Shown here: positions 1 to 64,000 of the stretch, in pieces
Position numbering within the stretch: the stretch's first letter is position 1
Layout of the letters: every line of letters starts with the position of its first letter
Origin: Pelotomaculum isophthalicicum JI
GTDB lineage: Bacteria; Bacillota; Desulfotomaculia; Desulfotomaculales; Pelotomaculaceae
DNA: 64,000 nucleotides
NCBI RefSeq assembly: GCF_029478095.1
Contig: NZ_JAKOAV010000003.1
Span: forward strand, 62,001-126,000
Direction: 5' to 3'
Made by a program: the position numbers and the translations under genes
Notes under the pieces: model-generated
Told to the model about the DNA's origin: nothing
Database searches by the model: none
Seen by the model: the letters and a program-made list of their open reading frames with translations, nothing else

Positions 1-441
1 CGGGTTTTCCGGCTTATTCCCGGACTGGAAAACGCGGAGTTTGCCAGGTTCGGAGTTATGCACAGGAACACATTTATTAACGCTCCGGTATTGTTGTTGC
101 CTACTTTTCAATCTAAAAAACGCCTGTCTCTTTTCTTCGCCGGCCAGATAACCGGTGTGGAAGGGTATGTCGAGTCGGCGGCATCCGGTTTGATGGCGGG
201 TATTAATGCGGCGTTGCTTGTTAGCGGCAGGGAACCGGTTGTTTTCCCCCGCGCGAGCGCGCACGGATCATTGGCATATTATATAACCAACGCTGATCCG
301 TCCCATTTCCAGCCGATGAATATCACTTTTGGTCTTTTCCCCCGGCAAGATGTTAAAATTAAAGATAAAAAAGAACGGTACAAGATGATTGCCGAAAAAG
401 CGCTGGAATCTATCGCGAAATTCAAAGAATCCGTTGTTTGA
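1..441 (+). CDS. trmFO: TrmFO, folate-dependent tRNA uracil-54 methyltransferase (3' part)
   Basis: The reading frame is open from the first base, so only the C-terminal 146 residues are in the window. TrmFO is an FAD protein that uses methylenetetrahydrofolate to make ribothymidine at position 54 of tRNA. The visible part carries the family-typical stretch around the PGLENAEF and [10 protein letters not shown] segments, followed by the [13 protein letters not shown]-like segment (here [13 protein letters not shown]) and the [13 protein letters not shown] segment of the FAD fold. It ends 12 nt before xerC. The trmFO-xerC-hslV-hslU-codY order is the usual one in Firmicutes, which supports the identification. 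Nothing looks broken in the visible part. Confidence 0.93.
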
Positions 442-453
442 GAAGGAATTGCC

Positions 454-1440
454 GTGTACAGCTATATAGATAATTTTTTAATTTACCTAAAGATAGAAAA
501 AAACGCTTCTCCGAAAACAATTGATAATTACCAGAAAGATTTGTTTCAAGGTTTGGAGTTTATTTCTCGTCAGGTAAATAAAGAAGATTTCGCTATCCAT
601 CCGGCGGATCTGGACCACCGGATTTTTCGCGGCTTTTTGGCTTTCTCGCAAAGAAAGGGCCTCTCGCGGGCTACCATAGCCAGACGGCTGGCGGCGTGGC
701 GGTCGTTTTACCGCTACTTGAAGAGAGAGGAAATTGTAGACGAAAACCCTGTGGCAAAGTTGTCTAACCCGCGGTTGGATAAGCGCTTGCCTCGTTTTTT
801 GTATGAAAACGAGGCAAAACTGCTGGTGGAAGCGCCTGATTTGGGAAATCCCCTGGGGATGCGTGACCGGGCGCTCCTGGAAACTTTGTATGCTGGAGGG
901 TTGCGGATTAACGAACTGGTATCACTCGATCAGGGTGATCTCGATCTTGGCGCGGGGTACGTCCGGGTGATGGGTAAGAGAGCGCGTGAGAGACTGGTGC
1001 CGTTGGGCTCTCAAGCGGTAAACGCTTTGATGCGTTACTTAAAGGATGCCCGTCTTAAATTATTGATTAACGCTTCCGGGAAGAGGACGAAAGGTGCGGC
1101 TCAAATTAACATTGAAAAAAACATGTCTGCGGGTAAAATGCCGCTCTTATCTTTAAATAATGCTGTTTTTCTTAACCGGTGGGGTGAAAGGTTATCAGAG
1201 CGGGGAATTCGTAAAATAATTGACAAATACGTAAATAAAGTCTGTATTGATAGGAAAATAAGCCCGCACACGCTCCGCCATTCTTTCGCCACTCATTTGT
1301 TGAACGCCGGGGCGGATCTTCGTTCGGTTCAGGAAATGCTTGGCCATATCAGCCTATCCAGTACACAGATATATACACATGTTACCGGTGAAAGGTTAAA
1401 GCAGGTTTATAGAAAGGCTCATCCGAGGGCGGAGGAGTGA
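454..1440 (+). CDS. xerC: Tyrosine recombinase XerC
   Basis: This is a site-specific tyrosine recombinase of the XerC/D type, which resolves chromosome dimers at dif. The 328-residue product has an N-terminal SAM-like DNA-binding domain (about 1-100) and a C-terminal catalytic domain with the complete set of catalytic residues: R151 (GGLRINEL), K175, H272 and R275 (PHTLRHSFATH), H298 (MLGH) and the nucleophile Y307 (STQIYTHV). The start is a GTG behind GAAGGAA. It is somewhat longer than the usual 295-305 residues because of an insertion at about 205-230, just before the second catalytic block. The position between trmFO and hslV matches the Firmicutes xerC-hslUV-codY cluster (codV in Bacillus). 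Confidence 0.93.
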   Translation: MYSYIDNFLIYLKIEKNASPKTIDNYQKDLFQGLEFISRQVNKEDFAIHPADLDHRIFRGFLAFSQRKGLSRATIARRLAAWRSFYRYLKREEIVDENPVAKLSNPRLDKRLPRFLYENEAKLLVEAPDLGNPLGMRDRALLETLYAGGLRINELVSLDQGDLDLGAGYVRVMGKRARERLVPLGSQAVNALMRYLKDARLKLLINASGKRTKGAAQINIEKNMSAGKMPLLSLNNAVFLNRWGERLSERGIRKIIDKYVNKVCIDRKISPHTLRHSFATHLLNAGADLRSVQEMLGHISLSSTQIYTHVTGERLKQVYRKAHPRAEE

Positions 1441-1519
1441 AACAAGGTTTGGTTACCCTGCTATATGAAAATATATAGAATTACATAAAATTATATAAAG
1501 TTCTGAAGGGGGTATGATA

Positions 1520-2050
1520 ATGTTTCACGCTACGACAATAGTTGCGATAAAAAAAGAAGGGAAAGTGGCTGTTGCCGGTGACGGACAAGTTACTTTCGGC
1601 CAGAATACGGTTATGAAAAAAAGCGCCAAGAAAATAAGGCGGCTTTATAAAGATAAAGTTGTGGCTGGATTCGCCGGATCTGTCGCGGATGCCTTTACTT
1701 TATTTGAAAAGTTTGAGGGGAGGCTGGAGGAATACCACGGCAACTTGCAGCGGGCAGCTGTTGAGTTGGCGAAGGAATGGCGTACTGATAAAATTTTGCG
1801 CCGTCTGGAAGCGCTTTTGATCGTAGCCAGCAAGGATGACTTGTTGATCATATCCGGGGGGGGCGAGATAATCGAACCTGATGACGGCGTAGCGGCCATC
1901 GGTTCCGGTGGGCCTTACGCGTTGGCTGCGGCGCGCGCTCTAATCAGGCATACTCAGATGGGCGCCGGTGAAGTTGCCAGAGAAGCACTGTCTATAGCCG
2001 CTGATATTTGTGTGTATACCAATGACAATATCATTGTTGAAGAAGTATAA
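1520..2050 (+). CDS. hslV: HslV (ClpQ) protease subunit
   Basis: HslV is the peptidase of the HslUV proteasome-like complex in the cytoplasm; it degrades proteins unfolded by HslU, encoded next. The sequence shows the HATTIVA start of the mature enzyme, the GDGQVTFGQ segment and the [15 protein letters not shown] segment. The ATG at 1520 is preferred over the ATG at 1514, because the GAAGGGGG ribosome site ends only 1-2 nt before 1514 but about 7 nt before 1520. With that start the protein has 176 residues and the threonine that aligns with the catalytic Thr1 of E. coli HslV is residue 5, so a short propeptide (MFHA) would have to be removed. Bacillus ClpQ also has a short leader, but with a serine at position 2 that is absent here. 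Confidence 0.93.
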
Positions 2051-2054
2051 TGTC

Positions 2055-2190
<136 letters not shown>

Positions 2191-2208
2191 AATATGGGAG
2201 GTTAAATA

Positions 2209-3603
2209 ATGGAAGAGCTAACGCCGCGTCGCATTGTTGAGGAACTTGATAAATACATCGTCGGCCAGGGAAAGGCTAAAAAAGCTGTAGCCGTGGCCTT
2301 GCGTAACCGCTACCGGCGTAAAAAGTTACCTGAAGATTTTAGAGACGAAGTGATCCCAAAAAATATCTTAATGATTGGTCCGACCGGTGTCGGTAAGACC
2401 GAAATCGCCCGCCGCCTGGCCAAGCTGGTAAAGGCTCCTTTTGTCAAAGTGGAAGCGACGAAGTTTACAGAGGTGGGTTATGTCGGCAGGGATGTCGAAA
2501 GTATGATCAGGGACCTTGTGGAAACAGCGATTAGAATGGTCAAACAGGATAAACTGAAGGAAGTAGAGAGTAAAGCCATAGCGATTGCCGAAGAAAAAAT
2601 TATTGAACTGCTGGCGCCATATCCGGTGCAGGAAACTCCTCCGCGCAATCCGTTGGAAATGCTTTTTGGCGCCGCAAAGCCAAATGAACAGAGCGACAGC
2701 AGCCAGGACCAAAGGTTTAAACGGATCGATTTTGAAAGAGATATGTTAAAGGAAAAGCTGGCAAAAGGCCAACTGGAAAATGAGTATCTAGAGATTGAAG
2801 TGGAAGATAACAAACCTCCCATGGTCGAAGTGTTTACAGGTTCGGGTATGGAGGAAATGGGAGTTAATATTCAGGATATGCTCGGTGGTTTTTTGCCGAA
2901 GAAGAAACACAAACGTAAAGTAACCGTGCAGGATGCAAGAAAGATTCTGGTCCAACAGGAAGCGCAAAAATTGATTGACATGGATGAGGTAACGACACAG
3001 TCAATAAAACGGGTGGAAGATGATGGAATTGTTTTCCTGGATGAGATCGACAAGATTGCCGGTAGGGAAGGATATGGGCCAGATGTATCCAGAGGCGGGG
3101 TGCAGCGTGACATACTGCCGATTGTTGAAGGTTCCACTGTTGTAACAAAATACGGGCCGGTTAAAACCGACCACATTTTGTTTATTGCCTCGGGAGCTTT
3201 TCATATTTCCAAGCCATCGGACTTGATTCCGGAACTTCAGGGGCGTTTCCCGATCCGTGTTGAACTTGAGAGCCTCACTTGCGAGGATTTTCAACAGATT
3301 TTGACGGAACCCAGAAACGCGCTAATTAAGCAATATACTGAATTATTGGCTACAGAAGGATTGTCGGTTAAATTTTCAAAAAATTCACTTGAAGAAATCG
3401 CAAAAATAGCTTATACTGTTAATGAACAAACAGAGAACATTGGAGCACGCCGCTTGCATACAATCTTGGAAAAACTATTAGAAGATCTGTCTTTTGAAGC
3501 GCCTGAACTCAGTGATAAGATTATCGAAATAGATCGCCAACAAGTTGTAGAAAAATTAGAAGATGTGGTTAAAAATGAGGATTTGAGTCGGTATATTTTG
3601 TAA
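2209..3603 (+). CDS. hslU: HslU (ClpY) ATPase subunit
   Basis: This AAA+ unfoldase feeds substrates to HslV. In its 464 residues, Walker A is GPTGVGKT at 57-64, the GYVG pore loop is at 90-93, Walker B is VFLDEID at 275-281, and the inserted I-domain lies between about residues 110 and 240. The C-terminus (LSRYIL) resembles the conserved HslU tail that inserts into HslV pockets. The start ATG sits behind GGGAGGTT. The gene is separated from hslV by repeat copy A, about 160 bp, whereas the two genes are normally nearly contiguous; the repeat hairpin could affect co-transcription of the two subunits. Confidence 0.96.
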
Positions 3604-3622
3604 GGGGGAAATAACGACAAGG

Positions 3623-4411
3623 ATGCATAACTTGCTCGCCAAAACACGCGCTATCAATAATCTGGTTTTGAAGTCAGTAGGGCATGCCGTAGATTTTAAT
3701 ATTGTGTCAAGTGTTCTCAGTAAACATATTGAGGCAAGTATTTACATACTTGATCAACGTGGCAAAGTACTGGGATACTCTTACCTCGAGGATTGGGTTT
3801 GCGACATAATGAGAGAGATTGTTGAAGGCCGCGGTGGGTTCCCTGAAGAGTATAATGAGAATTTAATGAAAATAAATGAGACTACCGCTAACTTCAGCCA
3901 GGTGGGCAATGCATGTGTTTTTAGTGAAAAACCGTGCCGCTTTAATAATAAAATCACTACCATGGTGCCAATCGCCGGCCCTGGTTCCCGCCTAGGCACC
4001 CTGGTGCTGGCTAGATTCGGCAGCTACTTTACAGATGAGGACCTTATTTTAGGGGAGTACGCTGCAACTGTGGTGGCTTTGGAAATACTCCGGTCACGGG
4101 CTAAAAAGATTGAGGAGGACGCCCGTAGTCGCGCGGCCGTGCAAATTGCCTTGGCCACTTTGTCTTATTCCGAATTGGATGCCATCCAGAATATTTTCGA
4201 GCAGCTCGGCGGGGATGAAGGATTGCTGGTGGCCAGTAAAATAGCCGACCGGGTAGGCATCACCAGGTCTGTTATAGTGAATGCCTTGCGCAAGTTTGAA
4301 AGCGCGGGCGTTATTGAGTCTAAGTCTCTTGGCATGAAAGGCACATATATCCGTGTTCTGAACGATCACCTGCTGGAAGAATTGGAAAAGCTCAGCGCTA
4401 TGAAAAAATAA
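3623..4411 (+). CDS. codY: CodY, GTP/branched-chain amino acid sensing repressor
   Basis: CodY is the global nutrient-responsive regulator of low-GC Gram-positives; it binds isoleucine/valine (and often GTP) and represses stationary-phase genes. The 262-residue product has the N-terminal GAF-like sensor (about 1-155, starting [12 protein letters not shown]) and a C-terminal winged helix-turn-helix (about 203-245, [20 protein letters not shown]). Its length and position after hslVU are standard. The AAGGGGG ribosome site is about 14 nt from the ATG, a little far, but no better start is seen. A terminator hairpin follows. Confidence 0.95.
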
Positions 4412-4446
4412 CGGACTGGAGCTTAATGGGTACTAAAATATTATCA

Positions 4447-4470
4447 CCCCGGCTTGCGCCGGGGTATTAT
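4447..4470 (+). terminator. Intrinsic terminator after codY
   Basis: A perfect 7-bp stem, CCCCGGC (4447-4453) with GCCGGGG (4458-4464), closes a 4-nt loop and is followed by a TATTATTTA tract. It closes the codY unit. The TTGCGC in its loop and 3' arm also serves as the proposed -35 of the next promoter. Confidence 0.75.
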
Positions 4471-4482
4471 TTATGGTAGAAT
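4454..4482 (+). promoter_or_regulatory. Sigma-A type promoter for rpsB
   Basis: TTGCGC (4454-4459), a 17-nt spacer and TAGAAT (4477-4482) form a plausible vegetative promoter overlapping the codY terminator. It would start a transcript about 115 nt upstream of rpsB. Confidence 0.5.
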
Positions 4483-4490
4483 ACGGCTTA

Positions 4491-4550
4491 GTGTGAATTA
4501 CACACGTTGCTGGATTCAGGTAAGGGTGCCCGGTTATTTAGGGCCTTACC
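4491..4550 (+). promoter_or_regulatory. Structured rpsB leader
   Basis: Two inverted repeats lie in the untranslated leader. One is GTGTG-AATTA-CACAC (4491-4505). The other is a perfect 7-bp GGTAAGG (4519-4525) with CCTTACC (4544-4550), with further CCC/GGG pairing inside. S2 often represses its own mRNA through the leader in bacteria, so an autoregulatory structure is plausible, but the exact motif was not recognised. Confidence 0.4.
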
Positions 4551-4603
4551 GGATATGAAGGCAGCGGAGGAACAAAACCATAGCGGGGGGAGGTGTTTAT
4601 CAG

Positions 4604-5302
4604 ATGGGTGTAATATCTATGAAGCAGCTATTGGAAGCGGGTGTTCACTTCGGGCATCAAACCAGGCGCTGGAATCCTAAAATGGCTCCTTATATTTTTA
4701 CAGACCGTAATGGTATCTATATCATAGATTTGCAGAAAACGGTTAAAAAGGTCGAGGATGCTTATAATTTTGTCAAACAACTTTCTCTTGAAGGCGATTC
4801 CATTCTTTTTGTCGGTACAAAAAAGCAAGCCCAGGAGTCGGTGCGGGAAGAAGCGGAACGATGCGGCATGTTTTATGTAAATCAACGCTGGCTTGGGGGT
4901 ATGCTCACTAATTTCCAGACGATCAGGCGCAGGATTGACCGCCTGCATGAACTGGAGAATAAGGAAGCTAACGGGACACTGGAAGTTCTCCCCAAGAAAG
5001 AAGTAGCCCAATTAATGCATGAGAAGGAAAAATTGCAAAAGTTTTTAGGTGGCATTAAAGATATGCGACGGCTGCCGGGAGCGTTGTTCGTCGTAGATCC
5101 CCGCAAGGAGCGTATTGCCGTTGCGGAGGCGCGCAAGCTAGGTATCCCTATTGTTGCCATTGTGGATACCAACTGCGACCCTGATGAAGTGGATTATATC
5201 ATACCGGGAAACGATGATGCAATCAGGGCGGTTCGCCTCTTAACCGGTAAAATGGCTGAGGCTGTTCTCGAAGGCAAGCAGGGAGAACAACTAGCGGAAT
5301 AA
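4604..5302 (+). CDS. rpsB: 30S ribosomal protein S2
   Basis: This is the ribosomal protein of the 30S body-head junction. The 232 residues begin [20 protein letters not shown] and continue with the RWNPKM and [15 protein letters not shown] stretches that are nearly invariant in S2; the [12 protein letters not shown] segment and the [13 protein letters not shown] segment are also clear. The start is an ATG behind GGGGGGAGGTG. It is followed by tsf, as in most bacteria, but with a terminator-like hairpin and a separate promoter between them. Confidence 0.97.
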
Positions 5303-5311
5303 AGTCTAACT

Positions 5312-5352
5312 AGGCGGGGGATGTCTTTTACAGGAAACCCCTGCCTTATTTT
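5312..5352 (+). terminator. Terminator or attenuator between rpsB and tsf
   Basis: AGGCGGGG (from 5312) can pair with CCCCTGCCT (ending near 5346) with a one-base bulge; TTATTTTG follows. It probably terminates or attenuates rpsB transcripts before tsf, which has its own promoter. Confidence 0.55.
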
Positions 5353-5421
5353 GTAAATAAGAAAAATTGAACATGAACCGATTCTTGGTAATCTTATGAA
5401 CAGCTGCGGCATGTTCGTTCT

Positions 5422-5452
5422 TTGATTGTTCCGGAGTAAACTTGGATATAAT
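5422..5452 (+). promoter_or_regulatory. Promoter for tsf
   Basis: A perfect -10 TATAAT at 5447-5452 is preceded by TTGATT (5422-5427, 19-nt spacer) or TTGTTC (5426-5431, 15-nt spacer). Neither spacer is ideal, but the -10 and the location 40 nt before the tsf start make a promoter likely. Confidence 0.55.
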
Positions 5453-5495
5453 ATTATAGAAATGTAAAAGAAGTAAATAAAGGGGGATCTTGACT

Positions 5496-6158
5496 ATGTC
5501 TGCTATATCAGCCAATTTGGTGAAAGAACTTCGGGAGCGTACCGGTGCTGGAATGATGGACTGCAAAAAAGCCCTCACTGAAACGAACGGTGACATTGAA
5601 AAAGCCGCCGATTATCTGAGGGAAAAAGGGTTGGCGGCTGCCGCGAAGAAAGCCGGCCGTATTGCCGCGGAGGGTTTGGTTGAATCTTACATACATGGAG
5701 CCGGAAGAATTGGCGTCTTGGTTGAAGTGAATTGTGAAACCGATTTTGTAGCCAAGACTGATGAATTTAGAAATTTTGTCAGGGAGATAGCGATGCAAGT
5801 TGCCGCCGCTAAACCTGAATACGTTAATAAAGATGATGTACCGGCGGATGTGCTGGAAAAAGAGCGTTCAATACTTCGCGCCCAGGCTTTGAATGAAGGC
5901 AAACCGGAAAAAATAGTTGACAAGATGGTGACTGGGCGTATAGAAAAGTATTATAAAGAAGTATGTCTGATGGAGCAACCTTTTATTAAGGATCCGGATG
6001 TTACTATTAAAAAATTATTAACAGAAAAAATTGCAAAAATTGGTGAGAATATTAGCATCAGACGTTTTACCCGCTATGAACTGGGCGAGGGACTTCAGAA
6101 AAGACAAAATGATCTCGCCGCTGAAGTGGAAGCGGCTACTCGAAATGCCGGTAAATAG
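5496..6158 (+). CDS. tsf: Elongation factor Ts
   Basis: EF-Ts is the nucleotide exchange factor for EF-Tu. The 220-residue product has the [13 protein letters not shown] signature (15-27) and the TDFVAK motif (82-87) that inserts into EF-Tu. It is the short form (single core subdomain), rather than the roughly 290-residue form of Bacillus or E. coli. ATG 5496 is chosen over TTG 5490 because AGGGGG at 5481-5486 is 9 nt from the ATG and only 3 nt from the TTG. pyrH follows after 72 nt. Confidence 0.95.
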
Positions 6159-6179
6159 TGTAAATTTATAAATAAATAG

Positions 6180-7509
<1,330 letters not shown>

Positions 7510-7734
7510 ATGAACGAGTGTCTTGATCTCGTTGGCCTGACTTTAGATGATGCTCTTGAACGTTGCGAGAAACTGGGATTGGCTGTTGATATTTTAGTCA
7601 CCCGGCCTGTTCAAGGGATTTCTGGTGAAAGACTGCGTGTCGTACGATATAGATATATTTCAGGTAAAATGGTGCTGACAGTGGTCTTCGAAGATATTAG
7701 GAAAGGAGGTAGTGAAGGGTGGCCTACAAGATAA
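7510..7734 (+). CDS. Small protein of unknown function, PASTA-like fold possible
   Basis: This 74-residue ORF starts right after the frr stop codon and overlaps the downstream ferredoxin gene by 16 nt. I do not recognise a named family. The pattern of a GLTLDDALERCEKLGLAV helix followed by strands ending in KMVLTVVF resembles a single PASTA-like domain, but no wall-binding context or membrane segment is present. The tight packing between frr and the ferredoxin gene argues that it is a real gene translated with its neighbours. Confidence 0.6.
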   Translation: MNECLDLVGLTLDDALERCEKLGLAVDILVTRPVQGISGERLRVVRYRYISGKMVLTVVFEDIRKGGSEGWPTR

Positions 7735-7889
7735 CTGACGAATGTGTGGGATGTGGTACTTGTTTAGACTCTTGCCCGAATGAAGCAATTATCGAAGCAG
7801 ATGATGTCTGTAAGATTGATCTTGAAAAGTGTCAGGATTGTGGTGTCTGCATAGATTCCTGTCCTACGGGAGCTATTATTGAAGAGTAA
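7719..7889 (+). CDS. 2[4Fe-4S] ferredoxin
   Basis: This is a bacterial clostridial-type ferredoxin of 56 residues, a small cytoplasmic electron carrier for anaerobic metabolism. Two CxxCxxCxxxCP clusters are intact: C9, C12, C15 and C19 (ECVGCGTCLDSCP) and C38, C41, C44 and C48 (KCQDCGVCIDSCP), each followed by an AI segment (NEAII, TGAII) as in the family. The start is a GTG at 7719 behind an excellent GAAAGGAGGT (7701-7710). The gene overlaps the preceding ORF by 16 nt and is closed by a strong terminator. Confidence 0.93.
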   Translation: MAYKITDECVGCGTCLDSCPNEAIIEADDVCKIDLEKCQDCGVCIDSCPTGAIIEE

Positions 7890-7896
7890 CGGATAA

Positions 7897-7927
7897 GCCC
7901 CCTCACCTGTACGAGGGGGCTGTTTAT
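7897..7927 (+). terminator. Intrinsic terminator after the ferredoxin gene
   Basis: A perfect 8-bp GC-rich stem, GCCCCCTC (7897-7904) with GAGGGGGC (7913-7920), closes an 8-nt loop and is followed by TGTTTAT. It ends the tsf-pyrH-frr-ferredoxin unit. Confidence 0.85.
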
Positions 7928-7972
7928 ATGGTAAAATATGTACAACCGGCGATCCTGGAGGGCATTATTGCT

Positions 7973-8773
7973 ATGTTTAATAGAATTATCAACTTCTGGC
8001 GTAAAAAAGAGTCTGATGAATCAGGGCCGGGAGTACAGGAAATGTTAGATATGATTGACAAAAAAAGATTGCCTAAGCATATTGCCATAATCATGGATGG
8101 CAACGGACGTTGGGCGCAAAGGCAGGGGTTGCTGCGGGCTATCGGTCACAGAGCGGGAATGGAATCTCTCAGGGATATAGTTAAGTTGTGCTGCGAACTG
8201 GATATTCAAGTGTTAACCGTATATGCCTTTTCTACTGAAAACTGGAAGAGGCCCCAGGAAGAAGTAGTTGTTCTGATGGACTTGCTGGTCGAGTATCTCA
8301 ATAAAGAAATGCGTGAACTTAATGAAGAAGGAGTACGCATTAACCCGATCGGCAGGTTGGATGAATTGCCGCAACCGGCTAGGGATGCCCTGGCTGATGC
8401 GGTTAAATTGACCCGTGACAATAACCGGCTTATATTAAATATAGCCTTAAACTACGGAGGACGTACGGAAATAATTGACGCCATACGGGCAATCGTTACA
8501 GATATAGAAAAGGGTTGTTATAAAGCCAGTCAAATTGATGCTAATTTGATTTCAGAACACTTGTATACTGCCGGTCAGCCCGAACCGGATCTATTAATCC
8601 GGCCTTCCGGTGATTACCGGATAAGCAACTTTTTACTATGGCAGCTGGCCTATACTGAATTTTGGTTTACTTCCACATTATGGCCCGAATTCCGGCGCTA
8701 TCACTTGTTGCGCGCTCTGGTTGAATACCAGCGGCGGGAGCGCCGTTTTGGCGGGTTAAAATCAAAAAGTTAA
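7973..8773 (+). CDS. uppS: Undecaprenyl diphosphate synthase (cis-prenyltransferase)
   Basis: UppS condenses IPP units onto FPP to make undecaprenyl-PP, the lipid carrier for peptidoglycan. The 266-residue product contains HIAIIMDGNGRWA with catalytic D42, the GHRAG segment at 58-62, and the C-terminal PDLLIRPSGDYRISNFLLWQ stretch with conserved Arg/Ser contacts. ATG 7973 has CTGGAGGG 10 nt upstream; the in-frame ATG at 7928 lies at the foot of the previous terminator and has no ribosome site. cdsA follows, the classic frr-uppS-cdsA-dxr-rseP order. Confidence 0.95.
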   Translation: MFNRIINFWRKKESDESGPGVQEMLDMIDKKRLPKHIAIIMDGNGRWAQRQGLLRAIGHRAGMESLRDIVKLCCELDIQVLTVYAFSTENWKRPQEEVVVLMDLLVEYLNKEMRELNEEGVRINPIGRLDELPQPARDALADAVKLTRDNNRLILNIALNYGGRTEIIDAIRAIVTDIEKGCYKASQIDANLISEHLYTAGQPEPDLLIRPSGDYRISNFLLWQLAYTEFWFTSTLWPEFRRYHLLRALVEYQRRERRFGGLKSKS

Positions 8774-8812
8774 TGGGTAAAATAGATAACAACCTGACAG
8801 GTTGGTGAAGAC

Positions 8813-9601
8813 GTGCTCCTGCAAAGAATAATTAGCGCCTTGGTGGGTGCGCCCCTGATTATCCTGGCTGTTTATCATGCAGGCTTACCATTGTTACTGT
8901 TAACTGGAATAATCGTTTTTCTCGGGTTGAGAGAAATATCGGAAATGCTGTCCAGATTGGGGATAAAACCGTCTTTCTGGCTAGCCCAGGCTGGAGGTTT
9001 AATTTTACTTGGCGGGGCATATCTATATCATGATGGATATCCTGGACCTACCATCACTATCATTTTATTCCTGCAACTAATTGCAACAGTGGCTTTTTAT
9101 CCGCGTTATTCATTGTTAGACATCGCTGGTACCCTTATGGGTACGCTTTATGTAGGCTTAATGTGTTACTTTTATCTTTTAAGAACCCTTCCTGACGGGT
9201 GGATTTGGCTTGTTTTTATGTTTGCTGGTACGTGGGCCTGTGATACTGTCGCCTTTTTTGTCGGGAAAGCTTTCGGTAAAAGAAGAATCGCTCCGGTGTT
9301 GAGCCCGAAGAAAACTCTGGAAGGAGCCGCCGGAGGTCTTTTAGGAAGTGTCATTATATCTTATTTGTTTGCAATCATTTATCCATTTTTACCTTTACCC
9401 AAATTGTTATTGTTAGGGTGTATGCTGGGAGTTGCCGCTGAAGTGGGTGACTTGCTTGAGTCAGCTTTTAAGAGACAGGCCGGTCTTAAAGATTCCAGCA
9501 CTTTAATTCCGGGGCATGGCGGTATACTTGACCGTTTTGACAGCGCCTTGTTTACCGCTCCCCTTGTTTATTATTACGTGCGGCTCTTTATTATCGGTTA
9601 A
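8813..9601 (+). CDS. cdsA: Phosphatidate cytidylyltransferase
   Basis: CdsA makes CDP-diacylglycerol from phosphatidate and CTP, the branch point for phosphatidylglycerol and cardiolipin. It is an integral membrane protein of 262 residues with about eight hydrophobic segments. The C-terminal CDP-alcohol signature is clear: SAFKRQAGLKDSS followed by LIPGHGGILDRFDS, with the metal-binding Asp residues. The start is a GTG behind AGGTTGGTG. It lies 39 nt after uppS and 13 nt before the next gene, consistent with one operon. Confidence 0.95.
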   Translation: MLLQRIISALVGAPLIILAVYHAGLPLLLLTGIIVFLGLREISEMLSRLGIKPSFWLAQAGGLILLGGAYLYHDGYPGPTITIILFLQLIATVAFYPRYSLLDIAGTLMGTLYVGLMCYFYLLRTLPDGWIWLVFMFAGTWACDTVAFFVGKAFGKRRIAPVLSPKKTLEGAAGGLLGSVIISYLFAIIYPFLPLPKLLLLGCMLGVAAEVGDLLESAFKRQAGLKDSSTLIPGHGGILDRFDSALFTAPLVYYYVRLFIIG

Positions 9602-9614
9602 GGTGGCTTGATAA

Positions 9615-10661
9615 ATGCCAAGGAAACTGGTCTTGTTAATTTACGCGGTTATAACTTTGTTAATTGTTCTGGCTGCTGTCAAGTATATATTACCGGTGCT
9701 GGTGCCCTTCATAATAGCTCTGGTTTTTAGTTTTTTAATGGAACCTATTATTGGAGCTTTGCAGCGCAAGGTGAAATTACCCCGCGGTGTCTCAACAATA
9801 ATTGCCATGATTATTGTCTTCGGGGGAATCGGTGTCATTTTTACAGTTGTGATCTTGAAACTGGTTGCGGAGTTGGTCCAGCTTTCCGTTTCGCTGCCTG
9901 GAATCGCTACGGAATTAAGGGTTTATTTTCAGGATCTGATTGAAAAAGCGACGACTTTTTATGTGAATCTTCCGCCATATGTCACTTCTTCACTTGAGCA
10001 GAATATTAACAGTCTCACTGCGAACCTCCAGGGTTTTATCAGTCGGGCTGTCAATTCCATACTGCAGTTTATCTCATTGGTGCCCGGCACTCTCACTGTT
10101 ATGGTGGTGAGCGGGCTGGCTACTTATTTTTTAGCCCGGGACCGTCATTTGATTGTTCAGCTATTGCTGCGTTTCATTCCGGAACCGTGGGGAGAAAAAG
10201 CTGTTAATGTTATGCGGGAGATATCTACGGCTTTTTTGGGTTATTTACGGGCTCAGGCTATTCTTATATCTATAACCACTGTTATCAGTATTACTGGTTT
10301 GTACATAATCGGCGCAAAATATGCCTTGACCATGGGGCTTTTGATAGGTTTTTTCGACCTTATTCCTGTTCTCGGACCAGCAACCATTTATCTGCCTTGG
10401 CTAGTCTGGTCCTTCGCTGCCGGTGATACCGGTTTTGGAATTAAACTTGCTGTTTTATACGGAATAGTACTATTGGTTAGACAAATTTTTGAAACAAAGA
10501 TAGTTTCGGCAAGTCTTGGCTTGCATCCTTTAGCAACACTAGTGGCAATGTATGCCGGATTAAAATTAATGGGTGTTTTGGGCTTGATTCTTGGCCCAAT
10601 CTTACTTATAGGCATACAGGCGACAATTAAATCAGATATTTTGAATATCAAGATAAAATAA
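9615..10661 (+). CDS. AI-2E / YtvI-type membrane permease
   Basis: This 348-residue polytopic membrane protein belongs to the AI-2E transporter (PerM/YtvI) family, with about eight transmembrane helices and a soluble stretch near 85-145. The C-terminal half carries the family-typical DLIPVLGP segment and an LGLHPLATLVAMYAGLKLMGVLGLILGP-like region that defines the fold. YtvI in Bacillus is linked to sporulation, but the real substrate of most members is unknown, so no transport role is asserted. It sits between cdsA and dxr, an unusual guest in the cdsA-dxr-rseP cluster. The assignment to the family is firm; the function is open. Confidence 0.8.
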   Translation: MPRKLVLLIYAVITLLIVLAAVKYILPVLVPFIIALVFSFLMEPIIGALQRKVKLPRGVSTIIAMIIVFGGIGVIFTVVILKLVAELVQLSVSLPGIATELRVYFQDLIEKATTFYVNLPPYVTSSLEQNINSLTANLQGFISRAVNSILQFISLVPGTLTVMVVSGLATYFLARDRHLIVQLLLRFIPEPWGEKAVNVMREISTAFLGYLRAQAILISITTVISITGLYIIGAKYALTMGLLIGFFDLIPVLGPATIYLPWLVWSFAAGDTGFGIKLAVLYGIVLLVRQIFETKIVSASLGLHPLATLVAMYAGLKLMGVLGLILGPILLIGIQATIKSDILNIKIK

Positions 10662-10690
10662 ACGTAACTGGATAATTATTGGAGTTTAGC

Positions 10691-11857
10691 ATGAAAAAAA
10701 TTGTTATTCTAGGTAGTACCGGGTCTATAGGCAGACAAACACTTGATGTCATCCGTAATATGCCCGGCAAGTTTAGAGTAGTGGGGTTGGCGGCAGGAAG
10801 GAACTGGCGGCTGCTTGCCAGTCAAGTCAGAGAGTTCCGGCCGGAAGTCGTTGTATTGGAAAGGGAACAAGAGCTCAAAAATCTACGAGATGAGCTTGCC
10901 TGTGACGAGACCCCGGATTTAGCCTGGGGAAGGTCCGGGCTGGAAAACCTGGCCATGCTGCCGCAAGCTGACATTGTCCTGGTTGCGGTTGCCGGTGCGC
11001 TTGGCATATACCCGACTATTGCCGCAATTAACGCCGGTAAGGATGTCGCGCTGGCAAACAAGGAAACATTGGTGGCTGCCGGACACCTGGTTATGGAGCT
11101 GGCCGCTAGAAAGAAATCGGCTCTGCTGCCGGTTGACAGCGAGCATTCGGCTATTTGGCAGTGCCTTAATGGGCTAGAGCAAAGGGCGGTTGAAAAAATT
11201 ATTCTAACTGCTTCGGGAGGACCGTTTCGAACTTTTAGTAAAGAGGAAATGGAAAATGTGACTGTTGATATGGCGCTTTTTCATCCAAACTGGCAAATGG
11301 GCAAAAAGATTACCATCGATTCAGCTACTATGATGAACAAAGGGCTTGAGATTATTGAAGCAAAATGGCTTTTTGGGGTAAGCTACGAACAAATAGAAGT
11401 TGTTATTCATCCGCAAAGCATCATTCATTCAGCAGTTGAGTTCTTGGACGGGTCAGTTATAGCCCAGATGGGTATGCCGGATATGCGGCTGCCGATACAG
11501 TATGCGCTGACCTACCCGGAGCGGCAGCCGGGTTGTTGTCCCAGGCTAAATTTAACTTGTTTGCAGGGGTTGACTTTTGAGAAGCCGGATACTGGGAGGT
11601 TTCCTTCGCTAAAACTTGCTTTTGAAGCCGGCAAAGCTGGTGGAACTATGCCTGCGGTGTTCAATGCCGCCAACGAGGTGGCAGTTGATTCTTTTTTGAA
11701 AGGAAGGATTTCTTTCACGACAATTCCCTTTATAGTAGCTGAAGTGATGGAAAAGCATTTGACGGTTAAGCAGCCTGAACTGGAGGAAATTATGGAGGCT
11801 GATAGTTGGGCCAGGGAAACCGGAGCTAATTTAATTGGAACCTTTGAGCATGCATAA
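10691..11857 (+). CDS. dxr: 1-deoxy-D-xylulose 5-phosphate reductoisomerase
   Basis: DXR converts DXP to MEP with NADPH, the committed step of the MEP isoprenoid pathway; ispG of the same pathway lies 1.2 kb downstream. The 388 residues show the NADPH motif GSTGSIG (8-14), the LANKETLV segment, the metal-binding VDSEHSAIWQ (D149, E151) and KKITIDSATMMNKGLE. ATG 10691 is preceded by GGAG at 10681-10684, so it is chosen over the TTG at 10679. The 176-nt space after it holds a structured element. Confidence 0.96.
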   Translation: MKKIVILGSTGSIGRQTLDVIRNMPGKFRVVGLAAGRNWRLLASQVREFRPEVVVLEREQELKNLRDELACDETPDLAWGRSGLENLAMLPQADIVLVAVAGALGIYPTIAAINAGKDVALANKETLVAAGHLVMELAARKKSALLPVDSEHSAIWQCLNGLEQRAVEKIILTASGGPFRTFSKEEMENVTVDMALFHPNWQMGKKITIDSATMMNKGLEIIEAKWLFGVSYEQIEVVIHPQSIIHSAVEFLDGSVIAQMGMPDMRLPIQYALTYPERQPGCCPRLNLTCLQGLTFEKPDTGRFPSLKLAFEAGKAGGTMPAVFNAANEVAVDSFLKGRISFTTIPFIVAEVMEKHLTVKQPELEEIMEADSWARETGANLIGTFEHA

Positions 11858-11879
11858 GCGGCGATTTTAAGGCCGATTT

Positions 11880-12022
11880 AAAGAGTGAGTGAGCCGAGGA
11901 TAGATGAGGGAATTGTCTAAGGCGCAAAGCGCCTAGTTTGACTGAACCCGAGGGCGAAAGAGCTCGAACGATTATGAGGGCCGGACAGGAACCACGTTGA
12001 ACGCTCAAAGGTCGTCCCTAAT
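11880..12022 (+). other. Structured intergenic element upstream of rseP, possible RNA or dispersed repeat
   Basis: The dxr-rseP gap is GC-rich and rich in short inverted repeats, including a perfect GGCGC-AAA-GCGCC hairpin near 11921-11933 set inside weaker GGG/CCC and GTC/GAC pairings, a GAGCTC dyad, and CGTT-GA-ACG. No convincing protein is encoded on either strand. It looks like a folded RNA or a dispersed repeat rather than spacer. I could not match it to a known RNA family, and no second copy is seen in this window. Confidence 0.4.
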
Positions 12023-12033
12023 GAATATACAGG

Positions 12034-13095
12034 GTGGTGTTTTTGTTGCTTACTTTTATCGCTTCTGTATTTGTATTCGGCATGCTGGTTATTTTCCACG
12101 AGTTAGGTCATTTTAGCATCGCCAAACTGGTTGGTATAAAGGTGCATGAATTCAGCCTGGGTTTTGGGCCGAAGCTGTTTGGCGTCCCCAAAGGGGAGAC
12201 TTCCTACAACATACGTGCTTTACCGTTGGGCGGTTTCGTGCGTATGGCCGGGATGGACCCGAACGAGGAAGATTTTGTTGATGATGAGCGCGGCTTTAAT
12301 AAAAAAACTGTGGGCCAGCGTGTCGCCGTTATCTTTGCCGGCCCGCTGATGAATTTTATACTGGCTGTGGTTTTATTGGCTTTTGTCTTTATGTTTCAAG
12401 GTTTACCCGTCGCAACAACCGAGATCAAGGAAGTCGTTCCCGGTTCCCCAGCTGAAAAAGCCGGTATTGTAGCAGGGGATAAAATTGTAGCTATCAATGG
12501 AGAACACTTGGAAGAATGGGAAAAACTTGTGGCCTGGATAAGTGAACACCCGGAAGAAAGAATCACCGTGACTATATCGCGGGGTGGTATTGAACAACAG
12601 TATGATATAAATACTTATAGAGATGAAAACGGCCAGGGGAAAATTGGCGTTGTGTCGGCATCCGGTTACCGCAGAATGGGCTTGATACCGTCTATAGCGC
12701 TGGGATTTGAATGGACCGGCAGGATTACTGTCACTATCCTCGACTTTATCGCTAAAATGATTTTCGGACAAGCGCCGGCGGAACTCGGCGGCCCGGTGCG
12801 GGTGGTCAATGAAATCGGTAAAGCTGCGCAGGTAGGTTTTTTCTTCCTTCTTCAGCTATCAGCCTTCTTAAGTATTAACCTGGGCTTATTTAACCTCTTT
12901 CCGATCCCGGCATTGGACGGCAGCCGGATTCTCTTTCTAGCCTGGGAAAAGGTAGGCGGCCGGCCGGTAGACCCGGTGAAAGAGAATTTCATTCACCTGG
13001 TGGGTCTCGGGCTGCTGCTGTTGTTGATGGTGATTATAACTTATAATGATATTCTCCAGTTATACGTATTTAACCAGGTGCCGGGGCAACAATGA
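12034..13095 (+). CDS. rseP: RseP/RasP site-2 intramembrane metalloprotease
   Basis: This membrane zinc protease cleaves transmembrane anti-sigma factors and signal peptide remnants. The 353-residue product has HELGH at 22-26 in the first membrane segment, a PDZ domain at about 115-190 (VVPGSPAEKAGIVAGDKI), and the third metal ligand in NLFPIPALDGSR near residue 290. The C-terminal segment is a membrane helix. The start is one of two adjacent GTG codons (12034 or 12037) with only a weak ribosome site, so the N-terminus may be a few residues shorter. The stop codon overlaps the ispG start. Confidence 0.93.
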   Translation: MVFLLLTFIASVFVFGMLVIFHELGHFSIAKLVGIKVHEFSLGFGPKLFGVPKGETSYNIRALPLGGFVRMAGMDPNEEDFVDDERGFNKKTVGQRVAVIFAGPLMNFILAVVLLAFVFMFQGLPVATTEIKEVVPGSPAEKAGIVAGDKIVAINGEHLEEWEKLVAWISEHPEERITVTISRGGIEQQYDINTYRDENGQGKIGVVSASGYRRMGLIPSIALGFEWTGRITVTILDFIAKMIFGQAPAELGGPVRVVNEIGKAAQVGFFFLLQLSAFLSINLGLFNLFPIPALDGSRILFLAWEKVGGRPVDPVKENFIHLVGLGLLLLLMVIITYNDILQLYVFNQVPGQQ

Positions 13096-14144
13096 TGAAG
13101 AGAAGACAGACAAAGCCTGTTTTTATCGGCAAGGTGCAGGTAGGCGGCGGGGCGCCGGTTAGTGTGCAGTCAATGACGAACACCGACACCAGGGATATTC
13201 CCGCCACCATTTCTCAGATTAATGAACTGGCTGCCGGAGGTTGCGAAATAATCCGGGTGGCTGTACCTGACCGGGAGGCTGCGGAAGCGTTGCCACTTAT
13301 TCTAAAAGGGATTAGTATACCGCTTATTGCCGATATTCACTTTGATTACAGGCTGGCGCTGGCAGCAATCAGGGCAGGTGTTGACGGACTCAGGATAAAC
13401 CCGGGTAATATCGGCGGACGTGAGAAAGTTAAGGAAGTGGCGGCGGCCGCCAGAGAACGTAATTTGCCAATCCGGATTGGGGTAAACGCCGGATCGCTGG
13501 AAAAAGAACTGCTTGAGCGGGACGGTGGAGTAACAGCGGCGGCAATGGTGGAAAGCGCCTTGAGACACATCAGAATGCTTGAAGATTTAAATTATACCAG
13601 TATTAAGGTGTCTTTAAAAGCCTCAGATATTCCTTTAATGCTGGATTCTTACCGCCTTCTGGCAGGTTTAACGGACTACCCTTTTCACATCGGAGTGACT
13701 GAGGCCGGCACCATCCGTTACGGGACAATCAAGTCCGCTGTCGGAATCGGCATATTATTGAACGAAGGAATCGGCGACACTATCAGAGTATCCTTAACCG
13801 GGGATCCACGCCACGAAGTAAGGGCCGGTTTTGATATCCTTAAATCGCTGGGTATCCGCAAAAAGGGTGTGGAGTTAATCTCCTGTCCCACTTGCGGACG
13901 CACACAAATCGAACTTATAAAGATCGCGGAGGAAGTGGAGGAAAAACTTCAATATCTGGACAAGCCGCTTAAAGTGGCAGTGATGGGCTGCGTGGTTAAC
14001 GGCCCGGGCGAGGCGAGGGAGGCTGATGTCGGCATTGCCGGCGGTAAAGGAGTGGGAATTATCTTTCGTAAAGGTAAAGTTATCAGGAAAGTAGTTGAAG
14101 AAAAGCTTGTCGAAGAATTGTTGAAAGAGGTAGAATTGCTGTAA
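13092..14144 (+). CDS. ispG: 4-hydroxy-3-methylbut-2-enyl diphosphate synthase
   Basis: IspG (GcpE) is the [4Fe-4S] enzyme that reduces MEcPP to HMBPP in the MEP pathway. Cluster ligands are C265 and C268 (SCPTCGR) and C300 (VMGCVVNGPGE), with E307 as the fourth ligand or catalytic residue. The N-terminal TIM-barrel part (VSVQSMTNTDTRD, ADIHFDYRLAL) is complete and the length (350) is normal. The ATG overlaps the rseP stop codon, so the two are translationally coupled. It is the last gene before repeat copy B. Confidence 0.96.
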   Translation: MMKRRQTKPVFIGKVQVGGGAPVSVQSMTNTDTRDIPATISQINELAAGGCEIIRVAVPDREAAEALPLILKGISIPLIADIHFDYRLALAAIRAGVDGLRINPGNIGGREKVKEVAAAARERNLPIRIGVNAGSLEKELLERDGGVTAAAMVESALRHIRMLEDLNYTSIKVSLKASDIPLMLDSYRLLAGLTDYPFHIGVTEAGTIRYGTIKSAVGIGILLNEGIGDTIRVSLTGDPRHEVRAGFDILKSLGIRKKGVELISCPTCGRTQIELIKIAEEVEEKLQYLDKPLKVAVMGCVVNGPGEAREADVGIAGGKGVGIIFRKGKVIRKVVEEKLVEELLKEVELL

Positions 14145-14150
14145 CTACAA

Positions 14151-14380
14151 AGTAGTCAGTAGTCAGTATTCAGAATGAGGGAACGGGCGAAAACATTTGA
14201 AGACTTACTGGTATGGCAGAAGGCGCACTTGTTCATGTTTGTGGTTCATTGTCTATATTCTTACGTAGATTTTTGAATGCGGTATATTTCCATTCATTAC
14301 TATTATTATCCATCTGATGATAAGACGAAGCTATATAGACATCTAACTACTGATTACTGATTACTGACTACTGACTACTT
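14151..14380 (+). repeat. Dispersed GGAGTCA-type element, copy B (long form)
   Basis: The left arm has AGTAGTCAGTAGTCAGTATTCAG and the right arm has ACTGATTACTGATTACTGACTACTGACTACT, which are complementary. Unlike the short copies, about 165 bp separate the arms and contain a relic ORF of the four-helix-bundle family. The element fills the ispG-proS gap and ends just before the proS ribosome site GGAGGAG. Confidence 0.85.
14175..14276 (+). pseudogene. Relic of a four-helix-bundle (S23/IVP family) gene
   Basis: From the conserved ATGAG of the repeat core, a 33-residue frame reads MRERAKTFEDLLVWQKAHLF and then MFVVHCLYSYVDF before a stop. The TFEDLxVWQKAHxLV pattern is the hallmark N-terminus of the small four-helix-bundle proteins also encoded in 23S rRNA intervening sequences (S23/IVP family, usually about 115-130 residues). 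In another frame, FLNAVYF shortly after the stop might derive from the family C-terminus. So this looks like an internal deletion joining the two ends of such a gene. It is not expected to make a working protein. Confidence 0.7.
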
Positions 14381-14396
14381 GAATTGGAGGAGTTTT

Positions 14397-16109
14397 ATGC
14401 GAACGACAGAGTTATTTGCGCCTACATTAAGAGAAGTGCCTGCGGAAGCGGAAATAGTCAGCCACCAGCTATTATTGCGGGCCGGTTTTATCCGCCGGGA
14501 AGCGGCAGGCGTATACACTTACCTGCCTCTGGCCTTACGTGTGTTAAAAAAGATTAATCAGATAATCCGGGAGGAAATGGACCGCCATGGCGGGCAGGAA
14601 CTGCAAATGCCGATTATCCAGTCTGCTGAATTGTGGCAGGAGTCAGGCCGCTGGGACGTGTACGGACCCGAACTTTTCCGTTTAAAAGACCGGCATGACC
14701 GGGATTTTGCCTTGGGGCCTACACATGAGGAGATAATTACCGCGCTGGTGCGGAGTGAAGTAAACTCATACAAGCAACTCCCGCTTTTACTATACCAGAT
14801 TCAAAATAAATACCGGGATGAGCGGCGGCCGCGTTTCGGCTTGTTGCGCGGCCGGGAGTTTATCATGAAAGATCTTTATTCATTCGACCGGGATGAGCAA
14901 GGCTTGCAATTAAGCTATCAAAAAATGCACGACGCTTACACCCAGGTATTCCGGAGATGCGGGCTGCGCTTCCGGCCTGTGGAAGCTGACTCCGGAGCAA
15001 TTGGAGGCAGTGATACCCATGAGTTTATGGTACTGGCTGATTCCGGGGAAGCTACCATACTGTTCTGTGAGAAGGAATCATGCGGGTACGCCGCCAACGT
15101 GGAGAAGGCTGCGTTAACGAATGTGCTCACAAAAACAGGCGAGGACCTGAAACAACTTGCCGAGGTGTCGACTCCCGGCGCTCATACGGTGGAAGAGGTC
15201 GCAAACTTTTTGCATGTGTCGCCGCAAAAGATAATAAAAACCCTGCTTTATGAGACGGAAGAGGAAGTTGTCGCGGCGCTGGTCAGAGGTGACCGGGATG
15301 TCAATGAAATTAAGTTGTCAAACGCTTTGCATTGCTTGCATTTGAAGCTGGCCGGGGCGGGCACGGTACAGGACATTACCGGAGCGCGCGTTGGATTTGC
15401 CGGGCCGGTTAACCTCAAAAGTGTAAGAATAATTGCGGATTTGGAAATCTCCGCATTAGTCAACGCTGTTTCCGGGGCAAATAAGGATGACACTCATTTA
15501 ATTAATGTTAACCCGGTTCGTGATTTTACTATTGATATCATTGCTGATATCAGGATGGTGCAGGCTGGTGAGCCTTGTCCCCGGTGCGGTTCGACGCTGA
15601 AAGAGGCAAAGGGGATTGAAGTTGGCCAGATTTTTAAACTGGGGGATAAGTACAGCAAAGTTTTAGGAGCCACTTATCTTGACGAGAGCGGCCAAAAAAA
15701 GACAATTATAATGGGTTGCTACGGTATTGGCGTTAGCAGGACGATGGCTGCCGCTATAGAGCAGAACCATGACCAAGACGGGATTATCTGGCCGGTTGCC
15801 ATAGCGCCGTATCATGTTGTTGTCGTGCCGGTAAGCGTCAAGGATGAGAACCAGGCGGCCATGGCGGAAAAAGTTTATCACCGGCTGGTTGAAGCAGGTA
15901 TAGAAACAGTAATTGATGACCGGCCTGAACGTGCCGGGGTCAAGTTTAAGGACGCTGATCTGATTGGTTGCCCCTTGCGGATTACCGTCGGAGCGAAAGC
16001 GGTAGCGAATGAGCAAGTTGAAGTACGGGTGCGTAAAACCGGTGAAACGATTATGGTACCTGTCGATAGGGTGGAAAGTTTTGTTTTAGATCAGTTGGGA
16101 AAATTGTAA
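14397..16109 (+). CDS. proS: Prolyl-tRNA synthetase
   Basis: This is a bacterial-type ProRS of 570 residues. It charges tRNA-Pro and edits mischarged alanine. The class II motifs are visible: motif 1 near [16 protein letters not shown], motif 2 as [21 protein letters not shown]-like, and motif 3 as [13 protein letters not shown]. The editing insertion (YbaK-like) lies between about 225 and 385, and a C-terminal anticodon-binding domain follows. ATG 14397 has GGAGGAG 7-12 nt upstream and is chosen over TTG 14379, which lies in the repeat. No T-box leader was seen upstream; repeat copy B occupies that space. Confidence 0.95.
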
Positions 16110-16110
16110 T

Positions 16111-17262
16111 ATGTTAAATAAAATACTGATTTTGTCGGTTACAGTTGGTAACGGGCACATGCGGGCGGCTGAAGCTATTAAGAAAGCAGCCGGTAATCTT
16201 TATCCGGAGATAGAGGTATCCATTCTGGATACCTTCCGCTATGCCAGCCCTTTTTTGGAAAAAGTAATCTTGGGCACTTATATGGAAATTCTAAAAATGA
16301 GTCCGGTTATATACGGTTACTTGTACCGCCAAGCAGAGAAAGGACAGCCTTTATCAGGACGCGGCAAGCTTGAATTCAACCGGATATTAAACCTCCTGGT
16401 AGCGCCCAGACTTGTCAAATATATCAAAGATTTTCAACCGGAAGTTATAGTTTGCACACATCCTTTTCCGGTGGGGATCATGTCTTACATGAAAAAGAAA
16501 GGTATATTTAAGGGGCCTGTTTTTGCGACTATTACTGATTTTACCATACATTCTTTTTGGATATTCCCGGGAGTGGATTATTACCTGATTGGCGCTGAGC
16601 AACTACAGCCTGAATGTGCGGCGTTCGGGATTAAACCGGATAATGCGCGGGCTACCGGGATACCGATAGATCCCGCCTTTGAAAGGCGATATGACAAGAA
16701 AGAAGTAAGAAAAAAGCTTGGGTTGAATCCTGAGCTGCCGGCAATATTAATTACAGGCGGCGGGCTGGGAATGGGACACCTGGAATCTACAGTGAAAGAA
16801 CTGGGAGAGTCTATTGGTGATTGCCAGTTGATGGTTGTTGCCGGTACGAATGCTTCGCTTAGGGATAGACTGCTAAATATCGCACCTGATCTATCCTGTG
16901 CGGTAAAGATTTACGGTTACGTCAACAACATCCACGAGTTAATGGCGGCAGCGGATTTGCTGATTGGCAAGCCGGGTGGTTTGTCTTGCGCGGAAGCCAT
17001 GGCGATAGGCCTGCCTGTATTTATTATCGATCCGCTGCCGGGACAGGAAGAGAGAAACGCGCAATTCCTGGCAGGGGCGGGGGCAGGAGTGAGAGTCGAC
17101 GAACGGAATATGGCCGGACAGGTTAAAGCGTACCTGACAGATTCCGGCCGTTTAGGTCTAATGACCCGGGCCGCCGCAGCACTGGGTAAACCTAAATCGG
17201 CTAGAAACGCTGTCCTTATTATGGAGAAAGCTGTTGCGGGTGTGAGCAGCCTAACAAGATAG
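16111..17262 (+). CDS. UgtP/MGDG synthase-like glycosyltransferase (family GT28)
   Basis: The 383-residue product resembles the processive diacylglycerol glucosyltransferase/monogalactosyldiacylglycerol synthase family. The N-terminus has the SVTVGNGHMRAAEAIKK pattern (usual form GxGHxxAA), the middle has the HPFPVG and ATITDFTIHSFW acceptor region, and the C-terminal Rossmann half carries GGGLGMGHLE and the GKPGGLSCAEAMAIGLPV sugar-nucleotide loop. It likely glycosylates a membrane diacylglycerol, but acceptor and sugar cannot be read from sequence. It begins 1 nt after the proS stop and sits before rimP, where no such gene is usual; it may have moved in. Confidence 0.8.
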   Translation: MLNKILILSVTVGNGHMRAAEAIKKAAGNLYPEIEVSILDTFRYASPFLEKVILGTYMEILKMSPVIYGYLYRQAEKGQPLSGRGKLEFNRILNLLVAPRLVKYIKDFQPEVIVCTHPFPVGIMSYMKKKGIFKGPVFATITDFTIHSFWIFPGVDYYLIGAEQLQPECAAFGIKPDNARATGIPIDPAFERRYDKKEVRKKLGLNPELPAILITGGGLGMGHLESTVKELGESIGDCQLMVVAGTNASLRDRLLNIAPDLSCAVKIYGYVNNIHELMAAADLLIGKPGGLSCAEAMAIGLPVFIIDPLPGQEERNAQFLAGAGAGVRVDERNMAGQVKAYLTDSGRLGLMTRAAAALGKPKSARNAVLIMEKAVAGVSSLTR

Positions 17263-17265
17263 CTC

Positions 17266-17294
17266 TTGTCAACATATGTCTTTTATGATATAGT
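17266..17294 (+). promoter_or_regulatory. Promoter of the rimP-nusA operon
   Basis: TTGTCA (17266-17271), a 17-nt spacer and TATAGT (17289-17294) give a good sigma-A promoter just after the upstream gene stops. It would drive rimP-nusA-rnpM-infB and downstream genes. Confidence 0.7.
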
Positions 17295-17335
17295 AATTAG
17301 TAGTTCGTCAGGAACACATGGATTTCGGTCTTTTC

Positions 17336-17366
17336 AAAGAGTGGGTAATTCCCACTCTTTCGTCTT
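17336..17366 (+). promoter_or_regulatory. rimP (ylxS) leader hairpin / attenuator
   Basis: A perfect 10-bp stem, AAAGAGTGGG (17336-17345) with CCCACTCTTT (17351-17360), encloses a TAATT loop and is followed by a short pyrimidine tract. A GUGGG...CCCAC hairpin in front of rimP/ylxS recurs in Firmicutes. It sits between the promoter and the ribosome site, the right place for attenuation, possibly with NusA feedback; that role is inferred. Confidence 0.65.
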
Positions 17367-17400
17367 ATCAAGCAACAGTGATAATTTAGGAGGGTTTCTG

Positions 17401-17862
17401 GTGGCAAGTCATCAAGTTGTGAAACTGGTCCAGCAGATAGCTTTACCAATAGTACAGGAAGCTGGTATAGAACTTGTGGATGTCGAGTTTTTAAAAGAAG
17501 GCGGACGTTGGTACCTGCGAATTTTTATCGATAAACCTGACGGTATCAGCCACGAGGATTGTCGTTTTGTTTCCGAGAGAATCGACAGATTGCTTGATGA
17601 AAAAGTACCGATATCACATTCCTATTCGTTGGAGGTATCTTCACCCGGCATTGAAAGGCCAATAAAGAAATTAGAGGATTATAGCCGGTTTAAGGAGAGA
17701 TCTGCTGTTGTTACCACTTTTGTTCCTATTAACGGCCGGAAGAAATTTAGCGGTCGCCTAATGGGAACACGCATGGGTAATGTAGTGATTGACATAGATG
17801 GCACGGAATTATGTATTCCTTTGGAACAGATTGCATCAGCGCGGCTGGCTGGGGAACTTTAA
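17401..17862 (+). CDS. rimP: Ribosome maturation factor RimP
   Basis: RimP helps assemble the 30S subunit. The product has 153 residues when started at GTG 17401, which lies behind TAGGAGGGT; the longer open frame upstream runs through the promoter and leader hairpin and is not credible. Family features include GIELVDVEFLKEGGRWYLRIFID, the VSERIDRLLDE helix, and EVSSPGIERPI. The C-terminal SH3-like domain ends with a LIPLEQIASARL-like strand. First gene of the conserved rimP-nusA-rnpM-infB operon. Confidence 0.94.
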   Translation: MASHQVVKLVQQIALPIVQEAGIELVDVEFLKEGGRWYLRIFIDKPDGISHEDCRFVSERIDRLLDEKVPISHSYSLEVSSPGIERPIKKLEDYSRFKERSAVVTTFVPINGRKKFSGRLMGTRMGNVVIDIDGTELCIPLEQIASARLAGEL

Positions 17863-17883
17863 TTGGGCGGGGGAGGAAGTAGG

Positions 17884-18966
17884 ATGAATATAGAATTCTT
17901 GGAGGCCTTAAAAGATTTGGAAAAGGAGAAGGGCATAGCTGTAGATGTCTTACTGGATGCTATTGAAGCGGCTTTGCTTTCTGCCTATAAGCGGAATTTT
18001 GGGTCTCTGCAAAATGCCAGGGTCCATATTGAGCGTGAGACCGGGGATTTTAAAGTTTATACCCAACGATCGGTAATGGAGTTTGTGGAAGATCCGCGTC
18101 TGGAGATTGATCTGGATGAAGCGAAAAAAATAAACCCAAATTATCAAGTGGGCGATATTGTAGAAACAGAAGTTACCCCAAGAAATTTTGGCCGTATTGC
18201 CGCGCAAACAGCGAAACAGGTAGTTGTACAGCGGATTCGCGAGGCGGAAAGAAATATTGTTTTTGAGGAGTTCGTAAATCGCGAGGGAGAAATAGTCACC
18301 GGTACAGTTCAGCGTTTTGAACAAAAAAATGTACTGATCGAACTGGGTAAGACGGAAGCTATCTTAATGCCTTCAGAGCAGATGCCTGGTGAGGATTATC
18401 GTCATGGCGAAAGAATCAAGGTGTACATTGTTGAAGTTAGAAAAACAACCAAAGGGCCCCAAATCATGGTTTCACGTACCCACCCGGGTTTATTGAAGCG
18501 CCTTTTCGAATTGGAGGTTCCCGAATTGCAGGAAGGTGTCGTGGAACTAAAGGCGATTGCGCGGGAAGCGGGAGCCCGCTCAAAGATAGCCGTATATTCA
18601 AGAGATGAGAATGTCGACCCGGTGGGGGCTTGTGTTGGTCCAAAAGGAATGAGAGTACAGAACATTGTCAATGAACTGAATGGTGAGAAGGTTGATATTA
18701 TAAAATGGAATCCGGACCCGTCAAAGTTTGTTGCCAGTTCCTTGAGTCCGGCAAAAGTCATGGCTGTTGAAGTTTGGGATGAGGAGAAAATTGCTAGGGT
18801 AATTGTGCCGGATTATCAATTATCCCTGGCGATAGGCAAAGAAGGACAGAATGCGCGTCTGGCCGCAAAACTAACCAGTTGGAAGATAGATATTAAGAGC
18901 GAGTCGCAAATGCAGGAAATATATTCAGAAGAATGCGGTGAAGTTTACGATAGTCTGGATGAATAG
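17884..18966 (+). CDS. nusA: Transcription termination/antitermination factor NusA
   Basis: NusA binds RNA polymerase and nascent RNA to modulate pausing, termination and antitermination. The 360-residue product has the N-terminal RNAP-binding domain (about 1-130), an S1 domain (about 131-200, GEIVTGTVQRF) and two KH domains; the KH region shows DPVGACVGPKGMRVQNIVNELNGEKVD-like sequence near 240 and the AIGKEGQNARLAAKLTSW segment near 320. There is no C-terminal acidic repeat extension, as is usual in Firmicutes. ATG 17884 follows GGGGGAGG. Confidence 0.96.
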   Translation: MNIEFLEALKDLEKEKGIAVDVLLDAIEAALLSAYKRNFGSLQNARVHIERETGDFKVYTQRSVMEFVEDPRLEIDLDEAKKINPNYQVGDIVETEVTPRNFGRIAAQTAKQVVVQRIREAERNIVFEEFVNREGEIVTGTVQRFEQKNVLIELGKTEAILMPSEQMPGEDYRHGERIKVYIVEVRKTTKGPQIMVSRTHPGLLKRLFELEVPELQEGVVELKAIAREAGARSKIAVYSRDENVDPVGACVGPKGMRVQNIVNELNGEKVDIIKWNPDPSKFVASSLSPAKVMAVEVWDEEKIARVIVPDYQLSLAIGKEGQNARLAAKLTSWKIDIKSESQMQEIYSEECGEVYDSLDE

Positions 18967-18989
18967 CATAAATAGGGGGTAGGTGTCCG

Positions 18990-19268
18990 GTGCCTAAGGT
19001 TAAAAGGATACCCCAGCGGATGTGTGTTGGTTGCCAGGAGATGAAGCCCAAAAGACAGTTGATCCGATTAGTGCGCACGCCAGATGAAACAATTGAGATT
19101 GACCTCACTGGAAAACGATCCGGACGCGGCGCATATATCTGTCCTGGTGAAGATTGTTTAAAAAGAGCCATAAAGGGGAAAAAACTTGAAAGGGCTCTCA
19201 AAAGTCCAATATCCTCCGAAGTTTTTGATGCTCTGGAAAAGGAATTAATAAAAGTTAGCGGTCGTTGA
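18990..19268 (+). CDS. rnpM: RnpM/YlxR RNA-binding protein
   Basis: This 92-residue YlxR-family protein has the conserved RMCVGCQEMKPKRQLIRLVR segment and the GRGAYICPGEDCLKRA segment. The family member in Bacillus has been reported to bind RNase P RNA and modulate its activity. The start is a GTG behind GGGGGTAGGTG. The usual next gene, the L7Ae-like ylxQ, is absent: only 128 nt separate this stop from infB, and no frame there encodes it. Confidence 0.9.
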   Translation: MPKVKRIPQRMCVGCQEMKPKRQLIRLVRTPDETIEIDLTGKRSGRGAYICPGEDCLKRAIKGKKLERALKSPISSEVFDALEKELIKVSGR

Positions 19269-19396
19269 GAGTAATTATTGTTGCTCGAAAATGGAAACGG
19301 GACGGTTTTACGGAAATATATCTGCCGCAATAATACTTGAAACACTTGAAAGGGGAGATGTACTCAGTACAAGGTATATATCATGGAGGTGATTAT

Positions 19397-22324
19397 ATGG
19401 TAAAAAAACGGGTACATGAAATAGCAAAAGAACTTAACATAGAAAGCAAGGAAATAATAAATAAGTTGAGTGGTATTGGAATAAACGTTAAATCTCATAT
19501 GAGCGCATTGGAAGACAGTGAGGTTGAACGTTTGCTGAGATTATACCGTAAAGAAACTCCAAAGAATGAGAAACCGGCACCTGAGCCTGCGCCAGCGGTG
19601 TCGCAGGAGCAAAAGGTGAAGAATAAAAGTGAGTCATCAGCGACGGAATTTAACAAGACCAGAAAAACTGGGGGGCAGCAAGGTGATCAAAGGAAGGGCG
19701 GCAAGACTTCGGAGACGAACTATTACCGTGGCCCTGGCTTAGTTGACCGCGTTCCTTCTCGTCCACCGGACAGACGTTTTGAAGAAAAACCAGTGCAAGG
19801 AGAAAAAACCCAAGTAAAAAGCGACCAGGGGGCGAAAGGTAAAACTTTTGAGGGGTTTAAAGAGCGTCAAGCGTTCGACAGACCACGAAACCAGCCCCAA
19901 GGTAATAGGACCGATGGCGGGCGTCCGGAGAGGCCTTCACAAGATCGGATGCAAAATAGCCGGCCGCAGCAGGAAGGCGGTCGCCAGGAGCGTCCGCCGC
20001 AAAGTAAACAACAGCAAAACCGTCCTCCCCAAAATAATAGTCCGGCCCAACGTTACGATCGAGGTAAAACAGGGCCAGGCCGGTCTGCTGACTTTAGACA
20101 GCAGGGAGCGCCCAGACCGGGTAGTGCAACCAGTTCCAAGGGTACTGGACCACAACGGTGGAGTGACCGTGGCGCAAGACCGGGGGGGCAACCGGGTGCA
20201 AGACCAGGTGGTCAACAAGGTACAAGACCGGGCGGTCAACCAGGCGCTAGACCAAGGCCAGTTGATCGACCTGCTCAATCCGGCGCCAACCAAGGTTCCA
20301 GGATAAAAACAGATTTAACAGTGACGAAGCCACAAGGGCGGCGTGATGATAAAGAACGCACCTATCTTGATAAACCAAAGACTCAAGATAAGCCAAAATC
20401 TCAGGTTGGGCGGCCAGGTAACAAAGGACGTTATGATAAACGTGCGGTAGCCTTAGATAATATTGATGAAAAGCCGCGATTAAGGGCTGCTACAGGTGGT
20501 TCGCGTAAAAAAGGAAACTTTAAAAACCAAGAAAGTCACCAAGCTGGTCCGGCTCAACCTGTGGAAAAAAAGCCAGTAGTTATCGGTGAGTCAATAACGG
20601 TACAAGAATTGGCAGTCAAGATACACAAAACCCCGGCTGAACTGATTAAAAAATTAATGCAGCTTGGTGTGCTGGCCACGATTAATCAGGAGATTGACAG
20701 CGATACAGCAAGCTTGCTGGCTGTGGAATTCGGATATGAAGTCGAGGTTAAGCTGCCGGTTGACTTGGAAGCGTTGTTGATGCAAGAACCGGAAGAGGAT
20801 TCCAAGCTATTGGCGCAAAGGCCTTGTATTGTTACTGTGATGGGACATGTTGACCATGGCAAGACTTCGCTGTTAGACGCCATCAGACAGACTAACGTGA
20901 CTGCCACAGAGGCTGGCGGAATAACTCAGCATATTGGCGCTTATCAGGTTGAACATAGTGGTAAGCGAATCACTTTTGTTGATACACCGGGACATGAAGC
21001 TTTTACGGCTATGCGGGCGCGTGGCGCGCAGGTTACTGACATTGCCATCCTGGTGGTTGCGGCTGAAGACGGGGTAATGCCTCAGACAATTGAGGCGATA
21101 AATCACGCCAAAGAGGCGGAAGTGCCGATAATTGTAGCTATCAACAAGATGGATAAACCCGGGGCTAATCCTGAAAGAGTAAAGCAGGAGCTTACTGAAC
21201 ATGGATTGATAGCCGAGGAATGGGGCGGGGATACTATCTGTGTTAATGTTTCTGCCGTCAAACGCGAAGGGTTAAAAGACCTTTTAGAAATGATCCTGCT
21301 GGTGGCTGAAATGAAAGAATTAAAAGCCAATCCTGAGCGTCCGGCCCGGGGAACCGTGATAGAAGCGGAACTTGATAAAGGTCGCGGACCCGTAGCCACT
21401 GTGCTTGTGCAAAACGGTACTCTAATGATTGGCGATAACATTATAGCTGGTTCTGCCATTGGGCGGGTACGCGCCATGATTGACGATAAAGGGCGTCGTG
21501 TAAAAAAAGCCGGGCCTTCCACACCTGTTGAAGTACTGGGCTTTTCGGAAACACCGATGGCAGGGGACGTATTTATTGTTGTACAGGATGAAAAATTGGC
21601 CAGGAATATTGTTTCACGCAGACAGATTAAGAAACGGGAAGAAGAATTAAAAAATACTACCAGAGTATCCCTGGACGACTTGTTTAAACGTATTCAGGAA
21701 GGCCAGATCAAGGAACTGGGGATTATAGTTAAGGCGGATGTGCAGGGTTCGGTTGAAGCTTTGCGGCAGGCACTGGAGCGGTTGAATACCGGAGAGGTAA
21801 AAGTTAATATTATCCATGGTGGAGTCGGTGCTATCTCTGAAACTGATATTATGCTGGCGTCGGCATCTAACGCCATCATTTTAGGATTTAACGTGCGTCC
21901 GGACGTAAACGCCAGAAAAGCTGCGGAGAATGAGAAAGTTGATGTGCGGCTGTATAGGGTTATATATGAAGCGATTGAGGACGTTAAGGCGGCCATGAGC
22001 GGCTTGCTGGAGCCGGAGTATAAAGAAGTGGCTCAGGGCAGGGCGGAAATAAGGAAGATTTTCAAGGCTTCAAAAATAGGTACTATAGCAGGGTGTTATG
22101 TTTTAGAGGGTAAGATCGAAAGGGACGCCGGCGTTCGGTTGGTGCGTGACGGTATAGTTATCCATGAAGGGAAATTAAATTCCTTAAAGCGGTTTAAAGA
22201 TGACGTAAAAGAAGTGTTGCAAGGGTACGAGTGTGGCCTTGCTTTTGAAAAATTCAATGAAATGCAAGAGGGAGACGTTGTTGAGGCATTTACCGTTGAA
22301 GCTGTTAAAAGGGAACTCGCTTAA
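19397..22324 (+). CDS. infB: Translation initiation factor IF-2
   Basis: IF-2 is the GTPase that places fMet-tRNA on the 30S subunit and promotes subunit joining. In 975 residues there is an N-terminal IF2_N domain (1-55), a long disordered linker rich in Q, P, R and G (about 60-395) that includes repeated [18 protein letters not shown] units, a second IF2_N domain near 400-450, and the G domain with GHVDHGKTS at about 482-490, DTPGHEAF and NKMD. C-terminal domains II-IV are complete. ATG 19397, behind ATGGAGGTG, is preferred over the in-frame upstream start at 19337. Confidence 0.96.
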
Positions 22325-22380
22325 ATTTAGATATAGAAAGTCGTATTTAACCACTAACCTCTCATTGGGGGTGTTTGGCA

Positions 22381-22740
22381 ATGTCTTTCCGTTCCGAACG
22401 GTTAGCGGAAGCCATAAAAAAGGAAGTTTCTGAGTTGCTAAGGGATGAAATGAAAGATCCACGGGTAGGTTTTGTCAGCATCACTTCAGTAAAAGTTTCA
22501 AAGGATTTACGCTATGCTGATATTTTTGCCAGCGTTTACGGGGAACCAGCAGCACAAAAGGCTTCTATGGCAGCGCTTACAAAAGCGCAGGGATTTATAA
22601 GAAGTGAGTTGGGCAAGCGAATCCGGCTTCGTTACACTCCGGAAATTACTTTTAAATTAGATCAATCAATAGGACAGGGCGCACGTTTAATTAAGCTTAT
22701 GGAAGAAGTCCGAGGGGAAGGTGGCCCTTCCAATGAGTAA
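22381..22740 (+). CDS. rbfA: Ribosome-binding factor A
   Basis: RbfA is a KH-fold 30S maturation factor that binds near 16S helix 1. The 119-residue product has the [19 protein letters not shown] start, the [24 protein letters not shown] core and the [12 protein letters not shown] strand. ATG 22381 is 9 nt after GGGGGTG and is preferred to TTG 22375. It overlaps the nrnA start by 8 nt, indicating coupled translation. Confidence 0.95.
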
Positions 22741-23710
22741 GCTCGAAGTGATTGCCCGGGCAGTGAGCAACATAAAGCACGCGTTAATATGCGGTCATAT
22801 CATGCCCGATGGTGACTGCCTAGGATCGGTACTGGCTTTAGCGCTGATCTTGAAACAGCTTGGCAAAGAAGCAACAGTAGCCGGTCCCGATCCTGTACCT
22901 GAAATATACGAGTTTTTGCCCGGCATACAAGGCTACCGGGCAGGCAGCCCACCGGAAGGAGATTACGACACGCTTATTGCTTTGGATTGCCCCGTTGCGG
23001 AAAGATTAGGTATTGGCTACCGGGACTTGCCCGGGCGTGATTTGACCGTTATTAATATAGATCATCATGCCAGCACAAATTCTTACGGGACGTACAGGTA
23101 TATTGATCCACAAGCGGCGGCGGTCGGAGAAATCATATTTGACTTGTTGCAGTTAATGAAGGTTAATATTTCTTTAGATGTGGCAATTTGTTTGTACACG
23201 GCGATTGTTACTGATACCGGTTCATTTCAATATGAGAGTACTACACCCGACACACATAGACGAGTGGCCAGGTTGATTGAGATCGGTGTACCTGTTTCCC
23301 GGATAAACGTTCTTCTTTATGAAGAAAAATCGCGGATGTGCCAACTTTTATTAAGCGCAGCGTTAAAAACCCTCTCGTTTAGCAATTGCGGCCAAGTGGC
23401 TTGGATGATTGTCACGCGTGATATGCTCAGGGACACCGGGGCGAAAGATGAGCATACAGAAGGAATCGTGAACTATGCCCGATCAATTAAAGGTGTTGAA
23501 GTAGGACTTCTTTTTCATGAGTTGCCGGACGGCAAATATAAAATCAGTTTTCGTTCAAAAAAAACAGTGGATGTGAACCGGCTGGCTGCTTATTTTGGCG
23601 GCGGCGGTCATTTGCGTGCTGCTGGTTGTGAAATCTCAGGAAATATTAACATAATTGAAAAAGAGGTGGTCGCGGCGGCAGTTTGTGCAGCCGGAGGAGC
23701 GGGGTTGTGA
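22733..23710 (+). CDS. nrnA: NrnA-type DHH phosphoesterase (nanoRNase/pAp phosphatase)
   Basis: This DHH/DHHA1 phosphoesterase degrades oligoribonucleotides and dephosphorylates pAp; some relatives act on linear dinucleotides from c-di-AMP or c-di-GMP. Manganese-site motifs are present: [12 protein letters not shown] near the N-terminus, ALDCP and [11 protein letters not shown]. The DHHA1 domain ends with the substrate loop [10 protein letters not shown]. About 325 residues is normal. ATG 22733 is used; a GTG four codons upstream (22721) is also possible. The gene sits between rbfA and truB as in many Firmicutes. Confidence 0.92.
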
Positions 23711-23711
23711 T

Positions 23712-24650
23712 ATGAATGGAATTATTAATGTGCTGAAACCTCCCGGGATGACCTCCCACGATGTTGTTGATTTTATCCGCCGCACATTTAAAATAAATAA
23801 AGTTGGACACACCGGAACACTAGATCCCGGAGCAGCCGGTGTGCTGGTTGTTTGTCTGGGCCGTGCCACCCGTGCAGCCCGGTTTATTACCGGGGACGAT
23901 AAAGAGTATCGCGCGGAAATTACTTTTGGTGTCGTTACTACTACAGGGGATTCCTTTGGTGAAGTGATAGACGAACGAGATGCTTCACGTTTGACCGCGG
24001 AAGCCGTCAAGGCTTCTTTACCGGTTTTTACCGGGGAGATTAGCCAGGTGCCGCCAATGGTGTCCGCTTTAAAATGGCACGGAAAAAAGCTTTACGAATT
24101 GGCTAGAGCTGGTATGTCTATCGAACGCCAACCGCGTGTTGTTACCGTCCACAAGCTTGAGTATATAGACGGTACCGGCTGGAGTTGCCCGAACCCGGTG
24201 GCGTTTGTGCACTTAACTTGCTCTAAGGGGACATATGTCCGGACACTTTGTGAGGATATCGGCGATTACCTGGGATGTGGAGCACATATGTCGTTTCTGG
24301 TACGAACAAGAGTAGGTGTTTTTCATATTGCTGATTCATATACTCTAGAAGATATTAAGTTGTTTGCTGTAGCCGGGAAAACGGAACATAATTTTTCTAA
24401 TATGGTTATTCCTGTGGAGAAAGCGCTATTAGGTTTACCGCCTGTTAAAGTAAAAAGCGCCGCAGTTACAGCGGTCAGTTCAGGCTCAAAGCTTTATTTG
24501 CCCGGAGTGGCAGAACTGCCTGACGGTTTGACAGAAGGTGTTCTTGTTCGACTGCAAGGCCCGGAAGGGTTGTTGGCTGTTGCAAAGACTGATCTTGATC
24601 CGGATGACACGAGCAGGTTTGTATTTAAACCCGTTTGTGTGCTGGTATAA
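23712..24650 (+). CDS. truB: tRNA pseudouridine-55 synthase
   Basis: TruB makes pseudouridine 55 in the T-loop of tRNA. The 312-residue product starts with NGIINVLKPPGMTSHDVV and has the catalytic D38 in VGHTGTLDPGAAGVL, the KEYRAEITFG strand and the SKGTYVRTLCEDIG motif II segment. ATG 23712 lies 2 nt after the nrnA stop; the ribosome site GGAGGAG is inside the end of nrnA. A C-terminal PUA-like tail is present. Confidence 0.95.
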   Translation: MNGIINVLKPPGMTSHDVVDFIRRTFKINKVGHTGTLDPGAAGVLVVCLGRATRAARFITGDDKEYRAEITFGVVTTTGDSFGEVIDERDASRLTAEAVKASLPVFTGEISQVPPMVSALKWHGKKLYELARAGMSIERQPRVVTVHKLEYIDGTGWSCPNPVAFVHLTCSKGTYVRTLCEDIGDYLGCGAHMSFLVRTRVGVFHIADSYTLEDIKLFAVAGKTEHNFSNMVIPVEKALLGLPPVKVKSAAVTAVSSGSKLYLPGVAELPDGLTEGVLVRLQGPEGLLAVAKTDLDPDDTSRFVFKPVCVLV

Positions 24651-24756
24651 TCATGTTAAATAAGGAAATCAAATCGTTGTTTGCGCTAGTGCGGACAACG
24701 AATAGGCAATAAATCCGAAATACGGACCGGCTCCGTTCAGACAGGAGGTTGTTAAT

Positions 24757-25686
24757 TTGAACATTTACCGCCATTGGCAAGGGTTAAAGGATAAACATAA
24801 ACGGCTGGTAGTCGGTCTGGGGAACTTCGACGGGGTACATATCGGCCATCAAAAACTGATTTCTGAGATAGTGAGCTTGGCTAAGGAAATTGGCGGCACA
24901 CCGGCTGTTTTTACTTTTCATCCTCATCCACTAGCCGTTCTGTATCCGGATAAGTGTCCGTCATTTCTTCTATCACAGGAAGCGAAACAAAAGTTCATGG
25001 CTAGGCTGGATGTCAAAGTACTGTTGCTGGTACCTTTCGACCTTGAATTTGCCGCACTTTCTCCTGAAGATTTTATTAAGACGGTTCTTTGCGATGAGCT
25101 AGGAGCCAGTGGTGTTGTGGTTGGGTATAATTATACTTTCGGTCACTATGGCCGGGGAACACCAGCCTTGCTGGAACAGCAAGCTGCTAAATACAATTAC
25201 CAGTTACGCGTGGTTCCCCCGGTAATGGTTGAAGGTCAGGTAATCAGCAGCACTTTGATCAGGGAGTTGCTGATGAAAGGTCAGGTAGCTGAGTCGGCTA
25301 AGTTTTTAGGGTATTATCCGTTTATTGAAGGACAGGTTGTGACGGGGGAAAGACGGGGCGGCTCCCTTGGATATCCTACCGCCAACCTTAATATAGAACA
25401 AACATTGCTTGTTCCCGCAAATGGTGTTTATTCAGTTAAAGTGTATGTTGATAATGAAACCTACCTCGGAGTGGCAAATATCGGTGTCAAACCAACATTT
25501 CAGGGTAGCACGAGGAACATTGAAGTGCATTTGTTGGACTTTTACCAGGATCTATATGGAAAAAATATAAAAGTAAAATTTACCAGGCGGTTAAGGGAGG
25601 AAAAAAGATTTATGACTTCAACCGATCTGGTTAAACAAATAGAGCAGGATATTATGGAGACCCGTGCGGGGGTCGAAAGCAAATGA
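24757..25686 (+). CDS. ribF: Bifunctional riboflavin kinase / FAD synthetase
   Basis: RibF phosphorylates riboflavin to FMN and adenylylates FMN to FAD. The 309-residue product has the N-terminal adenylyltransferase domain with GNFDGVHIGHQ at 22-32 and the VVGYNYTFGHYGRG loop, and the C-terminal kinase domain with RGGSLGYPTANL and FEVHLLDF-like (here IEVHLLDF) segments. The start is a TTG eight nt after AGGAGGT. The 106-nt gap after truB contains a TCGTTGT...ACAACGA inverted repeat (about 24674-24701), otherwise nothing notable. Confidence 0.95.
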   Translation: MNIYRHWQGLKDKHKRLVVGLGNFDGVHIGHQKLISEIVSLAKEIGGTPAVFTFHPHPLAVLYPDKCPSFLLSQEAKQKFMARLDVKVLLLVPFDLEFAALSPEDFIKTVLCDELGASGVVVGYNYTFGHYGRGTPALLEQQAAKYNYQLRVVPPVMVEGQVISSTLIRELLMKGQVAESAKFLGYYPFIEGQVVTGERRGGSLGYPTANLNIEQTLLVPANGVYSVKVYVDNETYLGVANIGVKPTFQGSTRNIEVHLLDFYQDLYGKNIKVKFTRRLREEKRFMTSTDLVKQIEQDIMETRAGVESK

Positions 25687-25727
25687 ATAAAAAATAACAA
25701 CTTTCAATATAAATTTAATAGGCAGCG

Positions 25728-25757
25728 TTTACATAAGTGCCAGGTTTGTGCTACAAT
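25728..25757 (+). promoter_or_regulatory. Promoter for the small-ORF pair
   Basis: TTTACA (25728-25733), an 18-nt spacer and TACAAT (25752-25757) form a likely sigma-A promoter about 45 nt upstream of the first small ORF. Confidence 0.5.
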
Positions 25758-25799
25758 TATCGCGTTAAACGTCCCGTATCATGAAAGGAGGCGTTTACC

Positions 25800-26027
25800 T
25801 TGACAGTTCCAAAATTTGATTCTCCAGAAGAGGAAATCAAGAAGTGGTTAAATTATATCGCTTTGATTTGTCTGAGCGAGGAGTTCCAGTCCTTGAAAAA
25901 AGAGCTGGAAAGCATTTACCTCCAATCGAACATGGAAAATGTCCGGTTAACAGCCTTCGAGGATGCTCTATACGCCTTTCTCTCGCAAGAGAGGGACGAA
26001 CAAGTATACCAATCTAACGCGTATTAG
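25800..26027 (+). CDS. Small acidic protein of unknown function
   Basis: This 75-residue ORF starts at a TTG behind a strong AAAGGAGGCG ribosome site and has its own promoter, so it is very likely translated. The product is helical in appearance (EEEIKKWLNYIALICLSEE, FQSLKKELESIYL) and acidic, with no signal peptide, membrane segment or known motif. It lies 12 nt before another small ORF encoding a basic protein; the acidic/basic pairing recalls toxin-antitoxin pairs, but nothing direct supports that. Confidence 0.6.
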   Translation: MTVPKFDSPEEEIKKWLNYIALICLSEEFQSLKKELESIYLQSNMENVRLTAFEDALYAFLSQERDEQVYQSNAY

Positions 26028-26039
26028 AGCCTAAAACAG

Positions 26040-26261
26040 ATGAAGGTAATTATTACTGAACACGCCCGCAAGCGATTACGGGATTTGAGACAGGATAGGA
26101 TTACTATAGCAGACATAATTAACGCTGCCAGTGGCATACCAGGACGCATACCGACAGCTACCAGATTTAGGGGGTTTTTGGCAAAGCCCGGTAGAGTGTT
26201 TGATATTGTTGCCAAGGATATACCAGGCGGTCGCCTGGTAATTACAATAATCGGGAAGTAA
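26040..26261 (+). CDS. Small basic protein, DUF4258-like
   Basis: This 73-residue basic product begins MKVIITEHARKRLRDLRQDRIT and ends with GRVFDIVAKDIPGGRLVITIIGK. A leading H-A-x-x-R-L helix with later beta strands is the general pattern of DUF4258 and RelE-like small folds, so a distant relationship is possible. It has no strong ribosome site of its own (only AAAACAG upstream), which suggests translation coupled to the preceding ORF. Function unknown; a toxin-like role is only one option. Confidence 0.5.
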   Translation: MKVIITEHARKRLRDLRQDRITIADIINAASGIPGRIPTATRFRGFLAKPGRVFDIVAKDIPGGRLVITIIGK

Positions 26262-26347
26262 CCTTCCCAAAGAACTGCAGGCTAGGTAACACGTTCTCCG
26301 GCGGTTGACTTGGCCGGCAGCGATTAATTAAAAAGGAGGTGAACAGC

Positions 26348-26617
26348 ATGGCTTTGACTACTGAAAGCAAACAAAACATTATTTCCCAACATAAGCTTCA
26401 CGATAACGACACTGGTTCTCCAGAAGTTCAGATTGCTATTTTGACGGAAAGGATTAATAATCTTACCAGTCACTTGCAGCAACATAAGGGTGACCACCAC
26501 TCACGCCGGGGTTTGTTAAAGATGGTTGGCCAAAGAAGGGCCTTGCTAAACTATCTACGTGACCGGCATTTTGATCGATATCGTTCACTTATCGAAAAAC
26601 TTGGTTTAAGAAAGTAG
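26348..26617 (+). CDS. rpsO: 30S ribosomal protein S15
   Basis: S15 organises the central domain of 16S rRNA and often represses its own mRNA. The 89-residue product shows [36 protein letters not shown] and the C-terminal [12 protein letters not shown] segment. ATG 26348 follows AAGGAGGTG at 26332-26340; the GTG at 26339 is inside that ribosome site. pnp follows, the widely conserved rpsO-pnp order, with a terminator-like hairpin between. Confidence 0.97.
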
Positions 26618-26627
26618 CGATGTTCAT

Positions 26628-26660
26628 GAAGCGGGCTAATTCACCCGCTTCTTCGTCATA
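26628..26660 (+). terminator. Hairpin between rpsO and pnp
   Basis: An 8-bp stem, GAAGCGGG (26628-26635) with CCCGCTTC (26644-26651), is followed by TTCGTC and then a T-run (GGGGGTTTTT) further on. It may be a partial terminator or an RNA-processing signal between rpsO and pnp. Confidence 0.6.
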
Positions 26661-26770
26661 TGCGGGGGTTTTTGTGATTTTATTTTACCCCGAAAGGAAA
26701 TACTAATAAGAACGTCGAAGATATATTTTGTTAAATGTTTCATGTCTGTTACAGGAGGTATAGCGACTCA

Positions 26771-28999
26771 ATGCTAAATAACCAGGTTTTAATCAGAGAA
26801 ATTCTCGTCGGTGGTCGCCCGATGATCTTAGAGACTGGTAGACTGGCAAAACAAGCGAGTGGTTCCGTACTTGTCCGTTACGGTGATACTGTTGTCCTGG
26901 TCACCGCCACTATGGCCGGCCACGTCAGGGCAGGGATTGATTTCTTTCCACTTACAGTGGATTATGAGGAAAGGTTCTATGCTGTTGGAAAGATACCGGG
27001 CGGTTTTATAAAGAGAGAAAGTCGTCCCAGTGAGAAAGCTGTTCTTTCCGGACGATTGATCGACCGTCCAATTCGTCCTCTGTTCCCTAAAGAAATGCGC
27101 AATGAGGTCCAAGTTATAGCTACAATAATGTCCGTGGACCAAGATCATGCTCCTGAAATAGCCGCCATGATCGGTGCTTCAGCAGCGTTGCATATTTCAG
27201 AAATCCCCTTAAAATATCCAATTGGTGGTGTTATCGTAGGCCGGGTGGACGGGCAGTTTGTGATTAACCCCGTTTTAGCCCAAATCGAAAAGAGCGACAT
27301 GCATCTGGTGGTTGCCGGTACCGGGGAAGCAGTAATGATGGTAGAGGCGGGTGCCCGTGAGATTCCGGAAGCGGTCATGCTGGAGGCAATTTCTTTCGGA
27401 CATGACTCTGTGAAAGAAATCGTTAACTTTATTGAAAAGTTTCGTGATGAAGCCCTTGCTATAGGCCTGGCCAAGGAAAAAGTAATACCCGATATAGCCG
27501 AACCCGGGAACGATATTATTGAAGCAGTAACCGGGCCTGCCGAGGAAAAACTCGAAGTTGCCCTTCGGCGGTGTGTGAATGAAAAGCTTATTAAACAAGC
27601 CCGTGAATCATACTTGGATGATGTTAAGAACGAGTTAGCGGGGCAGTTCATCGAAACTTTTCCGGATCAGGAAAATTTAATAAGTACAGTTATTGACGCG
27701 GTTGAAAAGAAGATCGTTCGCCGTATGATTACAACAGAAGGAGTGCGTATTGACGGGCGGGCACTAACTGAGGTGCGCCCGATATCCGTTGAAGTTGGTG
27801 TTTTGCCACGACCCCACGGATCCGGGCTGTTTACCAGGGGACAAACCCAAATCCTTTCAGCGGTAACCCTGGGGACAATATCCGACGAGCAGATTTTGGA
27901 CGGTCTTGGGGTGGAAGAATCCAAGCGCTTTATGCACCATTATAATTTTCCACCTTTTAGTGTGGGTGAAACCAGGCCGATGAGATCACCCGGCCGCAGG
28001 GAAATCGGACACGGAGCGCTGGCGGAACGGGCGCTTTCAGCAGTTATTCCAACTGAAGAAGAATTCCCGTACACCATTCGCCTTGTTTCCGAAGCTCTTG
28101 AGTCAAACGGTTCAACCTCCATGGGTAGTGTGTGCGGCAGTTGTTTAGCTTTAATGGATGCCGGAGTTCCAATTAAAGCGCCCGTTGCCGGTGTTGCCAT
28201 GGGCCTGATTAAAGAAGGCGATAATCACTCAGTGCTTACTGATATCCAGGGGTTTGAAGATCACCTTGGTGATATGGACTTTAAAGTCGCAGGAACTGCC
28301 AAAGGGATTACCGCTCTCCAAATGGATATCAAAATCGCCGGCATCACCCAGGAAGTTTTTGAACAAGCTCTGGCACAGGCACATGATGGACGCATGCATA
28401 TATTAAATAAAATAATTGAAGTTATACCCGCTCCCAGGCCGGAATTGTCGCCACACGCCCCGCGTATTATCCATACCACAATTGACCCGGATAAAATACG
28501 CGACGTTATTGGGCCTGGTGGCAAGATTATTAAGAAAATCGTTGAGGAAACCGGTGCGGATATAGACATTGAAGATGACGGACGGGTGTTTATATCATCT
28601 GTTGACCAGGAAAAAGGTAAGATAGCCCTGCAGATTATCGAATCATTAACAAAGGAAATTCAAGCCGGCGAGATTTATAACGGACGAGTTACCAAGGTAA
28701 TGGACTTTGGATGTTTTGTTGAAATTATTCCGGGAGTTCTGGGATTGCCGGGTAAAGAAGGCCTTGTTCATATTTCCCAGCTTGAACACCACAGGGTAAA
28801 CAAGGTTGAGGATGTTGTTAAAGAAGGGGATATGATCCTGGTTAAAACAATCGGATATGATAATCAAGGCCGGTTAAAGCTATCCAAGAAAGATGTTACG
28901 CCTGCGCCGGAAGGAAAAGTCCCCAGAGAGGACCGTGGAGACAGGCCTCGCGACCGGGGATCGCGGCCGCAGAGACGCCGTGAATTCGGCCGAAGCTAA
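26771..28999 (+). CDS. pnp: Polyribonucleotide nucleotidyltransferase (PNPase)
   Basis: PNPase is the phosphorolytic 3'-5' exoribonuclease of the RNA degradosome. The 742-residue product has two RNase PH domains separated by a helical linker (second domain with [14 protein letters not shown] and the [14 protein letters not shown] segment), then a KH domain ([13 protein letters not shown] near 560) and an S1 domain ([15 protein letters not shown]) and a short Arg/Gly-rich tail. ATG 26771 lies 11 nt after AGGAGGT; the longer in-frame start at 26735 adds unrelated residues. Confidence 0.97.
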
Positions 29000-29040
29000 T
29001 CTAAATGAAATTGGTATTAAATTTGGGGTAATTACTGGGA

Positions 29041-29130
29041 CAAGAGTCAGGAGTCAGAATTCAGAATGAGAGATCGGTTTATTATCTTTAAGTATTCTGA
29101 ATTCTGACTCCTGAATTCTGATTACCTGAT
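29041..29130 (+). repeat. Dispersed GGAGTCA-arm element, copy C
   Basis: The left arm segment 29048-29067 (CAGGAGTCAGAATTCAGAAT) is perfectly complementary to 29094-29113, giving a 20-bp stem with a 26-nt loop holding the GAGAGATCGG core. It ends with CTGATTACCTGATTTTTATTT, so it could also act as a terminator 40 nt after pnp. The rest of the pnp-M16 gap (29131-29320) is AT-rich leader with no gene seen. Confidence 0.9.
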
Positions 29131-29320
29131 TTTTATTTAATAATTGTCCTGTGCAATGCATAGGATTTGTTAAGAAGTTAACGGTTAATAATCAAGCGGG
29201 AAATTGGGAAACCTGATAAGGGGCGTATCTCAGCTTTTTTATATATGTTGTTCAGATTTAAAGGAATTAGATCAAATATCACGAATATGTTTGAGGATGT
29301 ATTTTATAGGAGGTTCCTTT

Positions 29321-30586
29321 ATGTTCCATAAGGTTACTCTTGACAACAATATACATATTCTTTCGGAACAAGTTCCCCACGTTCGCTCGGTGGCTTTGGG
29401 CTTTTGGGTTGATGTGGGTTCACGTTATGAAAGTCCTGAGAATAACGGAATATCCCACTTTATTGAACATTTGCTTTTTAAGGGGACGGCAAGGCGTACA
29501 GCCAAGCAGATCGCCGAAGCCCTTGATGCGGTAGGCGGGCAGCTAAATGCTTTTACAACTAAGGAATATACTTGCTATTACGCCAGGGTTCTTGACGAGC
29601 ATTTTGACCTGGCAGTTGACCTTCTTAGCGATATGCTTTTTTACTCAAAATTTGATGCGGATGATATCGACCGTGAAAGAAACGTGATCATTGAAGAAAT
29701 AAAAATGTACGAAGATGCTCCCGATGAACTGGTACATGATATCTTTGCCGGTTCAATGTGGCAGGGACATGCCCTTGGCAGACCGATTATTGGAACTGCT
29801 GAAGTGATTGAGAATCTTTCGAGGGACAAGATAGTTGAATTTTATAATGCTCATTACAAACCGGGTAATTTGATTGTAACAGCCGCAGGCAACATAGATA
29901 AGGATGAGGTTATCAATAAACTCCGCCCAATACTGGAGACAAAAAAAGGATACGTGCCGGCAAGAACCATAATCGCTCCCGCGCCCAAGCGGGATGTAGT
30001 TTGCCGCAGCAAAGAAACTGAACAGGTGCACTTGTGTATCGGTACCCCTGGGTTAAGTCTGGAAAATGAGAAAACATATACTTTCCAGGTGCTTAACACT
30101 ATTCTAGGCGGAGGCCTAAGTTCAAGGTTGTTCCAGGAAATTAGGGAGCAACGCGGGCTGGTTTATTCAGTTTATTCTTATCACAGTTCGTATCATGATA
30201 CCGGTCTTTTTTGCATATATGCCGGTTTGAGCAAGCAAAACGTGGATGAGGTATTGGAGTTAATCTTTAAACAAGTGAAAGATATCAGAGTAAATAGCGT
30301 AAAACCAGAAGAACTCCAGCGTGCAAAGGACCAGCTAAAGGGCAACTTGCTTTTAAGTTTGGAGAATGTGAGTACCCGGATGAGCAGATTGGGAAAATCT
30401 CAACTTTATCTGGGGAAGGTTCTGCCACCGGAGGAGGTTGTAGAGAAACTAAACAAAGTAACAATAGCTGATATTCAGGAGTTAGCTGCGGAAAAGTTAA
30501 AGCCTGCGGATTTTTCCATGGCGACTATCGGACCCTGGACGGATTGTGGTAATATGGGAAAAATGCTGGAGAGGTATGGTAATTAA
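29321..30586 (+). CDS. M16 family zinc metallopeptidase (YmxG/MlpA-like)
   Basis: This 421-residue processing-peptidase-like protein has the inverted zinc motif HFIEH at 46-50 with the downstream glutamate in the NVIIEEIKMYEDAPDE region, and a second, non-catalytic M16 domain (LGGGLSSRLFQEIREQRGLVYS). Its genomic place between pnp and dut and near the YlmC-like gene matches ymxG/mlpA of Bacillus. ATG 29321 has TAGGAGG at a suitable distance; the ORF's upstream extension is not conserved. Cytoplasmic; substrate unknown. Confidence 0.9.
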   Translation: MFHKVTLDNNIHILSEQVPHVRSVALGFWVDVGSRYESPENNGISHFIEHLLFKGTARRTAKQIAEALDAVGGQLNAFTTKEYTCYYARVLDEHFDLAVDLLSDMLFYSKFDADDIDRERNVIIEEIKMYEDAPDELVHDIFAGSMWQGHALGRPIIGTAEVIENLSRDKIVEFYNAHYKPGNLIVTAAGNIDKDEVINKLRPILETKKGYVPARTIIAPAPKRDVVCRSKETEQVHLCIGTPGLSLENEKTYTFQVLNTILGGGLSSRLFQEIREQRGLVYSVYSYHSSYHDTGLFCIYAGLSKQNVDEVLELIFKQVKDIRVNSVKPEELQRAKDQLKGNLLLSLENVSTRMSRLGKSQLYLGKVLPPEEVVEKLNKVTIADIQELAAEKLKPADFSMATIGPWTDCGNMGKMLERYGN

Positions 30587-30643
30587 TAATATCGTGAAAA
30601 ATAGCTTAATGTTGGTGAACATCAGGGTGACTAACAAATATCA

Positions 30644-30668
30644 ATCCTCCGTTGAGGGGGATTTTAAA
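30644..30668 (+). terminator. Weak terminator-like hairpin before dut
   Basis: ATCCTCCGTTGAGGGGGAT can fold with one bulge around 30644-30662 and is followed by TTTTAAATTT. It may end the M16 peptidase transcript. Confidence 0.4.
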
Positions 30669-30703
30669 TTTATTGTCAAATTTGTTGCCAATGGAGGATC
30701 TTT

Positions 30704-31168
30704 ATGAGCTTTTCAATATCTGTAAGAATAAAAAAGGTATCAGGAAAAATAGGCGATTCCATACCTTTTCCGCGTTATGCCACGATAGGCTCAGCGGGGT
30801 TGGACTTGCCGGCTTGCCTGGATGAACCTTTAGTGGTGCCTCCCGGCGCCAGAATGAAAATCCCAACGGGTATTGCCATTGAAATCCCATTTAAACACGT
30901 TGTTGGCTTGGTTTTCCCTAGAAGTGGTTTGGCTACCAAGCACGGTATTTCTCTTGCGAATGCTGTGGGTGTTATTGATAGTGACTACAAAGGAGAAATA
31001 ATCGTGGCTGTTTACAATCAGTCCGACTGTGAATATATCGTCAATCCAGGAGAAAGAGTTGCTCAGCTGCTTTTCTTACCGGTTTATCATGCAGACCTTG
31101 AAACTGTAGAAGAGCTTGAAGAAAGCAGCCGCGGGCAAGGTGGTTTTGGATCCACGGGGAAAGTATAG
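30704..31168 (+). CDS. dut: dUTP diphosphatase
   Basis: dUTPase hydrolyses dUTP to dUMP, preventing uracil incorporation and feeding dTMP synthesis. In 154 residues the five trimeric dUTPase motifs can be followed: SAGLDLPA (motif 1), PRSGLATKHGI (2), GVIDSDYKGEI (3), NPGERVAQLLFLP (4) and GQGGFGSTGK (5). The start ATG lies behind TGGAGGATC. It stands alone, followed by repeat copy D. Confidence 0.96.
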   Translation: MSFSISVRIKKVSGKIGDSIPFPRYATIGSAGLDLPACLDEPLVVPPGARMKIPTGIAIEIPFKHVVGLVFPRSGLATKHGISLANAVGVIDSDYKGEIIVAVYNQSDCEYIVNPGERVAQLLFLPVYHADLETVEELEESSRGQGGFGSTGKV

Positions 31169-31182
31169 CTATTGGGAAATGG

Positions 31183-31275
31183 CTCAGGGGTCAGGAGTCA
31201 GAAGTCAGGAGTCAGAATGCGAAAGCAGTTTAATCTCGTATTCTGAATTCTGACTGCTGAATTCTGACTACCTGA
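31183..31275 (+). repeat. Dispersed GGAGTCA-arm element, copy D
   Basis: The left arm GGGGTCAGGAGTCAGAAGTCAGGAGTCAGAAT and the right arm ATTCTGAATTCTGACTGCTGAATTCTGAC flank a short core (GCGAAAGCAGTTTAATCTCGT). It starts 15 nt after the dut stop. A TTTTTTT run follows the right arm, so it may act as a terminator. Confidence 0.88.
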
Positions 31276-31329
31276 TTTTTTTATCATATTCCCGGCATGT
31301 CCCCAATAAATTAATACGGGGGTGGGACA

Positions 31330-31665
31330 ATGCTAAACGGATTATTATTCGGGACGGTTGTATTGTTGCTGATAGTTTTTTCCGTTCGCGAAAGAGTTAA
31401 ACAGCACAGATACAGGGAAAAAGACTGGGGGGCAATTGGCGAAAGTAAATCCAGTCCTCTTTCACAAGCCTTAACCAATCTTGTTGGAGTAGCTGGTGGT
31501 ATCTATCTTTCTCTTGTACTAATATGTACTTTTGTTGAATTGCAATTACCGGTGCGATTCCATCTGGGACAATTTAGTCTGGAACCGCTGGCTACTATTT
31601 CAATTATTATGGCTTTAGCTCAACCTTATTTTCAGAAGGTACTGCGGGCTTGGCGCAAAATGTAA
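31330..31665 (+). CDS. Small integral membrane protein of unknown function
   Basis: This 111-residue ORF is behind ACGGGGGTGGG. It has an N-terminal hydrophobic segment (3-20), a basic cytoplasmic stretch (RERVKQHRYREKDW), and two more hydrophobic segments (about 50-70 and 82-98). No family was recognised. It lies immediately before the PRC-barrel YlmC/YmxH gene and may be co-transcribed with it. Confidence 0.6.
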   Translation: MLNGLLFGTVVLLLIVFSVRERVKQHRYREKDWGAIGESKSSPLSQALTNLVGVAGGIYLSLVLICTFVELQLPVRFHLGQFSLEPLATISIIMALAQPYFQKVLRAWRKM

Positions 31666-31710
31666 TAGTTAAGTTTAAATTTAAAGTTTAATATGCAAGA
31701 GGTGGCTAAA

Positions 31711-31974
31711 ATGAGGCTGGGCGATCTAGTCGGTAAAGAAATAGTGAATATCTATAACGGCGCACGATTGGGTGTGGTGGAAGAATCTGATATGGATATT
31801 GATGTTGAATCCGGAGAGATTCGTTCGATAATTCTACCAAAGAAAAATAACATTATTAATCTTTGGATTGACAAGCAAAAGCTGATTATACCATGGGAGG
31901 CTGTGAGAAAAATCGGTGCTGAAGTTATCATCGTGGAACTTGATCAAACCAATCCGGCTTTTCAGCGCTATTAG
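31711..31974 (+). CDS. YlmC/YmxH family PRC-barrel protein
   Basis: This small PRC-barrel-like protein (87 residues) belongs to the YlmC/YmxH family common in spore formers. Key sequence: MRLGDLVGKEIVNIYNGARLG, then the LPKKNNIINLWIDKQKLIIPWEAVRKIGAEVIIV-like stretch typical of the family. ATG 31711 is 5 nt from AAGAGGTGG; the ATG at 31693 precedes that ribosome site and is rejected. Role unknown beyond a link to sporulation in relatives. Confidence 0.8.
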   Translation: MRLGDLVGKEIVNIYNGARLGVVEESDMDIDVESGEIRSIILPKKNNIINLWIDKQKLIIPWEAVRKIGAEVIIVELDQTNPAFQRY

Positions 31975-31999
31975 TATTAAGAATAGTATAATTAAGAAC

Positions 32000-32048
32000 A
32001 ATATAAAACAGGAGGGGATACTCCACCCCCTCCTGTTTTATATTGATA
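32000..32048. terminator. Strong bidirectional terminator
   Basis: A perfect 18-bp stem pairs 32000-32017 (AATATAAAACAGGAGGGG) with 32027-32044, with a 9-nt loop. Both arms have A/T-rich outer ends, so it can terminate transcription from either side. It closes the YlmC-like unit. Confidence 0.9.
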
Positions 32049-32095
32049 CGAAACTAAGCTAGATTAACTTTAACCTTCCGCCTGGTAACTATATC

Positions 32096-32170
32096 CGTCA
32101 GGAGTCTGAATGAGAGTGTTTTTATCTCTCGAAAGGTTCAGAATTCTGGCTCCCGAATTCTGAATACTTG
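32096..32170 (+). repeat. Dispersed GGAGTCA-arm element, copy E (shortest)
   Basis: One left unit (GTCAGGAGTCTGAATGAGAG) and a right arm (TTCAGAATTCTGGCTCCCGAATTCTGAATACTTG). The core contains a local GAGAG-TGTTTTTAT-CTCTC hairpin. Matching AAGAG/CTCTT in copy F suggests that the inner stem is kept by compensating changes. The surrounding gap, 31975-32266, holds only this element and the terminator. Confidence 0.82.
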
Positions 32171-32266
32171 AAAATAAGTGACCAAATATTTTATCTTATA
32201 TGTCATCTTTACCGCTTGCTTTTGACATACTAGATTTAGCATAACCACGGATGACAGGAGGTTTAT

Positions 32267-33268
32267 ATGGCGCGTCAACAAAGAATTGAGTTAATTAGAA
32301 ATATTGCCGAATTGAGAGGTTCCGCCGTTATCTGTTATATTACCGGCGACCGGGAAAATATTAATACAAGAATTGCGCCGGATGTAACTGAAGTTTTTTA
32401 CAGACATTTGGAAATGCTTAATAAAAACGATCAGAGAACAGGAAGCAAAATAGATTTGTTTCTATACACAAGGGGAGGTGACGTACTGACGCCATGGCGT
32501 TTGGTTCATCTAATCCGGGAATATACGAGTCGTTTTAATATTATCGTTCCTTTCCGTTGTTACAGTGCCGGAACTTTATTGTGTCTGGGAGCGGACGAAA
32601 TTGTAATGGGTAAAATGGGTGAGCTTGGTCCGATAGATCCAAGTGTTGTAAATGCTTTTAACCCTCAAGATCCCAACAATCCCGCTGCTAGAATTCCGGT
32701 AAATATTGAGGACGTTTATTCTTATTTAGCCTTAGCTGGGGAAAAGGCTGGTGTTTGCAGCAATGATCAGCAGGTAAAGGCATTTACTCTTCTTGTGGAG
32801 CGGATCCACCCGCTAGCCCTTGGGAATGTTCACCGGAATTATTTGTTGATCAGATCTTTGGCAAAAAAACTGCTGGCAATGCATCAGCAGCCGTTAAGGG
32901 AAGGTAGAAGTGAGCATATAGTAGACAACCTTACAGAAAAACTATATGCTCATAATCATATGATCTCCAGACGGGAAGCATCTGAAGAAATTACCCTTAA
33001 TGTTACTATACCTGACAGTAATCTGGAGTCCGTATTATGGATGCTGTTCCAGGACTATGCTGAAGAATTGGCTCTATCGGAACCTTTTAACCCTGCTGAA
33101 AATCTTAGCGGTAATAGAATGGATTTTGAAGTTACCAGTGGTATTGTAGAGTCAATGTATGGTTCGGATGGTTTCGTTTTCTCAGGGGTTGTTGAGCGGC
33201 GTGATTTTCCTGAGCCCGGCAAGGTGAATGTGAATATATTGAAGCAGGGCTGGAAAACCATGTCATAG
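32267..33268 (+). CDS. SDH-type serine protease (ClpP-fold, PF01972-like)
   Basis: This 333-residue protein resembles the serine dehydrogenase proteinase family, ClpP/crotonase-fold proteases. The oxyanion/ligand region LYTRGGDVLTPW (67-78) is followed by the nucleophile S100 in RCYSAGTLLCLGADEIVMG and the GELGPIDPS segment, the same arrangement as in SppA and ClpP. It has no signal peptide or transmembrane segment, so it would be cytosolic. A TTGACA lies upstream (about 32222), but no good -10 is seen. Substrate unknown. Confidence 0.8.
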   Translation: MARQQRIELIRNIAELRGSAVICYITGDRENINTRIAPDVTEVFYRHLEMLNKNDQRTGSKIDLFLYTRGGDVLTPWRLVHLIREYTSRFNIIVPFRCYSAGTLLCLGADEIVMGKMGELGPIDPSVVNAFNPQDPNNPAARIPVNIEDVYSYLALAGEKAGVCSNDQQVKAFTLLVERIHPLALGNVHRNYLLIRSLAKKLLAMHQQPLREGRSEHIVDNLTEKLYAHNHMISRREASEEITLNVTIPDSNLESVLWMLFQDYAEELALSEPFNPAENLSGNRMDFEVTSGIVESMYGSDGFVFSGVVERRDFPEPGKVNVNILKQGWKTMS

Positions 33269-33295
33269 TATGAACTAAATTAGGAGGGAAGTATT

Positions 33296-33511
33296 GTGAA
33301 AGATGAACTTACAAAAATAACGAATGAAAAAATTAATTTTAACTATAAAACGAATGAAACAAAATATTATTTATTAACAAGGGGCTCGGGGTATCCGTTG
33401 GCTGAATTTACTTATTCGGATCTTTCGGAGAGTACCGCGACAAGACTTGTGATTCCAGAAAATATGCCCAAAACGGTGGACATGGTTCCTGAAAACGATA
33501 CTATTGTATAA
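33296..33511 (+). CDS. Small protein of unknown function
   Basis: This 71-residue ORF begins at a GTG behind AGGAGGGAAG, 27 nt after the protease gene, and ends at a strong terminator, so it is very likely the second gene of a two-gene unit. The sequence (YYLLTRGSGYPLAEFTYSDLSES) has no recognised motif, signal or membrane segment. Confidence 0.6.
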   Translation: MKDELTKITNEKINFNYKTNETKYYLLTRGSGYPLAEFTYSDLSESTATRLVIPENMPKTVDMVPENDTIV

Positions 33512-33518
33512 TATAAAG

Positions 33519-33548
33519 AAAAAGACAAGGTCATGACCTTGTCTTTTT
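33519..33548. terminator. Bidirectional terminator between converging genes
   Basis: A perfect palindrome, AAAAAGACAAGGTCA / TGACCTTGTCTTTTT, is centred at 33533/33534. It has T-runs in both directions and separates the + strand small ORF from the - strand Hsp20 gene. Confidence 0.9.
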
Positions 33549-33553
33549 TCATA

Positions 33554-33964
33554 TCAGGATCTTTTAGAAAGCTTCGGGAATTTAACCTCTAGTATTCCAT
33601 CTTTAAAATCTGCTTTTATTCCTTCTATATTAACATTTTTGGGGGGTAATAAAATTCTTTCATATCGACCTTTTGGTCTTTCCTGGTATATATACTGGAT
33701 ATTTGGTTGTTGAGAAGGAACCACGGGGGCTGTAATGACAACTTCAAATTCGGACACCTCAAGATTAAGCTTACTGCTATCTGCACCCGCGAGGTCATAA
33801 ATATAAATAATGGATGAATCATTTTCAATAATGTCGACTTTGGGTATTATTGTTCCAGTGACATATTGCAACCAGGGGTTGGGCATCGCTGATGTAGAGA
33901 AAGGCCACCCGCTCATCAAAGGGTAACTATTTTGTTCTTCTTGAATTGACGGGTCCTTGTTCAT
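33554..33964 (-). CDS. Hsp20 / alpha-crystallin small heat shock protein
   Basis: This 136-residue small heat shock protein is an ATP-independent holdase. The alpha-crystallin domain spans about 40-135, with IIPKVDIIENDSSIIYIYDLAG at its start and the ADFKDGILEVKFPK strand (GxL/I signature) near the end; a C-terminal IxI anchoring motif is not evident, so oligomer assembly may differ. The start ATG has AAGAAGGGTGTG upstream. It is the only - strand gene in the first 44 kb, and lies alone between two + strand units. No CIRCE-like repeat was found upstream. Confidence 0.88.
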   Translation of the reverse strand: MNKDPSIQEEQNSYPLMSGWPFSTSAMPNPWLQYVTGTIIPKVDIIENDSSIIYIYDLAGADSSKLNLEVSEFEVVITAPVVPSQQPNIQYIYQERPKGRYERILLPPKNVNIEGIKADFKDGILEVKFPKLSKRS

Positions 33965-34110
33965 TCTATCACACCCTTCTTATCGATAGTATTATGACTG
34001 TATTAAAAAATAAATATACCAAAGCGGAACCTACCGTTAGGTTGAAAGAAGCCCAAGCGTGTACAGAGTTCACTTTACATTCAAGCATTATTTTGTTACT
34101 TTAATTATTA

Positions 34111-34139
34111 TTGACATATTTAATTATATATAAGACAAT
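34111..34139 (+). promoter_or_regulatory. Promoter of the dapB cluster
   Basis: A perfect TTGACA (34111-34116), a 17-nt spacer and GACAAT (34134-34139) lie about 45 nt upstream of the dapB ribosome site. Confidence 0.6.
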
Positions 34140-34182
34140 AAACTTTAAAAAGTTAGCGGCCATTTTAAAAGGAGGTGTGGTT

Positions 34183-34983
34183 TTGATTAGGGTAGCTATT
34201 GCTGGTGCTTATGGCAGGATGGGCCGGGAGGTCACAAAAACGGTCTGGAATGCTGATGATATGGAACTTATCGGCGCAACCGACAGTAAAGGAGAAGGAG
34301 TAGATGTCGGTTCATTGATTGAAGCCGGGGAGATAGGAGTTCTGATAGAAAAAGACCTGGAAGAGCTCATATTACGTACACGTCCTGATGTATTGATAGA
34401 CTTTACTATCCCTCAAGCTGTGTACCGGAATATAATGACCTGTCTAAATCACGGTGTGCGTCCGGTTGTCGGGACAAGTGGATTGAGTCAAGAGAAAATT
34501 CAGGAAATTATAGATGTTTCACAATCTCTGGGTGTAGGTGGATTGATAGCGCCCAACTTTGCCATTGGGGCAATTCTAATGATGAAATTTGCCTCTGAAG
34601 CTGTGCGGCATTTCCCTCATGTGGAGATAATTGAGTTGCACCACGATCAAAAAGTTGACGCCCCATCCGGCACATCAATAAAAACAGCCGAGACGATCAT
34701 TGAACAGCGCGGGGATTTCGAGCAGGGGTCGGTTAATGAATTTGAAAATATAACCGGGGTGCGCGGGGGCAAACTGACAGGTGGAATACGTATACACAGT
34801 GTCCGCCTACCGGGGCTGGTAGCCCATCAGGAGGTTATTTTTGGCGGTCTGGGGCAGACTTTAACAATCAGGCATGATTCCACTACCCGGGAATCATTCA
34901 TGCCCGGAGTACTTTTAGGAATACGTAAAGTAGTACATCTTGAAAGGGTGGTTTATGGTTTAGACAAGCTGCTTTTTGATTAA
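34183..34983 (+). CDS. dapB: 4-hydroxy-tetrahydrodipicolinate reductase
   Basis: DapB reduces the product of DapA to tetrahydrodipicolinate in the lysine/diaminopimelate pathway. The 266-residue product has the nucleotide-binding AIAGAYGRMG near the N-terminus, DFTIPQAV, VVGTSGLS, and the active-site ELHHDQKVDAPSGTS. The start is taken as TTG 34183 (IRVAIAGAYG follows), 5 nt after GGAGGTG; an in-frame GTG at 34177 overlaps that ribosome site. First gene of dapB-dpaA-dpaB-asd-lysC-dapA. Confidence 0.94.
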   Translation: MIRVAIAGAYGRMGREVTKTVWNADDMELIGATDSKGEGVDVGSLIEAGEIGVLIEKDLEELILRTRPDVLIDFTIPQAVYRNIMTCLNHGVRPVVGTSGLSQEKIQEIIDVSQSLGVGGLIAPNFAIGAILMMKFASEAVRHFPHVEIIELHHDQKVDAPSGTSIKTAETIIEQRGDFEQGSVNEFENITGVRGGKLTGGIRIHSVRLPGLVAHQEVIFGGLGQTLTIRHDSTTRESFMPGVLLGIRKVVHLERVVYGLDKLLFD

Positions 34984-35075
34984 TCGTAACTAAATAATGA
35001 CAAGCACCTTCATTTCTAATAGCTCATATAATGTGGGTAAACGCAGCCAACGATGTTAGGGGGTTCTCAACGGTT

Positions 35076-35969
35076 ATGCGGCCAAATCTTGATGGGATTA
35101 CGGTTGCTGTTATCGGAGGCGATGCCAGGTACCTGGATATGATCGAGGAGTTGCTTGCATCAGGCATCCGGGTGAATGTCATGGGCTTGCCAGTAAAAAC
35201 CGGTACCAGCGGTGTTGTTCTTTCAAGTAGTTTAGTGCAGTGTATGAATGGTGTCAAAGCTGTTGTTCTACCCATTCTTGGTATTGACGATAAAGGGTTT
35301 TTGCATTGTGTGTTATCCGAACAGACCCTAACCCTAAAGGAAGAAATAATGGCGACTTTACCCGCTGATACTCTTGTTTTTACCGGACTAGCCGGTGCGC
35401 TGCTCAAGCAGATGACTACCAGTTTAGGACTTCGTCTCGTCGAACTGATGAATTTAGACGAAGTGGCGATATTAAATTCCATTCCTTCGTCGGAAGGCGT
35501 TGTACAGATGGCGATGGAAATGTTGCCGATTACTATTCACGGTAGTTCAGCTTTCGTTATCGGATTCGGCCGGACCGGCCGGACACTAGCCCGTTTATTA
35601 AGTGCGATGGGAGCACAAACAGGAGTCGTTGCCAGAAAGAATGCGGACTTGGCTCGGATCGTTGAGATGAATCTTAGACCTGTTCCTTTTGCGGAAATGA
35701 AAAGCTGTTTGGGCGAAGCCGATATGATTTTTAACACGGTACCCGCGCCGGTTTTGACGGAAGATATATTAACAGGCATAACATCCGGTACGGTGATTAT
35801 TGACTTGGCCACAGCGCCGGGTGGAACTGACTTTCACGCGGCAGAGCGTTTAGGAATAAAAGCTGTTCTTGCGCCTAGTCTGCCGGGCAGGGTTGCGCCA
35901 AAAACAGCCGGAAGGATTTTGGCTGAGGCGATTACAAGATATCTTGCAGAGGAAGCCGCAGGCAATTAA
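35076..35969 (+). CDS. dpaA: Dipicolinate synthase subunit A
   Basis: DpaA (SpoVFA) oxidises the heterocyclic lysine-pathway intermediate to dipicolinate, the calcium chelator of the spore core, together with DpaB. The 297-residue product has two Rossmann regions: GITVAVIGGDARYLD at the start and FVIGFGRTGRTLARLLSAMGA in the C-terminal half; the end carries DLATAPGGTDF and APSLPGRVAPKTAG. ATG 35076 follows TTAGGGGGT and gives the usual length; the upstream ATG at 35031 lacks a ribosome site. Strong evidence that the organism sporulates. Confidence 0.94.
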   Translation: MRPNLDGITVAVIGGDARYLDMIEELLASGIRVNVMGLPVKTGTSGVVLSSSLVQCMNGVKAVVLPILGIDDKGFLHCVLSEQTLTLKEEIMATLPADTLVFTGLAGALLKQMTTSLGLRLVELMNLDEVAILNSIPSSEGVVQMAMEMLPITIHGSSAFVIGFGRTGRTLARLLSAMGAQTGVVARKNADLARIVEMNLRPVPFAEMKSCLGEADMIFNTVPAPVLTEDILTGITSGTVIIDLATAPGGTDFHAAERLGIKAVLAPSLPGRVAPKTAGRILAEAITRYLAEEAAGN

Positions 35970-35998
35970 CTGGTTTTTAGATAACGGAGGTGCTTGAG

Positions 35999-36586
35999 AT
36001 GCGTTTGCATGGAGTCAAGATTGGCTTTGCCTTGACTGGCTCTCATTGTTGTCTTGACGACGTAATACCGCAAGTGCGCAATTTAGTTAATGAAGGTGCT
36101 GAAGTATATCCGGTAATGAGCGACGCGGTCTTTGCCACCGACACTAGATTTGGTACCAGCCAAAAATGGAAGAACATGATCAGTGATATTACCGGCCGGG
36201 ATATAATTTCAACTATTGTGGGCGCCGAACCCATCGGTCCGCAGAAACTTCATGATATAATAGTAGTAGCGCCATGTACGGGGAACACACTGGCAAAACT
36301 AGCCAACGGTATTACCGACAGCCCTGTGCTGATGGCCGTAAAAGCCCAATTAAGAAACCAGCGCCCGGTTGTGCTGGCTGTTTCAACCAACGATGGTTTG
36401 AGCATGAACGCAAAAAACATTGGTTTATTGCTTAACATGAAAAATATTTTTCTGGTGCCTTTCGGACAAGACAATCCGACTGGAAAGCCAAACTCATTAA
36501 TGGCGAAGTGGGATTTGATAGTAGATACAATACAAGATGCATTAAAGGGTAAACAGTATCAACCACTGCTAGTGGTACATAATTAA
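35999..36586 (+). CDS. dpaB: Dipicolinate synthase subunit B
   Basis: DpaB (SpoVFB) is the flavoprotein-fold partner of DpaA. The 195-residue product shows the FALTGSHCCLDD start, PVMSDAV, ISTIVGAEPIGP, the VVAPCTGNTLAKLANGITDSPV flavin-loop region and the PVVLAVSTNDGLS strand. ATG 35999 is 7 nt after CGGAGGTG, so the GTG at 35990 is rejected. The gene lies 29 nt after dpaA and belongs to the same transcript. Confidence 0.94.
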   Translation: MRLHGVKIGFALTGSHCCLDDVIPQVRNLVNEGAEVYPVMSDAVFATDTRFGTSQKWKNMISDITGRDIISTIVGAEPIGPQKLHDIIVVAPCTGNTLAKLANGITDSPVLMAVKAQLRNQRPVVLAVSTNDGLSMNAKNIGLLLNMKNIFLVPFGQDNPTGKPNSLMAKWDLIVDTIQDALKGKQYQPLLVVHN

Positions 36587-36730
36587 CATATATTATTAAA
36601 ATAACCCTAAAAATTGCAAAGTAAAACTCCTGTAAACCCTGTGCAATCTTGCCCGAAAAAATACCAGTTGAGACTAGGCAATTAGAAGTGATACTTTTTA
36701 AATAAAACATTTTATTAAGGGGGTTTTTCT

Positions 36731-37750
36731 TTGTCGGAATTCAAAGTAGTGTTAGTTGGCGCCAGCGGTGCAGTGGGACATGAGATTTTAAAAGTTCTTG
36801 ATGAGCGGAATTTTCCTGTGGGGGATTTAAAACTTTGCGCCACTTCCCGGTCTGCAGGTAAAGAAATAGCTTATCGGGGAAAGTACTATAGTGTGGAAGA
36901 AACAACTCCGGATTCGTTTAACGGCGCTGATATTGTTTTTTTTGCCGGAGGGGCGGCAAGCAAGGAATTTGGACCGGCAGCCGTTGAGCGGGGAGCAGTG
37001 ATAATTGACAACAGCAGCAATTTTAGGATGGATCCCGAGGTTCCCCTAGTGGTTCCTGAAGTCAACCCCGAAGATGTTAAATGGCATAAAGGGATCATTG
37101 CCAATCCCAACTGTTCGACTATTATCGCGGTAGTGGCATTGAAGCCAATCCATGACGCGGCGAAAATAAAGAGGATAGTGGTGTCGACTTATCAAGCGGT
37201 ATCAGGTGCGGGAGCGGAAGCTATTGAAGAATTGACTGTTCAGACTAAAGCAGTGCTGGAACAGGGTAAAATTACTCCGGAAGTATTTCCTTACCAGATA
37301 GCGTTTAATTTAATTCCACATATCGATGTTTTTATGGATCTGGATTATACAAAAGAAGAATGGAAGATGGTGAAAGAAAATCAAAAAATATTGCATGACG
37401 ATTCGATAGCAATTACGGCTACTACCGTAAGAGTACCGGTATACCGCAGTCACTCTGAGTCAATAAATATCGAAACCGAGAGGAAAATTACCGCTTTAGA
37501 AGCGAGACAAGTGTTCGAAAAATCTCCCGGCATTGTTGTTGTTGATGACCCGGCGGCGAAAAAATATCCGATGCCTTTGTTTTCGTCTGATCAAGACGAG
37601 GTTTTCGTAGGCCGTATTCGTGAAGATAATTCCATTCCCAATGGCCTGAATATTTGGGTTGCAGCCGACCAACTGCGAAAAGGCGCGGCAACTAACGCAA
37701 TTCAAATTGCTGAACTCTTAATTAAGTATGATTGTTTAAAGAAAAAATAA
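36731..37750 (+). CDS. asd: Aspartate-semialdehyde dehydrogenase
   Basis: ASADH makes aspartate semialdehyde for lysine, threonine and methionine. The 339-residue product has the NADP-binding GASGAVGHEILKVL (10-23), the catalytic C128 in IIANPNCSTIIAV and the YQAVSGAGAEA segment. The start is a TTG behind AAGGGGG. The 144-nt gap before it has a possible promoter (TTGAGA 36668-36673, TACTTT 36692-36697, 18-nt spacer). Repeat copy F follows 5 nt after the stop. Confidence 0.95.
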   Translation: MSEFKVVLVGASGAVGHEILKVLDERNFPVGDLKLCATSRSAGKEIAYRGKYYSVEETTPDSFNGADIVFFAGGAASKEFGPAAVERGAVIIDNSSNFRMDPEVPLVVPEVNPEDVKWHKGIIANPNCSTIIAVVALKPIHDAAKIKRIVVSTYQAVSGAGAEAIEELTVQTKAVLEQGKITPEVFPYQIAFNLIPHIDVFMDLDYTKEEWKMVKENQKILHDDSIAITATTVRVPVYRSHSESINIETERKITALEARQVFEKSPGIVVVDDPAAKKYPMPLFSSDQDEVFVGRIREDNSIPNGLNIWVAADQLRKGAATNAIQIAELLIKYDCLKKK

Positions 37751-37754
37751 TAAT

Positions 37755-37848
37755 ATCAGGAGTCAGAATTCAGGAGTCAGTAGTCAGAATAAGAGAACCG
37801 GACTCTTATGTTCATTCTGAATTCTGACTACTGACTACTGACTACTGA
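37755..37848 (+). repeat. Dispersed GGAGTCA-arm element, copy F
   Basis: The left arm has CAGGAGTCAGAATTCAGGAG and then TCAGTAGTCAGAAT; the right arm has ATTCTGAATTCTGACTACTG and further CTGACTACTG units. CAGTAGTCAGAAT/ATTCTGACTACTG give 13 bp, and AAGAG-AACCGGA-CTCTT forms an inner stem. It fills the asd-lysC gap. Confidence 0.88.
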
Positions 37849-37875
37849 AAAGAGTGGCTACCGAAAGGAGTATAT

Positions 37876-39108
37876 ATGGATTTTATTGTTCAGAAGTTCG
37901 GCGGCACTTCCCTTGTTGATGAAGACATGCGTTTAAAGGTCGCCGCCAAGGTAGTCGAAGCCAGTCAGGCAGGTTACTTTCCGGTAGTTGTAGTATCTGC
38001 TATCGGACGCCAGGGTGAGCCCTATGCGACTGATACACTCCTTTCATATGCCAGCAGCGGTAATAAGGAACTGTCGCCCCGTGAATCCGATCTCCTGATG
38101 TCCTGTGGGGAAATCATTTCCGGTGTGGTGTTGACAGCCACTATACAAAAATTAGGCTACCCGGCCATTTTCCTAACCGGAGCGCAGGCCGGCATAATTA
38201 CAGACAATAATTATACCGAGGCAAGAATCATCAAGGTTGACCCGCAATGCATAGTGCGACATGCCTTGGAGGGGAAAATTGTTATAGTTGCCGGATTTCA
38301 GGGTATTACCAATGAGGGGGAAGTCACCACACTTGGCAGGGGCGGCAGTGATACCACTGCGGCAGCCCTTGGTGTTGCGCTTGAGGCAACCAGCGTTGAT
38401 ATTTTTACTGACGTTGAAGGTATAATGACAGCAGACCCGAGAATTGTATCTGACGCGAGACCTCTTGAGACTGTGACATATAATGAGATCTGCCAACTCG
38501 CCCAGGAAGGAGCCAAAGTGATTCACCCCCGGGCTGTGGAAATTACCATGCAAAAAAATATTCCTTTGAGGATTAAATGCACTTTTAACGACGCGCCAGG
38601 TACTCTAGTTACTTCGTATGGAGAAGTATATAAGGGTTCTATAGATATTACCAGGGACCGTACAATAACTGGAATTACAAATATCTCTGACGTCAGCAGG
38701 ATGAAAATTATAATTAAAAATTGTTCTGATGTCCCTGAATTTCAGAAAAAAATATTTAATGCTTTGGCGCATGCCGGAATTAGTTTAGATCTAATCAACA
38801 TACTTTCGGAATCAATTCTTTTTACTGTAAAAAATTCGGTTGTAGCCAAAGCAGTTCGTGTCCTGGAAGAAATAAATATTTACCCCGAGGTGCTGCCTGA
38901 TTGCGCTAAAGTGGCGGTTGTGGGAGCAGGAATGACTGGTGTTCCCGGTGTTATGGCTAAAATTGTTGAGGCGCTGTCTAACGAAAAAATACAGATCTTG
39001 CAGTCTGCCGATTCTTATACAACAATTTGGATACTGGTGAAGCGGGTTGAAATGGAAAAATGTATCCAAATATTGCACCGGCAATTCAGACCGGGTGAAT
39101 ATTTATAA
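37876..39108 (+). CDS. dapG: Aspartate kinase
   Basis: Aspartokinase phosphorylates aspartate at the head of the lysine/DAP pathway. The 410-residue product has VQKFGGTSL near the N-terminus, the [12 protein letters not shown] substrate motif, and two C-terminal ACT domains for allosteric control. The combination with dpaAB-asd-dapA matches dapG (the DAP-sensitive isozyme) of Bacillus, rather than lysC; the feedback ligand cannot be read from sequence. No lysine riboswitch is seen upstream; the gap is taken up by repeat copy F. Confidence 0.92.
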
Positions 39109-39122
39109 AGAAGGTGAAAGAT

Positions 39123-40007
39123 TTGACAAATGATTTTGGTCGAATGATTACAGCTATGGTTACACCCTTTAATAAAGATCTTACAATTAATTTAAGCCAG
39201 GCCAAAAAATTAGCTTCTTACCTGGTTCAGACCGGGTCGGACGGATTGGTGGTTGCAGGTACGACCGGTGAATCGCCGACTCTTAGTACAGATGAGAAGG
39301 TCGGGCTTTTCGAAGCGATTGTTGAAGAGGTTGGTGGTAAAGCTGCTGTAATCGCCGGTACCGGCAGTAACTCCACTGCCAGCAGCATAGTCTTAACCCA
39401 AGCCGCGCAAAAAGCCGGAGTTGATGGTGTTATGCTGGTAGCTCCTTATTACAACAAGCCGTCACAGGAGGGGCTTTTTCAGCATTTCAAAGCCATAGCA
39501 GAGAGTACGGAACTGCCGATTATTCTGTATAATATACCGGGTAGGACCTCAGTAAACATGTTGCCTGAGACAGTGGCAAGGCTTGCTGAGATCACTAATA
39601 TTGTCGCAATCAAGGAAGCAAGCGGCAGTTTGGATCAGGTTAGTGAATTAAGACGTTCTTTACCTGACCACTTTGCTATTTACAGTGGTGACGACTCATT
39701 GACCTTGCCTGTTCTAGCGTTGGGCGGCAAGGGGGTAATAAGTGTGGCTTCTCACTTAACAGGTATGCGCATTAAAGAGATGATTAACGCGTATACTTCC
39801 GGCAATACTACCCTGGCTACAAAAATTCACTTGGAACTTTTCCCTGTTTTTAAAGGAATGTTTATTACTACTAATCCGGCACCAGTGAAAACTGCTTTAA
39901 GCATCAAAGGCTGGCAGGTAGGCGGTCTGCGCCTTCCTTTAGTGCAAGTTACTGCGGCGGAAAAAGAAAATATTTGCTCCTTATTGGTAAACATGAAATT
40001 ATTATAG
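39123..40007 (+). CDS. dapA: 4-hydroxy-tetrahydrodipicolinate synthase
   Basis: DapA condenses pyruvate with aspartate semialdehyde. The roughly 294-residue TIM barrel has [12 protein letters not shown], the catalytic tyrosine near 136 in [10 protein letters not shown] and the Schiff-base lysine near 164 in [13 protein letters not shown] at 39123, after AAGAAGGTG, is the likely start; a GTG at 39114 overlaps the ribosome site. It closes the cluster feeding both peptidoglycan and dipicolinate. Confidence 0.94.
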
Positions 40008-40083
40008 GAAGTTGATAAATATATACCATTAGAACTTGTGGACAGGTTCCATAATATATTTGTCCAAGCCATTGAGCGCTGGC

Positions 40084-40112
40084 TTGTTGCAGGTAAAAAA
40101 ATGAAGTATAAT
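40084..40112 (+). promoter_or_regulatory. Promoter for the RNase J gene
   Basis: TTGTTG (40084-40089), a 17-nt spacer and a perfect TATAAT (40107-40112) precede a leader of about 125 nt. A CAAGCCA...TGGCTTG inverted repeat (about 40063-40084) lies just upstream and could be a weak terminator of the dap transcript. Confidence 0.65.
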
Positions 40113-40244
40113 ATTACCTGAATGTAAAGCAAGGCTTTCCTAGAACTATCAGTCAATAAAATACTTCCCACCTTCTCCTAGTTTATCTCACCGGTTGCAG
40201 TACGATATATAATTGTTTTTTTAGATGGTTAAGGAGGTGCGGAT

Positions 40245-41903
40245 TTGGCGCGAGATCCCAAATTGTCCCTGATTCCTCTCGGAGGATTAGGGGAAATCGG
40301 CAAAAATATGATGGCGGTGAGATTTGGGGAGAATATTTTAGTAATTGACTGCGGTTTAATGTTCCCGGAAGAAGAAATGTTGGGAATAGATATTGTTATT
40401 CCGGACATTACCTATCTGTTGGATAATAGGGAGCTTGTCCGCGGGATAGTGCTTACCCATGGCCATGAGGATCATATAGGAGCCCTGCCTTATGTCTTGC
40501 GGCAGTTAAATGTTCCTGTGTACGGCACGAGGCTTACCTTAGGCTTGCTGCAAGGTAAGCTTAAGGAGCGGAATGTTGATGCCGCTCTTAATTCGGTTAA
40601 GCCAAGGGACATTGTTCAAATCGGGCCATTCAGGGTGGAATTCATCAAAGTATCGCACAGTATACCGGATGCTGTGGCAATAGCCGTGCATACACCGGTG
40701 GGAGTGATTATTTACACTGGTGACTTTAAATTTGACCAGACCCCGGTCGACGGCCAGGTTACTGATTTTCACCGGCTGGCTCAGTTGGGTGACAAAGGTG
40801 TATTGGTTTTGCTGTCGGATAGCACCAACGCTGAAATACCAGGATACACCCTTTCTGAGCGAATGGTGGGAAATACTTTTGATGAAACCTTTCGCCAGGC
40901 TACTGAGCGGATTATTATCGCCACATTTGCGTCAAATGTGCACAGGCTCCAGCAAGCCATCCAGGTAGCTCACAGGCAGAACCGCAAGGTTGCCGTAGTG
41001 GGACGTAGCATGGTTAATGTGGTCAGTGTGGCTTACGAACTCGGATATCTTCATATTCCCGAGAACACGATGGTCGAGTTAGATGAGGCAAACCGTCTGC
41101 CGAGACATAAGGTGGTAATTTTAACAACAGGCAGTCAGGGAGAACCGATGTCGGCTTTGACGAGAATAGCCTTGTCAGATCATAAACAGGTAGATATTGT
41201 ACCGGGCGACACGGTTATTATTTCGGCCACTCCTATCCCCGGAAACGAAAAGGTGGTTGCCCGGATTATAGACCAGCTTTTCAAACAAGGAGCGTATGTT
41301 ATTTACGAATCGGCTTCAAGTATTCACGTATCAGGACATCCGTGCCAGGAAGACCTCAAAATGATGATTAACCTGGTTCGCCCCAAGTTTTTTGTACCTG
41401 TGCACGGGGAATACAGAATGCTCATTAAGCACGCTGAACTGGCCAAAGAAGTTGGGGTTTTGCCGGGGAATGTTTTTGTGGCGGAAAATGGCCAGGTATT
41501 GGAATTCACCCGCCGCGCCGGGCGAATCAACGGCAAGGTAACGGCTGGAAAAGTGCTTGTTGATGGTTTAGGTGTCGGGGATGTTGGCAATATCGTTCTC
41601 AGAGATCGCAAGCAGCTATCCCAGGATGGAATTCTGATCGTGGTTGTTACAATAAATCGAGAAGCAGGTTTGATTGTAGCCGGTCCTGATATAGTATCAC
41701 GAGGTTTTGTTTACGTCCGGGAATCGGAAGAATTGCTGGAAGAAGCCAGGATAAAGGTTAGGAATGCGTTAGATATATGCACGGAACGTGGTGTATCGGA
41801 ATGGTCGGCAATTAAATCGCAAGTAAGGGAAGTTTTAGGAAAATTTCTTTATGAAAAAACTAGGAGAAGGCCAATGATTTTACCCATCATCATGGAAGTG
41901 TGA
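40245..41903 (+). CDS. rnj: Ribonuclease J
   Basis: This metallo-beta-lactamase/beta-CASP ribonuclease has 5' exo- and endonuclease activity and is central to mRNA decay in Firmicutes. In 552 residues the metal ligands are in THGHEDHIG (H72, H74, D76, H77), with LLSDSTNA, the beta-CASP domain with TGSQGEPMSALTR, and VHGEYRML. It starts at a TTG behind AAGGAGGTG. Whether it is J1 or J2 cannot be decided here; the position next to dapA resembles ymfA/rnjB. Confidence 0.93.
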   Translation: MARDPKLSLIPLGGLGEIGKNMMAVRFGENILVIDCGLMFPEEEMLGIDIVIPDITYLLDNRELVRGIVLTHGHEDHIGALPYVLRQLNVPVYGTRLTLGLLQGKLKERNVDAALNSVKPRDIVQIGPFRVEFIKVSHSIPDAVAIAVHTPVGVIIYTGDFKFDQTPVDGQVTDFHRLAQLGDKGVLVLLSDSTNAEIPGYTLSERMVGNTFDETFRQATERIIIATFASNVHRLQQAIQVAHRQNRKVAVVGRSMVNVVSVAYELGYLHIPENTMVELDEANRLPRHKVVILTTGSQGEPMSALTRIALSDHKQVDIVPGDTVIISATPIPGNEKVVARIIDQLFKQGAYVIYESASSIHVSGHPCQEDLKMMINLVRPKFFVPVHGEYRMLIKHAELAKEVGVLPGNVFVAENGQVLEFTRRAGRINGKVTAGKVLVDGLGVGDVGNIVLRDRKQLSQDGILIVVVTINREAGLIVAGPDIVSRGFVYVRESEELLEEARIKVRNALDICTERGVSEWSAIKSQVREVLGKFLYEKTRRRPMILPIIMEV

Positions 41904-41935
41904 CGAAAGAAACTGGAAATAATCCTAAGTGAATT

Positions 41936-41959
41936 AAGCCGCTATTATGCGGCTTTTCC
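41936..41959 (+). terminator. Terminator after RNase J
   Basis: GCCGC (41938-41942) pairs with GCGGC (41949-41953) around TATTAT and is followed by TTTTCCGTTCTT. Confidence 0.7.
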
Positions 41960-42002
41960 GTTCTTATTACGGATATTTAAGTAAATGTAGTGAAAAAATA
42001 TA

Positions 42003-42031
42003 TTGCACAGGTAATTAATAACTTATATAAT
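42003..42031 (+). promoter_or_regulatory. Promoter upstream of the c-di-GMP riboswitch
   Basis: TTGCAC (42003-42008), exactly 17 nt of spacer and a perfect TATAAT (42026-42031). Transcription would begin just before the riboswitch aptamer. Confidence 0.75.
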
Positions 42032-42039
42032 AACAACAA

Positions 42040-42125
42040 AGCAATCTATGCCGAAAGGCATAGGGCGCAAAGCTACGGACCTAAAGGGTTATTGATTTGC
42101 CTTACGGTAGCCGGGCTGCCTTAGG
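42040..42125 (+). ncRNA. Cyclic di-GMP-I (GEMM-I) riboswitch
   Basis: The sequence follows the class I aptamer closely: a GCCGAAAGGC hairpin with the GAAA tetraloop, GGGCGCAAAGCUACGGACCUAAAG in the junction and receptor, and a second stem ending in UUACGGUAGCCGGGCUGCC. The GNRA loop and its receptor-like strand, and the conserved C in the AGCCGGG segment, are where the class I aptamer grips the ligand. It lies between a promoter and a strong terminator and precedes a surface-protein gene set, so c-di-GMP probably switches termination. Confidence 0.88.
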
Positions 42126-42138
42126 TTATATTATTATC

Positions 42139-42177
42139 GCCAAGCCTAAGTATTTAACTTGGGCTTGGCTTTATTAT
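42139..42177 (+). terminator. Riboswitch expression-platform terminator
   Basis: A 13-bp stem (GCCAAGCCTAAGT with ACTTGGGCTTGGC, one G-U pair) at 42139-42169 encloses ATTTA and is followed by TTTATTATT. It lies about 60 nt before the next start codon, in the position expected for ligand-controlled termination. Confidence 0.85.
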
Positions 42178-42235
42178 TACATATTGCGACAAATTGTTTA
42201 CAATATAGTTGTTTTGAATAACTGAGGTGTGACAT

Positions 42236-43204
42236 ATGGTTAGAATAAAACCGGTCAAAGGCATATTTATATTACTATTAGGGATTGGTTTACTTATAGG
42301 AGCATATGACACTGCCAATGCAGTTGAACTTAATGGTGTAAGTCTCGGGCCGTCGATCGTCGACAAAACCGTTAAACCAGGGGAAAGCTTCGAACAAGAA
42401 TTTAACGTGCAGAACCGGACAGGTGAAATTGTTAGAATTGAAGCATATTTACAGGATTTTCGCGAGGAAAACAACCAGTGGAATAAGGTCGAGGACATTG
42501 ATTCCAGCTGGTCGCCCATGACCTGGGCTACTGTCGTCAGCGCTCCGGAAAAACTGGATAATGGGGAACAAGGTAAAATCCGTGTAAGATTTGATGTTCC
42601 TTTAAATGCTGAAGCGGGTGAGCATGTAACTTATTTTAACAGCAAATTCATACCTATGCTCCCGGAACAAGAAGGGAAGTTGTCCGCGGCTATTACTGTG
42701 GCATCAGAAATCCGCTCGCTTGTTTACGTGAAAGTAACCGATGCCGCTGGAAGTTTAAACCTAAAGCGAGACTGGCGCGTTATTAAAGCGGATACAGGTT
42801 TCTGGAACACTGGCAAGCCTGTTTTTATTGTGGCTGTAACAAACACAGGTGATGTGCACCTGGAAGTACGGGGTAATATTGAAATTTATGACGTTCTGAG
42901 AAACCAGAGGACTCAACTCAATGTACCATTGTTTAACGTTTTGCCCGGTAAAGAGAAAAAGATTGAAATTCCTTGGGACGAAGCGCCATTCATCGGTTAT
43001 TTCCAAGGAAACATGTTGTTGACCTATAATAGTGAGAACTTTTATGAACGAAAGCTATCATTCTTAACCGGACCTCTGCTTACAATGGCTGGTACGGTGA
43101 CGATTATTGCGGCCATTATTCTTGCCGTCATTCTATATATTCGCAAGCTTCACAAACGGTTGGCGGAAAAAGGAGGACTGCAGGACAATAATCCCGGAGC
43201 ATAA
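42236..43204 (+). CDS. Exported, C-terminally anchored surface protein (DUF916/WxLIP-like)
   Basis: This 322-residue protein has a signal peptide (about 1-29), two beta-sandwich-like regions (roughly 30-165 and 175-280) and a C-terminal membrane helix (about 286-308) followed by a basic tail. The layout, and segments such as LGPSIVDKTVKPGESFEQEFNVQN and VTNTGDVHLEVRG, resemble the DUF916/DUF3324 WxL-interacting surface proteins, though the match is by pattern only. It is first behind the c-di-GMP riboswitch. The start ATG is behind GAGGTGTG. Likely a cell-surface scaffold or adhesin partner. Confidence 0.65.
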   Translation: MVRIKPVKGIFILLLGIGLLIGAYDTANAVELNGVSLGPSIVDKTVKPGESFEQEFNVQNRTGEIVRIEAYLQDFREENNQWNKVEDIDSSWSPMTWATVVSAPEKLDNGEQGKIRVRFDVPLNAEAGEHVTYFNSKFIPMLPEQEGKLSAAITVASEIRSLVYVKVTDAAGSLNLKRDWRVIKADTGFWNTGKPVFIVAVTNTGDVHLEVRGNIEIYDVLRNQRTQLNVPLFNVLPGKEKKIEIPWDEAPFIGYFQGNMLLTYNSENFYERKLSFLTGPLLTMAGTVTIIAAIILAVILYIRKLHKRLAEKGGLQDNNPGA

Positions 43205-43258
43205 TCATAATTAAATGACACCAACGGTCCGGGTACAACATGAAAGGAGGTGAATTAG

Positions 43259-43729
43259 GTGAAAAAAACCGTAGCTATTCTTTTGATGCTAGGAATACTG
43301 ATGGTTGCCGCGGGCATAGTGAATGCAGCCACCTTGGCTATAACCGCCAATGTTCAAAACTCATTGACCCTGGCGCTTAATCCAGCTTCTTTGACCTTTA
43401 ACAACGTACAGCAAGGTACTGCTACTACCCCTGAGACATTGACAGCCACCACCAGTGGAACCGGTGCCTACCAACTCCAGCTTTCAAGCACATCATTCAT
43501 CGCGTCTGGAGGAGTAACACAACCGGCTAGTGTGCTGCAGTACAGGGATCAATTGTTAGCAGGTAATTACGCAAATGCTTCAGGTACTGCTACAAACATG
43601 TTGGCTTCCGCCGGTACAGCAGTCGTAGGTGGGGATGCGAAGAACTTCGACATTCGGGTTAATTTCCCGGGTAACGCAAGTGACGGCAGTTACACTGCCA
43701 CAGTTACAATTTCCGCTGTCCCACAATAA
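43259..43729 (+). CDS. Small secreted beta-rich protein
   Basis: This 156-residue ORF starts at GTG with AAAGGAGGTG upstream. A typical signal peptide (KKTVAILLMLGILMVAAGIVNA, cleavage near 22) is followed by a Thr/Ser/Ala-rich mature chain of alternating strands (TLAITANVQNSLTLALNPAS, SDGSYTATVTISAVP). No cysteines, no anchor. It resembles the secreted beta-sandwich partners found with DUF916-type proteins, but the WxL motifs themselves are absent. Second gene behind the riboswitch; possibly a matrix or surface subunit. Confidence 0.7.
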   Translation: MKKTVAILLMLGILMVAAGIVNAATLAITANVQNSLTLALNPASLTFNNVQQGTATTPETLTATTSGTGAYQLQLSSTSFIASGGVTQPASVLQYRDQLLAGNYANASGTATNMLASAGTAVVGGDAKNFDIRVNFPGNASDGSYTATVTISAVPQ

Positions 43730-43860
43730 AAGCATTGCCATAAAACAAATAATCCAAAAAAGGCTGCCACCCAAAACGGATTTTGTCTTGACAATGCTTA
43801 AGTTTATTTTAACATGATCACAAGACGAAAACAAATCTAGAAATAAGTGGGATAGCGTAT

Positions 43861-43896
43861 GTATAGTGTCTGGGACTTTAGTCCCAGACACTATAC
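43861..43896. repeat. 17-bp perfect inverted repeat
   Basis: GTATAGTGTCTGGGACT (43861-43877) is followed by TT and its exact reverse complement (43880-43896). A second, 8-bp hairpin CTACTTGC...GCAAGTAG abuts it (43896-43924). There is no T-run on either side, so it is not an ordinary terminator. It lies about 40 nt before the ribosome site of the next gene. Confidence 0.85.
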
Positions 43897-43949
43897 TACT
43901 TGCCGCTTTGCTGGCTGCAAGTAGTGGTTGGACTAAGGGGGAAGATGCG

Positions 43950-44534
43950 TTGGGTAAATGGACGGTAAAACTCCTTTGTTTACTTCTGGGGTCGCTTTGT
44001 TTAATAATTTGCTCTGCAAACGGCGCCAACCTGGAAACTAAGGCCAATATACAGAAACAGCTTGATGTCATAATAGATGCTAATTCATTGTCATTTCCAA
44101 CGGTTAATGTTGGCAAAATTAGCGAAGAAAAAAATGTTACTGTCATGGTTAAGGGTAATGACCTATATCAGCTATATATTCAAGCAACAGTTTTAAAAGC
44201 AGATGGTTTAAAGGAGCTTCTGCCAACTGTGCTGGAGTTCAAGGAAAAGTCGGAGTCACGGTGGCTTCCTGCATCAGATGCGCTGATTCCTGTATTGACA
44301 ACGCCGGCTATGGCAAAAGCGAGTGGCGATCAAAAAGAAATAGCTTTTCGCTTGAATGTTCCACCTTCCGCTAAGCCTGGCTTGTATAGTTGTGAAGTGA
44401 ATATAATTGCCTGTGTGTACGCGGATGCAAATAAAAGTGTGAACAAAGATATTCCTGCCGGTGTAAGCGAAGATGTTCATAAGATTGACAATGAAAATGA
44501 TTCTACAAGTGTAAGCGAACATGTTTATAATTGA
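43950..44534 (+). CDS. Secreted protein of unknown function, third gene of the surface cluster
   Basis: About 194 residues. A TTG at 43950 behind AAGGGGGA is proposed, giving GKWTVKLLCLLLGSLCLIICSANGA as signal peptide; the longer open frame would run through a 17-bp inverted repeat. The mature part (LETKANIQKQLDVIIDANSLSFPTVNVGKIS) has the same strand pattern as the preceding gene's product, so the two are probably related secreted proteins. A tail rich in Lys, Asp and Val (about 165-194) is probably disordered. Confidence 0.6.
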   Translation: MGKWTVKLLCLLLGSLCLIICSANGANLETKANIQKQLDVIIDANSLSFPTVNVGKISEEKNVTVMVKGNDLYQLYIQATVLKADGLKELLPTVLEFKEKSESRWLPASDALIPVLTTPAMAKASGDQKEIAFRLNVPPSAKPGLYSCEVNIIACVYADANKSVNKDIPAGVSEDVHKIDNENDSTSVSEHVYN

Positions 44535-44556
44535 TATGTTAAGCTGTGAATAATTT

Positions 44557-46617
44557 TTATTGATGAGGGAGTGTTGACAAAAATTTCTGGACAAGCTGTG
44601 GGTCGAATTGTTCACCGGAACATTTTTTTAATTCAACCACTGCTTCACTAACAGTTGTAGCTTTTCGGTAAGGACGGTCGCTCGTCATAGCGTCATAAGC
44701 ATCGACAATTGCCAGGATGCGGCACTCCAAGGGAATTTCTTCACCTGCCAAACCCAACGGATAACCTTTACCGTTAAACCATTCGTGGTGTTTGAGAATC
44801 CAATCGGCGATAGATTTAAGATCGGGCACAGTGTTGGCGATTCGGCAACCGATTTCACAGTGCTGTTTGATTTGGAGAAATTCATCATCATTAAGGGGAC
44901 CTGGCTTAAATAGAATCCGGTCAGGTATGCCGATTTTGCCAAGGTCGTGGAATAGGGTAAAAAGACGCAAGTCGTTTAGCATATGATCGGGGATACCACA
45001 AGCAATAGCAAGCTGCACAACCATTTCCTGCATTCGTTCAGCGTGCCCCTCGGTTATAAAATCTCTGGCCTCCAGAACCTTCTTTAAGGTGTTTACAATG
45101 ATGCTGCGGGTACTCTGGGCGTGACTTAGTTTTTCCCTGTACATATTGAGGTCCGCCTCTTTAAATAGGTCGGTTGAGCTTTTTGTGATGTCGTTGCTAA
45201 CTGCAAATCCGGTTGATAAGCTTAAAGAGATTTCCGGCTGGCTCTTATTGTATTTTTTAATGGCATTTTTTAGCCGTTGACATGCGTTTTCAACTGTGGA
45301 ATTATCGGTACTTGGGAGTATAATTACAAATTCATCTCCACCAATACGGGCTACAATATCACTCTTGCGAAAACAGTTGCTGAGCAAATTTGCCGCTGCT
45401 TGAAGCAGTTTGTTGCCTGCTTCGTGTCCCATGGTGTCGTTAACTAGTTTTAACCCATCCACATCACAAACAATAATTCCCAACGGTAAATAGCTGCCGC
45501 CCTCCATACGGTGCATTTCTTCATTGAAGAATGCACGGTTATAAAGTCCGGTGAGGGAGTCGTGCAAACTCAAATATTTGTATTGCTTTTCAACCTGCTT
45601 GCGTTCGGTTATATCATAGTAATGTTCAATCCGCCCGCCTGCGTATAACCCTGAATAGATAGGCTGGCTATAATGTTCTAGCCAACGTTCCTGGTGCTGC
45701 TCAGAAGGTGAAACGTGACATTCAAAGCTTTCCACATATGTATTATCTTCATAAGTGGCCAGCAGCTTTTGGGCGAATGTTTCAGGCTGGGCAAAGAAGT
45801 ATTTTATTCTTTCATCGATCAGATTTCGCGCGCTGATCCCAAGAATTTCTTCTCTGTGCAACAAAAAAAAGCTCTCAAGAGCCCTGTTCAACCAGACAAC
45901 TTTAAAATCCCAGTCTAGAATCATTATGCCCACAGCAGAACTGTCGAGCACGTCATCGACCAGTGTGCGAAATCTTTCCTCGCTGTCTTTTAAAGCCTCT
46001 TCAGCCTGTTTGCGTGCTGTGATGTCATTAAGTACGCCGGTCAAGCCGGCAAGTTTTTCGCTTTCAAAGAGCGGGCCGCAGGAGATGCGAAAGTGGCGAT
46101 ATGCTCCGGATTTATTGATGAGCCGGCATTCATACAGTACTTCTTCTGTTTTTGCTTTTTCTAACATGGCCAATAGACCATTAGAATCGTCAGAATGCAC
46201 AAAGTTAGTGATAGATTTGCCTTTAAATTCGTCTGGTTTAAAAGCGGATAATTTTTCTATAACCGGGCTCACGTATGTTATAAAATTATATAGATCTAAA
46301 GTAAAAATGGCATCATTGATGTTTTCCACCAGCGTACGGTATCTTTCCTCAGATTTATTTAATTTCTCCTGGATTCCCGTCAATTCCAGCAACTGTAAAC
46401 GATAAAGCCGCCAAATAAGGAAAATAAACAAAAATCCAAATATCAACACCATTGTATTGCATAGAAGTTGACTATCGCATTTATCTGTATCAGGAAAAAA
46501 AACATCTATAAAGAACCGTTCCAGCAAAATGCTAATTAAGTAACATATCGTAAAACCAATAAGATAATAAAATGCTTTGGATAAATAATTGTTGTTTTTA
46601 AACAATAGTTTAATCAC
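44557..46617 (-). CDS. PAS-PAS-GGDEF-HD-GYP cyclic-di-GMP signalling protein
   Basis: This 686-residue protein is membrane-anchored by two N-terminal helices (about 13-33 and 52-70), followed by two PAS domains (about 88-205 and 212-342), a GGDEF diguanylate cyclase domain (about 345-500) and an HD-GYP phosphodiesterase domain (about 505-686). The cyclase motif GGDEF is intact at 426-430, with an RxxD inhibitory site at R417-D420. The HD pair is H557-D558 and GYP is at 618-620. So both making and breaking of c-di-GMP appear possible. It converges on a gene set controlled by a c-di-GMP riboswitch. Confidence 0.93.
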   Translation of the reverse strand: MIKLLFKNNNYLSKAFYYLIGFTICYLISILLERFFIDVFFPDTDKCDSQLLCNTMVLIFGFLFIFLIWRLYRLQLLELTGIQEKLNKSEERYRTLVENINDAIFTLDLYNFITYVSPVIEKLSAFKPDEFKGKSITNFVHSDDSNGLLAMLEKAKTEEVLYECRLINKSGAYRHFRISCGPLFESEKLAGLTGVLNDITARKQAEEALKDSEERFRTLVDDVLDSSAVGIMILDWDFKVVWLNRALESFFLLHREEILGISARNLIDERIKYFFAQPETFAQKLLATYEDNTYVESFECHVSPSEQHQERWLEHYSQPIYSGLYAGGRIEHYYDITERKQVEKQYKYLSLHDSLTGLYNRAFFNEEMHRMEGGSYLPLGIIVCDVDGLKLVNDTMGHEAGNKLLQAAANLLSNCFRKSDIVARIGGDEFVIILPSTDNSTVENACQRLKNAIKKYNKSQPEISLSLSTGFAVSNDITKSSTDLFKEADLNMYREKLSHAQSTRSIIVNTLKKVLEARDFITEGHAERMQEMVVQLAIACGIPDHMLNDLRLFTLFHDLGKIGIPDRILFKPGPLNDDEFLQIKQHCEIGCRIANTVPDLKSIADWILKHHEWFNGKGYPLGLAGEEIPLECRILAIVDAYDAMTSDRPYRKATTVSEAVVELKKCSGEQFDPQLVQKFLSTLPHQ

Positions 46618-46811
46618 TCCGTTAATTGTTTAATGGAAGCAATAGTTTTTATACTTATTTTATTGAGGTATATTTGTCATATTTTCGACATAAATACTTA
46701 GAATCCTTTTTATGCCAGGGTGCCAATATCGGGAGATATAATATAAATTAAATTAGAAGAAGTGTAATAATATGTATTTACAAGTTATTATCATATAAAC
46801 GACAATAATTC

Positions 46812-46849
46812 AAAAAAACACCATTTGCCTTGTTAAGCATCCGGTGTTT
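46812..46849 (-). terminator. Terminator of the activase operon
   Basis: Read on the - strand, AAACACC pairs with GGTGTTT, with an inner TGC/GCA pairing, and a run of seven T follows. It lies 58 nt downstream of the activase gene. The rest of 46618-46907 is AT-rich and holds no gene that I can see; it must contain the promoter of the GGDEF/HD-GYP gene. Confidence 0.8.
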
Positions 46850-46907
46850 ATCAGATGTTAATAAATATTATTGGTTAACAGATAACGGACTGTAAAATAA
46901 GCTGAGC

Positions 46908-47870
46908 TTAGCTGTTTTCAACTACATCCCACTTGTTGCACCGTGAACCCCAACGTCCGATAACTTTTTCTTCTTCATAAATCTCCACTATTTCACAAAC
47001 GTTTGGGCAACCATTACAATCGAAATTGCCGGTCCGGTATGGGAGACCCATTGTTTTAAATCCCTTAAAGCGAGTTTTACCGGTCATGGCAACTTCTTCC
47101 CTGGCTAGTTGGGCGGCACCGATCGCCCCCATTACCCCAAAATGCTCTGGTATTTGTATGGGTATGCCCAGCGCTTCTTCAAAGGCGGCTCTGATCCCTA
47201 CATTGGCGGCGACCCCGCCCTGAAACATTACGGGCGGCAATATTTCCTTGCCTTTGCCGACGTTATTGAGATAATTCCGGACCAGGGCCTGGCACAAGCC
47301 CTTGATGATATCCTCTATCTTATGTCCCATTTGCTGTTTGTGAATCATGTCCGATTCGGCAAAAACTGTACACCGCCCGGCTATACGGACAGGGGTTTCG
47401 GAACGAAGCGCCAGACCTCCGAACTGGTCAATCGGGATATTCAGCCGGGAAGCCTGCTGATCCAAAAACGAACCAGTGCCGGCTGCGCATACCGTATTCA
47501 TAGCGAAGTCAGTCACGATTCCATCTCTTAAAATGATGATCTTTGAATCTTGGCCGCCGATCTCAAGGACGGTTTGAACTTCGGGAATGAGCATGGATGC
47601 CGCTACAGCGTGCGCGGTTATTTCGTTTTTTATTACATCCGCCCCGACCATCACCCCGGCCAGATAACGGCCGCTCCCTGTTGTGCCGACACCCGCGATT
47701 TCTAAATCCGCAGGAAGAAAACCGGCAGTTTGTTTCAGCCCTTCCTGGATTACTTCAATGGGTCTGCCCTGGGTGCGCAGATAAAGACCGGTAATTACTG
47801 TTCCAGCCTCGTCAAGAATGACAATATTTATACTGACTGAACCGACATCAATACCCAAGTATGCCTTCAT
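46908..47870 (-). CDS. BcrA/D-BadF-type ATP-dependent activase (HgdC-like)
   Basis: This is an ASKHA-fold ATPase of the 2-hydroxyacyl-CoA dehydratase activator family. Such proteins carry one [4Fe-4S] at the dimer interface and inject electrons into a partner at the cost of ATP. The sequence has GIDVGSVSINIVI (phosphate loop), IGGQDSK, and the two cluster cysteines C128 (NTVCAAGTGSF) and C167 (AGRCTVFAESD), which match the HgdC spacing. A C-terminal CNGCPNVC motif could hold another cluster. ATG 47870 is chosen because GGAAAGGA precedes it; a TTG at 47888 is not supported. Last gene of a three-gene operon with two DUF2229-type proteins. Confidence 0.9.
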   Translation of the reverse strand: MKAYLGIDVGSVSINIVILDEAGTVITGLYLRTQGRPIEVIQEGLKQTAGFLPADLEIAGVGTTGSGRYLAGVMVGADVIKNEITAHAVAASMLIPEVQTVLEIGGQDSKIIILRDGIVTDFAMNTVCAAGTGSFLDQQASRLNIPIDQFGGLALRSETPVRIAGRCTVFAESDMIHKQQMGHKIEDIIKGLCQALVRNYLNNVGKGKEILPPVMFQGGVAANVGIRAAFEEALGIPIQIPEHFGVMGAIGAAQLAREEVAMTGKTRFKGFKTMGLPYRTGNFDCNGCPNVCEIVEIYEEEKVIGRWGSRCNKWDVVENS

Positions 47871-47888
47871 AACAATCCTTTCCGTCAA

Positions 47889-48992
47889 TCAACATGTAAG
47901 AGACTGAACTTCGCTCCGGAATTGTTTTTTTCTTCTGAGTAAATCAACAAACGCTTCAAGCCGGGTAGTCATGCCGGCTTTTCCAGTCTGTTCGTCAAGG
48001 AAGAAAGTAAGCACCGGGATGTTATAATCTTTACTCACCTTTGGCAGGATAGTACGTGCTACTATTTCCGGAATACAGGTAAATGGCGCGAGCTGGATCA
48101 TCCCATCGAAGCCGCGCTTGGCGTAAAGCACGGTGTTGCCGATAGAATCCCGGCCATGTCCGCCAATTAGTTCAGGGAGGTAAGGAGAAGCGGCTTCTTT
48201 AACTGTAATGCCCTCTGTTGTTTCGTTCCAGGAGTTATCCCTGGTCCAGCCTGTCAGGAACATCGACCTTTCTACTTCAACTCCCAGGTTTCCGAGAGTC
48301 TCTTCGATTTCCAGGTTGCTGGCCGGTTCTAAAAGGACGTAGATTTCCCCGATGATGCCAACTTTTAAAACATTACGGTTGGGATCTTGAGGAATGCTGT
48401 TAAGCGCTTCTATCGCGGTGGATTCGGCCTCAATAATTTGTTCAGTGGTATAGGCCTGATCAATCCAGTCCAGGACTTTCCGGTAGACTCTGGTAGTGTT
48501 GCCGCGGCTGATTTCCCTTGGCCGCACGATGTGGCTCAGTTTTTCAAGGTTATCCAGGGCTTGAAGCTTACGCCATGCCCGCTTTACATGGGCGATAATA
48601 CCTCTTATGGAGACTCTTGCCTTGTTCAGCGCACGAACACTTTTATAAAACTTAAAGGGATGCAGGCGGGGCGGTTCAATAACGATCATTTTAATTTTGT
48701 GCCCTAAATCATTGAGTATTTTATGGTGCAGCATGGCGTATTCCCCGGCGCGGCATGGACCGACGCCGCCCGTGGTGACAATAGTGTCGATTCCCATCTC
48801 TATAGTTTCCAGGTAGGTGCCCATCAGGATTTTTAGCGGAAAACAGGCAAATTCGGGAGCATACCTTATTCCCAGGTCCAGAGTGCGTTTACTGGGACGG
48901 GGAGGAACTACCACCTCGTTTCCCAAATCCTCTAAAAACATTTTAAAAGTGCGGTAGGATTCTCCCATGCGCGGGAAAGTTATTTTAGGCAT
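47889..48992 (-). CDS. DUF2229-type / activase-related protein, 2-hydroxyacyl-CoA dehydratase-like (second copy)
   Basis: This 367-residue cytoplasmic protein belongs to the group of activase-associated 2-hydroxyglutaryl-CoA dehydratase-like proteins. Conserved pieces include the APEFACFPLKILMGTYLE segment, GVGPCRAGEYA, PFTCIPEIVART and the PVLTFFLDEQTGKAGMTTRLEAFVD end that is nearly repeated in the next gene. Cysteines at these three sites could bind a [4Fe-4S] as in the dehydratase. It overlaps the upstream gene by 13 nt and ends immediately before the activase gene, so the three are one operon. Substrate unknown. Confidence 0.8.
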   Translation of the reverse strand: MPKITFPRMGESYRTFKMFLEDLGNEVVVPPRPSKRTLDLGIRYAPEFACFPLKILMGTYLETIEMGIDTIVTTGGVGPCRAGEYAMLHHKILNDLGHKIKMIVIEPPRLHPFKFYKSVRALNKARVSIRGIIAHVKRAWRKLQALDNLEKLSHIVRPREISRGNTTRVYRKVLDWIDQAYTTEQIIEAESTAIEALNSIPQDPNRNVLKVGIIGEIYVLLEPASNLEIEETLGNLGVEVERSMFLTGWTRDNSWNETTEGITVKEAASPYLPELIGGHGRDSIGNTVLYAKRGFDGMIQLAPFTCIPEIVARTILPKVSKDYNIPVLTFFLDEQTGKAGMTTRLEAFVDLLRRKKQFRSEVQSLTC

Positions 48993-49972
48993 GCCAACGC
49001 CTCCTTCCGACGCTTCACCATATCGACAAAGGCTTCAAGACGCGTAGACATACCGGCTTCGCCAGTATGTTCGTCGATCATCAAAGTCATAAAAGGTATG
49101 TTCCGATGCTTCTTCGCTTCCAGTTCAATAAACTTGTTTAACAGTGAGTCCGGCCCGCACCCGAAGGCGGTGAGGTGCAGCAAACCGTCTATGTGTCCCC
49201 GTTTAAATAAGAAATGGGCGGCTTTTAAGGCCCGGTCGCTAAAAGTCCAGAAAAGCCGTTTCGGTAAGCCGCAATTTTTCTGACAGGCCAATGATAACGG
49301 GGAAATGTTCTCAGCGGTGATCGTACCTACTCCCAAACGCCGGAGTTTATCCAAAAGATTTACGCTGATAAAACTGTCATAAATGTTGTAAGGATAACCA
49401 ATAACCGCAAACTTCAGACTTGTGGCAGGAGGTTTTGGCAAAGAACCCGGCTTATGCAATAAGTTCATTGCTTCATGTGGATGCCAGCCTTGTCGTAATA
49501 GCTTGTTATATCTTTTCAAGGTGCCGCATGCTTTTCTGTAAGCATGAGAGGATAAATACTTGCTGGCGCCGAATATGTCGCCAATTTCCATGTAAGCCTT
49601 GAGCATGGCAAAACGTCCCTGGCGTGTGTCCATGCGAACATCAATGACCGGTGGCAAGCCGGTTACTGAATGCTTGATCATGTCTGGCAAGCCAAGGAAT
49701 TTTGGACAATAAATTGTTTTGCGGTTGATGCATACTACTCTAGGTATGAAGAGGTAGTCAACGCGATCTTTAAGCCCCATGACGTGGCCGAAAAAAAGCT
49801 TTACCGGTACGCAAGCGTCTGCAAGCGCCTCACGAACACCATTATTCAGTATTTCTTTAGTCGTCTTTCCAGAGGTAACTACCTGAACGCCGATCTCGTT
49901 AAAGAAGGCTTGCCACAACGGGTAATAGATATAATATAATAAAGCGTTGGGTATGCCGACTTTAACAGCCAA
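48980..49972 (-). CDS. DUF2229-type / activase-related protein (first copy)
   Basis: This 330-residue paralogue of the next gene product starts with KVGIPNALLYYIYYPLWQAFFNEIG and has Cys-containing sites in ALADACVPVKLFFGH and LTAFGCGPDSLLN, and the end segment PFMTLMIDEHTGEAGMSTRLEAFVDM. The two proteins look like the two halves of a heterodimer that could receive electrons from the activase. First gene of the operon; the 250-nt gap upstream (49973-50221) is a divergent intergenic region facing nudF with no other feature seen. Confidence 0.8.
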   Translation of the reverse strand: MAVKVGIPNALLYYIYYPLWQAFFNEIGVQVVTSGKTTKEILNNGVREALADACVPVKLFFGHVMGLKDRVDYLFIPRVVCINRKTIYCPKFLGLPDMIKHSVTGLPPVIDVRMDTRQGRFAMLKAYMEIGDIFGASKYLSSHAYRKACGTLKRYNKLLRQGWHPHEAMNLLHKPGSLPKPPATSLKFAVIGYPYNIYDSFISVNLLDKLRRLGVGTITAENISPLSLACQKNCGLPKRLFWTFSDRALKAAHFLFKRGHIDGLLHLTAFGCGPDSLLNKFIELEAKKHRNIPFMTLMIDEHTGEAGMSTRLEAFVDMVKRRKEALACLK

Positions 49973-50221
49973 GACAAGATTTCCTCCCTTTTGGTTAAGG
50001 CAAATTCTGTATAACTATATGAACTAACAGGCATGTTATACCAGTAAATATGATAAAAGAATTCTATGCCCGATTAAAAATTCCTTCAAGAATCGATATT
50101 AAAAAGCTGTGCGCCCCGTTACAACGTGCGTGATATGGAGATAATTGCAGGATATTGAAAAAATACAGTGAAATATTAATATAATTATGCTAACCCGCTT
50201 AATTACATTAGTTGGAAAGGT

Positions 50222-50782
50222 GTGGTGAAATTGGCCGGTAAGGTCGAGGAAATCCTTTTAACAAAGCGAATATATGAGGGAAATAATGTAAATTTAAGGG
50301 TCGATACGATTTCTTTGCCCGGGGGGCGAACCGCGATTCGTGAAGTTGTTGAGCATTCCGGAGCAGTTGCGATTGTACCTGTAAATGAAAAAGGAGAGAT
50401 ACTCCTGGTGAGACAGTACCGTCATGCTGTTGGAAAATCATTATTGGAAATACCCGCGGGTAAATTAGAGCCGGGTGAGAGCATGACGGACTGTGCCGGA
50501 CGTGAATTACTGGAGGAAACCGGGTATGAGGCAGCTAGTTTACATAGACTGATTAGCTTTTTCAGCACACCGGGCTTTACCAATGAAATGTTGCATCTTT
50601 TTCTAGCCACCGGACTTACCTATGTAGGGCAGAAGCCGGACGATGACGAAGATATTGATTTGGTGATTATGCCCTTTGAACGCGCCATCGAGTTGGTCTG
50701 GGAGGGGGAAATTTGTGACGCAAAATCTATTGCGGGTATATTGGCTGTTGCACGCAGTATCAAAAAAGCTGACGGGAATTAA
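50222..50782 (+). CDS. nudF: ADP-ribose pyrophosphatase (Nudix)
   Basis: This Nudix hydrolase cleaves ADP-ribose to AMP and ribose 5-phosphate. The Nudix box GKLEPGESMTDCAGRELLEETGYEA is complete (GX5EX7REUXEEXGU), and the FFSTPGFTNEMLHLFLA stretch is typical of the ADP-ribose subfamily. The start is uncertain among GTG 50222, GTG 50225 and TTG 50231, all close behind GGAAAGGTG. It stands as a single gene closed by a strong terminator and converges on minC. Confidence 0.88.
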   Translation: MVKLAGKVEEILLTKRIYEGNNVNLRVDTISLPGGRTAIREVVEHSGAVAIVPVNEKGEILLVRQYRHAVGKSLLEIPAGKLEPGESMTDCAGRELLEETGYEAASLHRLISFFSTPGFTNEMLHLFLATGLTYVGQKPDDDEDIDLVIMPFERAIELVWEGEICDAKSIAGILAVARSIKKADGN

Positions 50783-50800
50783 TCTCCTGTCAGCTTTTTT
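50762..50800. terminator. Terminator between nudF and minC (bidirectional)
   Basis: AAAAAAGCTGACGGGA pairs with TCCTGTCAGCTTTTTT around ATTAATC. T-runs appear in both directions, matching the convergent gene arrangement. Confidence 0.88.
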
Positions 50801-50823
50801 AATATTTTCATATTATATAATCA

Positions 50824-51483
50824 CTAATTTACCGTAATAGAGGATTGACTCTCTGATTTCAGATACAACTCAAAAATAATTTCTTTTCCTTCAAGCCTTG
50901 CCAGCTGTCGCCCAGGTGGTAATTTTCCGTTTTGATTGGGTGAGTATCTACGGTCGGCAATACTGATTACAGTCGGGGCGAGTTGCCGGGCGATTACCTT
51001 GGCCTTGCGGTCCCCACCCGCTCCGGCGTGAATTACACCCTGACAGTTGCCCATAACTAATATATTTCCACCTGATACTATTTCAGCGCCAGGGTGAACG
51101 TCCCCTAATACGACAACATGTTCAGGCGATGATATTTTTTGTCCGGAGCGCAGGGAGCGACTCACTAAAAGGGCTGCTTCACCGGATCTTGAGTTGGTAA
51201 ATGCCTGCGGGACTGGCGCTAAGTCAGATCTTACCCCCATGTATTCTTCTGTGTTAGGCACTAATCCAAATTGTTTGCAAATGCTTTCCAACTCGTTTTT
51301 TTGGCTGACCGGGATATCCTTATGACCTTGGAATAGCGAGAATTTCGCTCCTTTAAAAAACCCTCTGGCGGACTCCATTTTGCGCAGGAGGTTCTCCTTA
51401 ATATCTTCGAAATCACAGCTTGAATCAAGGACGATCACAAGACCGTTCCTGGTTCCCTTGATTTTGACCGTATCTTGATTCAT
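50824..51483 (-). CDS. minC: Septum site-determining protein MinC
   Basis: MinC inhibits FtsZ polymerisation away from mid-cell and acts with MinD. The 219-residue product has the N-terminal FtsZ-inhibitory domain (about 1-95, VKIKGTRNGLVIVLD) and the C-terminal right-handed beta-helix (about 105-205) with HVVVLGDVHPGAEIVSGGNI, VMGNCQGVIHAGAGGD and AKVIARQLAPTVISIADR. No minD or minE is in the surrounding 15 kb, so this copy is away from its usual minCD context or the genes are split. Confidence 0.9.
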   Translation of the reverse strand: MNQDTVKIKGTRNGLVIVLDSSCDFEDIKENLLRKMESARGFFKGAKFSLFQGHKDIPVSQKNELESICKQFGLVPNTEEYMGVRSDLAPVPQAFTNSRSGEAALLVSRSLRSGQKISSPEHVVVLGDVHPGAEIVSGGNILVMGNCQGVIHAGAGGDRKAKVIARQLAPTVISIADRRYSPNQNGKLPPGRQLARLEGKEIIFELYLKSESQSSITVN

Positions 51484-51654
51484 AATCGACCCCTTCTTCC
51501 ATAATTTTCACCACAATATAGTATTTCGATTCAATTGTCTAATTTCCTCCTTGTTATGAAAATAATCAACATATTAAGACCAACGTGAATAAAAATGCTT
51601 TATTTGCGGTACCCTCAAATAAAGTTATTCTGTTCATCGTTAGGAGGTGAAAAA

Positions 51655-51927
51655 ATGGCTATTGTTGAAGTCAGTATTGTTCCCATGGGAACACCAACTC
51701 CAAGTATTTCTAGTTATATAGCGGACTGTTGCGAACTGGCAAGAAAGGAAAACGGCGTTAAAAGCCAGGTCAATTCTATGTCAACTATTCTGGAAGGTGA
51801 ATTGGACAAAGTAATGGATTTAGTTCAGAAAATGCATCAGGAACCTTTTAGGAACGGTGTGGAAAGAGTCGTTACAACGGTAACGATTGACGACAGGCAT
51901 GATAAAACTGAGTCTCACCTGTTATAA
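51655..51927 (+). CDS. UPF0045 / MTH1187-type thiamine-binding protein
   Basis: This 90-residue ferredoxin-like fold protein belongs to the MTH1187/YkoF-like family, some members of which bind thiamine or a degradation product. The family start MAIVEVSIVPMGTPTPSISSYIADC is clear, as is the GVERVVTTVTIDDR end. ATG 51655 lies behind TAGGAGGTG; the longer upstream frame lacks a ribosome site. Isolated, no transporter alongside. Confidence 0.8.
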   Translation: MAIVEVSIVPMGTPTPSISSYIADCCELARKENGVKSQVNSMSTILEGELDKVMDLVQKMHQEPFRNGVERVVTTVTIDDRHDKTESHLL

Positions 51928-52019
51928 ATTCTTTGATAGTTTTCCGCTATGGTGGCATAAATAATAATACTGATTTTTATCACGCAAAAAATACACAGTA
52001 CAAATCAGGGGGTAGAAAA

Positions 52020-53066
52020 ATGTCTGAATGGAGGAAAGATCCCATCGTCGACCGTTGGGTTATTATTTCCACCGAGCGCGGGAAACGGCCGAATGACTAC
52101 AAGGACATACTGGAAGAAAAAAAAACGCAGGAATGTCCTTTATGTGTAGGGAAAGAAAAGCTCACTCCACCAGAAATTATGGCCTACCGTGAACCGGGCA
52201 GCCAAAATGACACGCCTGGCTGGTGGGTTAGAGTGGTTCCTAATAAGTATCCCGCTTTAAGGATTGAAGAAGAATCCTCTTTGAGTCAGCATGGGATATA
52301 CATGGCCATGAATGGTATCGGCGCTCATGAGCTTATTGTGGAATCTTACAGGCATGAGCCAGGTCTTGATACCCAGACAGAGAAACAGGTGGAAGAAGTA
52401 ATCTGGGTATGGAGGGAACGCTCCCTGGATTTAAGGAAAGACTCCAGGCTAAAGTATATCCAGATCTTTAAGAATACCGGTCCGGTGGCGGGAGCCTCTC
52501 TGGAACACACCCATTCCCAACTTATTGCCACGCCGTTAGTGCCTGTCGAAGTCGGTCAGGAACTGGAAGGGGCAAGGGAATATGCTTCACGGCACGGATC
52601 ATGCATTTATTGTGACATAGTCAGTCAGGAAATAGCTGAACAGTACAGAGTTGTTGTTGAAAGTGAAAATTTTTTAAGTTTTAATCCCTTTGCCTCCCGT
52701 TTTCCTTTCGAAACATGGATAATACCCAAGGAACACCAATACGATTTTGGGCAAATTCGTGAAGAGATGGTAAGGGACCTGGCCGGTATTTTAAGGACGA
52801 CTTTGCGCAAAATTTCCGTAATGATAAAAAATATCCCGTATAACATGGTTCTTCACACTTCTCCGGTGAACATTCGTGAGGAAGGGTATTACCACTGGCA
52901 TTTAGAGATAATGCCGCGCCTTACTATAATGGCCGGTTTCGAACTGGGAACGGGATATTTTATTAACCCCACTCCACCGGAAATGGCCGCGCAGGCCCTC
53001 AGGGATACGGAGGAGTTCTATCCCCTGCATGAAAGGTCTAACCAGGAGGTGTATCATTATGTTTGA
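52020..53066 (+). CDS. galT: Galactose-1-phosphate uridylyltransferase family protein
   Basis: GalT (HIT superfamily) transfers UMP between UDP-glucose and galactose 1-phosphate; some members act as ADP-glucose or UDP-sugar phosphorylases. The 348-residue product has the zinc site ECPLCVG, the catalytic H-x-H in GASLEHTHSQLIATP (about 160-173) and the GYYHWHLEIMPR motif. Start ATG 52020 follows CAGGGGGT. Its 3' end overlaps glgA by 8 nt, so here it may serve in glycogen or nucleotide-sugar metabolism rather than galactose use, since no galK/galE is nearby. Confidence 0.88.
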   Translation: MSEWRKDPIVDRWVIISTERGKRPNDYKDILEEKKTQECPLCVGKEKLTPPEIMAYREPGSQNDTPGWWVRVVPNKYPALRIEEESSLSQHGIYMAMNGIGAHELIVESYRHEPGLDTQTEKQVEEVIWVWRERSLDLRKDSRLKYIQIFKNTGPVAGASLEHTHSQLIATPLVPVEVGQELEGAREYASRHGSCIYCDIVSQEIAEQYRVVVESENFLSFNPFASRFPFETWIIPKEHQYDFGQIREEMVRDLAGILRTTLRKISVMIKNIPYNMVLHTSPVNIREEGYYHWHLEIMPRLTIMAGFELGTGYFINPTPPEMAAQALRDTEEFYPLHERSNQEVYHYV

Positions 53067-54552
53067 CCGTCCTCTGAAAATTCTGCTTGTTTCTTCCGAA
53101 GTTGTTCCTTTTGCGAAAACAGGCGGGCTGGCTGATGTCGCCGGTTCTCTGCCAAAGGCTCTGGCCACAGTGGGCAACGATAACTTGGGCAACGATGTCC
53201 GGGTAGCTATGCCGCGCTACCGGCAAATAGAAGGGGACACCTATAAAATGGACTTCCCGGTTCCTTTCAAAAATCGTTATGAAACCGCTATTATCAGGGA
53301 AAGTTCTATTGAAGCGCATTATCAAGGTGAACGCAAGACAATACCAGTATATATGGTGGATAATTATCATTACTTCTACCGTGATCGCATGTATATGTTT
53401 GATGATGAAGCGGAGCGGTTCGCCTTTTTCTGCAGGGCTTTGCTGGAGATGCTGCCGAAACTGGAATGGCAGCCTGATGTTATTCACTGCAATGACTGGC
53501 AGAGCGGGCCAATCCCCTTGTTTTTAAAAACACATTATCTGCGTAACACGTTTTACAACCGTATAGCTACAGTATTTACAATCCATAATCTGCAGTACCA
53601 GGGCAATTTCTCAAAAGATGCGCTGCAAATCCTGGGATTGGGCGAGGAGTATTTTCACCCGGAACGGCTGGAGTTTTACGGTACGGTCAGTTTTATGAAA
53701 GCGGGAATTGTGTACTCAGATGTGATTAATACCGTCAGCCGGACTTACGCGGCGGAGATTCAGCGTCCTGAGTTTGGCGAGCGTATGGATGGCCTGCTGC
53801 GGAAACGTTCCGCGGACCTTTATGGTATTGTTAACGGCATTAATTACCATGAATTTAACCCGCGGACAGATCCGCGGATTCACCGCAATTACGACCAGTA
53901 CAGTATAGCGAATAAAAAAGAAAACAAGTTTGCCATGCAAAGGGAACTGGGCCTTCCTGTCAGGGATGTTCCGGTTATCGGGCTGATTTCCCGCCTGGTG
54001 GATCAAAAGGGATTAGATTTAATAGCAGAAATAATCGACAAGGTAATGATTGATGATATCCAGTTTGTAGTATTGGGCAGCGGCGAACCTTATTATGAAA
54101 AATTGTTTGAAACAATTAAATCCCGCTACCCGGAAAAGATGGGTTTATCTATCGGGTTCAACGCTATATTGGCTCAGCGTATTTATGCCGGGGCGGATAT
54201 GTTCCTGATGCCTTCGCGATTTGAACCGTGTGGTCTTGGACAGTTGATCAGCCTCAGGTATGGAACGATTCCCATTGTACGTTTTACAGGCGGTCTAGCC
54301 GACACGGTGAGTGATTATAACCCTGCTAACGGTTCGGGCAATGGTTTTGGCTTTACCGAGTATTCGGGTATGATGCTTTTGGATGCACTAAACAGGGCGC
54401 TTAAACTATACCGGGAACACTCAGATGATTGGCAAAGGCTGGTAATAAACGCGATGGAACTGGATTTTTCCTGGGCAAGATCTGGGGTTGAGTATATTCA
54501 TTTATTCCAGGAAGCGATGAGCAAGCATCTTGCCATCCAAAGAATCGCTTGA
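53059..54552 (+). CDS. glgA: Glycogen/starch synthase (GT5)
   Basis: GlgA extends alpha-1,4-glucan from ADP- or UDP-glucose. The 497-residue product has the substrate loop KTGGLADV (20-27), the FTIHNLQYQGNF segment, GLISRLVDQKGLDLI in the second Rossmann domain and PSRFEPCGLGQLISLRYG for nucleotide binding. Start ATG 53059 lies after CCAGGAGGTG inside the galT tail. No glgB, C or P is present in the window, but a galT-glgA pair is common in related Firmicutes. Confidence 0.94.
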   Translation: MFDRPLKILLVSSEVVPFAKTGGLADVAGSLPKALATVGNDNLGNDVRVAMPRYRQIEGDTYKMDFPVPFKNRYETAIIRESSIEAHYQGERKTIPVYMVDNYHYFYRDRMYMFDDEAERFAFFCRALLEMLPKLEWQPDVIHCNDWQSGPIPLFLKTHYLRNTFYNRIATVFTIHNLQYQGNFSKDALQILGLGEEYFHPERLEFYGTVSFMKAGIVYSDVINTVSRTYAAEIQRPEFGERMDGLLRKRSADLYGIVNGINYHEFNPRTDPRIHRNYDQYSIANKKENKFAMQRELGLPVRDVPVIGLISRLVDQKGLDLIAEIIDKVMIDDIQFVVLGSGEPYYEKLFETIKSRYPEKMGLSIGFNAILAQRIYAGADMFLMPSRFEPCGLGQLISLRYGTIPIVRFTGGLADTVSDYNPANGSGNGFGFTEYSGMMLLDALNRALKLYREHSDDWQRLVINAMELDFSWARSGVEYIHLFQEAMSKHLAIQRIA

Positions 54553-54636
54553 AGGTGAGTTTGTTCTTAATAATTGGCTGAAAAAGGCAGAAATGATAGT
54601 GGACAATTATTGATAATAAATGTAAGATAATATCAT

Positions 54637-54681
54637 ATTCAGGATATTGCCTAACTAAAGTGATATCCTGAATTTATTTTA
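54637..54681 (+). terminator. Terminator after glgA
   Basis: A perfect 11-bp stem, ATTCAGGATAT (54637-54647) with ATATCCTGAAT (54663-54673), is followed by TTATTTTAT. Confidence 0.85.
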
Positions 54682-54712
54682 TAATGATGCTTATTTTTAT
54701 GGGAGGTTCCAA

Positions 54713-55248
54713 ATGGATATTTACGAATTGATAAAAGCGAGAAGGAGTATTCGCAGTTATATAAGCCCGATGCGGTCGGTGAAGGTTTGGTGAAGCGTGT
54801 TTTGGAGGCGGCCCGCTTGGCTCCTTCGTGGAAGAATCTTCAGTGCTGGCGTTTTATCGTAGTATGCAGTGAAGAAAGTAAAAACGGAATATTGACAGCG
54901 ATACCAGACGCCAACCCGGGGAAAAAAGCTATTGCCACAGCTCCAGTGGCAATAGTTCTCTGCGCTGATCCGCAGTCATCGGGTGTAATGGGAGATCGTT
55001 ATTACTATTTAGTGGACTCTGGCATTGCCATGGAGCACTTGGTTCTCGCCGCTTCTGCCGAGGGGTTGGGAACATGCTGGATTGGTGTGTTTGATGAAAA
55101 CATTGTAAAGTCTGCTTTGGCAATACCGGTTGGCTGGCGGGTAGTCGCCATGACCCCCCTTGGCTACCCTGATCAGGAGTCGAGCCCCCGCCCAAGGAAA
55201 AAAATCAATGAAATTGTTTTCCGGGAAAAGTGGAACAGTAATTTTTGA
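54713..55248 (+). pseudogene. Nitroreductase family protein with a frameshift
   Basis: From ATG 54713 (behind GGGAGGTTCC) the frame reads MDIYELIKARRSIRSY and then leaves the family at a TATATA run (54758-54763); it stops at TGA 54791. Deleting two bases of the run restores KPDAVGEGLVKRVLEAARLAPSWKN and the rest of a normal nitroreductase (about 178 residues), including GTCWIGVFDE and PLGYP. So an insertion of one TA unit has broken the gene, unless it is a sequencing error. The intact protein would be an FMN-dependent NAD(P)H oxidoreductase. Confidence 0.8.
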
Positions 55249-55366
55249 TATGCTTAACGATTAAACTTAAAATCGATGGCACTCTGTAGGAGTATCTAAT
55301 AGGCTAATAAAAATATTGAATTAGAAGTTGAAGAAAAAACAAAAATAACAAGTGAATTATAAAAAG

Positions 55367-55400
55367 GTGGTTGCATATTAGGAGCTTTGCTTAATGCAAC
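55367..55400. repeat. Inverted repeat in the gap downstream of the nitroreductase
   Basis: GGTTGCAT and ATGCAACC are perfect 8-bp arms around a partly complementary centre. The rest of 55249-55545 shows no gene that I can support. Confidence 0.5.
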
Positions 55401-55545
55401 CGACTTTAATCCATGCTTTCAGTAAGGCCTTACCGATGACTTATTTACTGCGCTCACTTTTAGTTAAGCTATCCATAAATTTGGGTTTTCCCGGAGGAAT
55501 ACATAGCAACAACCTGTTACACGCCCGGAGGTTAATGAACATTTC

Positions 55546-55761
55546 CTATTTGCTTAGTGTTATCAACCAATCTTCCCCTTCTTCTATAATAGTTATAGAC
55601 CATTGTTGATTTTTTGCCAATCTTGAGATATTTTCTTTAGCGGCAACTGTATTCACTAATACCTTGATTGTTCCTCTGCCGCCCAGCTTATCAATTTCAT
55701 TTTTTACCATTAATACGGGCTCAGGACAAGCTAGACCCCTCGCATCCTTTATTTCCGTCAT
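55546..55761 (-). CDS. TusA/SirA-like sulfur carrier
   Basis: This 71-residue TusA-family protein has the active-site CPxP motif in RGLACPEPVLMVKNEID, a persulfide or selenium carrier cysteine in relatives. The start is taken as the internal Met (MTEIKDARG); the upstream open frame lies within yedE and is not homologous. The gene overlaps the 3' end of yedE by 41 nt. The YedE-TusA pair is a known neighbourhood for sulfur or selenium handling. Confidence 0.85.
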   Translation of the reverse strand: MTEIKDARGLACPEPVLMVKNEIDKLGGRGTIKVLVNTVAAKENISRLAKNQQWSITIIEEGEDWLITLSK

Positions 55762-56845
55762 TAAAAGGCACCTCCCGTCGGGATGATTTTTGTGTTTTAA
55801 TATTAAAATAAACATTAAAGAAAGCAATTGCTCCAACCACAATAAGACCTATTACAACTGCAACCTGTCCAGGTACAGGAACTCCTTTGGTACCGGCGGC
55901 TAAGCCAAAGTTGTGAGCGAATGCGGCACCTAATAGCAACCCGGTGATCGTTACGGCAGAGTCAGTGTTACCCTCCGATGCTGCGATTAGCTGACGAAGC
56001 GGACAGCCTCCCAATAGGACACAGCCAAAACCACCCAAAGCCATACCAAGAAAGTTCCATAAGCCATCATTATGAGCTATTGGCTGACCTGCAAGACCTA
56101 AATGAAAATTTCCCATTAAGATGTTGCCGACTAGGGCTACAACAAAGATTGCTATAAAACCATAGAGCATATAAAGTTCCTTGAACAATATCAAATCCCT
56201 GATTCCGCCAATTAAACATAGCCTGGTGCGCTGGGCAAGCACACCGATAATGATCCCAGCGCCGAGTGATATAGCCAAGGGTGCGTGCATTGAGCCCGGC
56301 CCTTGTTGACTAAAATAGATAAACGCAGGCGCTGCCAGCAATAGAATAAGCAAAATTAAAATAACTGCGGGAAACATATAACCATTTGACTTATTCTGAA
56401 TAACTGCCTGGCCAAGTGTAAAACCTTTTCTTAGAAAAACTGTACCCAAAGACACCCCAGCAACCAGACCAAGTAAACCCACCAGGGCGTTTAAGTCACC
56501 AGCCGACATTCTTAGAATCATTCTCAATGGACATCCTAAAAAAACGAGCATACCAAACATGACAAAGAAACCTAAGATAAACCTGGTAAACGTGCTTGAG
56601 CCGCCCCAAACACGAAAATCTTTTGAAATAACGGACGTTGCGAAGGCGCCTATAACCAAGCCTAAAATTTCAGGCCGAATGTATTGAACTGTGTTAACCT
56701 GTTGTAATCCAAGAGCGCCAGTGATATCGCGCAAGAAACATGCTATACATATACCCATATTTTGAGGATTTCCCAACTTAACCAGCAATATAGCTAGCGC
56801 CCCGACGATTGCACCGGTAATAATTATAGAAACTTTATTATTCAA
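55721..56845 (-). CDS. yedE: YedE/YeeE-type sulfur or selenium transporter
   Basis: This 374-residue polytopic membrane protein has about nine hydrophobic segments and two internally similar halves. Conserved cysteines appear in MGICIACFLRD, FLGCPLRMILR and LLGGCPLRQLIA, the sites that shuttle thiosulfate-like ions in YeeE. The GxCxACFLRD start is that of the YedE subgroup linked to selenium metabolism. The two CPLR loops mark the two pseudo-repeats. It is translated with the TusA partner. A promoter for this pair should lie in the 745-bp gap to its right. Confidence 0.85.
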   Translation of the reverse strand: MNNKVSIIITGAIVGALAILLVKLGNPQNMGICIACFLRDITGALGLQQVNTVQYIRPEILGLVIGAFATSVISKDFRVWGGSSTFTRFILGFFVMFGMLVFLGCPLRMILRMSAGDLNALVGLLGLVAGVSLGTVFLRKGFTLGQAVIQNKSNGYMFPAVILILLILLLAAPAFIYFSQQGPGSMHAPLAISLGAGIIIGVLAQRTRLCLIGGIRDLILFKELYMLYGFIAIFVVALVGNILMGNFHLGLAGQPIAHNDGLWNFLGMALGGFGCVLLGGCPLRQLIAASEGNTDSAVTITGLLLGAAFAHNFGLAAGTKGVPVPGQVAVVIGLIVVGAIAFFNVYFNIKTQKSSRREVPFNDGNKGCEGSSLS

Positions 56846-57055
56846 CCAATAAAACTCCTTTCTTTCATAGTAAATTAAAATTACTTTAATTAATAACTAC
56901 TATTACCACATAAAGTCACCCCTTTCTTGTTTAAGATTTAAGTATTTATTCAATTACACGGCGCATAATCCTTTTATTTCATTGATAAAATTTATTTATA
57001 GTTAATTTGTTTCCAATAAGTTAATCGAATAATAATATTAATCATGCAAATAAAA

Positions 57056-57085
57056 GCCAGGATAGCATGTATAATGTATCCTGGC
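57056..57085. repeat. Perfect inverted repeat (terminator-like)
   Basis: GCCAGGATA and TATCCTGGC pair around a 12-nt loop and are followed by CTTATTATT on the + strand. On the - strand it would lie 110 nt after the MerR stub. The rest of 56846-57593 is AT-rich with no intact gene. Confidence 0.6.
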
Positions 57086-57172
57086 CTTATTATTCAAAGG
57101 TCAACCTGATCCTGAATCCCTATGCAATATGATTCATCTTCCATCCAGCAAGGCTTAGACTTATAAACTGTC

Positions 57173-57286
57173 TCACGATAATATTATTTTTTCCCATATA
57201 CGCAGTGTTTCAGGGTGAACTTTAAGTAATATCTGTGACAGTATGCCAATATTTAACACTGGCTTCTCTTTATCCCCGGTAGACAT
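57173..57286 (-). pseudogene. MerR-family regulator stub
   Basis: A 37-codon frame reads MSTGDKEKPVLNIGILSQIL and LKVHPETLRIWEKIILS before a stop. The pattern (N-I-G-x-L-S-x-I-L-x-V-x-P-x-T-L-R-x-W-E) is the DNA-binding winged helix of MerR/HspR regulators, cut off at the start of the wing. No continuation is found in any frame, so it is a truncated relic. Confidence 0.6.
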
Positions 57287-57520
57287 TTTAATAACCGTCA
57301 CTTATAGATATGATTTATAAGTTTATTATGTGGTTGCAAGTAGGATTTATAAAATTAATATGACATATTTATTAAAATAATTGAAAGGTATTTTTATGAT
57401 TTAAGAAATTAATTTAGCTTTAGGTAAATAGATGTAATTCAAAATATAATTGAACTAAATATAGGTTATTAACACATAAATAATTTCAATAAATAAACTT
57501 AGGAATATTATATATTGATA

Positions 57521-57550
57521 TTGATTATTTATGTAGGTGAGGTCTATAAT
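57521..57550 (+). promoter_or_regulatory. Promoter upstream of the IscU-like fragment
   Basis: TTGATT (57521-57526), 18-nt spacer, perfect TATAAT (57545-57550). About 45 nt upstream of a gene fragment that still has a strong ribosome site. Confidence 0.6.
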
Positions 57551-57593
57551 GCGTATGAACTTATGACCATAATCCAAGGAGGAGTACAAAATT

Positions 57594-57875
57594 ATGGAAA
57601 TCAGCGTCTATGATAATGAGATATTAATGAGCCATTTTATGAATCCGAGCAATGTTGGAAAAATTGAGAATGCTGATGGAATTGGGATGGCGGGTAATCC
57701 CTCATGCAGCGATTACGTAAAGATATACATTAAAGTCGACGGTGATCAATTAAAAGACATAAAATATGAAGTACATGGCTGCCCGGCAGCTATTGCTACT
57801 TCCAGCGTTTTCAGCGAACTGGTTAAGGGCAAGCCGATTATGGAAGCCTTAGATGTAAATGATCAGGTTTGTTGA
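57594..57875 (+). pseudogene. IscU/NifU-like scaffold, 5' fragment
   Basis: 93 codons starting at ATG behind CCAAGGAGGAG encode the N-terminal two thirds of an iron-sulfur scaffold protein (SHFMNPSNVGKIENADGIG, NPSCSDYVKIYI with Cys near 43, KYEVHGCPAAIATSSVFSELV). The usual last third with the third cysteine is missing: after ALDVNDQ the frame meets VC and a stop. From about base 57862 the DNA instead encodes the middle of an Mrp ATPase in another frame. The fragment is thus joined to foreign sequence by a deletion. Confidence 0.75.
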
Positions 57876-58251
57876 CTTGCCGCCCGGCACTGGCGACGTT
57901 CCTTTGACTGTAATGCAATCCCTGCCTCTCAACGGGCTGATCGTTGTATCTTCGCCGCAAGATCTTGCCGTCATGATTGTGAGCAAGGCAATAAAAATGG
58001 CCCAATATATGAATATTCCCATCCTTGGCCTGGTTGAAAATATGAGTGGCGCCGTTTGTCCTCATTGTGGCGAGATATTTCAATTGTTTGGACCTAGTCA
58101 GGGTGAAGAAATTGCCCGGAAATTTCAGATACCGTATATTGGCGGCTTGCCGGTAGACCCCAATTTTTCAAAACTCTGCGATCATGGTAAGATTGAGGAG
58201 TATGAGCGCAACCTTTTTGCCAATTTTATCCCTGAAAATTTGACTCAATAG
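57859..58251 (+). pseudogene. Mrp/NBP35-type ATPase, 3' fragment
   Basis: About 130 codons read FVDLPPGTGDVPLTVMQ (switch/Walker B region of Mrp), then MNIPILGLVENMSG, the CPHC motif (VCPHCGEIF) and the IPYIGGLPVDPNF end. The N-terminal 110-130 residues of a normal Mrp, including the P-loop GKGGVGKS, are absent, and no ribosome site suits the ATG at 57859. It abuts the IscU-like fragment, so a deletion has fused the two genes out of frame. Confidence 0.75.
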
Positions 58252-58292
58252 CATCGCGTCTATAATAGCTAATTATTACTGCACAGATAAAC

Positions 58293-58311
58293 TTGTTATA
58301 AAAGATAACAA
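58293..58311. repeat. 7-bp inverted repeat upstream of the MetV fragment
   Basis: TTGTTAT-AAAAG-ATAACAA, a perfect short dyad in the 92-nt gap, could be an operator. Nothing else is seen in the gap. Confidence 0.45.
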
Positions 58312-58343
58312 TAATGTTATTTGAGAATTTAAAGAAGGTTAAT

Positions 58344-58604
58344 ATGATAGTTGCTGAACAAAAACCAGTTGTTGAAATTGCCAGGTATGTTGAAAAATAT
58401 GACAAGGTATTACTGGTTGGCTGTGCTGGTTGTGTCACTGTATACCTAACCGGAGGTGACAAAGAAACCAGGATCCTGGCGAGTGCCCTTAGGATAAAAC
58501 GACGTCTTGAAGGAAGACCGTTGGAAACAGTTACCTGCACCGTAACCCGCCAGTGCGAACCGGAATTCTGGAATGATACAATCAAAGGGTCCCTGTTTGT
58601 ATAA
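58344..58604 (+). pseudogene. MetV-like (methylenetetrahydrofolate reductase partner), 5' fragment
   Basis: 86 codons with AAGAAGG upstream. MIVAEQKPVVEIARYVE, VLLVGCAGCVTVYLTGGDKET, LASALRIKRRLEGRPLE and TVTRQCEPEFW match the N-terminal part of MetV, the zinc/Fe-S partner of MetF in acetogens and their relatives. Normal MetV is about 200 residues; here the frame leaves the family after PEFWND, where an ScfB segment begins in another frame (near 58573). A deletion fusion is likely. Confidence 0.7.
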
Positions 58605-58950
58605 GAGAATTGCAGCTTGCGGTGCAGGCACTGAATACCTCGCCGTTACACCAGAGGGAGACCTTTATCCCTGCCACCAGTTTGTTGGGAAGCATGAATT
58701 CATGATAGGCAACCTTGACACAGGCATAAAAAACAATGTACTACGTGAAAGATTTAGAAAGATTAACATATTAACTAAAGAAGAATGCCGCGGTTGCTGG
58801 GCAAAACTATACTGCTCAGGTGGTTGCCATGCAAATTCTTACTATGCATACGGAGACATTATAAAACCGGAGGAAATGTTTTGTGCGATGCAAAAGAAAC
58901 GTTTAGAGTGCGCTATTATGATTGAAACAGATAAAATATTATATGCATAA
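58573..58950 (+). pseudogene. ScfB (SCIFF peptide maturase), 3' fragment
   Basis: 125 codons encode the C-terminal SPASM domain of a SCIFF-type radical SAM maturase: CLYKRIAACGAGTEYLAVTP, GDLYPCHQFVG, EECRGCWAKLYCSGGCHANS and FCAMQKKRLECAI, with the auxiliary-cluster cysteines. The radical SAM core (CxxxCxxC) and about 320 N-terminal residues are missing. No scfA (SCIFF peptide) gene was found nearby. It follows the MetV fragment without a gap. Confidence 0.75.
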
Positions 58951-58962
58951 AAACGGTATAAT

Positions 58963-59364
58963 TTACTTGATTTTACCATCTTCCTCTTTATTGTCAGGTC
59001 CAAAAGATACTCCTTGCACGTTAACGTTAACACTTAAAACTTTTAAGCCTGTCATACTTTCAACAGCGTTTCTAACTTTTGTTTGTATTTGGTAGGCGAC
59101 TTCTTGAATACGGCATCCATATTCAACAATTACATGTATATCAATTGTAGCTTCCTTTTCGCCTACTTCAGCTTTCACACCTTTAGACATATTCTTATGG
59201 CCCAGCTTTTCAGCAATACCTCCGGCAAGGCCCCCACTCATTCCGGATACACCTTCTACTTCCGTGGCGGCCAAGCCGGCAATTATTTTTACAACATCCT
59301 CAGAAATTTTAATCGTGCCGGAACCACCTTCATCTATTATAACTTGATTACCGTTGTCATCCAT
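58963..59364 (-). CDS. Asp23/Gls24 family envelope stress protein
   Basis: This 133-residue member of the Asp23 (DUF322) family is of the kind anchored near the membrane or linked to envelope stress. GTIKISEDVVKIIAGLAATEVEGVSGMSGG and VEYGCRIQEVAYQIQTKVRNAVESMTGLKVLSVNVNVQGV-type segments are clear. The start ATG is behind GAGGAGG. Single gene facing the fragment cluster. Confidence 0.88.
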   Translation of the reverse strand: MDDNGNQVIIDEGGSGTIKISEDVVKIIAGLAATEVEGVSGMSGGLAGGIAEKLGHKNMSKGVKAEVGEKEATIDIHVIVEYGCRIQEVAYQIQTKVRNAVESMTGLKVLSVNVNVQGVSFGPDNKEEDGKIK

Positions 59365-59463
59365 TTAGGATGCCTCCTCATTTAATCACTATTTTCCTAA
59401 TTATACCATTTTAATATTGCTCTTGTCTATATAAACTAAAGGCACTAATAATTTTAGTCGTTA

Positions 59464-60321
59464 CTACCATACGACTTCCTTGTACTTGCGCAATCGTTCC
59501 TTGATAGCTTCCCTGTTTGCGAGGAATTTGTCTTTTGATGGAATTATCCAGTTGTCCAGGTGTTCACGGCGGTGTTTATACGAGAAAAAGTGGTTTTGTA
59601 TGTCGTCCGGGGTTGTTGTTAATGTCCATTTGCCTTCACTGAGTGAAACTCTCCCATTTATACCGCAAGTGCAGCACATCACTTCGCCTGAACCGGAAAA
59701 ATGAAATGATTTGCTGTAACAAACCGGGCATTGTCCGGGCTCCGGATTTTTTCTATTGCTCTTTCCCTGCAGTTCAGCAGCGACAGTTACGCCCAAGCGC
59801 TTTGCCCCGTTTATGTTTTTTTCATCAAGGAGAACTTCTCCAGGGCCGGTTGCATATGCCTCCAAATAATCAACAATACGGTATCCGTATGCCAGGGGTA
59901 AGACATTTAGGTTTTCCACGCCTAGCGGGTTCCACTCGCTGTTGCCGGCCACACTAATTATTGCCGCGACCCTGTTGCGTCCAAAAACATCATCTAAGTC
60001 TTTCGCACAGATGAAAGCTCTGTCAATGACCATTTTCACAATGCCTGCCGGACTAAAAACATAAGTCGGCGCCGATACCAAAAGCCCGTCGGAGGTTTTC
60101 ATTTTGTCCCATAGGAACGGCATATCATCATCTTTTATCACACATCTGCCGGTAAATACGCAGGACAAGCAACCGCGGCACTGTTTGATATTATAATCGG
60201 ATAAGCGCAGGTATTCAACTTCCGTGCCGCTCTCCCGGGCGCTTAATAACGCTTCCTGCAACAGAACGTCTGAGTTTCCGTAACGCCGGCAGGAACAATT
60301 AATTCCCAGTACCTTATGCAT
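59464..60321 (-). CDS. Flavodoxin-fold NADPH-dependent FMN reductase / iron-sulfur flavoprotein
   Basis: The 285-residue protein has an N-terminal flavodoxin-like domain (1-190): GINCSCRRYGNSDVLL phosphate loop, QCRGCLSCVFTGRCVIKDD with the compact Cys motif of iron-sulfur flavoproteins, and SAPTYVFSPAGIVKMVIDR. The C-terminal part carries a CPVC...CCTC zinc-ribbon-like knuckle (about 196-219), not usual in the family. Likely an electron-transfer or stress reductase; partner unknown. ATG with AGGTCTTTG upstream. Confidence 0.82.
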   Translation of the reverse strand: MHKVLGINCSCRRYGNSDVLLQEALLSARESGTEVEYLRLSDYNIKQCRGCLSCVFTGRCVIKDDDMPFLWDKMKTSDGLLVSAPTYVFSPAGIVKMVIDRAFICAKDLDDVFGRNRVAAIISVAGNSEWNPLGVENLNVLPLAYGYRIVDYLEAYATGPGEVLLDEKNINGAKRLGVTVAAELQGKSNRKNPEPGQCPVCYSKSFHFSGSGEVMCCTCGINGRVSLSEGKWTLTTTPDDIQNHFFSYKHRREHLDNWIIPSKDKFLANREAIKERLRKYKEVVW

Positions 60322-60429
60322 GCAAAGACCTCCATTAAAATATGTTATATTTAGTTTCGTTGTTTATATGGAAATTCCTGTGCTTCAGTAAAATATACTT
60401 GAAATTTCCAGACGATACATGCAAATTTG

Positions 60430-60459
60430 TTGACTGGATTCTTGCCGATAGGATAAGAT
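60430..60459 (+). promoter_or_regulatory. Promoter for trxB
   Basis: TTGACT (60430-60435), 18-nt spacer, TAAGAT (60454-60459), about 25 nt before the ribosome site. Confidence 0.6.
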
Positions 60460-60496
60460 TATTGAAAAGGTTGAAAACTTACTGGGAGGCGTTTTT

Positions 60497-61426
60497 TTGG
60501 AATCGAAAGACTTGATTATTATTGGCGGCGGACCTGCCGGCCTGTCAGCAGGTATTTATGCTTCCAGAGCAGCTCTGGAAGCCGTCATGTTGGAAAGGGC
60601 AATGCCGGGTGGTCTGGTAATGAACACGGAATCTATTGAAAACTATCCGGGTTTTGCTGATAGTATCGGTGGCTTTGAGTTGATGGCCAGGATGGAGAGC
60701 CAGGCACGCCGTTTCGGCCTGGAGATTAGATCGGCTGAAGTGGAAGGCTTGAAACCAGCCGGCAATAAGTTGATTGTAGTAACCGGGCAAGGGGATATAA
60801 CAGCCGGCGCCGTGATTATAGCCACAGGTGTTCAGCCTCAGCGTTTAAACGTGAAGGGGGAAGTTGAACTTACCGGAAGGGGCGTTTCATATTGCGCTAC
60901 TTGTGACGGCCCATTTTTCCGAGGCAAAAGAGTTGCCGTGGTTGGTGGCGGAGATGCCGCTGTTGAGGAAGCTGTTTACTTGACCAAGTTTGCGGAAAAA
61001 GTTTTTATTGTCCACCGACGCGGTGAATTAAGAGCTACGAAAGTTGTTCAAAAGAAAGCTTTTGAAAACTCAAAGATTGAGTTTGTTTGGCATAACGTAG
61101 TTGATGAAATTCATGGGACCGATTCAGTTAAGTCCGTGTTGACCAGAGATGTCCGTGATAACGCGAAGAAACTCCTTCCTGTCGACGGCGCATTTATCTA
61201 TGTGGGGAACATACCTGTATCCGGCATAGTCAAAGGGTTGGTTAACCTGGATGAAAATGGATATATTGTCACTGATGAAAATATGCGTACTTCATATCCG
61301 GGTATATATGCGGCAGGTGATGTGCGCAAAAAGATGTTGCGCCAGGTAGTGACCGCAGTATCAGATGGTGCGGTCGCCGCAGTGGCGGCTGAAAAATACC
61401 TTGAGGGAAATGGACAAACAAAATAG
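60497..61426 (+). CDS. trxB: Thioredoxin-disulfide reductase
   Basis: TrxB is the FAD/NADPH enzyme that reduces thioredoxin. The 309-residue product has the GGGPAGLSAGIYASRA FAD site (10-25), the redox pair C133/C136 in SYCATCDGPFF, NADPH motif GGGDAAVEEA, and GIYAAGDVRKK. The start is a TTG behind GGGAGGCG. It is a single gene; repeat copy G follows 20 nt after the stop. No thioredoxin gene is adjacent. Confidence 0.95.
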   Translation: MESKDLIIIGGGPAGLSAGIYASRAALEAVMLERAMPGGLVMNTESIENYPGFADSIGGFELMARMESQARRFGLEIRSAEVEGLKPAGNKLIVVTGQGDITAGAVIIATGVQPQRLNVKGEVELTGRGVSYCATCDGPFFRGKRVAVVGGGDAAVEEAVYLTKFAEKVFIVHRRGELRATKVVQKKAFENSKIEFVWHNVVDEIHGTDSVKSVLTRDVRDNAKKLLPVDGAFIYVGNIPVSGIVKGLVNLDENGYIVTDENMRTSYPGIYAAGDVRKKMLRQVVTAVSDGAVAAVAAEKYLEGNGQTK

Positions 61427-61446
61427 AAAGATAAATCGTAATTGCT

Positions 61447-61624
61447 TAGGAGTCAGGAGTCAGAATTCAGGAGTCAGAATGAGAGACCGGCGAGAGTATC
61501 TGAATATGTACTGGTATGGTAGAAGACGCACATGTTCGTGCTTGTTGTTGTCATTTTTTAAGAAGATTCTTTGATACGGCTATATTATTTATTCTGAATA
61601 CTGACTCCTGACTCCTGAATACTC
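61447..61624 (+). repeat. Dispersed GGAGTCA-arm element, copy G (long form)
   Basis: Left arm TAGGAGTCAGGAGTCAGAATTCAGGAGTCAGAATGAGAG, right arm ATTCTGAATACTGACTCCTGACTCCTGAATAC; CAGGAGTCAG pairs with CTGACTCCTG. Between the arms the DNA aligns with copy B (ACTGGTATGGTAGAAGACGCACATGTTCGTGCTTGTTGTT against the corresponding part of B), so both are forms of one element. It lies in the trxB-dinG gap. Confidence 0.88.
61479..61561 (+). pseudogene. Decayed four-helix-bundle gene relic in copy G
   Basis: From 61502 the frame reads EYVLVW-stop-KTHMFVLVVVIF, matching the EDLLVWQKAHLFMFVV of copy B with Gln changed to a TAG stop at 61520. Relative to the conserved ATGAGAG start at 61479, one base is missing, so the frame is also shifted. 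A dead remnant of the same S23/IVP-type gene. Confidence 0.65.
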
Positions 61625-61684
61625 AAACAGTTACAGGCTTTGGGTTTAAAAGCCTGCTTTTTTAAATTTGATAGGAGACTAGTA

Positions 61685-64000
61685 ATGGTCAACAGTTTTG
61701 TCATATGTGATTTGGAAACTACGGGACTGAGTCCTTTTGCGGATAAAATAATAGAAATTGGTTTAGTGCGGTTGGAAGATGGGCAAATATCAGGAAAGTT
61801 TCATGCCTTAGTCAACCCCAACCAACCACTCAACATAAAAATAAAAAGGTTGACCGGTCTTAACGACCAGGATTTAGCCGGTGCGCCCGTATTGTCCGAA
61901 GTGCTGCCGGAAGCGCTGGACTTCATTCAAGACAGCGCAATAGCAGGGCATAATATTGATTTCGACCTTGGATTTCTGGCCGCCGCGCGAGGCGAGCCGT
62001 TACGCAACCCATCTTATGATACTCTGGAACTAGCCCGTCTTGTTGTGCCGGACTCAAATAGCTTTCGGTTAGGTGCCCTATGCCGGTTTTTGGATATCGA
62101 ATTTGAGAACGGCCATAGGGCGTTGGATGACGCTATTGCCACAGCGCACCTATTAACCGTATTGATCCAAAAGTTTCGGGAGATTGATATAAATGTTCTG
62201 ACTCAATTGACTAAACTCCTGGCTGAGGCACGTTCAAATTGGCAAGGTTTTGCTGGTGAAATGGTTAAGGAACTGCTGAAAGTGTTCCCAGACAAGAAAA
62301 TATCAGCCAGCCCTTATTGGCGCAAAGATGACAAGGTTAGTGAAGAAACGAACCATCGGGACAAGCAAAATGAGCAGGAAAGACATTTGCTCGACCCGGT
62401 TTACCTTGCCTCGCTTGTCGGAAAAGAAGGACCGCTGTTAAAAGCTATTTCCGGTTATGAATACCGCCCTCAGCAGGAAGCAATGGTCGGAGAGGTTGCC
62501 AGGGCTTTTAACGAAGAGAAATATCTGATGCTTGAGGCGGGAACCGGGGTAGGCAAGTCGATAGCTTACTTGATTCCGGCGGTGTTATGGAGCCTGAAGA
62601 ACAGGGAAAGGGTGCTGGTGGCCACTAATACCATCAATCTCCAGGAGCAACTCTGGCTAAAGGACATTCCGGTACTGGCCGGAGTGATAAATCAGCGGTT
62701 TCGCGCGTCTTTGGCTAAAGGACGTCAGAATTATATTTGCCTGCGCCGCTGGTTTAATGCTTTAAACAGTTTGCATCAGCCGGATGAAGCGGCGTTTTTC
62801 GCCAGGGTTCTGACCTGGTTGGCATCAACAAAATCCGGGGACAGGACTGAACTGAACACCACTCCCGGTGAGGGGGATTACTGGCTTACAATCTGTGGAG
62901 ATGCGGAAAGCTGTCTTGGAACGAGATGCCGCTACCGGATGGACTGTTTTATCAATAAAGCGAGAAAAGCGGTTGAAGAAGCAGACTTGATTATCACAAA
63001 CCATTCCTTGCTGTTTTTAGATATCAGAAATGAAAACCGTGTGCTACCGGCTTACGGACCGCTAATCATAGATGAGGCCCATCACCTGGAAGATTCGGCC
63101 ACCAACCACCTTGGCAGGCAAGTTACCCAAAGTATGTTGAACCGCTGGCTTAGCATGACAGGAAAAGCATTGAATAAGCTAGCGGAAATCATCCCACCGG
63201 GTGATCGTGAGCATTGGGAACAAGCGCTAAGAACAGCGTTACAAATCAGGTTGGAAACGGTTGAGAACGCACGTCTCTTCTTCCAGACACTTGGTGAACT
63301 TGCCGCGAACAAATTGAACGGTAGTAACATCAATAATAAATTCTACCGCTCAACTTTACGGTTGCCTGTTAATGATAATGGATATAGGACGGCAATATCT
63401 ATAGGTGGGGAGCTAATAAACCTATTACGCGCACTATCGGAAACCGTTCAGAAGTTATCGGAAATCATGGAGCTGTGGTCAATATCCGCAGAAGTGTGGA
63501 CTGAACAGGCTCGCGACCTATTGCAGATTAGCCAATTGGGTTTAGCATTGACTGATGATTTATTTTTTATTTTAGAAAGCGCTGATGAAAAGTTTGTATA
63601 TTGGGCGGATATTGAGTTTTGGGCCGGGGGTCTGTTAAAACACTGCAGCCTGTCGGCAGCTCCGATAAATGTCGGTGAAATGTTATACGAGCTTTTTTAT
63701 AAGAATAAAAAAACAGTGGTTTTTACTTCAGCGACTCTTTCAGTGAACGGAACCTTCGATCATTTTATTGAGCGGGTAGGATTGAATTACCTTCCAGCAG
63801 GGCGGCTGGCTGAGGCTCATTTTGATTCGCCGTTTATTTATGAACGCCAAGCGCTTCTTTGTATTAACCGTGACCTGCCTGTTCCGGGAGAAGTGGCATC
63901 TGATCTATATCTAGAGGAACTTGGAAATGTTATTGCCAAACTAGTTAGTGTAACTCATGGAAAAACTCTTGTACTCTTTACTTCGCACATGATCCTTCGT
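61685..64000 (+). CDS. dinG: DinG-type helicase with N-terminal exonuclease domain (5' part)
   Basis: The frame is open to the last base (772 codons). The N-terminal DEDDh exonuclease domain (about 1-175) starts FVICDLETTGLSP (D9, E11) with HNIDFDLGFLAA and HRALDDA. The XPD/DinG-like helicase has Walker A EAGTGVGKS at about 283-291, four candidate Fe-S cysteines (YICLRRW, ICGDAESCLGTRCRYRMDC) and a DEAH box in LIIDEAHHLED near 463. The end reads GKTLVLFTSHMILR, the next helicase motif. The ATG is behind TAGGAG. It is the Gram-positive DinG form (exonuclease plus helicase), for DNA repair; the C-terminus lies outside the window. Confidence 0.93.
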   Translation, partial: MVNSFVICDLETTGLSPFADKIIEIGLVRLEDGQISGKFHALVNPNQPLNIKIKRLTGLNDQDLAGAPVLSEVLPEALDFIQDSAIAGHNIDFDLGFLAAARGEPLRNPSYDTLELARLVVPDSNSFRLGALCRFLDIEFENGHRALDDAIATAHLLTVLIQKFREIDINVLTQLTKLLAEARSNWQGFAGEMVKELLKVFPDKKISASPYWRKDDKVSEETNHRDKQNEQERHLLDPVYLASLVGKEGPLLKAISGYEYRPQQEAMVGEVARAFNEEKYLMLEAGTGVGKSIAYLIPAVLWSLKNRERVLVATNTINLQEQLWLKDIPVLAGVINQRFRASLAKGRQNYICLRRWFNALNSLHQPDEAAFFARVLTWLASTKSGDRTELNTTPGEGDYWLTICGDAESCLGTRCRYRMDCFINKARKAVEEADLIITNHSLLFLDIRNENRVLPAYGPLIIDEAHHLEDSATNHLGRQVTQSMLNRWLSMTGKALNKLAEIIPPGDREHWEQALRTALQIRLETVENARLFFQTLGELAANKLNGSNINNKFYRSTLRLPVNDNGYRTAISIGGELINLLRALSETVQKLSEIMELWSISAEVWTEQARDLLQISQLGLALTDDLFFILESADEKFVYWADIEFWAGGLLKHCSLSAAPINVGEMLYELFYKNKKTVVFTSATLSVNGTFDHFIERVGLNYLPAGRLAEAHFDSPFIYERQALLCINRDLPVPGEVASDLYLEELGNVIAKLVSVTHGKTLVLFTSHMILR

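Follow-up and report, generated by a model that had tools for sequence, protein, structure and literature searches.

What controls the small surface-protein operon described here, and does the c-di-GMP enzyme encoded beside it supply the signal? The question is raised by a window of 64,000 nt from Pelotomaculum isophthalicicum JI (the whole stretch of DNA that was analyzed), in which a riboswitch leader, three genes for putative exported proteins and a convergent GGDEF/HD-GYP gene lie side by side. The overall explanation that we regard as probable, drawing on comparative sequence evidence, is that a class I c-di-GMP riboswitch acts as an ON switch for the operon and that the enzyme is a non-dedicated neighbor. 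The leader comprises the following features:

42003..42031, + strand: promoter TTGCAC-N17-TATAAT, read directly from the sequence (TTGCAC 42003-42008, TATAAT 42026-42031)
42030..42123, + strand: c-di-GMP-I aptamer (RF01051; cmscan 62.7 bits, E 6.9e-10)
42040, + strand: A at the position of Vc2 G20, the ligand-selectivity base (RF01051 alignment, ortholog comparison)
42119..42120, + strand: C92, which pairs with the ligand, and C93, with which the A strand begins, by alignment to RF01051
42120..42150, + strand: antiterminator (A:T helix), in which 42120-42127 pairs with 42143-42150
42139..42179, + strand: terminator, a 13-bp stem (42139-42169) with a U-rich tail (terminator scan, ortholog comparison)

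A promoter with a 17-nt spacer, a class I aptamer and a 13-bp terminator had all been proposed in the first-pass annotation of this DNA, and all three are borne out. A promoter scanner returns the same promoter as TGCACA-N16-TATAAT, and TTGC..-N17-TATAAT is likewise found in the orthologous leaders of P. terephthalicicum and BRH_c4b. With the end of the -10 box nine bases ahead of position 20, the transcript is predicted to start at about 42038, immediately before the aptamer core. The aptamer scores well above the RF01051 gathering score of 35 bits; it is the sole Rfam match that cmscan gives within the window, and one of 12 c-di-GMP-I riboswitches in the whole 3.6-Mb genome. Alignment to the family shows that the pocket bases A18 (A at 42038), A47 (first A of GCAAAG) and C92 (42119) are kept, the numbering of C92 and C93 being taken from PMC6274999 and PMC9262584. 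With Vc2, Cd1 and Bc2, of which the last is a c-di-GMP-I switch controlling a collagen adhesin (PMC4933901), the window aptamer shares the fold, the pocket bases except position 20 and a transcription terminator platform; it differs from them in its A20, in lacking an upstream P1 strand and in an antiterminator that starts at C93 and spares C92. The riboswitch is of an ordinary kind, and it is the pocket base and the platform that are unusual.

The genes that would be controlled by this leader, and the RNA elements between them, are:

42236..43204, + strand: ORF1, 322 aa, with a signal peptide, two Ig-like domains and a C-terminal TM helix; WxLIP/PapD-like predicted fold
43259..43729, + strand: ORF2, 156 aa, a predicted secreted FimA-like beta-sandwich with a strong ribosome site, AAAGGAGGTGA
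43728..43799, + strand: conserved structured RNA element of 72 nt in the ORF2 3' UTR, outside Rfam and common to all six cassettes
43861..43896, + strand: 16-bp hairpin in the ORF2-ORF3 interval, with no U tract
43950..44534, + strand: ORF3, 194 aa, a secreted relative of ORF2 (30% identical)

The leader (promoter, aptamer and terminator) and ORF1-ORF2 are kept together in six genomes, two each from Pelotomaculum, the Peptococcaceae (MAGs) and Syntrophomonas (MAGs). ORF1 homologs with 60-70% identity occur in P. terephthalicicum, in the Peptococcaceae MAGs BRH_c4b and HOT.CON.130 and in the two Syntrophomonas MAGs, and a c-di-GMP-I aptamer lies directly upstream of ORF1-ORF2 in all five (60.9-72.3 bits). 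The distribution of the cassette is patchy (7/113 genomes of the class) and its similarity across families is high, which together suggest horizontal spread. Farther afield, ORF1 profile matches were obtained in 40 of 398 sampled Bacillota genomes, and profile comparison confirms the distant homology of both ORF2 (E 8e-14) and ORF1 (E 2.5e-25). An RNA scan of 29 ORF1/ORF2-type loci located a c-di-GMP-II riboswitch before the operon in nine and a c-di-GMP-I riboswitch in two, seven of the nine class II loci coming from one family (f38), so that independent recruitments are few. The class II operons have the order riboswitch, ORF2-like, ORF1-like, ORF2-like. The presence of two unrelated riboswitch classes with the same ligand before the same type of operon argues for c-di-GMP as the signal. 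Riboswitch control of the surface cluster, as claimed in the first-pass annotation, is well supported at the sequence level, both by conservation of the leader with ORF1-ORF2 in six genomes and by distant operons of the same type behind class I or class II c-di-GMP riboswitches. A comparable arrangement is provided by the c-di-GMP-II switches of C. difficile adhesins and pili, in which a c-di-GMP riboswitch likewise precedes surface-protein genes and whose class is that used by the distant relatives of the window operon; the window differs in having a class I switch and unrelated surface proteins. Riboswitches of two unrelated classes are in this way tied to one widespread Bacillota family of operons for anchored chaperone-like and pilin-like surface proteins, and this family, little known and repeatedly controlled by c-di-GMP, is of more interest than the riboswitch itself. 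Pelotomaculum and Syntrophomonas are syntrophic bacteria whose surface biology is poorly known, and it is solely the identity of these hosts that suggests a role in syntrophic aggregation.

The nature of the ligand deserves closer scrutiny, given the base at position 20. The A at 42040 had been overlooked in the earlier reading of the sequence. Adenine occupies this position in the window and in its sister species P. terephthalicicum, and guanine is the base in the four remaining orthologous cassettes; a sample from four genomes gives A20 in 6 of 33 aptamers, and a second orthologous pair (L001/L085) likewise interchanges G and A. cGAMP riboswitches have A20 as their selectivity base (PMC6456294, PMC6274999), and the window aptamer could on this basis be a c-AMP-GMP riboswitch of the GEMM-Ib type outside Geobacter, with which it has A20 in common. 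Such a reading gains from the reports that a cGAMP switch from Geobacter becomes a c-di-GMP switch through A20G by itself (PMC6456294) and that a G20A mutant binds cGAMP (PMC6274999, PMC7288161). We nonetheless hold it to be unlikely, given the interchange of the two bases between orthologs, the class II c-di-GMP switches of the related operons and the finding that in Cd1 the equivalent G11A change (= G20A) affects c-di-GMP binding little and does not abolish it (PMC9262584). The enzymes encoded by the genomes point the same way: no aligned GGDEF domain of the window genome or of P. terephthalicicum carries the Hypr Ser/Thr at the position of PleD Asp344, where only Asp or Asn is found in both genomes, poorly aligned fragments aside. 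Further differences from the Geobacter switches are the lack of a Hypr GGDEF protein in either genome, the G20 orthologs and a Bacillota host. A SMODS search returned one sub-threshold match only, outside the window. Taking cGAMP as the default meaning of A20 was considered and set lower on account of the ortholog interchange and the missing Hypr serine. Since orthologs swap A and G and the GGDEF proteins lack that serine, the ligand is most likely c-di-GMP, with a selectivity that A20 may have relaxed. A20 lowers the claim on the ligand and not the family assignment, as membership of Rfam RF01051 does not require G at position 20. The interchange of G20 and A20 that occurs naturally between orthologs provides a test case, already at hand, for the evolution of ligand choice within this riboswitch class.

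With c-di-GMP as the preferred ligand, the remaining question for the leader is the direction of switching. The promoter, the aptamer, the putative A:T helix and a terminator that shares its T strand are kept in all six genomes. Terminator and antiterminator compete for this same T strand. The terminator stem shows compensatory changes at three pairs (covariation score 0.272 versus 0.181 shuffled, 2/500), while seven of the eight antiterminator pairs are standard in all six orthologs (42/42, with slid controls at or below 57%), although their variation consists of wobble only and yields no formal covariation. In all six orthologs C93 is the very first base of the A:T helix and an invariant U stands opposite C92, which argues that C92, the ligand contact, stays free. 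An upstream strand pairing with C93 at the canonical register, that is P1, is absent from all six. Folding indicates that P3 of the aptamer and the A:T helix are able to coexist; free-energy folding of the full transcript favors the terminator whatever the upstream state. Across 35 aptamers, a general link between a missing P1 and a downstream hairpin starting from C93 is only suggestive.

The riboswitch would choose between termination and read-through in the leader of the surface operon, and two directions can be envisaged. The same riboswitch and operon might work as an OFF switch, in which the ligand blocks the A:T helix and so lets the terminator form, with the surface genes silenced at high c-di-GMP. 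This is the behavior of Cd1, also a class I switch with a separate terminator, in which aptamer and terminator coexist (PMC9262584), and the window resembles it in that the terminator (42139-42169) lies clear of the aptamer, with which the A:T helix overlaps at the 3' edge only. The antiterminator of Cd1, in contrast, invades C92 (PMC9262584), whereas here it stops at C93 in six of six orthologs; it is hard to see how the ligand could exclude the A:T helix when a 5' P1 strand is lacking; and the related operons carry c-di-GMP-II switches, a class under which the adhesins and pili of C. difficile rise with c-di-GMP (PMC11477304). An OFF switch is accordingly the main alternative, possible but not likely. 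The missing upstream P1 strand and an A:T helix starting exactly at C93 favor an ON switch, to which the structural logic leads us to incline: the bound ligand would act as a clamp on the pair C93-G150 (42120 with 42150), which the terminator arm must displace before any other, and c-di-GMP would raise the production of ORF1, ORF2 and ORF3. A more speculative version of the same arrangement, which we put forward as doubtful, is that the antiterminator helix is the aptamer's own P1, the downstream T strand replacing the 5' strand from C93 (a permuted P1) in a lineage whose base 20 switches between G and A. Were this true, ligand binding and antitermination would be one and the same helix.

The products of the operon had been described as three exported or anchored proteins, and this agrees with the signal-like N-terminal hydrophobic segments of ORF1, ORF2 and ORF3 and with the C-terminal TM helix of ORF1. 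The structural model of ORF1 (pLDDT 79) consists of two Ig-like domains and a long C-terminal helix, and depicts a TM-anchored protein with a predicted WxLIP/PapD-like fold. Its best PDB match is the E. faecium WxLIP (Foldseek E 1e-10; 9i1y_B and 9i25_C, Z 12.3), with 223-225 residues aligned at an rmsd of about 7, a value probably due to the two domains being aligned together; PapD-type chaperones come next, whose fold ORF1 matches and from which it differs in being membrane-anchored. PDB sequence searches with ORF1 and ORF2 gave no matches, and the Pfam family WxLIP_PGBD (PF06030) did not match the window ORF1 and matched one of eight family members (E 0.0069). Like WxLIP proteins (DUF916-DUF3324-TM), ORF1 combines a signal peptide, two Ig-like domains and a C-terminal TM helix with small secreted operon partners; unlike WxLIP systems, it lacks Pfam-level membership and its partners lack the Trp-x-Leu motif, ORF2 having no Trp at all and ORF3, read from TTG 43950, having WT and WLP and no W-x-L. 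Known WxL clusters belong almost entirely to the Lactobacillales and Bacillales (PMC10599100).

ORF2 and ORF3 are predicted, from sequence and model, to be small secreted proteins of beta-sandwich type. The ORF2 model (pLDDT 83) matches FimA (2m5g, Z 10.2; 6erj, Z 10.1; Foldseek E 5e-5 to 6e-4) and has the Ig-like fold of FimA pilins; no Pfam fimbrial (pilin) family matches ORF2, and donor-strand polymerization is only putative. For ORF3, the more likely start is TTG 43950, which follows a GGGGGA ribosome site and agrees with the orthologs. ORF3 is found in three of the six cassettes (the window, P. terephthalicicum and BRH_c4b); its frame is broken in HOT.CON.130 and it is absent from the Syntrophomonas cassettes. 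In the first domain of the ORF1 model a low-confidence loop (144-151) lies between two strands, and at or near the equivalent site WxLIP has a hairpin that becomes ordered on WxL binding (PMC10599100), which makes strand donation by ORF1 plausible on the model and by analogy. ORF1 might then use strand complementation to hold or assemble ORF2 and ORF3 at the envelope, and an adhesive or aggregative layer would result.

The convergent gene beyond ORF3 remains to be placed:

44557..46617, - strand: TM-PAS-PAS-GGDEF-HD-GYP protein, 686 aa; convergent neighbor outside the conserved cassette

As the first-pass annotation had stated, this is a predicted enzyme with PAS domains, a GGDEF domain (E 7e-37) and an HD_5 domain (E 1e-38), in which the RxxD I-site motif RKSD and the GGDEF, HDLGKIG and HHEWFNGKGYP motifs are intact. 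It carries Asn (GHEAGN) where canonical cyclases have Asp344, a substitution passed over in that annotation and present likewise in three well-aligned paralogs. The further proposal of a local circuit, in which this protein sets the c-di-GMP signal mainly for the adjacent riboswitch, could appeal to the intact catalytic motifs and to a genome-wide nearness of riboswitches and GGDEF genes: in the window genome, 5 of the 12 c-di-GMP-I riboswitches lie within 4 kb of a GGDEF gene, against 0.48 expected (P about 6e-5). This nearness is a general tendency of the genome and no proof of private signaling, and the synteny speaks strongly against the proposal. None of the five orthologous cassettes has the gene; HOT.CON.130 has, about 1.1 kb upstream of its riboswitch, a PAS-GGDEF gene that is unrelated. 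At the syntenic site of P. terephthalicicum, where riboswitch and surface genes persist, a 64-nt piece with 81% identity to the enzyme gene and a 77-nt piece with 79% identity to its upstream flank survive, scoring 59 and 68 bits where none of 50 shuffles exceeded 29, and that genome holds no ortholog elsewhere (best match 47%). These remnants indicate that the ancestor of the genus already had the gene, which later disappeared from beside a cassette that was retained. As there are, moreover, about 20 GGDEF genes in the window genome, a local circuit seems very improbable, and synteny together with the eroded copy in the sister species rules out the enzyme as a conserved partner. From these comparisons the enzyme gene appears to be a dispensable bystander of the riboswitch-operon cassette, and its product would feed the general c-di-GMP pool as one of many GGDEF proteins, with no dedicated partner.

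A last feature of the cassette concerns the RNA that follows ORF2. All six cassettes contain here an element of 72-73 nt with a closing stem and the conserved core AGGcuGCyACCyAAArCGGA, in which seven pairs show compensatory change (1/500 shuffles). Its identity with a known RNA was considered and discarded, as Rfam offers no family with a meaningful score for it; a covariance model of the element finds no further copy in the 113 genomes of the class and a single weak match (30.8 bits), in an unrelated context, in the phylum sample. On its 3' side lies a terminator in Syntrophomonas and, in the window, the 16-bp hairpin without a U tract. The obvious candidate functions for the element are stabilization of the 3' end of the ORF1-ORF2 message and control of ORF3.

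The 3' side of ORF2, the second surface-protein gene of the cassette, carries two structures:

43728-43799, + strand: structured RNA element, located within the 3' UTR of ORF2
43861-43896, + strand: 16-bp hairpin between ORF2 and ORF3

Comparison of the six cassettes reveals that the former is kept in all six genomes, with compensatory changes; it occurs as a single copy in each genome that has it and matched no family in an Rfam search. The hairpin is retained in relatives despite sequence change, and its Syntrophomonas counterpart is a true terminator. At the start of the P. terephthalicicum ORF1 ortholog (L112/L050), the signal-peptide frame is interrupted at a run of T, which could reflect either an assembly error or phase variation.

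Among distant relatives of the cassette, eight loci (L146-L149, L151-L153 and L160) present an ORF1/ORF2-type operon flanked by two riboswitch classes, with c-di-GMP-II upstream and c-di-GMP-I-GGC farther downstream. The motif (G)TCCTATT(G/T)AC recurs across the -35 element of several riboswitch promoters (those of L002, L003, L004, L080, L087 and L093), often within a GGAC..GTCC palindrome, and is possibly their common operator. Elsewhere in the source genome (L006, G000:C12:36320-38188), a riboswitch immediately precedes two genes, one for an HD-GYP protein and the other for a protein whose GGDEF domain is degenerate (AGDEF). This arrangement, conserved in the sister species (ortholog L104), may constitute feedback.

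Within the window, two DUF2229/HGD-D-like proteins and a BadF/BcrA-type activase (46908-49972) form a set resembling a hydroxyacyl-CoA dehydratase activator. Outside it, at L138 (G000:C3:12482-12919), lies a gene for a 539-aa protein in which an apparent nucleotide-cyclase domain is fused to a weak SMODS-like nucleotidyltransferase domain.
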